This document shows positions 1 to 40,019 of a DNA stretch of 40,019 bases, in pieces (within the stretch, counting starts at the first letter, position 1; each line of letters begins with the position of its first letter). A program made the position numbers and the translations under genes. Source of the stretch: Patellaria atrata CBS 101060 (Eukaryota; Ascomycota; Dothideomycetes; Patellariales; Patellariaceae); NCBI GenBank assembly GCA_010093705.1, contig MU006089.1, forward strand, positions 898,658-938,676. Reading direction: 5' to 3'. The notes under the pieces were generated by a model. It was not told where the DNA came from and made no database searches. It saw nothing but the letters and a program-made list of their open reading frames with translations.

Positions 1-24
1 AGACCAAATTCTAATTCAGCATAG

Positions 25-435
25 ATGGAAAACGGCTACCACCTCTACGACTTCCGCGGCACACTCCTCCGCGAAGAGCACATCGAAGGCTTCAAGCAAA
101 TCGCCTGGCGCAAGCGCCCCCCCACCCTCCTCTCCAAGGACCAGCAAAAGGACGTCCGCAAGAAACTCCGCGACTACTCCAAGGAGTTCGAGGCCGAGGA
201 TCTCGCTAAGAAGAACACGGCCACCAGGGCGGTGGTCGAGCACCGTAGGAGGCTCCTGGAGGAGTGGAATGCCTGGAGACAGCGCGTCATGGAGGATCTC
301 GAGGATGAGGGTGTCGATCCGGAGGATCTGAGGGGTCCCCAGGACGGTAAGGAGGGCGAGGAGCCGGAGGAGGGTCAGGTCGTTGAGGAGATCGTCGAGG
401 AGATTATTAAGGAGACTGAGGAGGTTGTTGGGTAG
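25..435 (+). CDS. PRT1: eIF3b (Prt1) C-terminal exon, 5' part outside window
   Basis: This is the last exon of translation initiation factor 3 subunit b, the scaffold of eIF3 on the 40S ribosome. The 136 codons contain the family's C-terminal signature: NGYHLYDFRG, then WRKRPPTLLSK, then RKKLRDYSKEFEAED, ending in a Glu-rich acidic tail that finishes at TAG 433-435. The stretch just upstream (1-24) has a branch-like CTAAT and ends in TAG directly before the first codon used. It therefore reads as an intron 3' end, and the ATG at 25 is an internal Met, not the start. The RRM and beta-propeller parts lie to the left of the window. The gene converges on the phosphatase gene that ends at 793. Confidence 0.88.
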   Translation: MENGYHLYDFRGTLLREEHIEGFKQIAWRKRPPTLLSKDQQKDVRKKLRDYSKEFEAEDLAKKNTATRAVVEHRRRLLEEWNAWRQRVMEDLEDEGVDPEDLRGPQDGKEGEEPEEGQVVEEIVEEIIKETEEVVG

Positions 436-792
436 GATGTGCATGAGTAGTGGTTCTCCTTGACTATAGAAATGTATGAAATCAATCCGAAGGTGATGAG
501 AAAAACTTTACTATGCATGAAGGTCTCGGCCTGTTTCTTTATTTCACTTGTCAATATAGCACCGTCACAGACACGGTACGGTCATAGAGCTTGTTTCTCC
601 TGACGACATAATAGAAAATAGACCCGTCAGTCGAATTTGTCTGCATTATGTAATACCACGGAATCTGCAACGGGAAACCCCTGTACACGTATGTGAAGCC
701 ATCTCCGGGGCTCTTTCCACCCGTTCCATCCATCCAAACCCACAAACGCAAAATACAGATCAGACACCACATTCCCGTTCCCGTCCCTCATA
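436..792. other. Convergent intergenic region
   Basis: The 3' ends of eIF3b and of the SAC/5-phosphatase gene face each other here. I see no ORF with family similarity and no RNA gene. The stretch presumably holds both 3' UTRs. Confidence 0.5.
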
Positions 793-3700
793 TCAACATG
801 GCTTTAAAACCTCCCACCCTCTCAACTCCTCCAGCGCACCATCATCATCCATCAAACCCTGAGCGCTCCTCCTCGGCAACGGTAGCGCCTCCTTATCCCG
901 TCCCTGCACCGGTATTTGTTTCCTCAAGTTGCTATTCCCCGCACCGACATCTCTCCCAGCGGCACCGATATCTCTACCGCTGAGATTCGTACCCGACCTC
1001 CGCGGAGGCGGCGGAAACGGCACTGCCCTCGTCTCCACCGACGACGACGCAGCCGACGTGTTGACCAGACTGCTCGTGCTCGTACTGCCCAACGTGACCG
1101 GCTTCCTCGGTACCGGCGGCGCGGGTTTCTTCCCTGCCACTGAGCGCGTCGAGGCGGTAGATGGGGATCTGCTGCGCCGCGCGTCGTTGGTGTCGTCGAG
1201 AGGTTTTGGCAGGACGTCCGGGAAGTTGGCGGGGTTATAGGGGGGAGGGAGACTGCGGGGGCCGTCTGTGGGTTTGCGGGACAAAGGGGGAGTCGGTTCA
1301 TGTGTGCCGTCTGTGCTGGCGTTTCTGAGGGACGAGGAGGGAGAGGGAGATGGATGAGCGATGTTGGAGACGTGCACCCATTCGTTGGTAGGAGAGGAGC
1401 TGAAGGGATTGGATGGACGAGCCGGGTTGGGGATGTGGTTGCTATCCGGGGGCTCTACGCGGGAGCGGGCTGGGAAACCTAGGGGAGGCTCATAAGTTGG
1501 CTTTCAGGAATGAGAGAGTTGGAGAGTTACCGTTGTCGAGCCACCACTTTCTGCGATCCGAGCTCGCGGGCGGTAAGCCTGGCTCGATGGAGTCGTAGCC
1601 GATTAGGTCTTCGTCGTCGGTGTCGTCCATGGGGGCGTTGGCTGTGCTATTACCGACTACGGCACGTCGGCGCTCGTAGGTCTCATGGCTTAGTTGTTCT
1701 TTCTTCTTCTCGTCGATGGCGGAGATGGTGCAATCGAATGTGGCGTAGACGGGTCTGTGGTCGGAAAATCGGAGGGGTGCGGTGTTGTAGTTGATTTGGC
1801 GTAAGATGTCGCCTTTGCGGAGGACGCGGTCACACCATGCTGGTATACGACCTTTATCCCTGATGACATTAGATGGACATCTTGCATTGAACCGGAGTCA
1901 CTCACGAAGTGTCGTATTGATCAGTTCCAACGTCATACTTGTACGTAGGCTTGAAAGTAATTCTAGCTTCTGAGTAATACGGAAATGTAAGACCGGCGAC
2001 CATTTGTAGGTTTAGCTAATCCTGTCAGTAACTTTCACAGTAGTATTCTTCGATTCGAACATACCTGATCGTTTTCATACAAGGTCTCCAAATCACCCAT
2101 TTGTATGAACCTGCGTACTTTCTCATCCCCTAAGCCTATTCTATAATTAAAATCTCCTAACCATATCACAGCATCATGATCATCGATAGATCGATTGCGC
2201 TGAAACCTAAGACCATGCGTAGGATGACTGATGGTTTTGTAGTCCCTATTCCTCTCCTCGTAGTTCGCAAAGCCAGCTGCAAGATGAGCGGTAACGAAAC
2301 ACAATGACGTATTCGCGAATTCCATCCGAATAGCAACAGCGCCTTTGTTTCCAGCCATACCGGACATACCTGTCTATGTGATGTTAGAGAATGATACTAC
2401 AGATTGAGATACGACCCACCTTCTTGAGGCTCCCTTCCACATTCTTAATATGTTTTAAGACGCTAGACTTCACGAAAATCGATAACGATGCTCCAACAAG
2501 CTGTCCACCTCGAAGCAAAACATACTCCTCACTCTCATGGCTCCTAGCGTCTTCGTTGAGCGTCCGCGCCACTGCTGCCTCCCATTTCTGACGCCTAGTC
2601 GGGTCCGTCGACATTATCTGCTGTGGACTCAGTTCTACGATCTCCTGAAACCCGACAGCGACAATCTCAGGGTGTTTCTGAGACAGATCTACCGCTGGAC
2701 AGAGCCAAGGTGAGAGATCCTCATTGATTCCATCTGTACGTCCATTCAAGTTGAACGTCCCGACCCAGATATGAATAGTATCAGAAGAAGTATACTCATT
2801 GGCCCTTCTGCTCAACTCGCTGCCCACGAAATCGTTGATAGGATCATAGAGATGTACGGCAGTCTGTCCCATGAGTCTTCCCAGAAGCATATCGATCGTA
2901 TTTTGCCGGCCCTTGTCAGCAAAGTTATTGATATACATCCTCGTTGCGCTCTTACGCGCATCCGCTAAAGCACCGGCAAGGGACATCTTCCCATGTCTCG
3001 TAAATGACGACTTTAGAGCGCCTGTGCCAGCATATATGCGAGAGAGCGCGTCTCCATTATCTGCCCATAAGCTCCCATGCCTGACCCAGAAGTCTGGTGT
3101 CCCGCGCTCCCCACGGTGATCAAGAAAAGCTTCCAATGCCATTCTGCTGATATTTGTTTGAACAAGATTTGTTCTGTCTAGACAGTCTAAACAATTCGTT
3201 CGAAATACTCCTTCCTGTTGTAGAATCACTACCGGTCTTCTGCTCAATCCATCTGAGCTTGGTTTGAATTTCGGATTGTCATCAATCTCTTCAGAAAGAT
3301 AGTAGACAAAGGCATCCGCAGAATTCTGTATGTACTTGCTTATTGCACTGGCGGCCTCGTAACCCCCAGGGCCACGAGTTTCCGCATGGAAATCGTATTC
3401 TGTTGATCTAAGGAGCTCATGACCTTGTTGATTCTTTTCCCCGTTCCCATTACTCAGTGAACTGTGACCAACATGGTGACGATATCTCCTAGTCAAATCA
3501 AGTTCATGAGGCTTCTCATGACTTAGGAGGTTCACAACGTGAACAGCGCCATAACTGGCTTCAAGATTCTCGAAGTGTTTGTCAAAAGCAGGCTGAGTAG
3601 CTTCAGGCGATCGAGTGATTGATATCTTCTGTTGACCTGGTAGAAGTCCAGTCGCTTGCTCCCAAAATATGGGTACGCTACCTCTAATCTGGACATAAGA

Positions 3701-4727
3701 GAAGCATATACCAGACGGAGTCCAGAATATAGTCTCGGTTTCCACGAAATTAGCTACGTTACCATCGTCATCGATGCCACGAGCATTGAATCTTGTCCCT
3801 GCCCTCCTACAAGACAAGCGCGAAACAAGAGTAATAGTAGACGGTAAGCCAGAAGCCCTGGTTCTAGCGGGGGATGATGAAGGGGGGACCGTTAATGTCT
3901 GTACGAAACCTCTTATAGCAGAAGTTAGTATTTGTGACGAGTCAAGAGCGTCCTTTTCGCGCTGAGATAAACGAGAACGGAAGTCGACTAGTGGCTGGAT
4001 CATGTATGAATTCCACAAGAAGCCCGCTTCCAGACTGTCAATCGCTACAGTAGCAGCATCGTAGGACCTATCCTGTAGCCTCCGGGTGACATCAAAGTCC
4101 GCGCTGTAGTAGAAAGTTCCACTGCTCAATAGCTTTTTCAAGGTCAAACATGGATGCTCCAGCACATGCTCGCGCCTACCAGAACCATATCCCATCTCAT
4201 AACCCTCATCATCAACAGTATCCGTAGGGTAAGGATTGATTTCGTCGTTTAGCAGGTGATCATAGTCAGATCTGTTTAAACAGTCTATACACAACATTAG
4301 CTCCTGAACTCCTAAAAGAGCCAAAAAAAACAACAAAAAGCCCAGGCGAATACCCACGAAACTCAACCGACAGAATCCTCTGCACAGTCTCGCCCGGCCG
4401 CACAGTAGCAACCTTCGAACTGGCGCTAACAACGCAAAGAAACACATCATTATTAACCGTTATAAGCCCCAGCGTGCCATGCACACTCATAGAACTCAGA
4501 GACCTATACTCGCTTAGGTCGGTACTCGTTAAAGCTGAGAACTCCACCATACAACGGGGAGCGCTCGCTCCAGTGCTGGAGAACGAGGTTTGGGAAGCAT
4601 TACGAGAGCTGAAAGTATCTAGGTCGGTCGAGGATGGGCTATGGCGGAATATGAGGACGTGAGAGGAGGTTGCGAGACCTATTGCGCGATGTGGGTGGTC
4701 CTTAATGAGGACACGGATGCCAGACAT
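793..4727 (-). CDS. Synaptojanin-like SAC domain + inositol-polyphosphate 5-phosphatase
   Basis: This is a phosphoinositide phosphatase of the yeast Inp51/52/53 type, acting on PI4P and PI(4,5)P2 at the plasma membrane and in endocytosis (family knowledge). Proposed exons: 4727-4358, 4284-2416, 2369-2065, 2015-1906, 1859-1531 and 1478-793, 1222 aa in total. The SAC domain covers about residues 60-560 and has an intact CX5R(T) loop, CLDCLDRTN, near residue 490. Together with the 5-phosphatase this suggests the two-activity Inp52/53 class rather than Inp51. The 5-phosphatase domain starts near residue 630 (WVGTFNLNG) and has MSGMAGNKGAVA, WLGDFNYRI, PAWCDRVL and SDHRPV. The last ~230 residues are Pro/Ser-rich with PPVPRKP-type motifs, as in tails that bind SH3 proteins. 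The first splice uses an unusual GTGGGT donor. I assign the family firmly but not the exact yeast orthologue. Confidence 0.9.
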
Positions 4728-5390
4728 CTCGTGGACGGGGAACGGAAGATGCAGTCGTCAATTGTGCTGGCATATTTGGTCTGGTAAACAGTAGGATGCT
4801 TTGAGAATGCGGTTTAAGGTAATAGGATCATTATAGGTGCTCATGACTGAGGGAGCAACGGGAGAGAACTGAACTCATACGGTACGTAACACACAAATAA
4901 TTTTGTTTTAGCTCCCCAGAATAGTATCTAGACTGGACGGCCTATCATTACTATAATAGGGAAGCCGCAGAATGTTCTACCTCTGGATATACAATGTAAT
5001 CCTATCCATTACATCGCTAGTTTCAAAACTAATTTTATCGTCTGTTACCGACGCTTAGATTCAACCACTATCCCCTGCCCACCAATTCCCAATTTCTTCA
5101 TGCTGTGAAATTCAACAGACCTCTGGTTCAAAAATCTGGACAGTGTAGAGTCCTGTACGGAGCCAAATTTGACAACTTACCGCTTTACGTACAGAAACAG
5201 TATAGCGACCGAGTGATGCCGACAGTGACTAAGGAGGAGCTATTAAATCTTATGGAGAGTATAGCTAGAACTTAATGATGTACACTGATACGTAGATGCA
5301 ATAAACACGTCAACTCTATAGTACTTTCCGAGGAGGAGCTGTAAGAAGTTCTCGTCTTCATATTAGGTCATCCCCTCCTGTGACAGTTTG
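4728..5390. other. Intergenic: phosphatase promoter and MSH4 3' region
   Basis: The stretch is AT-rich with no convincing ORF. It lies between the start of the SAC/5-phosphatase gene and the stop of MSH4, both on the minus strand, so it should hold the promoter of the former and the 3' UTR of the latter. Confidence 0.4.
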
Positions 5391-8300
5391 CTATTCCGAC
5401 ACCATGCTCTGGTCGCCCTCCGTTGCCTGATCAGCTTCAGTATTCGTTCCGTCGCCATCCCCTTCTGTGTTACTCCTCAGTTCTGCTTCCACTTCCGCAG
5501 CCTTAGCATTAATAGCTTCCATTCTAGCGATAAATTCCTTCTGCAGCTCCTTCAACCAGCTCTTCAGAACGTCTCCTTCCAAGGTACCATTCTGCGCCTG
5601 AACCAGATGTTCTTTCAGGCTGAGGATCAGTTTTCTACGGCGTTCGTGTATGACCGACATGGAATTCTTCTTCTGTCTCTGCATACGACGTTGGAGCGTC
5701 TCTGCCACTGTTGTTGCATGTTCGACAACCGCGGGTGGAAGAGGAACAACGTTCGCGAGCGCGAGACCGTAATGTTCCTCTTTGACCGCACCCTCAGCGA
5801 TCTTATATAGCATATTGATCCGGTCGCAATCAGTCATTTCAACAGCAAGATGCAGGTTGACCACGCCATTTCTCTCCGACATGATGGTTGCTAGATCCCG
5901 AAAATGGGTTGCAAACCATACCAGAGCCTAAAATGATATTAGCACTGAAGCTTGAAAGTTAGGACCGCACACGAACCCGACTTCCTACAAGGGCTTCTGC
6001 AATAGCCAGTGCAATAGCTAGTCCATCTCTTGTACTGGTACCTCGCCCAAGTTCATCAACAATTGCCCTAGAAGATATTAGGATCCAGGTTTTATCGATC
6101 TGTGAGGAGTACTCACATGCTTCGTTTATCAATATTCCGGAGGATGAATGCAGCTTCCCTCATCTCCGCGGCGAAAGTTGACACATTCGATTCAACACTA
6201 TCATCTATGGAAACTCGTGCAAATAATTGATATATAATTGGGAATGCCGCGTACTGGGCAGGAACGCTGGGTGCTATTAGGAAAGTTGGCCTCTAAGTGC
6301 TTCTAGGTGTTGACAGCTTACAAACTACCTATCTGGGCCATTACAGACATCAACGCGATGGACCGAATATATGTACTTTTACCGCTCATATTACATCCGG
6401 TAATGATCTGAAATCTGTTTTGCTGAGTCGCGTATACATCGTTAGGTATGTATTTGCTCGATTGCACCTTTTCGCGGATAGGATGACGTCCAGACTTGAT
6501 TGCTAACGTATCTGCAAGCTGGGGTCGAACTATAATCACTCAGTATTTGACGCCACTTCATATATCTCCTTACGAACCATAGTCCTGACTCGTCACCAAT
6601 TGGGCGAATGAAGCTAACTGTTCTATGTTAGGTGTGTTGCAAACGTAGATACTTTCGAAATTCATACCATGTCCAGCATCGCAATGCTTTCACAGATTCT
6701 AAATAGAGCTGATATATGTTCTCTTATGGATGCAATGAGATCAAATACAGCTTGATTACTCATAAGAATTACTTCTTGGTGTGCATCCGTAATCTAGAGA
6801 GTCAGTAAGTGAAGATCGTAGCGTATGCGACAATATCACCTTCTGATTCTTCTTCACAAGGTCTAAGGTCTGACATTCTACGAAATTCTTTTTCCGAAAG
6901 ACATTGACAAATACTGAAGGTAATACACGCTCTTCTAACTCAGATGCTTGAACTCGAATGTAGAACTGGCGATTGCTATCAAATTTCAGGTCCAGTGGTA
7001 TCTCATGCGTGTCTAGCAAGAACGTCAGTATTATGATTAATGTCAGCCTAGAATGTAATGACTTACGGCTCAATTCAGTCACATATTGATATGTGTCTTC
7101 CGTAGCCTCCTTATAGGCTTGTCTTGCTACATCTAAAAGACCATTGACCCCCGACTTTTAGGAATGTCACTAATAGTATACTGCTGCCAGCTATGAGCCA
7201 CAAACCTTAACAGCGTAAGTGCGCTGGTTTCTCAAATCCAGGGGCTGATTAGCGAAAGTAGTGTCTTCGTTGATCACAGTATCAATTAATTCTCGCACCG
7301 GATCCACGTTTTGCGGAGCACACAACTGCAGAAGATTAGTTGTATTAGAGGATAAAGGGGACAAAACGAACCGCGCGAATATTAACCAATATTGCGCTCC
7401 TTACGCTAGTCATCGCTTCGTATATCGGACTAACAGACAGGACAAATTGCTTCAACATAATGACATTATTGATAGCTTGCTCTGCCTGTTGAATGAACTG
7501 GGAAGATGTAGGAGTGGGGATGATAATGAGCTGTTCTGAGATAAGTTTGAGCTTATCATGAAATGATAGGTCTTAACATACAGCTGTTAGGACCTTGTCA
7601 ACATCAAAGAGTGCTCTCAAACCTGCTAAATTTTAGAGAAGTCTGCCAATATAAGTAATAGAACCAACCTTGTCTTGTAGCAAAGAAGAGTTCTTCCTTT
7701 GTGGTGAGTTCCTCTAGCGCATCGTATCTATTGTTCAGAGTGTCGGCATCAGTAAGCGGTTGCAAGATATTACTTCTTAGCAGACGCGATCCCATTGGTG
7801 TGAGTGTTGCATTCAGAAGGCCAAAAAGACAATCTTTCGATTTTGGTTTTTGTAAGTTCTGTATAAGTTCCAAGGAATGAATAGTCGAAACATCAATCAT
7901 CATTGAACCCTCGGAGGGCTCATACTTAATCCTGAGCGAATGAAAAGGAAACGTCTTAGACAAACCCAGTTCAATGTACTTGAGAGCCTAAGGGAATATG
8001 AGAAAGGATACTAAAACCCTTCATCAGGAATGGAAACATACAGCAGCTATGCAGCAGACAGCAAAGTAATTCCCACCAATCGAAATCTTGATGGCCTCAA
8101 CGTCTTCCGCAAAAGCTAGCTGCTGGATGTATTCCAGTCCTGTAGTCTCAGCCCAATAGCGACGATCCAGCAATTTCATTCTGCTATTAAGAGCTTCTAA
8201 GTTCTCCTCAATGATGGAGAAAAGTTTAGACTTGGGATTAGCAGCAGTCGATACTATTAGAATCTTAGACGGCCCATAGACCATGAGCTTGTGGATGGTC

Positions 8301-8614
8301 CGCACATATGTCTGACTGTCACATATTTGGCAAAGAACTGCCTCACCGTTATCAAGGTTGACGAAAGCAAGGCCGACAGTAGGTGAAATACCGCGGGATT
8401 CACTAACGGCACAGATGATCTGCTGAGATTCGATACCAGCAATGGTGGAGATACCTGTCCTTGGTCTACCTGTGCCTGGCCGGCCATTGCTTCTACGTTC
8501 TGTTCGCGTACGTGAAGTAGTGGTGGTATATTCATTGTAGGAGTACGATGGATAAGACGTGCTCACAGAAGTGTAGGAAGTTGATACATCTGAACGCTTG
8601 TTCTTTAAAGGCAT
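5391..8614 (-). CDS. MSH4: MutS homologue MSH4 (meiotic crossover factor)
   Basis: Msh4 forms the MutS-gamma heterodimer with Msh5, which clamps Holliday-junction intermediates and promotes interfering crossovers in meiosis (family knowledge). I place 13 exons: 8614-8042, 7987-7669, 7622-7582, 7551-7372, 7325-7206, 7154-7067, 7012-6840, 6793-6668, 6617-6578, 6529-6322, 6266-6117, 6067-5977 and 5927-5391. They total 2646 nt, or 881 aa, close to the 878 aa of yeast Msh4. Visible landmarks are [19 protein letters not shown] in the N-terminal half, the connector/core segment with [14 protein letters not shown], and the MSH4-type Walker [11 protein letters not shown] (MSH4 has GCN where most MutS proteins have GPN). 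Walker B follows as DELGRGTST and then FATHFRDL. No mismatch-recognition N-terminal domain is seen, as expected. Ser/Thr/Arg-rich residues 1-50 are poorly conserved. Start chosen: first ATG before the conserved body. The gene looks intact. Confidence 0.93.
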
Positions 8615-8670
8615 GATTTTTGTTTAGCACTTTGGTTAACAATTAGCAAAGGAATGATTTAATATGATAA

Positions 8671-9028
8671 TCTAAGATCTCCACAAAAAATCTTGAAGAT
8701 CCATGTGAGATATGACTTGGATGAGAAGTTCACTTTTGTTGATGAGATGGGAAAGAACAAGTCGCGAACGTGGAGTGGAGGTCGCGTTGGCAGGACGCAT
8801 GAGCCATATCTTAACTCTTGGCATAAAATGGTCCAAGGCGAAGCGCCGGGGTACCGTACGAAACTCAAGGTTCTTTTTAGTTCTTTGTTAAATACTTAGA
8901 ATGCAATCAATTCATACTGTTATCTGAGGTCTCGATGAAAAATCTTCAAGATTCATGTGCGATATGACTCGGATGAAAGTTCAGTTTCTTTTCACGAGAT
9001 GAGACACGAACGAAAGTCAGCCCAGGTC
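8671..9028. repeat. ~250-bp degenerate tandem repeat, units A and left part of B
   Basis: Unit A spans 8671-8922 and unit B begins at 8923. Both open with a TCTRAGRTCTC-like block, an ATCTT(G/C)AAGAT block and a GATATGACT block. Unit A then has GAGGTCGCGTTGGCAGGACGC and CTCTTGGCATAAAATGG, followed by the AAACTCAAGG..TTTTTAG joint to the next unit. Unit B breaks off at 9028 and resumes at 12513 beyond the hAT element. The array begins only about 60 bp upstream of the MSH4 start. Confidence 0.75.
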
Positions 9029-9340
9029 AATAATACTCAGTTGTGGCCAACAATACGTATCGATAAGGTATTGGTATTCTCGGTATTTCATCGGTATTGT
9101 ATCGAATATTGTAATACCTTAAAAATACTCTTGGCATTCAAGGCTTTTTGATACTTTTTAGAATTTATCTAAAATATTCATACATTTTGAAGAATTTTAT
9201 TGAGATGAAGATGCCTTCGTACGAAGCCATTGCATAGCTATGAGTAATATGTACAGTTATTCTAATATGGAAGGCACGAGGGCGTGCCTGCCTTCCCACC
9301 TGCCTACCTACCCACCTGCTAGTTTACATAAATATCTCTT

Positions 9341-9388
9341 CTTTCTAAGCTTTCTCTTCTTCTCTTCTTCTCTTCTTTTCTCCTCCTT
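9341..9388 (+). promoter_or_regulatory. CT-rich tract upstream of the DUF3716-like ORF
   Basis: A run of TTCTTTC/TCTTCTTC-type pyrimidines lies 75-120 bases before the ATG at 9463. CT-rich tracts at this distance are common in core promoters of filamentous fungi. It supports the idea that the plus-strand ORF is a separate transcription unit. Function is inferred from position and composition only. Confidence 0.35.
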
Positions 9389-9462
9389 GACCTCTCATTT
9401 AGCAACTCGAAATATAAGTGCTCAGCTCAAATCTATCGTACGAAGGCTAATCAGACTACAGC

Positions 9463-9999
9463 ATGGCAGATATGCAAGTAGTTCTCTACAACCCAGCGAT
9501 CGCGCTTGCCGCTCAGGCAAACCGCAACCCAGTGCTACTCGTAGCACAGCAGCAACTGGCTCCGTGATGCCATAGCCCACAGAGTAGAGCACTTCTGGCT
9601 GTCGGCGGGGGTGCTGATGTTGAGTTCGTACGGGGCTCCATCACGCCTCAGCAGATTGGATCTCATAGGCAGTCATATGTCAATAGGATCCTCATCCAAT
9701 CTCGTGGAGGTGATTTTGATCCTTGTACGGCTTGTGGTACGAAAGGTTTTCGTCCCTTCCTTAGTTGTCGCCGCGCTGGGGGACACTTTGGCGGAGCATG
9801 TGCCAACTGTAAATGGCGTGACCATGCAGCGCGCTGTCCCGTACGAGCTGGTAGGCCAAATGAGCCTACTTATGGAGACAGGCTGCTTGGACCTGGTCCA
9901 GGGGATGACGGAGCTGACGGCAGTGCCCCTGGGAATGCTATCACGCTGGGAGATGATGACCAAGGGGCTACTCCCCAAAATGCTAGAATCATTGTCTGA
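9463..9999 (+). pseudogene. DUF3716-like zinc-binding ORF inside the hAT element, one in-frame TGA
   Basis: From ATG 9463 one frame runs 179 codons to TGA 9997-9999, interrupted by a single in-frame TGA at 9565-9567 (after AQQQLAP). A CGA-to-TGA change, as repeat-induced point mutation would make, is the simplest explanation; I cannot exclude an unrecognised intron. The middle holds a Cys pattern: DPCTACGTKGFRPF, then LSC, then GGACANCKWRDHAARCPV. This CxxC...C...CANC...RC layout is that of the fungal DUF3716 domain, whose function is not known. The tail is acidic and Gly/Asp-rich. The ORF is tail-to-tail with the transposase at 10160-11500 and lies within the element's terminal repeats. It could be a captured host gene or a standard component of this hAT lineage. 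Confidence 0.6.
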
Positions 10000-10159
10000 G
10001 CAAAGCTTCGTACGAAACTTTCTTTGGCGTTCTAGCGTTCTAGCTTTTAGGTGTTCTACTTTACATAGCTACACAGCTATTAATAGCACTTAGACATGAT
10101 CTGTACCTTTACGTGGTGTCTAAGATTAGTAGCCATTAGGCGAAACTAAATAGATCGTA

Positions 10160-11500
10160 CGAACCTTTTAGTAAAATGTTTTGTTTTGCCCAATGCTTAA
10201 GACATTTAGTATGTTCTAGCTCTCTTGAATTTAAGCGTGATCTTTCCCATGATACCGTACGACGAGCTGCTGAAAATACTCGTTCTGGTTCATCACTTAT
10301 AGCTGGAATTGAGAGGCTCTCAACTGAAAGTATAGATGGCCGTGGAAACCGAGCTCTTTAAGTATCAGTTAACCACCATTTAATAGGTGAAGCGTCCCCA
10401 ATATCGTACGGACCTTGGTTAATATAATCTTCAAACTCATCACCACTTAAGGGAGTCTTATTAAACCACTAAATTTGATCAAGAACACGTTCAAAATCAG
10501 TTATATTCTCAGATAGAGTCCTCTTTTCTTCGTACGACGCTGATAATGGTACTAAATAGGTTTTATTCCATTTTTCCAGTATAATTTAGTAAGCTTAATT
10601 ATCTACTCAGCTTTCCCTCTTTCTTTCCTCTAACCTTCCTTAATAATCTTCTGTACGATATTAAGGAGTAAAGATTGTCGCAAGAATATAATAAGGTGAG
10701 GAAAGAAGTATAGAATAATACTTCTTAAAAAGGTGTAAAGCTTTACAAAGTTAAGGTTCAAAATCTTTCTTATAGGTATTGTCACGGTTTGGTACTTACA
10801 CACACACGTCCCGTGATCACGTGGTCTTATCTCATCAGATAAGATCCCTTGGCGTAATGATCATATCAACGATCCTTCGTAGTTTGTAGATAATCAGTTC
10901 TAATATATTCGTTAATACTCAATATTGTTAGTTTATCTACTACGTTGACGTGCCCTTACAGGTATGTTCATACTTTCTTAAAAGAATATGAAAGCCAAGT
11001 ATCGTACGAAGTATTATATTAAATGATAGAGAATGGGCTTAATTTACGTTACCTTATAAAAGGGGCGAAGAATTAAATGGATCGTACGAAGCTTTTTCCA
11101 ATCTTTATATGAAAGATAATCCTCTTTAAGATCACTATATTATCTCTTAATATATAAATCGATTTCTTCTTCTTTACTTAGTGCAACATCTATCATAATA
11201 TACTAGCTATTCCATCTTGTACGATTATCAAGTGGAATCATTCTCTCTACTCTTATAGTAAAGTCTTTTAAGTGATGTGTAGAGCTTCGAATATAAACCA
11301 CAATATTATAAAGCTTTCCAAGTGACCCTACCGTACAAAAGGCTGACTATCTCTATCTTCTTAAGTCGGCTTGTCTTATCTTATAATCCTCTATTGATAG
11401 TTTATATGTAAGACTACTTAGCCCTTAAGATTTAATTTATTCTTCAGCGTCGTACGACTCAATTAAGTTCCAGGGAACGCAAAATCATGGAGAAGCAGCT
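10160..11500 (-). pseudogene. hAT transposase, decayed (interrupted by a solo LTR)
   Basis: On the minus strand, segments of a fungal hAT transposase can be read in order. They are SLGKLYNIVVYIRSS (about 11320-11270), MIPLDNRTRWNS (about 11240-11205), LKEDYLSYKDWKKLRTI (about 11125-11075), GDEFEDYINQGPYDIGDASP (about 10450-10390) and the C-terminal dimerisation block ISDEPERVFSAARRTVSWER (about 10310-10245). Several in-frame stops separate them (for example after LDQI and after WWLTDT), and the N-terminal part, expected towards 11500-12300, was not found and may partly fall in the assembly gap. The base composition is TA-rich, consistent with repeat-induced point mutation. The copy cannot encode a whole transposase. 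Confidence 0.8.
10780..10960. mobile_element. Solo LTR of an LTR retrotransposon (fossil)
   Basis: A 181-bp segment starts TGTCACGG and ends CCCTTACA, and is flanked on both sides by the 5-bp direct repeat GGTAT (10775-10779 and 10961-10965). The TG...CA ends and the 5-bp target duplication are those of an LTR. No internal retrotransposon sequence adjoins it, so it is a solo LTR left by recombination. It sits inside the hAT transposase and is therefore younger than the hAT insertion. The family (Ty1/copia or Ty3/gypsy) cannot be decided from the LTR alone. Confidence 0.8.
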
Positions 11501-11894
11501 AAAGTTAAGAATGACATTAACAAAGCTCTTTTGTATAGAGAAGGGGAAAGAAGTACTCTTCCAGTACCTACATAATACTTAGATCTCAACAGCTAAATGG
11601 CTTCTACATACAAGAGAAATAAATGAAGAAGAACAAGAAACGTATTAAAAATGATAGCATACAGGGGAAAAACTGGATTGAAATATAATGCAGGGAATTG
11701 AGGAGCAAAGGATTGTTACAACGGGAGTCTATACTTATCGAGACAGAACTAGATAAGTCTAGAACGCGCCTGGCTTCTCACTTAACGTGGTCAACCACAA
11801 AGGTAGGTTTGGCAAAGTGATAGGATACGTATAACAAAGGCACTTCAAGTTGTCGACACAACTTGCTGACTCCTTGACTTCGGGTAATGCTCAC

Positions 11895-11994
11895 NNNNNN
11901 NNNNNNNNNNNNNNNNNNNNNNNNNNNNNNNNNNNNNNNNNNNNNNNNNNNNNNNNNNNNNNNNNNNNNNNNNNNNNNNNNNNNNNNNNNNNNN
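11895..11994. other. Assembly gap (100 N)
   Basis: Exactly 100 N in a row, the usual placeholder for a gap of unknown size. It lies in the right part of the hAT element, where the transposase N-terminus or a further insertion would be expected, so the true element length is unknown. Confidence 0.99.
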
Positions 11995-12512
11995 AAGAAT
12001 AACTACGAAGAATCTAAATACATGAGGGAAAGACCGTCCTTAAATATTCCTATCCTCCATAGTCAATTTGGTGGTGCTCCCACTGCTCCTGTGCTCCCAC
12101 CTAGGGATCACTGGGAGCATGGGATCACGTCACGTGACCTCCGTGCTCGTTGTTCCGTTCCGACGTCCTCGTGCTACCATTCCGCTGGTGATGCACTCTC
12201 TGTCGTTCTGTGGCCGTAACAAGGATATAGTGGAGTTGGTTCACTTTTTCTAAAAGCTTGACTTGGACTGTAAAGTTTGGACAACTGGAGAGTTTCACTC
12301 CTCAGACACTCTCACTAGGCATATTATTGCCCTAGGATAGGGATTTATGTGAATAGAAGAGTAGCGCCATAGCCCTAGAGGCTGCATGCGCAGTATTGTA
12401 GATAATGCAATGCAATGGATTTAAAAAAAAAATCGATATCGATCTAATACAATACTAATCAGTATTCAATACTATTTAATACCGGAATATTATTGGCTAT
12501 ACTGGCCAGGTC

Positions 12513-13085
12513 GCGTGTCATGACGCACGGGTCATATTCTCAATCTTGGTACAAGGACTATTGAACACTTTTTCTTTGAAGAAACTCAAGAATTTTTTTA
12601 GCCCTTTGCCTACCGGTTAGCAAAGGCGTGTTGCAGCGTAATTATCTAAGATCTCAGCAAAAAGTTTCAAAGATCCATGTGCAATATGAAATTTGGAAGG
12701 GAAGTTCAGTTTCTCGTCTGGACGTGGTAAGAGGGGTAGATCAAGTCGCGTTCACGCACGAGCCATAACCCAAACCTTGGCATATAAATGTCTACCCAAA
12801 AGCATCAACACATACTGTAAACGCTTCTTAAAAACTCAAGGAATTTTTAGTCATTTGCTTAACGGTTAGTCTAGGAGTAATTTAACACAGATATCTGAGA
12901 TCTCCGCAAAAAATGTCGACGATCCATATGCGATATAACTTTCGAAGAAAAATTCAGTTTCCCTTGATCAGAACGGAAACCCGAGTGAAGTCGTCACCTC
13001 AGTCGTCAGTAAAGTCATCACGCCTTTGGGATGCACGTACCACCCACGCGAGTCATCCGAAATCTTGGCACAAAAAAAGTTCCAA
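12513..13085. repeat. ~250-bp degenerate tandem repeat, right part of unit B and units C and D
   Basis: Unit B resumes at 12513 with a GCGTGTCATGACGC block, aligning with the GAGGTCGCGTTGGC region of unit A. Unit C starts at 12645 and unit D at 12895 (250 bp spacing; A to B is 252 bp). Each unit joins the next through AAACTCAAGRA..TTTTTAG and GGTTAG blocks. Unit D ends within about 115 bp of the RSA4 start, so the array lies across the shared upstream region of MSH4 and RSA4. Confidence 0.75.
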
Positions 13086-13200
13086 AGACAACACATCACC
13101 AGCTGAATATCCACTCACATCTCAACACCTCAACAACCCCTTGACCAAATCGGTCACCAACAACACCACAACTTGAAAACACCTAGATACTCCCGTCACC

Positions 13201-14751
13201 ATGGCCACACAATACCCACCGCCCTCGAAGCGCCAAAAAACCGCCGCGGCCGCGCTCGCCAGCAAGCAACAAGAGATAGACCAGATCCCCACCGACCTAG
13301 GTAACGTACGCATCCAATTCATAGACCGCGCGACCAACGCGCCCACCGGTCCCCCCGTTTCCGTCCCCGTCGCCCAATCCACTGTCAAGAACCTCGAGCT
13401 CCTTCTCAACTCCCTCCAAGGGCACGACGAAGCCCACGACCGAATCCCCTTCCGCTTCTTCCACGAGCGAGGCGAAGGCGACGGCGACGCGCTGGCCGAT
13501 GGCACGGATGTGTACCATGCACTGCTGAAGGAGGGGAAGGCGGGGACGGAGGAGACGATCACGCTGCATTATGCCCCGCAGGCTGTGTTTAGGGTGAAGG
13601 CGGTGAGTAGGTGCTCGGCGGCGATATCGGGGCACGGGGAGCCGATTTTGTGCGTGCAGTTTTCGCCCACGAGCTCGTCGAGGATGGCGAGCGGGAGTGG
13701 GGACAACACGGCAAGGATATGGGACTGCGATACCGGGACGCCGCTGCAGACGCTGAAGGGGCATACGAGCTGGGTGCTTGCGGTGAGCTGGTCGCCGGAC
13801 GCGAGTATGATCGCGACGGGGAGTATGGATAATACGGTGAGGTTGTGGGATCCGGTTACGGGAAAGGCTCTGGGAAGTCCGCTGAAGGGGCATTCGAAGT
13901 GGATTACGAGTCTGAGTTGGGAGCCGTATCATATACAAGAGAAAGGGAGACCGAGGGTTGCTTCGAGTAGCAAGGATGCTACAGTGAGGATATGGGATGC
14001 GGTTAATCGGAGAGCGGATATATCACTGAGCGGACACAAAGGCTCGGTGACATGCGTGAAGTGGGGAGGTGTGGGCTTCATATACACGGCTTCATATGAT
14101 AAGACGGTAAAGGTGTGGAATGCCTCAAATGGCACGCTTGCACATACCCTCGCGTCTCATGCTCATCGGGTCAACCATCTCGCGCTCTCAACAGACTTTG
14201 TCTTAAGAACAGCGTACCATGATCATACGGGAATGGTCCCCGATACGGATGAAGGTAAATTATCTAAGGCAAAAGAAAGGTTCCGCAAGACGGCTATGAT
14301 CAATAAAAAGGTCGTTGAGCGGCTGGTAACCGCGAGCGATGACTTCACAATATACCTCTGGGAACCTTCCAACAGCACTAAGCCGGTGGCACGATTAATT
14401 GGTCATCAAAAGCAGGTCAATCACGTCACTTTCTCTCCAGATGGTCTCTATATCGCCTCAACAGGTTTCGATAACCATGTCAAACTTTGGAATGCCCGAG
14501 ATGGCAATTTCATCTATACTCTAAGAGGACACGTAGGACCAGTATACCAATGCTGTTTTTCTGCAGACTCAAGACTACTAGTAACAGCAAGCAAGGATAC
14601 AACACTCAAAGCATGGGATGTCAGAACAGGTAAACTGAGTGTTGACTTACCAGGGCATGCTGATGAGGTGTATGCCGTTGACTGGAGTCCAGATGGTGAA
14701 AGAGTAAGCAGTGCAGGAAAAGACAAGCAAGTCAGGATCTGGAGATATTGA
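13201..14751 (+). CDS. RSA4: Rsa4 / Notchless, 60S ribosome-assembly WD40 protein
   Basis: Rsa4 binds pre-60S particles. Its N-terminal NLE (ubiquitin-like) domain is pulled by the AAA ATPase Rea1/Midasin during nucleolar to nucleoplasmic maturation (family knowledge). The single exon gives 516 aa, against 515 in yeast. The N-terminus is basic (PPSKRQKTAAAA); the NLE domain spans about residues 35-125 (NVRIQFIDRATNAPTGPPV, then LLLNSLQG). Eight WD repeats follow from about residue 142, with clear GH...WD units such as GSGDNTARIWD, GSMDNTVRLWD, SSKDATVRIWD, SYDKTVKVWN, GFDNHVKLWN, ASKDTTLKAWD and the closing GKDKQVRIWRY. ATG 13201 is preceded by a CACC context. The first third is markedly richer in GC at third positions than the last third. 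It diverges from MSH4 and converges on the small gene ending at 14933. Confidence 0.95.
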   Translation: MATQYPPPSKRQKTAAAALASKQQEIDQIPTDLGNVRIQFIDRATNAPTGPPVSVPVAQSTVKNLELLLNSLQGHDEAHDRIPFRFFHERGEGDGDALADGTDVYHALLKEGKAGTEETITLHYAPQAVFRVKAVSRCSAAISGHGEPILCVQFSPTSSSRMASGSGDNTARIWDCDTGTPLQTLKGHTSWVLAVSWSPDASMIATGSMDNTVRLWDPVTGKALGSPLKGHSKWITSLSWEPYHIQEKGRPRVASSSKDATVRIWDAVNRRADISLSGHKGSVTCVKWGGVGFIYTASYDKTVKVWNASNGTLAHTLASHAHRVNHLALSTDFVLRTAYHDHTGMVPDTDEGKLSKAKERFRKTAMINKKVVERLVTASDDFTIYLWEPSNSTKPVARLIGHQKQVNHVTFSPDGLYIASTGFDNHVKLWNARDGNFIYTLRGHVGPVYQCCFSADSRLLVTASKDTTLKAWDVRTGKLSVDLPGHADEVYAVDWSPDGERVSSAGKDKQVRIWRY

Positions 14752-14932
14752 TGATGTACTCCCGAAAAAATAATCACTTCGATCAAAGCATCTTTCAGTT
14801 ACGTTTGACTGATTTTTACTTCTGGGAAGAAGAGTCTATTCTCAAATCATGAGAGCGTCATAGACAAGAACCCAATATCGTGGGTTCTCACTGTGACGAT
14901 AGGTGCCTCTCACCGTTCACTAGGTCAATGAT

Positions 14933-15479
14933 CTAGTCGAGGCGGGTATCCTTGTCCTTGATGGGCATATCGCTACCGGTAGCAGTCTTGTACTGTCCAC
15001 GGATGAAGTCCGAAATCTTCTCGTCCTTAGCTTGCTCGATAGCAGACTCGTTATCTTGGGGTCCCTGGCCCATGACCTTCTCCTGGAACATATCGATACC
15101 TGAAGAGCAATTCTTGTCAGTAAAAGTCTGGTAGATTATTTAGAGCAACGACCAAGCAAAGAAACACATCTCTTCTTTTATTAGGCATGCCAATCCTGCT
15201 GAGAGGAAAGGCTCCTGTAATGATGGATGCTATGCTTAGAGGGAACTTGAGGATGAAGGTGCTCAGGCCGACATTAAATTAGGATCTCATAGAGAAGTAC
15301 GTACCCTTATCAAGCATGTCCTCGTTCTTCTCAGACTCTCTGCCACCACCAGCCGCAGTATTGAACTTCTCACCAAGACCGCTCATGAAGCCACCTTCCT
15401 GCTTCTGCTCACCGGTCTGGCTAGTCTCGGTCGACTGTTGCTGCTTGTCACCGCTAGTAAGGTTCTTAACGAAATCCAT
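14933..15479 (-). CDS. Small conserved hydrophilic fungal protein, function unknown
   Basis: Two exons, 15479-15305 and 15099-14933, give 113 aa; the 205-bp intron has a GTACGT donor and a CTTCAG acceptor. The N-terminus is MDFVKNLTSG followed by a Gln/Thr-rich stretch, then GGFMSGLGEKFNTAAGGGRESEKNEDMLDKG, GIDMFQEKVMGQGPQDNESA and SDFIRGQYKTATG. I recall this pattern from small fungal proteins often labelled stress or DNA-damage responsive, but I cannot name a tested function. The protein is highly charged, with no signal peptide or membrane segment. A Met 13 codons upstream (15518) is in frame; the MDFVKN start is preferred because the conserved pattern begins there. Its upstream region reaches into a gene-poor stretch. 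Confidence 0.75.
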
Positions 15480-18287
15480 GATGGTTGTTATAGAGTGAGG
15501 TTGATAGGACTGAGGCAAGGTTTAACGCATTAGAACTGTCTATAAACCTGGCCCGAGAAGCTTACTGATTTGTTCCTTGGATTGATAGAAAGTTGTATGT
15601 GAGTCGTGAGGTTGAGTAGATGTAGAAAGTAAGCTGTTGTCTGCTTCTGCTTTTATGGAGGGGAAAATCCCCCAAGCTCTGCCATGACGTGTAGCGGGGC
15701 CTAGTCCCTCTTTCTCTCTCAGCTGAGAGGTGGTGCAAACTTCCAACTTCCCAGATCTCGCCATCGATGCATCAAGGACGGGAAGCAACTCTGACGGCCT
15801 TCTGGGAAGATCATTCCTGCACCGCTGCTATGAAAGCAGCCCATGATGGTGTGGTTGGCCATCAGCGAATCGCGGCATCTTCTTAATGCGAGCTCCCCTG
15901 GTAGCCGATCGTAAATCTGCTATAAGGATCGAGCGTAATTGGTTCACTTATACGTATGATACAGTATCAAAAACTACCTTATAAGTAAACCAGTTATAGA
16001 GGGGAATCATCGCGGTATCTCATCTTTCTATCCCTTTGATGCTCAACGAGATGGCATCGGGACATATCCCGCAGGAAAAACAACGAATGAATTCAGCGAC
16101 AAAAACATGGGAGACTCTAATTCTATGTAGCATTGATATTTCTAAGTTTAACCAGACCATACAAGACCTAATCATGACAACCTGGCAAAGGGTGCATCTC
16201 TAGATACACCGTTCCATGAGCTCCCCTCACCAGGATATCAGTAGAGTGCCGCACGTTCATCATCCGCGAACGCTCTCTAAAGCAGAGATATGCTTTTATT
16301 CGCCGAACCGGCGTCGCCAACGTCGCGTACAAAGACGGTATGGCGTTATCGAAGTGTATAAGCTCCTTTAGCTATCTTCATGCGGACTCTAACAAGGTCA
16401 AAACAAAACAGGATCCCCGGTACTTCTTAGAATAGTTCTCTTGGTCCGCTCCCCCGTCTAGTACTTGCGCATATATGGATTTAGTATCCCGCGGAGCCCT
16501 CTTCTCGTCCCAGCCGTCCTGTGCAGGATCATAAGGGTATATCTCATCCACCCACCAAGTACCATAGCAGCGAATTCGTGGCCACACGTTGCGGTCCTCA
16601 TCCCCAAAGCGTCATCCAAAAAACCGGTCGTCAAACTATTTGGAAAGACTCAATTAGCACCCTCGTTTCCCTCAACCGAAACACTCAACCCACATATATA
16701 TCCAACCGCATCTCCTCCCACAAGTAGCGGGTATCAATCATCCAGCGCAAAACACCCAAACCAACTCATCGGCCACACTTTTCCCCCCTTCCCCTTCCTC
16801 AACGTCGTCGAAAACCCGACCGTTGACCTACACCCATCAGCGCTTTCCTCCAACCACACCTATCCCCTCAAACTGCGTGGTGATGGACTCACGCATTATG
16901 CCTCTCCCTATCCTTCGCCTTATGATAGCTCTTCCACCTCTGCTCATCAGGCAGCGCAGCATTCCGCCACGTCTCGACTTTTGCCTTCTTCTGATTCGAC
17001 TCCTTCGAAAACATTGTATATGTATGCAAAATCTGGATTTGTTTGGGTGGGATTGGGTATCGCTGAGCGTCCCGAGGGAATATCGTCGACTTTTGTAGTT
17101 CTCAAGACAGGAACCAACAGAGTATCATCCAAGGATCCTCATCCTGAAACAGGCTCAGCCTTAGACACTAGACACCAACAACCCCTCAGCCTACCTTAAA
17201 TGATTAACATCCATAAATCTCAAGCCTGGTTATAGACTCGAGCCTCTTGAACGAAAACCCCCATACTTCCCGTCTGATAAAAGGGCAGTGCATTCTCACA
17301 ATCCCCTCTCTTAGTATCAACCTCATCCTGCTCATCTACAACCCAGTAAGGTAAGTTCCATTAGAACGTGACCTCAGCCCCCCTCAACAGCCACCCGGCA
17401 GAATTACCGCCAAGCGGTGCCCCGCCTCTAATCTAATTGGCCACCGCCTCGTCCCAAGACCGCCAAGACCGCGGAGCGCGCTTGCGCCACCCAACTGAGC
17501 CTTAGGTCAGGTCGTCGCATATAATCGGCACGGAATTGGGTATGGTGTTCCGTAGCGTTGTTCGATCGGCGAAGTTAAGGTGCTCCGTAGTTCGTGTCGA
17601 TAGGTTGCTTAGTCATCGAAATGGGGTCTCAAGCATGAGGTGGTTACGGGTTGAGGGCCAGCAAGGGAAGTGGTAAAAGAGGGGATGAAGCCGATAGCTC
17701 TAACCCGCAGAGAAGAAGATTGTTTAACAAATAAACCATTGATATCCGAAAGGACCAAGCAGGAACCTTCGAGAGGAAACTTTTTTGCTATGATGCTAAC
17801 CCCCTTCAGCCATCTTCTCTGTTCCCTAACCGTTCACCCAGATCAAAAGGGCCCGCGGGATGAAGAGGAAGAGGCCAAAGGTGCCCTATCTGATCAAACA
17901 TGTACCGGTCACCGATAAACGAAAAAGAAAGGGATAAATAACTTTCCTACTCCTTCTTGATGCCCTGGAACTAGAGTGACTCCACCCAGAAAAGTCTACC
18001 CAAGAATGTGAGACCCAATATTTCCGATAGGAATAATCAACCTGGCAATACAGTTTGACCGCGAGGAATGTAATGTTCAACCTTGAAAGCCCGATAACCG
18101 TAGGAAAAAAAACCCCGACCACGCCAAAACCTATCACTCTGGTTATTCCGATCCAGATTCCTCCGAATATGGCAGATGGTCATACTCTGCGTGGATCTGT
18201 TGAGGGGATGTTCCTGATCTTATGCGTCGGAATAATTTACTCTGGGATGGCATAGAAAGCCGCTTTCGTGTCTTCCCTGTTAGGTAG
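15480..18287. other. Gene-poor stretch between the small gene and velB
   Basis: The stretch covers 2.8 kb with no ORF I can tie to a family. The part nearest 15480-15790 should be the promoter of the small gene, and 17700-18287 the velB 3' side. Pyrimidine-rich sequence at 16500-16900 keeps one plus-strand frame open (listed separately). No tRNA, rRNA or transposon ends were seen. Confidence 0.4.
16465..17199 (+). CDS. Doubtful ORF, 244 codons, Ser/Pro-rich
   Basis: An open frame from ATG 16465 to TAA, rich in Ser, Pro, His and Thr, without any domain, signal peptide or repeat that I recognise. The openness can be explained by the pyrimidine-rich sequence at 16500-16900. Overlapping frames are also open over parts of the same stretch. 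It could be an orphan gene or chance; there is no supporting intron or homology. Confidence 0.15.
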   Translation: MRIYGFSIPRSPLLVPAVLCRIIRVYLIHPPSTIAANSWPHVAVLIPKASSKKPVVKLFGKTQLAPSFPSTETLNPHIYPTASPPTSSGYQSSSAKHPNQLIGHTFPPFPFLNVVENPTVDLHPSALSSNHTYPLKLRGDGLTHYASPYPSPYDSSSTSAHQAAQHSATSRLLPSSDSTPSKTLYMYAKSGFVWVGLGIAERPEGISSTFVVLKTGTNRVSSKDPHPETGSALDTRHQQPLSLP

Positions 18288-19731
18288 TTAGTCCTCATTG
18301 TCAAATTCTTCTTGGTTGGGAACTAGTTTCGGTCCGTCTTTACGAATAGGGATTTTAATTCCTTGGCTGGCGAAAGCTTTGCTAAGCGGTGTGCTCTCAA
18401 TTACACCGGGGAATTTCTTAGCGGAATAGACTTGGAAGGGTTCCGAGTAACAAGTAGCGAGAACTGGTGCCTTTCCTTGGTTAAGTGTATTGTTGCCTTG
18501 GCCACTTCCGACGTCGACAAAATTCATTTTCAACCTAATATCTGTCAGTAAAGCTCGGTCAGTAACAGCGGAGAGACACACCTGAATGAGCCCTCAGTTC
18601 TCACAGAGAGATCCTGCAGCACAAACCAGAATCCAATCTTTTGCTCAGTATCCGAAAGTCGGAACGCATTGACGGATAAGCTGCCTATCAGGTTCCTCGT
18701 GAACATTCCACTAGCCGGGTGTGCAGGGGCTTGAATGGGCATCTGCATCGGCATTGCGTAGGGGTTGTTGGTCCCCGGTGGCGGTTGGAATTGTGGAAAA
18801 TTCGAGCCAGGAGTTACTGGTGTCCCTGGTGTCTGTGAGTAATAGTTTGGTGGGGGGCCTGGAGGAGGTGGTGGTGCTTGCGGACTGGAATATTGATTCA
18901 TTGTCGCGGAAGGATGGTGAGTTTGAGCTTGAGGGTAAGCTTGGTATTGCATGATCTGGTGGTTCATGTATATCGAAGGCCTCTCAGGAGGAGGTGGATA
19001 TGAGGTGGTAGTTGATGCCGAGATAGACACTGTTGGTGACCCACCCGAATGACGAACCAGGTTGACCTCTTGAGTTCCATCGGCCGACCAGAGGTCCACT
19101 GTTAAGACGAAAAAGGTACTATCTACCTCACTGTCAAGTATATCAGTTTAACGGATCTAGAGATTGGACGAGCGAAAGGTGGGATCAAGGGAAACGGATA
19201 GGATTCATAAACGATATGCGGATAAAGACGTACTTAAAATCAATCTCTTTTCCAGATTTCAGATCGGTAACTATCAGTCTAATACATGGCGGCGGAGTAA
19301 TAGGTCGACGATCCTATTAGTCACGTATTAGCTCGAGTCTCCGTGGGAGATTATTGTCGACTGTTGCAGATATACATACTTTGTCGCCAAAGCCACACAT
19401 GCGCGCTCGGATGGGCTGTTGCTCAACCACAAGACTAGAGGCATGATTAGTACCATCTTTTGGTCGTTCGAGAGAGTCATATCACCGAGACATACGTGAA
19501 TTGCTTTCCATCTTTCGCCCCAGTTAGCGGAGTCAATGGACCAGATGCGGCCTGTCCCTGAGGGTGCTGCGGGTGCTGAAGGTGCTGAGAGTGCCCGGGA
19601 TGAGGTAGCATTGTGTGACTAGATGCAGTTGCGGTTGAAGTGGCAGAGATGGGACTATTGTGCTCAACGAGCTGCCTTTGAGGCATAGGCGGTGGTGGCA
19701 CCTCGTAAGGATGCTCCCGTCGAGGAAACAT
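18288..19731 (-). CDS. velB: Velvet complex subunit VelB
   Basis: VelB pairs with VeA (and LaeA) and with VosA to control development and secondary metabolism in response to light; the velvet domain binds DNA with an NF-kappaB-like fold (family knowledge). Five exons (19731-19496, 19434-19380, 19313-19234, 19130-18582, 18534-18288) total 388 aa. The Pro/His/Gln-rich N-terminus is about 75 residues. The velvet domain starts [20 protein letters not shown] / [15 protein letters not shown], then [20 protein letters not shown] low-complexity insert rich in Pro, Gln and Tyr (about residues 150-255) splits the domain. The domain resumes [28 protein letters not shown], and closes with [23 protein letters not shown] and [10 protein letters not shown], which mark VelB rather than VosA or VelC. 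The insert is a known VelB feature. No defect is seen. Confidence 0.93.
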
Positions 19732-22160
19732 GTTGAACCGCGTCGTTTTTTCTCTGTATAAGGTGCTTTTCAGAAGAACACTAAGGTATCAGAGGTTCAC
19801 AACCAGGACCTTATTATGTATCAAGTTAAGAAGTGACAAGGAAGCTTGAGGAAGGGAAAGCTCAATTGAGAGAGGCTAGTACCCGGGGTAGGTACAGTCG
19901 CAAGCTAACGAACTACCTAACTAAAGATTCTCCTCTTTAGCTAGATAGAAGTAACTTTTATGGGTGGCGGGTTCAATGAATATGTCCAAAGATAGTGAGA
20001 TAAATGTTGTGGTATGGTTGAAGATCAAATATTCAGTTATGGTGGAGACGTAGGTTTTACGGTCCCGAATTTGAAGGTGTGCGCGTGTATCATCATCCAG
20101 AAAGACAAAGCTGCCGCCCATGCTCCCAAAGCAGGTGATTCGAGATGAAATTTGACTTATCAAGGCGGTCAGAAAACTCCCGTCGTTTGTGATGTTGTAG
20201 AGACAATTGATTGGACGAGAAGGAGGTGGAATGGGAAAGACAGAAAGTATAAAGAGGGTCGTCGAGGTGTTGGGGGAATTTTGAGTGGAGATGTAGTTCT
20301 CAAGGAAGGATCCCCACGAGTTGTCTGGTAATTAAAGTTGCAGTGGAATTCGGATTGTGAGTGGTGAAGAAATCCCTTTCGTTTGGTATGGTAGGTCTGG
20401 TGCTCTGGTACTGTACAAAGGTCCCCAAAGTTCAAGTCGCTTGGCTGGAGCTGGATGAACCCGTTGTCGTGCTACCCCACACGGATTTTTCTGTGGGTTG
20501 CAAGCGCTGCACTCAACTGTTTTATGTGCCCACGCTGCCCAAAGCTTGGGTGACCTGCTGCCCTTGTATGAGCTCCTTGGATGCTGACAAAATTCCCGTG
20601 TCTCTTTGCCTCCCGTCGTCCTTTCTGTACCTCCCCAAGTCCCCTTTTGCCTCCTATGAAAAACTATACTGCCGTTCCAACTGTGCAGTGCGCGTCTTTG
20701 GCATGAATTGTCTGATGTACGGTGCGTGGGTGCAAGCCTCACCGGATGGCAAAATTTCCACCAAAGCGGACGAAAGACGGCTATGCCCTAAGGTATAGGC
20801 AGTAGCAATACGAGACTGAAATAGCCAGAGGGTCAAGTGGAAAGAGAGACTCGTAGAAAGAGGACAAAGAAGCTCGCAAGCACGTCGTACGAGCACTGAA
20901 ATAGCACTCCACAAACGATGCGGATGATTGATTTCTATCGTGCAACGAGTGAAAATGGGTGACTAGGACTGCGACTGCTGATATGACAGATCCAAAGCTA
21001 CGGAAGTCGGGCTCTTATTAAGTCTTTAAGGTGTGCATCAAGAGACCTGACGGTTACTCTTCAAGGTGTGAGAAAACCTGTGAACTGTCGCGAACAGGAT
21101 GCAGGGGAAGGGGACACGGCGCCAGGCATCGCATCGCACAGAGCAGCAAGAGACTGAGGTCCCTTTCCTTGAACCTTCTAGTTTCTAACTTTTATACGGA
21201 GGTTAAAAGTTACCTCTTCAACCCACGCCCTAGTGGATGGAATAGAGCATCTGGCCCCTAAATTGCAGTCGAGCCATTACTGCACTCTGCAGTTCCGTCT
21301 GCACGCTACTTTGAATCATCCAACCTGAATTTGTCGGAGAAGTCTAATTCCCGGACAGTGGCAGCATATTTGACGTTTATAAAACTAAGACATGCAGGGA
21401 GAAGGGGGAAAAGGGGAATTCTTGTCAAAGAAGTCAGTGCTGGCATGGGGGAAGATTACTACAATGCACCTGATGGCCGACGGGAAGAGCTATCTGCGAA
21501 TTAGGGAGCCTGAACGTGTTGTTCTACTACCGTAAGCAAAGTATGAATGGATCATTCAGACTTGAGCTCAGCGGGTTCAACCCAGTTCCACGGTCGGCAT
21601 CAACCAACGTCCTGGCGCTGGATCCCACCAGCCGGAGAGACGAAAAGGCCAATTGATCCTCCTTCCAACTCACCTGGGAACGGTGATGACTGTACAGGAG
21701 TACATAGGTACTTATGTACATCTTCAGTACAGCTGTACTTTCCGGCCTCTTCATCCATCATCCAATTTGGACGGCTCAAGGTCCGCCCTTGGCAATCCTA
21801 TTCCCGAATCATCCTGTCCTCTTATACTTCTACCTTATGCGTTTCGAACCTTCCGGAAAAAGTCGAAAGGAATAGGCAGTACGGTAGGGAACATTTCTAG
21901 ATTACCCTGTCCGCTTCATATTACCTTACATGCAGATCCTGATCGCGGCTGTCTCACCTTCATCGAAGGTACAGTACAAGATGTGACGACAAACTGTAAC
22001 ATTGAGCGCTTACTGGGCGCCCCAAGCGCTTAGGATTCTATATGTGCGCTTTTTATATCTTCGACTCCTCAACTCCTCGCTCATATCTTCTGAAATACAA
22101 TGCACCATGATCATAGATGTTGCAAACACGGGAAGAGCAACTTCAACCCCTAAAATGCTT
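19732..22160. other. Long intergenic region upstream of velB
   Basis: The region covers 2.4 kb between the velB start and the HEL2 stop, both on the minus strand. Developmental regulators often have long promoters and leaders, so much of this may belong to velB; that is inference. Several short open frames (for example 20361-20798 plus strand) have no recognisable content. No RNA gene or transposon ends were found. Confidence 0.4.
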
Positions 22161-24705
22161 TTACCCAAAGTGAAACAAGGTCTGCTTCTTATTCTTGTTT
22201 CCCTTCTTCTTCTGTCCCGTCGATTGATCAGCCACTGTTTCTGAATCGGCGTCTCCGACGCCAGCTGTACTGCTAGAAGAAGCACCAACACCAGAACCCC
22301 ATGGATTGTTTCCTCCTCCACGAGCCGCAGTTTCTCGTCGAACCGCACTTCCTCCGTATCCAGGGCTGAAAACTGTAGTCGTCGGTTTCGCCGTTGCGGG
22401 AAGAGCTGGGAATGCCTCGGTGTTAATCCTCGAAATTCCTTTGCTGGCGTGTTGCTGCGATGGAGTCCTCGACGGCGTCAGCGAAGGTCGTTGAGATGCA
22501 GTAGCTGCTCCCCAAGGGGTTGGTCCAACTCTCCCAGCTCCGGCTCGGTTTGCCGAGGATGCAACTGCGTGTCTAAGAGCTGGGAACAGATTTTGGTTGC
22601 CGGATGCGCCCCAGCTTCCCTGTTTGCTTACCGCAGATCGCGATGACTGTGCCGTAGAGTTCTTGAGTTTTAGAACTCGTGATCCGCTCGCTGCAGATGC
22701 ACTGGACGATGCTGAAGCTGCACTCTGGCCCGGCAAGGATGGGTAATCTTCATTTATGGCCTTCCAGTCACTCCAAGCCTTGAGCAACCCTTCCCGTTTA
22801 GAGACGATTTCGAAAATCTCGGCTAACTCCTTCACTAGCTTACCTAGCTGCTGAGAGCTAGTATCGAAAAGTGAGAAAAAGGCCTCAATGAGTTCAGAAG
22901 CTGTGATTTTAGAACTGCGGTATGATGAAACGCGATTTCGAAATTCCCCCAATTTCGTCTGGTCGTTTCTCAGCATGTTAGCTGCTCTTTCGGTCACCGC
23001 ATTATGTCGAAGTCGTCTGGCCTGCTCCTGAGGCGTCAAATCTGCTGTCGAGGTCGTTTGAGGCTCTAAATTGAGCGAAGCTAAGTTTGGGAAAGCTTCA
23101 TTTTCTGGAGCTGTGGGTCTGGGAGCCGTCACTGTCTGTGGCTCCTCAGCCCTAGGTGGTGGTCGAGCAGCAAATGCATCTCCGGACGTCAGCTGTCCTC
23201 CAAAAGTCCTTGTAGATACAGATTGTGCGCTCTGTATGGCCATCTGTCGCTGATAGGCAAGTTCATCTCGGCGAAGTGGTTGAGCTGATGATACAGGAAT
23301 CGGTTCAACGTTTGGATCTCGTCCTCGTCCTCGACCCCTACCCCTACCGTCTCGTCTCCCACCTCTCTCAGACTCATGTGAAGAGCGATAATTGAAACTT
23401 GACATATCAACTCTACGAGCGTCTCGACGAGCATCTTTTGATAATCCATTAGGATGACTTTCGAGTTGGTGAGCTTTCAGGTCCATTTCTGAGTCAAACA
23501 CCACGAATTTCTTTTCCATGCATTCCTGATCAGGGCAAAGGAAGTGATCCTTGCGAAAATGAAGCTCCAAAGCATTGTAATCGACGAAATATTGCTGTCT
23601 GCGGCTGTTATCTCGTCTATCGCAGATGTGACACCTCTCGTGCTTGTCACGACAATGTGTATACAGCTCGTCATCACCATAGAATCGTTGGCGGCAAAAA
23701 CCGCACTCAGGATGCCCTTTGAACCCAGTTTGATCAGAAGCTCCGGGGTTGTCATCTCCGAATTTCTCGTGTCTCCTAAGCTCAGCCTGGGTGAATAGCT
23801 CATGCTCGTGTGTAAAGACTTTTTTGTTTCTCGTGCATAGATCACTGTGAACGCCAATTAGAAATGAGAATTACAAATCAATAGAATACATACCACATCA
23901 CCTTCTGGTGAACACTCTTTACATGTCGATGGAGGTCGGGCCACCCAAGACATGCAACATCACATGTCGAGTCAGGGCAGTTGTACCGTAAGAGTAGCAG
24001 GGTATCTTCACTTATTTCCGGTTTCTCATACCTTATTCCGAGATTGTCATCACTCGATGAGAAATCCTCAGGGGAAAAGTCCTCAAATTTCTTTTCTGGA
24101 TCATCGGTGAAAATGACGTAGTCTGCATTCATCTTTCACATCAAGTTAGCATCATGAGTATAATGTTACATCGTCACACATACTCGACAATGCGCGCAAG
24201 CCTTGGTCTTGTATAGTGCCCTTAGTCTTAGAGAACATATATGGCAAGTTCGGTGATTGCACGGAGCTACTGCATTATGCACAACGGGAGACGCGCATAT
24301 GAAGCACACTTCCGCGTCTCCATCTTCAGTAGCAGCATCATTTCCCCCTTTCACACCCTCCTCGCCTTCAACTTTTGCGGCATCTTCGGTCAGGCGATCA
24401 CCAAAGGTGCCACCACCCGCGAGAGGAGGAGGAGGAACTGCGGGAGACGGCTGAGATAGTCCACCTCTGAAACCTCCACGGGCGCCAGTAGATGCTCCAA
24501 ATCCTCTGTTTCCACGACCTCGATTCCCGCCTCTTCTTTGATTGGTATTGCCGTTACGTTGATCCGATCGATCTCCAGAATTACCATCATTTCTGCCGCC
24601 TCGATACCCTCCTCTTCCTCTGTTGCCTCTCCACTGTGAACTAGGGGCGTCTGGCTCAGTGTTACCGCCTTGGCTATTGGGTGAATTCTCTGCATTGGAA
24701 GCCAT
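22161..24705 (-). CDS. HEL2: RING E3 ubiquitin ligase Hel2 / ZNF598 (ribosome quality control)
   Basis: Hel2/ZNF598 senses collided ribosomes and ubiquitinates 40S proteins such as uS10 to start ribosome-associated quality control (family knowledge). Three exons (24705-24184, 24132-23894, 23844-22161) give 814 aa. Order of parts: an Arg/Gly-rich N-terminus (RGNRGRGGYRGG and similar); a RING at about residues 133-174 (CFICAS...CNHRTCHIC...CAHCR) with the family's continuation NADYVIFTDD; then C2H2-type fingers CDLCTRNKKVFTHEHELF, CGFCRQRFYGDDELYTHC, CHICDRR and CPDQECMEKKFVVF. The C-terminal half is Ser/Ala-rich with RG-type runs and ends in KKKGNKNKKQTLFHFG, a basic tail typical of the family. 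The first intron interrupts right after the RING. ATG 24705 is the first in frame. Confidence 0.93.
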
Positions 24706-25707
24706 CGTGAGACTTGTAGTCGTCTTGGAAGGAATTGATCCTAGAAAAGTTATTCGTTCGGTAAGTGAAGCTTACGAGGATGGAAGAGTTGTAGTTCGTG
24801 GCGACGGGAAATGAATGACAAATGTGATGGTGGGATTTGCCTCCTGCTAATGCTGTGTAAGCACACGTCGAGAGTGTTTACTTTTTAGAATTGATTTGCG
24901 GCCGCAATTGTAGTATTTGTCTGAGTAACTTGTAAGAAGTAGATACCTTATAATATGATTGCGAGTACAATTATAGAAGCTAAGGTATGTCGTAGTGGGG
25001 TCGCAAAAAATAATGTCCCACAGTAATGTGCAGGGGAAATTAACCTTCCTGGTTATGTAAGTTCAAGGTGCCACAATCGGACACCACCCATCGAAAAAGC
25101 CACCAGGCGAACCCACCGCTCCGGGGAATTTTGTTTTGCCTCTTCGTTTAGGTAACCTCACCGAAAGTTTGGTTTACAACATATAATTCTTGAAGATGAA
25201 GTGGTTAAAAGTGACATTGTCTGTGGTGAAAGACACAAAGCACTGAGCTCCTTGGACGGCGTAGAACTAGAATTGTACTTCTGTCCTCATAGGATTAGAT
25301 CTTATATCCACAGTATCAGTTTATTGCGGTGACCGTATGACTCCCTCGCAGGGATACTATACAGGATAACCACTAGGCACGGGTTGAAGAGTCACCATCG
25401 CGGAGCACAGAGAGGCAGTGCAATAGAATATCTAAACCGGAGCATTACGACTACTCTTCTCAGCATGACGGGTATGTAGCGCGGAGATCTTGACCACATT
25501 TATATGCCTAAGACCCTCAGAGTAACCGGCACATGGTTTGAGAACAGCAGTAACACTCAAGGAGAAGCTCTAGAACAACCTGGATGCGAAGAACCACAAT
25601 CTATCTTGATGATCCGTAAATTTTCAGGACTCGTTATATCTGAGACTTCTCTTTGAGAAGCTGTGCCAGCAAGCCCCTTGATAGATTGACCATGTAGAAA
25701 TCATATC
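24706..25707. other. Intergenic: HEL2 promoter and MND1 3' region
   Basis: About 1 kb, AT-rich near 24900-25000. No ORF with recognisable content and no RNA gene. It should hold the HEL2 promoter and the MND1 3' UTR, as both genes are on the minus strand. Confidence 0.4.
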
Positions 25708-26449
25708 TCATAATCCCTCAATCACTTCCAAGCAGTCCTCCTCTTCATCATACTCATCCCCATAATACGTCCTCTTAATGTTCACCATTTGTTCCTTATC
25801 ACCTCCGACTTGACCCTTAATCCAGTCCTCCATGCTCTGGATATGCTCCGTCCATTTCTCCGCATTCCCTTTCAACCTCCTCCCCTGGGCCCTCCTCTTC
25901 TCCACTTCCACCGGATCATTATCACTATACGCCGCTAACTCCTTCCTCAAAGTCTCCACCTCCTTCCCCAACTCTGTATACCTCCTCATCAACCCCTTTC
26001 TATCCCCCCCTTTACCATCCCCCAACAACATATCTCCATCCATTTCCTCATATTCCCTTTCCGCACCCGCTTCCTCAACCTTCGCCCTCAACTCCTCAAC
26101 CGTAGTAGCAGCTTTATCCCTCTCCTCCCTCGCCTTCTCCAACACACCCTCCTTGACCTTCTTCTCCTCGCTCGGGAAACTCCAGTACCAGTTTCCTGAG
26201 CCGATCTTCTCGACTCGGATCCTGTTTTCATCGGAAAGTGCTTGCAGGTAGTCTTTCACCTGCATTCCGTTGATGGAGGCGATGGAGGGGAGTGCTTTTT
26301 CGAGGTCTTTGATGCTGTGTGCGACGCCCGATTTCTGGAACCAGGTGAGAATGAGAGCTTGTTTGGCGACTGGAGGTTGCGATTTCGGTGCCTGAGACGG
26401 ATTAGTGGAGACTATTGAGGTTGGACGGTAGGAAGTGCGAACATACCAT
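25708..26449 (-). CDS. MND1: Meiotic nuclear division protein Mnd1
   Basis: Mnd1 forms a heterodimer with Hop2 that stimulates Dmc1/Rad51 strand exchange and homologue pairing in meiosis (family knowledge). The large exon is 26391-25708. Its start is an acceptor CTCAG followed by GCACCGAAATCG, and the only upstream start found is the lone ATG at 26449-26447, directly followed by a GTATGT donor. The first coding exon would thus be a single codon and the protein 228 aa. Visible parts: winged-helix region with QALILTWFQKSGVAHSIKDLEKALP and MQVKDYLQALSDENRIRVEKIGSGNWYWSFPS, then a long coiled coil (about residues 75-140) and an acidic C-terminus. The signature IGSGNWYWSFPS is specific to Mnd1. 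Spacing to HEL2 and the transporter gives no hint of co-regulation. Confidence 0.9.
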
Positions 26450-26737
26450 GATGTAGGAGCAGAATAATACCGTAATAGTGAATGAGCCTTTGTGTCTAAG
26501 TTTCAAGGCAAGATGGAAGGTGCGCTGAATATTTGTGGTGAGATTGGAGCAGAGATGAGTTGGGATGATTAACAAAATCTGTTCGGAGTCGCACTTTCTC
26601 AAAACGATCATGGAAGGGACGGAAGGATGTAATGTGTTCACCCAACGTGGAAACCACGCGGCATTGATTAAAAAACCATTACGAATGTCATTAAACTTCG
26701 AACTCTAAAAGATCTATCAAAAGAACGATCGAACTTT

Positions 26738-28408
26738 CTAGACCTCCCGATGCTCAATAACGGGGTCCTTGCGGTCGGTCGAATCAGTAAGATCCAACTC
26801 GTTAGCAAGGTGCCTGCCCTTCTCAGAGGCAGCAGCTCCACCGACAACCGCGGCATCACCATCGAAATGCTTAGCAATCTCCTCGAGAGGAGTGTTGCGT
26901 GTCTCGATGTAGTATTTCCAGACAACGAAAAGCTCAACACCGAGCCAGACGCACTAAGGAGTGTTAGAGAATGTAAGTATGAAAGATGGTAGATTTGACT
27001 TACGTAGACAATGTAATACTTCCAGTGGATATGGTCAAGAGCAATGGGGTTGACGTATTGGTTGAAGAAGAGAGCAATATCAACCATCAAGAACATGACA
27101 GTCATTCCCTTAGCACGGATATTGTATGGAAGAATTTCGACGGTATAGCCGACTAGCAAACCGGACCAGGCCAAGTTATAGAAGAGATAATAGATGTAGA
27201 TCATGACGATGACAGCGTTGCCAGCAGCCTTGCTCTTTGTCTCGGCCTGTCTGGCGGAGCAGATAGTCCAGACGATGAAGGCAACCAACATACCAGCAGT
27301 GGAGGTCAAGAAGAGCTTGCGACGACCGATCTTATCGACGAAGAAGCACATGGTGACGGCAGTGATGAAGTTGATGATTTGAAGGACACCGTTGATGATC
27401 AGCTGGGTGTCGGAGTCGGTGACACCTATGTCGTCAAGAACCTTGTTGATGTAATAGGAGACCAAGCCGTTGCCAGACCATTGCGAGAAGATACCGGCAG
27501 AGATAAGAATGATGAGCCTGTGGCGGTTACCCTTGGTCCTCCACAATTCGGCCCAAGAGTTACCCTCAAACTCCTTCTCCATCTTGATGGTCTCCTTGAT
27601 CTCCTGGAATTCGAGTTGTACGACTTCATCTTGTTCTATTGAGAAATTAGTAATCGCCCCTAGTTTGTGAACCATCGATATGCTTACCGTTGCCATTTGC
27701 GTGAACCTTGGCCAAGATTTGCAATGCCCTCTCTGGCTTGCCCTTGTTGATATACCATCTTGGGGATTCGGGTACGAACCAGATGAAAACGATCTGAAGA
27801 AGGGAGGGAAGAGCTTGGACCATGGATGGAACTCTCCAGGACCAATCGTTAGGAATCTTATTGGTGCCATATGTCAACCAAGCGGCAATGATACTTCCGA
27901 AGTACCAGGTGGTGTTGTAAATCGTCGTGAAGATTGCACGATGCTGAGTGTGGCACAACTCAGTAATGAGCAGAGGGGAAGCACCATGTGCAATGGCGAC
28001 ACCGAAACCAAGGAAGAAACGAGCGGCGATGAACATGCGAAAGTTCGTGCTGATACTCTGGAGGACGACACCCATAATCATAATGAGACAACCGATGATG
28101 ACACCCATTCTTCGACCTAGAATATCGGCGATGTAAGGAACGATAGGGATCGCAGCAAGAGAACCAACAGACATGATACAACCGAATAGACCGAGAAGAG
28201 AGCCCTTAGGATGATTGAAATACTCCTGCCATGGGTCCAATGATTGGAGACCGTTGACCATAGAGCCATCATAACCGTTGGTAGCACTGGTGAGAACGAC
28301 GAACATCAAACAGATGTAAGTCCTCCTCAATCCTGGATCTTTGTACCAGGTAACACGGGGGAATTCCTTGCCAGCGAGGCGGAAGGTTCCTTTGGTAGAT
28401 GCCTCCAT
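26738..28408 (-). CDS. MFS sugar transporter (hexose / lactose-permease type)
   Basis: This is a plasma-membrane sugar:H+ symporter of the fungal sugar-transporter family. Exons 28408-27688, 27635-27004 and 26953-26738 give 522 aa, the usual length. Family motifs: NGYDGSMVNGLQ in helix 1, ADILGRRMG in the first cytoplasmic loop, ESPRWYINKGK before the central loop, FSQWSGNGLVSYY in helix 7, DKIGRRKLF in the loop after helix 8, and IETRNTPLEEIAKHFDG after helix 12 (a variant of PETKGRTLEE). Twelve hydrophobic segments can be counted. An in-frame GTG 19 codons upstream also precedes the ORF; ATG 28408 (MEASTKGTF) is chosen. The pattern is closest to lactose-permease and hexose-transporter relatives; the substrate cannot be told from sequence. 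Confidence 0.92.
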
Positions 28409-30032
28409 TATGATTGAAGGAGATGTGATTGACTTGGAGAAAAGAACAAATACAGTCGATACCAAACGACTGCACAGGAGGCTTGCCTGTTCAACTGATC
28501 TTGGAGCAGGGAGTCGACCTTCATATATCTATCCATCAGTGATTTTCACCATCTACACGCTGTGCTCAGATGGCATGGATGGTTCGATATTCCCATCCGC
28601 GTACTCGAATTTAACCGGTACAAACAGCACTAACATGTGGAGTGGGTGTCCACGCGCTGGGTACACGGAGCCCGGATCCGGGGTCTAAACATGGGTTTAT
28701 GGAAAATTGTTGTGTGACTGGCCATCTGAATTCTCTGCCAGCGTCTGCGACGGTCTATGCCAGATGCATGACAGGTAGAATATCAAGACCCGGTAGGCTG
28801 GATGTGTCCAATTAGGCAGGTAACTGTGGTAAGGAACTTAAGGAAGAGTCGAGAAGGCTTCTAACCTTCTGGCGTACTGGTAAAAATGAATCAAGCGTTC
28901 TTGTATGGCTTTGCACATACAGGCTAAATTGAAGTGCCGGGGAGAAATATCTTCCCCTTGACGACAGCCGATGAAATCAACCAACCCTAACCTCGGTTTG
29001 CTGCATGAACAGCATTTTCAATTGGTGGAGAGGGTCGAGAGACGATAATCTCACTAGATTCGAGAGGTCAACCCGAAATCTTAAAAGCCGTGAAAGCTTG
29101 ATCTTCTTGGGATGTGCCTTAGTCGTCTCAGTCACAGCGAGCAGTCGTGGCAGTTACAGAAACGCCAACGCCTCGCTGCTTATCAGCACGTCATGTTGAA
29201 GTCGGCAAATCCATCACTGGCACACGATGGGGAAAGAGTTGCTTTGACGTGTAGAGGAGTCCACTAGAATACGGGCAAAAGGAACTATGACTTATCCCTC
29301 CAAATCCTCCCATACGGATTTTGCCTGAGAGTTATGACCGAGCAGAACCGCCACCAACAGTTTTGTGTTGCTACCGCCCGAACAGTGAGAACTTCATCAA
29401 TTCTTTCAATAATGAATCCAAGACCTTTGAAAAGCAATTTAGCGATAATATGTACTTCTACCAAAAGAAGGCTTAACCAGACTTCGCAAGCAATGGTAAC
29501 CATGATCACAACAGGGACTTGTATGCACAGTCATGACAAGGCCTTGATAGTTTCTGCTAAATAGATTGCTTGCCACACTATACAGACCGATGGCTACCAG
29601 TAATTCATCAAAAGTCGCGTGATATCTCGCGTTTACAAGCAGGGACTGTCAATCTCCGCGAGCCCTTGAGAGCCAGGTCAAAATCAGTTTAACAGATTGA
29701 GATACTGCAGACGGCTGGATGAAGTGGAGTGTGACTTCCGCTTGTGTGACACCCCTCGTATTATTACTAGTTAGCACTCCAAATGTAGGTCATTGGAGGA
29801 TTCGTTTTACAGTCTCCGCTCAAGTGTTATCCAATAATGAGGAGCCTCTGCTGAGATGGGTCCAATGAGTATGAGGCTCAATACCTAAGTATGAAACATT
29901 GCGTTGTAAAAGCCCTCTTTCGAAACTCTGATGAAAGAAAAACGATCTTAGGCAAAGGTAGAATGGAATATACCGCATCTAGACGGATCAATCTACCATC
30001 TTACCGTCCCTCAACGCTATTTTCCGTCACGT
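28409..30032. other. Intergenic: sugar-transporter promoter
   Basis: The region covers 1.6 kb between the transporter start and the stop of the next minus-strand gene. No ORF with recognisable content was found. Apart from the palindrome at 28671 I see nothing distinct. Confidence 0.4.
28671..28682. promoter_or_regulatory. 12-bp GC palindrome upstream of the sugar transporter
   Basis: CCCGGATCCGGG is a perfect palindrome 263 bp before the transporter ATG. It contains inverted CGG triplets (CGG-AT-CCG), the kind of half-sites bound by Zn2Cys6 dimers. Only one copy was seen. A link to the Zn2Cys6 gene at 32235-34859 is possible but unsupported. Confidence 0.25.
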
Positions 30033-31595
30033 TTAGTCTACCTTGCGACGAATGTTATGCGACTTTCCACTCGCGGATATCCATGCTCTTTTACGACTCT
30101 CAATGCTTTTGGGATCGACGATACTCCCGCTGTATTTTGCCAATGCCTTTGGTCTCCCCTTGAAGACCACGCTTCTGGATCCATAGACCCGAACATTGGG
30201 ATCTACTAGTGAGCAACCAAATGTATCCTTGTTCTCTCCCTCAACGAAGGCAAGATGTCCAGTTTCCCCCAATGCTTCCTTAGCGGCTTCCTCCAACAAT
30301 ATACCCATGGCAAGTAATGCTGTTTCGTCTAGACTATTGAAGTGAATGCTTCGACGTCTCTGACTGTAAGTGTATGTAGATGCTGTATTAAAATCTGAAA
30401 CATATACATGTAAAGCTTTCAATAAGTCGGAACTAGGTAGTTCTTGATCATGACCAAGCTTTGAATGAGCGAAATATTTATCGTTCTCTTGATACCTGAC
30501 GGGTGCCCCGTTTCGCCTAAAGAGCACCTCATCAGCGGGAATAGGAACCTGAGAGGTTTCTGGCCCATCTTGAAAGTCAGATAAGGTGCCTTTTGGACGG
30601 ATATACCCGTTTACGCACATACGGCCTAGACATAATAGTCAATTTATGAAGCTCAAATTAACTTTCGTTAGTAATTGCGTATAGGTACAAATGAAAGTCA
30701 AATCACTTTCGTCAATGATTATTGAGAATAGGGACAAATGAAATAACAGCTTACCCGCTACAGCATCATAGAGTGTACTCTTCTCTTTTCGCAGTTTGTC
30801 GTGGCCTGCCACGGGATGTCTAGAGATGGGTTCATCAACTTCATGGCCACTACTCTTCGTTCGATCTTGCCTCCTTGCTTTAGACTGATCCAGCTGGCTC
30901 TTAATCAGTTTAGACTTTTTGACCCCAAATGGCTTTGCAGTTCTAGTTCGTGTAGGGAGTTCCATTTGCCCTTTGACTTGGCGGGGGTGCACATTTTGCT
31001 GGGCGCTTTCTCCTGCTTGAGATTTGTCTCCATCGTTCCTCAAGTACCCTCCCTCGGAAGTACTAGACTTCACTGTTTTATTAGCGGCCTCGGATCTCAC
31101 TCTATCGAGTATGCTCTTTGCGAACTTGCTGAGTGGAGGGTTAATCTTCCCAACCCTCTTTCCAGTGAACTTCTTTCTTGAGCCGTTTCGTCCAGTGGTA
31201 TTTTCATATTTCGGGGCCATCGCATCATTTGTCTTTTTCCTCTTGATTTCTTCCCTTTTCGCATTCCTAACAGCATCATTGGGTCCCCGCTCACTACTGT
31301 CTTGAGTGTCATCAGAATCTTCCCTCGCAATCTGCGTCCCGATATTTTTTTCTTTGAGTCTCAATCTCTGTCTTTCCCTTCTCTTCTTTCGCGATATCCT
31401 CTCCCTATATTCAGTTCTTTCTTTAATGAGGTCAATTGATGATGGTCGAATGTTGAGTGCTGTGGGCCACCTAAGTCTGGACTTGATACGTTTTCTAGTC
31501 CCTTTTCTTCTATCTCTGTTCCTCATTATGTTACGCTTGCGATATCGCAAGCAGCTTGGATTATGTTGGGAAATGTTCGTTGCAAGATTATGCAT
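30033..31595 (-). CDS. Unrecognised basic, probably nuclear protein
   Basis: Two exons, 30625-30033 and a larger one ending at 30755 (intron 30754-30626 with a GTAAGC donor and a TCTAG acceptor), join in frame as YDAVAG-RMCVNGYIRPKG. The start is unsure: ATG 31595 gives 477 aa, ATG 31526 gives 454 aa, and a further 5' exon in 31640-32170 cannot be ruled out. The first ~200 residues are extremely rich in Lys and Arg (RDRRKGTRKRIKSR, RISRKKRRERQRLRLKEK), with several likely nuclear-localisation signals. The C-terminal ~100 residues look conserved and folded: SIHFNSLDETALLAMGILLEEAAKEALG, then VYGSRSVVFKGRPKALAKY. I do not recognise the family. A role in nucleolar or chromatin complexes would fit the composition but is a guess. 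Confidence 0.6.
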
Positions 31596-31741
31596 AGATC
31601 TTGGCAATGCCAAGAACGATCAAATGCGATATCACGTGCGTACGTAACTTTTACTTCGCTAGAATCAATTTTTCCCACCGTGGCATCCCGGTCATCCAAA
31701 AACATCTCAAGCAGACAATTGCACTTTTTCGTTTCAGTATA

Positions 31742-32168
31742 TTAATCAATTAAAGTTACGTGATTACTGAGGACTAGACCTTGCTTTCTAAGAGCAGACA
31801 ACAAAAGGCTATCAAATTCAGCGCTGAATCCACCAGGAATGAGCCGCGAGCAACAACCTCTAACTTCTAAGACGCCAACTTCATACAATACAAGCACCGC
31901 ACATCCGAACACAAACATGATGCTCAACAACTGAACATCTAAACATGACAAGAAGTACATACAACAAGATACCGGGGCGCACGCTGGAATGGTTTCGCGC
32001 TGCCTTCAAGTCATCAAGGGTGAAAAACCGCTTTTCTCCAATCGTGACCCCGGAACCGCCCAATCTACGCTTACTTCCAACATGGGGGGTATCATCCTCG
32101 GCTAATAATGCTCCCACGAGACGGTGAAAACTCTTTTGGTTGGCACCTCCGCATGTGCCGTATCGCAT
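31742..32168 (-). other. Possible extra exons or small gene, unresolved
   Basis: Two open minus-strand frames look coding-like: FHRLVGALLAEDDTPHVGSK..EKRFFTLDDLKAARNH (about 32130-31970) and RLIPGGFSAEFDSLLLSALRKQGLVL (about 31855-31775). A third, LEMFLDDRDATVGKIDSSEV (about 31705-31645), follows. They could be 5' exons of the basic protein at 30033-31595 or a separate small gene. I could not find a splice scheme joining them convincingly. Confidence 0.25.
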
Positions 32169-32234
32169 GCCGTCATAAATTCCCTAATGAAATCTGAGAA
32201 GTCTAGTAACAAAGGAAATCAGAGAGGCTCATTG

Positions 32235-34859
32235 TCACGCAGGCTGAGGAGGATAGCCACCGAATAGAGGCGGTGGATGCTGCTGTTGCTGCTGTTGAGC
32301 TTGTTGCTGTTGCATATTCTCCAAAAGCCACGTCCAGTCCATGTCGATATCCATATTAGGCATGCTCTGCCACGGTCCCGCGTTCATGTTATGCGAAGGA
32401 TCCGGTATACTAGTCAAGTCCATTGGTTGAGGGTCAAACGACGGATTTGGCATATAAAGTCCATCATATGCAATGAGAGGATCGTCTCCGCTGGCGGCTG
32501 CGAAATGATGGTGTGTCATTTGTACTGGTGATGCTGAGCTGCCCGTTCGCGCATACGACGCCGGAGTATTCAGAACGGAATTACTCCTACTTGACCTATG
32601 GGTGAATTTCTCACCGCGACGGATGGAGATTGTTCCAAAGAAAGGGATTGCGACCTTTTGAGGTTGGTCATTACCGTTGCCTTGGTCTTGATCCGGCCAA
32701 CCGAGCTGTTGGAGTACAGCGTAGCTCTGCGCAGCAACCTTACCACCTTTCTCAGAGGAAGCACGCCGGAAAATCGCTTTACATTTTTCAATTGCTTGCC
32801 AATCCTTCTCGTCTTGCTCTGGATTTTCATCGCTACTTAGTTTTCCGTATCCTAGAACGCGGAGAATGACGACGATCGATGCAGTGAATGCCAGGAAGTC
32901 GATCGATTTGCATTCATACAGGGGTTCCGTAATCTCTGGCTGTCGGAGAAGCTGGTATAAGCGGAGCATTTCTCTGGCGCTGTCGAAGCACGCGGTTTTG
33001 CTGTACTCGAACCGAGCAGTCGACGCAGATTTAAGCATGAAAGGTAGATGTAAGTAGACCCGGACTTGGTGGTAAGTAATCTGCGTGAGTAGTCTTTCTC
33101 TAACCTCTAGGACCGCCGCATCATTATTACTCTCCGCGCTTAAGGATGCGTTGTTGTTCACATTGTACCAATCCGCTGGCATTAGTGCTAGAACATTGTC
33201 GAGTCGCTGGTCTAGATCCAATACGGTAGAGTACGAGTGCTCAATGAAGCCTTGGGTCCGGTCAATGACTTCGCCGGCAATAACAGAAACCTTGGCCATG
33301 AATTCCATCAAACACGATCCCTCCCCTTTTGCGCGAATCTCAAGGTCACAATGAAGATCATTGATACCATATGGAAGTCCTAGCATCATCGAAAGGAAAC
33401 GGTCAGAAGTATCTACAATCTTTGTCAGCACACCCGAAGAAAATGCTGTCGAAACGTTCAGTTTCTATCCGGTTAACTTACATAATCCCCAGAAAATTGA
33501 GTCGCGAGCTGGATCCATTGCGTGATTACGATGCAGTCCCTAGGATCATTAGTTTCAAGATAATTATCCTTATCTAACCGTCTGTACTTACGGTTAACTG
33601 TGCAAATATCAAACCGCGGCGGAATGCTAGCCAAGCTCTTCGTGCTTGACCTATATCAGAATAACATTTTCCGGCGAAGAGTATGCACTCCATGCCGTGC
33701 AAAGTTGATGCGTATTCATCATCGAATACAATCCATCGATGGACTAGGGCGAGGTATCTGTCGATATCATCGCCTTGGAGCGCTACTCCTACCGCAAGTG
33801 CCAAGGTTCCTAGTTCACTCGGGTTACCACTGGATAGTACGCGAGTCATAAATTGGATCAAAGTCTCTCCAGGGGATGTTCCTGGTGTCTTCTCTCGCCA
33901 CTGCATCCAGAATTCGCCATTCGTCTTTAGAGCTTCTACCATCTGTTCATAAGGTGGAAATGCCGCAAGAAGTGCTCTTCGAGTGCGATCATCCTTGGCC
34001 TTCGTGGATGAAGGCATGTCTTTTGCTAATTCAGGTTGGATTGGCCCTTGAAGCTGTATTCCATTGGAAGAATACGTACATCTTGGGGGAATCTTTTGCA
34101 TGGACACCGGGCTATTCGAATGTTTGAAATCCGATGAACCCGGACTCCCAGATGTCTGACTCTCTGCCCTACTCAACTACAGATTGCTAAGTCAGCCATA
34201 TTCTCATTGTAGAGTAATTGATAGTACATACAACTACATTATCGAACATTGACAAAAGAGGCGCCGGTTCTGCAGCAGCGGACAAACCAGCATCTTCTGA
34301 AATTGGAGTGGGTGGAAATGCTTCCGATCGCAACTTTTTCAGGGCTTCTGCTGGGTCGTCTGAACCTTCGAGCAGTCCATCTACCAAAGCTTCCAAACGC
34401 GCGACACGCTCGCGGAGATTTTTTCGTTGGTCTACAACAATTTCACTGACCGCGTGCTCCTGGTCGATACATTTTGATCCGCGAGCAAAACATTCTGTGC
34501 ATACACTGGGATTCTCAGGGGAAAATGTGCACCGGATTTTCCTTCTTCTGCCTAGATGCAAGTCAGTATCAATTCCTTGCTTTTTGAAAGTTGACAGCGC
34601 ATAATTGCATAACAAAGACTAGAAAATTGGAGTTAATGACCGTGGGGGATTATTGTCTGAATAATCATGATGTTGCAGGTTAATGTAGGTAAGTGATCTC
34701 GTGCAGAGCAATTGCGCGCCTCTCCTTCAGCTGTGCCGTAACACGGTAGGTGCTAGTAAAAACAGACAACGTACATTCGAAGCAGCTGTGAGTTCCTTTC
34801 CTCATTTTCTTCCGTAAACCCACGGTCACGCCCAACTCTGAGGTAGTTGAGCGCGGCAT
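32235..34859 (-). CDS. Zn(II)2Cys6 transcription factor with fungal-specific domain
   Basis: A DNA-binding regulator of the Gal4-type class. Five exons (34859-34775, 34551-34232, 34176-33592, 33539-33482, 33412-32235) total 741 aa. The zinc cluster is Cys26-X2-Cys29-X6-Cys36-X9-Cys46-X2-Cys49-X6-Cys56, with the basic loop RRRKIR; the first intron falls inside the Cys29 codon. A short Leu/Val-rich coiled segment follows (LRERVARLEALVDGLLEG). The middle homology region contains ARRAWLAFRRGLIFAQLT, GLHRNHAMDPARDSIFWGLY and TSDRFLSMMLGLPYGI, a hallmark of the fungal_trans domain. The C-terminus has a Gln-rich run (QQQQAQQQQQQHPPP), probably an activation segment. ATG 34859 is the first ATG of the frame; an in-frame GTG lies 23 codons upstream. 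Regulated genes are unknown. Confidence 0.88.
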
Positions 34860-36080
34860 GCTTTCGTCCGTGGTATACGTTCCTTGGGGAGTTAGAATCG
34901 CCAGTATGTCGGTTGGCAATGATACCACAAAAAATTAGGAGGAAATGACCAAGCGGAGCAAGGGAAACGGGCGAGATCAGGACAATATATGATGAATTGG
35001 AATTGGGAGAGGAGATCGCGTGTCGAATGTTGCGGTCACTGCGGTTCGTATGAAGGACGTGTATATACCCGGCCGAAGCTTCGTCCGGATGAGTAATATT
35101 ACGTTTTCAGGTGTACGAAGGGCTGGAGAAGTCGTTTCAAATATAATTTCAGCACGGCGTCTCCTCTTATCCGCAAAGCTGGCTTCTGAAATACCAACTG
35201 TCAGCCCTAGTGGATCTACGTCAAGCTTCCTCTCGCAGTGCACGACATCGCCAAGCGAAAAGCCGCGCGAGTACAAGACAAAGAAAACGACGCACCTTGG
35301 AATTTGCGCCTAGTGAGCGAGCTGGGTAGGGTTGAAAAGATGCACGAAACTACAATATACAGAAGAATCCTTCAAGTTCTCTGGGGGTGGTGGTGAGAAT
35401 TGCCTAAAGCTTTCCTAGCATTCTAAAGGGTGACGACCTAAAGGTGTGGCCAGAGAGTATTATATGTTTGCACATATGTGATTAACCCACAGAACCCGCA
35501 TCAAGCCGCCCTCTCTGTTATCGCTTGATTCACTTTCCTGCTTCCAATTAACTCATCGGATAATGCAGGGACCTATGGGATTTATTTGTCTTCAATGGAG
35601 GATTGTGACAGGAAGAAATGCATTCCCTTAAACAGCTTGGCCATATGTGCTATAGAGTGCGACGTTGCGAACCCCTCCCCTCGTGCCCCTCTGGAGGCGC
35701 AACTAGCCAGCTATGGCTTTCTTTGGGATGCTACAGCAACCAATATAATCGAGGTACGGGCATTGATCAACTGCATTTCGTCAAATACCTTACACCTTTT
35801 ACCGAATCCTTCACCACGTTTGTTGTTTTGTTGCTCTGACCTCGTCCGTAGCGTCACCGTTCAAAGCCAGATCGGAGCTTGATCTCATCGTTGCAAAGTT
35901 GCTGGAGACTAGCGTACTAATGACCGTACAGTATATGATAGACCGGGCCGACCACATCTGAAGCACTGGATGTAGTATTTAGATCCTCCTTCCTCAAAAA
36001 GTTTTTCTACGATTAGAACTTCAGACCTTTGGATGCCATAGCTTTCCACTCTGCACAGACTCGGAAACCATTTCTAGAAT
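34860..36080. other. Intergenic: transcription-factor promoter
   Basis: About 1.2 kb upstream of the Zn2Cys6 gene. Short open frames (for example 35586-35882) show no recognisable content. No RNA gene or transposon ends were seen. Confidence 0.4.
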
Positions 36081-36089
36081 CATTTCTGG

Positions 36090-36570
36090 AGGGATGTCAC
36101 GAATAACTGTAACAGCTAAACTGAACAGCCGCACCACCACCTGGTCCACCTGGACCACCAGCGCCGGAAAGAGCTGAAGCTCGGATTGAGGCAGTCAGAC
36201 CTAATAGATTTTGTGTCACAAGGAAGTCTCATTACCGACACCCCATCGTGGACCATACTGTGCATAGGCAACCCTAGGAATGCAGAGATACATCACCATC
36301 ACCGGTTATCGCAAGGCGTCGTCAAAGCGGTCACCCCAAGTTCATGCTGGTTCTACCGACATAGGCATCAGTAAAATCCTACAAACTTACGACTGGGTCA
36401 TTGATCCAGTAATGGTTGAGCACAATCATCTCAATCGAAGATTAACCATAAGAATCGATGATTATCCCTGAGGGAGGCTGGAAGAAGTTGCCCTGTGCTG
36501 CAAAGCTCATCTGAAGTGCTGTCCGAATAAGGTTGTTGCAAGCGGTACCGCTTGGCACACGCGAACCCCT
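36090..36570 (-). pseudogene. Decayed gene of unknown family
   Basis: Minus-strand segments read like the end of a real protein: PSGTACNNLIRTALQMSF then QGNFFQPPSGIIIDSYG (about 36557-36470). After an in-frame TAA comes SSIEMIVLNHYWINDPV in the same frame, up to a GTAAGT donor near 36390. Further down are VAYAQYGPRWGV (about 36275-36237) and, after a TATTAG acceptor, LTASIRASALSGAGGPGGPGGG ending AAVQFSCYSYS and a stop near 36096. The TAA may derive from CAA, as repeat-induced point mutation or ordinary decay would make. The 5' part is not found upstream of 36570. I do not recognise the family. Confidence 0.45.
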
Positions 36571-36782
36571 CCCTCTCTTTCACGACATCAAGTGCACCAT
36601 ACCATCATCCACCGCATCCGAGCCGTAGACGGACGAGAAACATAACGATTGCCCACTGAGCCCAAGGCTATCAGCGTCAGTTAGGCATACGAGGCACAGT
36701 CACTTAGTATACCATGCATACTCACCCCTCTAAAATACATGAAACCCGGTTCCACCGCTAATTCAACTTATCCACCGACACT

Positions 36783-37546
36783 ATGACACAACCGATCAGA
36801 TCGCCACACGCGTCGCCACGAAATCGTCTCAAGCCTCACGACGACCCGTTCTTCAAACTTCCCGTCACGCCGCCGCGCTCGTCTTCCGCGTCCTCATACG
36901 CCTCACCCGAGCTCGATGTCGCGACGTTAGATGATCAGCAGGAAGATTCTCTCCTGACACGTGTACGCCACCCGCCAGATCCCTAATTTAGATCTCAGAA
37001 AGCTCTGATCAACATGCTTATATCTCGAGCTTAAAAAAACCTTTATATGTTAATCCCCAACCTTGAATAATGTAAAATATGAAATCTTCCAACGAAAAGC
37101 TCGAGCTTAAGCTATGGTTTTTTTCCTGATATAGAGAAGAATTCCAGCTGACCCGCCACTCGCTATAGGTCATAGTGGCTCCTTTTCTCTTCATCTCTTT
37201 TCTCGTCTCCCTATTCATCGTTGACCGCAACCACCGTCTGTACCGTGCTTCCTCTCACCCCAGCAATATCCCACCTAGCAACTCGCTTTGGACGCGAATA
37301 TCATCGGCCTGGAACCCTGAGCCATACCAGGACCCGGCGAATTCGACATGGAATGTACGACAGGATCAAGGATGGTTCGTGCGGAAGAAACACCGCAAGG
37401 TCACGAAGCTTCAACTTGACCAGGCACTGGAGATGCGTGGGAGAGTGATGATCGCGATCGTGGGGATAGTGGTTGTGAGCTTTCTATTGGGCGCTTGGGG
37501 CATCAAGTGGACTATATCAACGCTCGGGAGGTATCTCTACAGGTAG
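36783..37546 (+). pseudogene. Small two-helix membrane protein gene with one in-frame TAG
   Basis: Exon 1 (36783-36960) encodes a Pro/Ser-rich cytosolic N-terminus (PFFKLPVTPPRSSSASSYASPEL). A 176-bp intron with donor GTGTACG leads to exon 2 (37137-37546). The joined frame has 196 codons. At codon 70 (37166-37168) a TAG interrupts EFQLTRHSL / VIVAPFLFISFLVSLFIVD, right at the start of the first membrane helix. A second helix (VMIAIVGIVVVSFLLGAWGIKW) lies near the C-terminus; the loop between carries WNPEPYQDPANSTWN. Both sides of the stop look well kept, so this could be a recent nonsense change (TCG or CAG to TAG), a base error in the assembly, or a missed splice. I do not know a function. 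Confidence 0.55.
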
Positions 37547-39340
37547 GAAACTTTCTGTTAATGGTTTGGAGATGGCGATCTGCGGGTCGGCCCTACCCGT
37601 GTCCTTTAAAGAGTCAGTTGAGGATGGCGAGAGCAACAGACTTCATTCATCGGGTCTCGAAACACGTGGGTTGCGTTGTACAGGTGAGCTTAATTTCACC
37701 TTGGCGGCATGGAATATGTGGCGATTTTGGTATGCGTCCTGTTCGTGAGCATGAGGTTGGGTGGTTGGTGGTGATTCCATCTTTTAAAAACTTCTTTTGC
37801 ACGTATTAATATGGACTCTGTTGGTGGACTGATGAGATCGTCATCCAAACATTCCTGGGGTACAAAGAACCGTGAAAAGAATTTTTCTTCTTCCATATCA
37901 AGGCAAAGGTTCCAGTATCAGGTTCTGAGGAGTTTTCAAGAAAGGACTTTTTTTTCCTTTGGGTATAAAGGCAAAGGTCCAGTAAGTTATCACGTCCCCG
38001 AAAATTTTCAAGCAAAAGGGGTCTTTTTTTTGGGGGGGTTTTTGGATACGAAGGCAAAGGTTTTGGTATCACACATCCCACAAAAAAATCTTTCCATTCT
38101 TTTTCTTTCCCAGGGAAAGACATTGCCAGTATCACAAGCTAAGATATCGATCTTTCGCCACGGGAAAATATAGTGTCAGTTCCTTCGGGTTGGATACACA
38201 CTCTACCCGTTTCATAGGATGTGGGCTATTCGATGTAGTCACTCTTGTTAGATGGTTATTTCGATTGCCACCTCCCATTAATCGTGCTCTCGGATTTTGT
38301 CATTTCATACACTTGGACAATTCGTAAAAACCTAATTTTTCACTCTTCCATTGTTAAGGCCAGTTAAATTGTACACTGGCAAATATCAAAGCTATCCCGA
38401 TTTGAGTAAAGTATCTTGGCTCAAGTGTATATGATAAAGTATAAATACAGGTCGCCGACGCATAAAGACGAGAAGGTCATGGTAGAGTAGATTCAGATAA
38501 TCTATGTAGCTGTATTTATTCCATGACTGTATTAACATTAAGGTAAAGCTCTGCTCAGTCAGCTTTGCAGTATCCCAAACAGATGAGTGCCACAAATCAA
38601 CTCCACTTAAAAAATAGAAAGAGGGAAAAGGAGCTTCTCCAGATTCGCACATATACTTTCAGGTGTGTGTACCTCAGATATGAAGAGAGGTGGGTTTGGA
38701 GTATACTATATTGTACATAGGCACTCCTCAGCTTTTAATGAACCTTAGCTTACTTTCCATTCCGAGCCTGGTGGGACAGCACGAAATACGACATGTCGTA
38801 TAACCCTGACCACCAGCAGGTCATCCAGCACTTCCCCAAACCAACCAACACTCAAACCTCACACCTCGCACTTACACTCTCAACATCTTTCAGCCGCATC
38901 TGAATCGCATCCCCATCAGCCCAGATCTCCCAGCTCGACTCCTGGGAAAAAAAATAAATAAATTCGGGGATACGGGGTCGGGCCCGAATGCGTGTAAGCT
39001 GTTTGCGTGAACCTAATGCCGTCAGAGGGGAGATGTAAACTACAGCAGCGACTCTCTGTTGGGAGAGGGCAGAGATCGGCGCCTTGGTGCTGGGTGGGTT
39101 GGGTAGGTTTTCGGTTCGGTTGGTTGGGATAGAAGTGGACGGGCTAGATCAAAAGCCGTACCGGCTAGGATGGAAGTGTGGAGTTGGTCCAAGGCGAACA
39201 GTTGGAAACAAAGAGCGTCGTGTACGGTACATGTACCTAGGTAGCTTATATGATGGAAAGTGTGCGGTTGGGACAAGGGTGGACAGCTGGAATAAGAGCG
39301 GACAGACAGAATGGATGGAAACGCACGCAAGCGTTATAGC
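37547..39340. other. Gene-free right arm
   Basis: No supported gene in 1.8 kb. It contains the degenerate tandem repeat at 37870-38140 and homopolymer runs (for example poly-T and poly-G near 38020-38040). Short open frames have no recognisable content. Confidence 0.4.
37870..38140. repeat. Degenerate ~70-80-bp tandem repeat
   Basis: The block AAGGCAAAGGT recurs at about 37901, 37968 and 38050, each time followed by a CCAGTATCA-like or GGTATCAC-like stretch. Between them lie TTTTCAAGAAAGGAC / TTTTCAAGCAAAAGG blocks with T runs. A further GCCAGTATCACAAG lies at about 38125. Three to four units are visible by eye. Confidence 0.6.
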
Positions 39341-39344
39341 TGGA

Positions 39345-39870
39345 ACAGGAGCGCACGGCATGATCAGACCAAAGCGAATTCTTCGAACGGGGAGCGTACA
39401 CCTCGAACGGAAGCGTTCGGTACGATCAGCCCCGACGCAAGAGTCTACATATACAACGGAGGCATATTGTGTAGTACAGTCTCACCAAAGCGTACCGGCA
39501 CACCTCGAACCAGAGTCTACGCGCGCGAGAGAAGGATGCTATAGTACAGTCGGGCATAAAGCATACCCACAACAAAAGCGTCCACCTCGAAAAGAAAGAA
39601 AAGAAAAAAAAAAAAAAGAAAGAAAAAAAAAATAAAGGTACCCAAAACGGAATTGAACAGAAACCTACAGGAGGGTAACAGCCAGAACGGAAGCACCCCA
39701 TATAACCAGATCAAAGCGAACTCTCTTCGAAACAAGAATCTACACACGGTTCTACAAGAGAGGTATATCGTATGGTACAATCAGACCAAAGCAAAGCCCC
39801 TTCGAACAAAGAAGTTCCAAACATACAATACCGCATGGTACGGGGTCCGAACTATCCACGACAAATAGCC
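39345..39870. repeat. Degenerate ~60-70-bp minisatellite near the right edge
   Basis: The core GGTAC-ATCAGACCAAAGC(G)AA is followed by CTTCGAAC and then AGTCTACA or a variant. It recurs about seven times: near 39360, 39419, 39476, 39542, 39702, 39773 and 39838. One unit is interrupted by a 40-bp A-rich run (about 39592-39632). Related GGACAG/GGAAC blocks begin already near 39190. The unit is not a protein-coding repeat that I recognise. Confidence 0.6.
39592..39635. repeat. A-rich low-complexity run
   Basis: About 44 bases of almost only A with a few G, inside the minisatellite. Such runs often mark replication slippage or assembly uncertainty. Confidence 0.8.
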
Positions 39871-40019
39871 GTACACGTGCAGTAAACACATCGGACGACC
39901 TACTATGGTATCCTGTGCTTTTTACGTTATAGATGTGGTTTCTAAATACCGAGGGGAAATGTATCCTGTCGATTCCTTTTGTCCCGGGGAAGAAGGGGAA
40001 TTTCTTTTCTTTTTTTTTT

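What the first reader, a model, noticed from the sequence alone, without database searches (positions are those of the whole stretch)
9029..12504. hAT transposon that seems to carry a second, non-transposase gene (DUF3716-like)
Within one pair of hAT terminal repeats there are two genes facing tail to tail: the transposase (minus strand, 10160-11500) and an ORF with a DUF3716-like Cys pattern (plus strand, 9463-9999) preceded by its own CT-rich tract. Fungal hATs are usually described with the transposase only. DUF3716 has no known function; if it travels with hATs, it may be a transposition accessory or regulatory protein, which would also explain its high copy number in some fungi.
Basis: partly seen in the sequence, partly recalled or inferred. 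Interest (0 to 1): 0.72.

Follow-up and report, generated by a model that had tools for sequence, protein, structure and literature searches.

The report
Two-gene hAT transposon tiled with palindromes
A fungal jumping gene carries, besides the enzyme that moves it, a second conserved gene of unknown function, and its length is dotted at even intervals with one short DNA palindrome, which suggests that the second protein may recognise and protect or regulate its own transposon.

Summary
Window 9038-12504 is a decayed hAT copy; the plus-strand ORF 9463-9999 is a DUF3716 gene (PF12511), broken here by one in-frame TGA. All 13 DUF3716 matches found in the genome lie in the 13 sizeable copies of this hAT. 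Four further hAT-domain matches belong to other hATs without DUF3716. Nine of 11 copies with both ends visible have perfect 8-bp target duplications. One copy (L009, 3450 bp) is complete: 177-aa DUF3716 protein and 700-aa transposase, both open, tail to tail. Two subfamilies share the gene, with dN/dS 0.38-0.55 between them, so it is an old, selected part of the element.

The main surprise was not in the finding. CGTACG occurs 21 times in L009 (0.3 expected), evenly spaced through non-coding DNA and both ORFs in all three frames. It is absent from the outermost 150-180 bp, where a different repeat (GTATT/AATAC) sits.

I infer, without showing it, that the DUF3716 protein binds this motif and acts like the VANC anti-silencing proteins of Arabidopsis VANDALs. 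A host factor or the transposase are live rivals. Second genes in fungal hATs are known (TET/JBP in rusts); my ten paper searches turned up no account of this one.

The parts
9021..9028 (.). left target-site duplication CCCAGGTC (7 of 8 match the right one)
   Evidence: sequence
9029..9037 (.). 9-bp spacer AATAATACT between target duplication and TIR; not seen in the other copies with visible target duplications
9038..9051 (+). left TIR CAGTTGTGGCCAAC (one extra base against CAGTGTGGCCAAC of most copies; L019 shares it)
9038..12504 (.). decayed copy of a two-gene hAT element, with nested insertions
9463..9999 (+). DUF3716 gene, 178 codons, in-frame TGA at 9565-9567; domain about 9688-9843
   Evidence: PF12511 E 1.1e-11; intact homologue in L009
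10140..11468 (-). C-terminal part of the hAT transposase (approximate bounds), many stops; dimer domain at 10190-10432
   Evidence: PF05699; matches to the L009 transposase
10780..10960 (.). 181-bp TG..CA insertion in the transposase, 5-bp flanking repeat GGTAT (solo-LTR-like)
   Evidence: sequence
11469..12431 (+). SINE-like element A with A tail, at the place of the missing transposase N-terminus; interrupted by element B
11714..12221 (.). element B inside A: TG..CA, 5-bp flanking repeat AGGAT, reads as a solo LTR; contains a 100-N run (11895-11994)
   Evidence: sequence; copies
12432..12504 (.). right end of the hAT with AATAC/GTATT repeats and TIR ..GGCTATACTG
   Evidence: (matches right ends of other copies)
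12505..12512 (.). right target-site duplication GCCAGGTC
9218..9223 (.). CGTACG motif site (left non-coding)
9437..9442 (.). CGTACG motif site, 20 nt upstream of the DUF3716 ATG
9627..9632 (.). CGTACG motif site inside the DUF3716 ORF
9840..9845 (.). CGTACG motif site inside the DUF3716 ORF
10009..10014 (.). CGTACG motif site just after the DUF3716 stop
10156..11456 (.). seven CGTACG motif sites in the transposase remnant, starting at 10156, 10256, 10405, 10531, 11003, 11083, 11451

Best explanation
This is a two-gene hAT transposon. SHOWN: the DUF3716 gene is a regular component, present in all 13 sizeable copies and both subfamilies, with purifying selection between subfamilies. SHOWN: the element is tiled with the palindrome YCGTACGR (mostly TCGTACGA), about one site per 140-155 bp, through non-coding DNA and both genes and in all three reading frames; the two outer ends instead carry GTATT/AATAC repeats. 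INFERRED: the transposase binds the end repeats, as other hAT transposases bind subterminal repeats. INFERRED: the DUF3716 protein, whose conserved Cys/His residues suggest zinc binding, binds the palindrome, probably as a dimer, along the whole element. INFERRED: by coating its own DNA it keeps the element open for transcription, excision or both and opposes host silencing, as VANC proteins do for VANDAL elements in Arabidopsis; in L009 motifs 20 and 24 nt upstream of the two start codons could also serve autoregulation. The motif holds no CpA/TpG, the context changed most often in the window copy, so such sites would survive RIP-like mutation. Confidence: second gene integral to the element 0.95; motif functional for the element 0.85; DUF3716 as its binder 0.5; anti-silencing role 0.35. 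The number below is for the whole chain.
For: 13 of 13 PF12511 matches in the genome are inside this hAT; 13 of 17 PF05699 matches are its copies and the other 4 are other hATs without a DUF3716 match. Perfect 8-bp target duplications in 9 of 11 copies with both ends visible. L009 is complete with both ORFs open. dN/dS of DUF3716 between subfamilies 0.38-0.44 for L009 or L014 against window, L010, L019, and 0.51-0.55 for decayed L020; transposase 0.32-0.34 for L009 or L020 against L010 and L019, 0.53 for L009 against the window. CGTACG 21 in 3450 bp against 0.3 expected, largest of 500 shuffles 2. Coding sites 17 against 1.0 expected when synonymous codons are resampled, 2000 times. 23 sites once two sites present in the other subfamily are added: spacing 141 +/- 45 bp, minimum 84; none of 100,000 random placements as even. 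4-fold positions inside motifs kept 69 of 70 against 787 of 927 outside. CpG shared between the subfamily majority states 39 of 43 in motifs against 56 of 108 elsewhere. GTATT/AATAC: 14 of 19 lie in the terminal 270 bp. Parts of three other hAT loci in the genome show no such palindrome. Only 409 TCGTACGA in 28.3 Mb, 94 of them in these 13 copies.
Against: No binding evidence exists; the link between DUF3716 and the motif is co-occurrence in a single family. The 8 youngest copies all carry the same 1-base deletion in the DUF3716 frame, so a DUF3716 product of their own was not needed for their spread, unless it is a consensus error or the protein came from L009. Motif conservation is not significant against hexamers free of CpA/TpG (16 of 20 against 66%, p = 0.13), nor in non-coding DNA alone (61 of 66 against 1610 of 1919, p = 0.08). 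The site upstream of the transposase ATG is lost in L010 and L019. The fold prediction was useless (mean pLDDT 31). VANC motifs are tandem and mainly non-coding (PMC5735166, passages); these are dispersed and mostly coding.
Confidence: 0.35

Rival explanations
1. The palindrome is bound by a host transcription or chromatin factor. The element has collected the sites to borrow host activation or boundary function; DUF3716 does something separate, such as helping transposition.
For: The same 8-mer lies in a 19-bp promoter element of Pseudocercospora fijiensis cyp51. Isolates with six copies showed 3.3-5.6-fold higher expression than one control isolate; the difference from a second control was smaller, and an isolate with three copies did not differ from it (PMC6637983, passages). 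A fungal factor that recognises it may therefore exist. This rival also fits the spread of young copies with a frameshifted DUF3716 gene.
Against: Even tiling through both coding regions is more than promoter control needs. TCGTACGA is not enriched genome-wide: 409 against 415 for the reversed control pattern.
Confidence: 0.3
2. The transposase itself binds the palindrome through its N-terminal zinc finger, and the dispersed sites titrate or regulate it.
For: hAT transposases bind short repeated motifs (PMC3143072, passages). The transposase has a weak C2H2-type match at residues 49-74 (zf-H2C2_5, E 0.23).
Against: CGTACG is absent from the first 181 and last 151 bp of L009, where hAT binding sites are expected. 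A different repeat, GTATT/AATAC, is concentrated there: 14 in 270 bp against 5 in 3180 bp.
Confidence: 0.15
3. DUF3716 is a DNA- or RNA-binding helper in excision or integration, or a regulator of transposase, with no link to silencing.
For: Regular association and purifying selection; tail-to-tail two-gene layout.
Against: Leaves the element-wide motif unexplained and needs a separate account of it.
Confidence: 0.15
4. DUF3716 is a captured passenger gene without function for the element.
For: Broken frames in the window, the eight young copies, L019 and L020.
Against: Present in both subfamilies, which differ by about 16% over the left 1.3 kb, with dN/dS 0.38-0.55 between them and about 1 within the window/L010/L019 subfamily. 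Intact in L009 and open in L010.
Confidence: 0.05

Closest known systems
VANDAL MULEs with VANC anti-silencing proteins (Arabidopsis; PMC5735166 passages, PMC10398659 abstract)
   Same: DNA transposon with a non-transposase gene, and a short motif at high density in its own copies and rare elsewhere
   Different: hAT, not Mutator; DUF3716, not VANC; a palindrome dispersed evenly through coding and non-coding DNA, not same-orientation motifs in non-coding tandem repeats; no binding or demethylation shown here
TET+ hAT7 elements of rust fungi (PMC12730594, abstract and passages)
   Same: fungal hAT with a second gene proposed to help escape silencing
   Different: 7-bp target duplications and a TET/JBP dioxygenase there; 8-bp target duplications and DUF3716 here; no dispersed motif mentioned in the passages seen
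Fungal hATs Restless, Drifter, Tfo1, Crypt1, VdHAT1 (PMC3441728 passages)
   Same: CAGNG- type inverted repeats; hAT dimerisation domain (stated there for VdHAT)
   Different: no DUF3716 gene mentioned in the passages seen
hAT subterminal transposase-binding repeats (Herves, Ac, Tol2, Tag1; PMC3143072 passages)
   Same: the GTATT/AATAC repeats at the ends fit this pattern
   Different: the CGTACG motif fills the interior and avoids the ends
PF12511 DUF3716
   Same: matches above the curated cut-off (46.3 bits against 22)
   Different: family of unknown function; no credible relative found in solved structures

Membership tests
hAT superfamily | 8-bp target-site duplication | tested here: met
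   9 of 11 copies with both ends visible perfect; L010 7 bp; window 7/8 with a 9-bp spacer
hAT superfamily | short TIR starting CAG | tested here: met
   CAGTGTGGCCAA / TTGGCCACACTG
hAT superfamily | C-terminal hAT dimerisation domain in the transposase | tested here: met
   PF05699 E 4.7e-15 in L009; E 8.7e-10 in the window copy
hAT superfamily | BED-type zinc finger at the transposase N-terminus | tested here: inconclusive
   only zf-H2C2_5 at E 0.23
hAT superfamily | RNase H-like DDE catalytic core | not tested
   no Pfam match to it; the transposase was not folded
DUF3716 (PF12511) | score over the curated cut-off | tested here: met
   44.9 bits and 46.3 bits against 22
VANDAL/VANC-type sequence-specific anti-silencing system | accessory gene besides the transposase in the same element | tested here: met
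VANDAL/VANC-type sequence-specific anti-silencing system | short motif at high density in own copies, rare elsewhere | tested here: met
   154 CGTACG in 13 copies (about 31 kb read) against 24 in 105 kb of flanks
VANDAL/VANC-type sequence-specific anti-silencing system | motifs in non-coding tandem repeats | tested here: not met
   17 of 21 L009 sites are coding; evenly dispersed
VANDAL/VANC-type sequence-specific anti-silencing system | accessory protein binds the motif and removes silencing marks | not testable with these tools
   needs protein and chromatin assays
TET+ hAT7 | 7-bp target duplication | tested here: not met
   8 bp in 9 of 11 copies
TET+ hAT7 | TET/JBP dioxygenase gene | tested here: not met
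   Pfam scan of the two L009 proteins shows DUF3716 and hAT transposase, no TET/JBP

The most novel reading that the evidence does not exclude
A fungal hAT encodes its own sequence-specific coat protein (DUF3716) and has evolved an even lattice of recognition palindromes through its genes, roughly one per nucleosome-sized length and made of dinucleotides that RIP spares. The protein could thus mark the whole element as self and shield it from silencing or from homology-based mutation. This would be a new, convergent form of sequence-specific anti-silencing and a first function for DUF3716.
Probability: 0.3. Interest if true: 0.85.

Novelty: new variant of a known kind. Interest (0 to 1): 0.62.

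Why it matters
It ties a gene family of unknown function to a transposon as a selected component and gives a concrete candidate target sequence, so the function of DUF3716 becomes directly testable with one binding assay. An evenly spaced palindrome running through coding sequence is unusual for a cut-and-paste transposon (my judgement). If DUF3716 binds it, fungi with RIP-like mutation would have their own independently evolved counterpart of VANC anti-silencing.

Tried and rejected
Single-sequence fold of the window's DUF3716 protein: mean pLDDT 31, so no fold search was made. Relatives outside the genome: none confirmed in viral contigs (L009 protein) or in bacterial and archaeal genomes (alignment A1). 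PDB by sequence: nothing credible. A cluster of three TCGTACGA at C1:1876057-1876388 falls in a repetitive stretch of a 793-aa ORF, not in a transposon that I could see. Independent insertion of DUF3716 rejected: target duplications flank the whole element. Passenger gene disfavoured by dN/dS. Amino-acid demand as the cause of the motif rejected: synonymous resampling gives 1.0 site against 17. A conservation test against CpA/TpG-free hexamers was not significant and is reported. Literature, ten searches of open PMC papers: 'DUF3716' 0 papers; 'PF12511' 1 paper, one passage, a Colletotrichum sublineola strain-specific gene; the 8-mer with 'transpos' 33 papers, 20 listed; seven searches on hATs with extra genes, end motifs and anti-silencing, where three of the lists were cut (10 of 14, 20 of 28, 15 of 18 shown). 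None of the titles and abstract starts shown describes a fungal hAT with DUF3716. Repbase could not be searched.
Full report
What is in the window. The window is G000:C1:898658-938676, part of a 28.3-Mb genome in 46 contigs. It is not named; I take it for a filamentous ascomycete from the kind of genes and the RIP-like mutation (inference). Window 9038-12504 is a hAT copy. The plus-strand frame 9463-9999 matches PF12511 DUF3716 at E 1.1e-11 but has one in-frame TGA. The minus strand holds the C-terminal part of a hAT transposase (PF05699 at 10190-10432); the part coding for the N-terminus is missing. Between 11469 and 12431 there is instead a SINE-like element with an A tail (other copies; the copy in L020 is 5'-truncated), itself split by a 508-bp TG..CA element with 5-bp flanking repeat AGGAT, which reads as a solo LTR. 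A 181-bp TG..CA insertion sits at 10780-10960. Of 123 changes private to the window copy, 75 are C to T, and 44 of those are CpA to TpA, a RIP-like bias.

The family. The genome holds 12 further large copies, fetched as L009-L020. Eight of them (L011-L018) are identical over the left 1318 bp, apart from one N in L018, and then read N. L009, L020 and these eight form one subfamily; the window, L010 and L019 form the other; the two are about 84% identical over the left 1.3 kb. L009 is complete: 3450 bp, TSD AGGTGCGG, TIR CAGTGTGGCCAACGAT, DUF3716 protein 177 aa (L009 4050-4583 plus), transposase 700 aa (4721-6823 minus), 137 bp between the two ORFs. Perfect 8-bp target duplications were seen in 9 of 11 copies with both ends visible; L010 has 7 bp and the window 7 of 8; the right ends of L015 and L016 were not visible.

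Does DUF3716 belong to the element? A whole-genome search with PF12511 gave 13 matches, each in one of these 13 copies. A search with PF05699 gave 17: the same 13 copies plus four loci of other hATs (L021-L024), where PF12511 has no match. A search with the left 176 bp found the 13 copies and one 58-bp remnant (C3:46717), cut off before the gene. A search with the right 180 bp found 11 of the 13 copies, a right end next to N (C1:682616, content unknown) and a right-hand fragment with transposase N-terminus (C3:1764967). No copy with two readable ends lacks the ORF. These searches score only the best candidates, so counts are lower bounds.

Selection. Between subfamilies dN/dS of DUF3716 is 0.38-0.44 when L009 or L014 is compared with the window, L010 or L019, and 0.51-0.55 when the decayed copy L020 is used. 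For the transposase it is 0.32-0.34 for L009 or L020 against L010 and L019, and 0.53 for L009 against the RIP-hit window copy. Within the window/L010/L019 subfamily both genes give 0.89-1.11, as expected of decaying copies; within the other subfamily the few changes give 0.26-0.59. I read this as both genes having been under constraint before the copies decayed. Against a strict need for the gene: all eight young copies share one 1-base deletion in the DUF3716 frame, ahead of the Cys/His domain. They may have used protein made by L009, or the deletion may be a consensus error of a collapsed repeat.

The dispersed palindrome. The window as a whole has 17 CGTACG, 12 of them in the element (4.2 expected in the whole window, largest of 100 shuffles 9). 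In L009's 3450 bp there are 21; 500 dinucleotide shuffles gave 0.3 on average and at most 2. Across the 13 copies there are 154 sites in about 31 kb read, against 24 in 105 kb of their flanks; the copies are not independent. Genome-wide TCGTACGA occurs 409 times in 28.3 Mb, no more than the reversed control pattern (415), and 94 of the 409 are in these copies. 17 of the 21 L009 sites are in the two ORFs and use all three reading frames. Resampling synonymous codons gives 1.0 site on average against 17. Two more positions (1686, 1851) are CGTACG in the other subfamily. With these 23 sites the spacing is 141 +/- 45 bp, minimum 84, maximum 288, and none of 100,000 random placements was as even; with the 21 sites alone the fraction was 1e-4 of 20,000. 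In L009 one site lies 20 nt upstream of the DUF3716 ATG and one 24 nt upstream of the transposase ATG; the second is lost in L010 and L019. Flanking bases make it YCGTACGR in most cases, most often TCGTACGA.

Is the motif conserved? In L010, L019 and the window, 45 of 55 readable L009 motif sites are kept, against 13 of 54 other hexamers with two CpG. 4-fold degenerate positions inside motifs are kept in 69 of 70 comparisons, against 787 of 927 outside (Fisher p 3e-4). The three copies are related, so both counts overstate independence. On subfamily majority states, CpG is shared in 39 of 43 cases in motifs against 56 of 108 elsewhere (p 4e-6). Whole motifs are identical in 16 of 20 determinable sites (3 of 23 set aside), against 40% of hexamers with CpG (p 3e-4) but 66% of hexamers without CpA/TpG (p 0.13, not significant). 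In non-coding DNA alone the difference is not significant (p 0.08). So frequency and spacing are the strong evidence; conservation supports it under the CpG and codon controls only. Parts of three other hAT loci of the genome (L022, L023, L024) show no enriched palindrome.

Two motif systems. The outer ends carry GTATT/AATAC: 14 in 270 bp against 5 in the 3180-bp interior. CGTACG is absent from the outer 181 and 151 bp. hAT transposases are known to bind subterminal repeats (PMC3143072, passages), so the ends look like transposase sites, and the interior motif looks like the target of something else.

How it most likely works. A palindrome suggests a dimeric binder. The DUF3716 protein has conserved Cys and His residues (C-x2-C, then C, then C-x2-C-x4-H; read) and is the only other gene I found in the element. 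I therefore infer that it binds the motif along the element and keeps it active against silencing, as VANC does for VANDALs (PMC5735166 passages; PMC10398659 abstract). Each of these steps is inference. Even spacing, coding location and palindromic symmetry differ from VANC motifs. A host factor is a serious rival, because the same 8-mer lies in a promoter element of Pseudocercospora fijiensis cyp51: isolates with six copies showed higher expression than controls, one with three copies did not (PMC6637983, passages).

Novelty. Second genes in fungal hATs are known: TET/JBP in hAT7 of rusts (PMC12730594, abstract and passages). No paper in the library holds the word DUF3716, and PF12511 appears in one. 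I rate this a new variant of a known kind: a two-gene hAT with a new accessory gene and an unusual motif lattice.

Noticed in passing
L009 4204-4572, window 9611-10093: A second reading frame (+1) overlapping DUF3716 is open for 146-152 codons in L009, L010 and the window; synonymous resampling of L009 gives an equal or longer one in 2.5% of cases. Possibly chance, possibly dual coding.
   Followed up: partly
window 8619-8967 and 12593-12938: Four diverged direct-repeat units of about 250-bp period flank the hAT, two on each side; related fragments (74-86%) occur at many places in the genome.
   Followed up: partly
L019 3535-3986: The SINE-like element A (452 bp between the two gene flanks) sits inside a DUF3716 ORF and ends in a long A run. 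The first 10 of these bases resemble the 10 bases after the A run (8 of 10), so an imperfect target duplication is likely.
   Followed up: partly
L020, left end of the hAT: A TG..CA insertion with TTAGA on both sides, read as a solo LTR, lies in the left end of this hAT copy.
   Followed up: no
L009 3804-3899: A 16-bp unit upstream of DUF3716 (GCCCACCTGTCTACTG) is repeated in tandem more often in L009 than in the other copies aligned.
   Followed up: no
G000:C22, C44, C11, C29, C25 (L021-L024, L032): Other hAT lineages without a DUF3716 match or CGTACG cluster; in one family (L021-L023) the copies are 94-99% identical where they align.
   Followed up: partly
PMC6637983: TCGTACGA is part of 16-20-bp promoter repeat elements in another fungus, so a host protein that recognises it may exist.
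   Followed up: no
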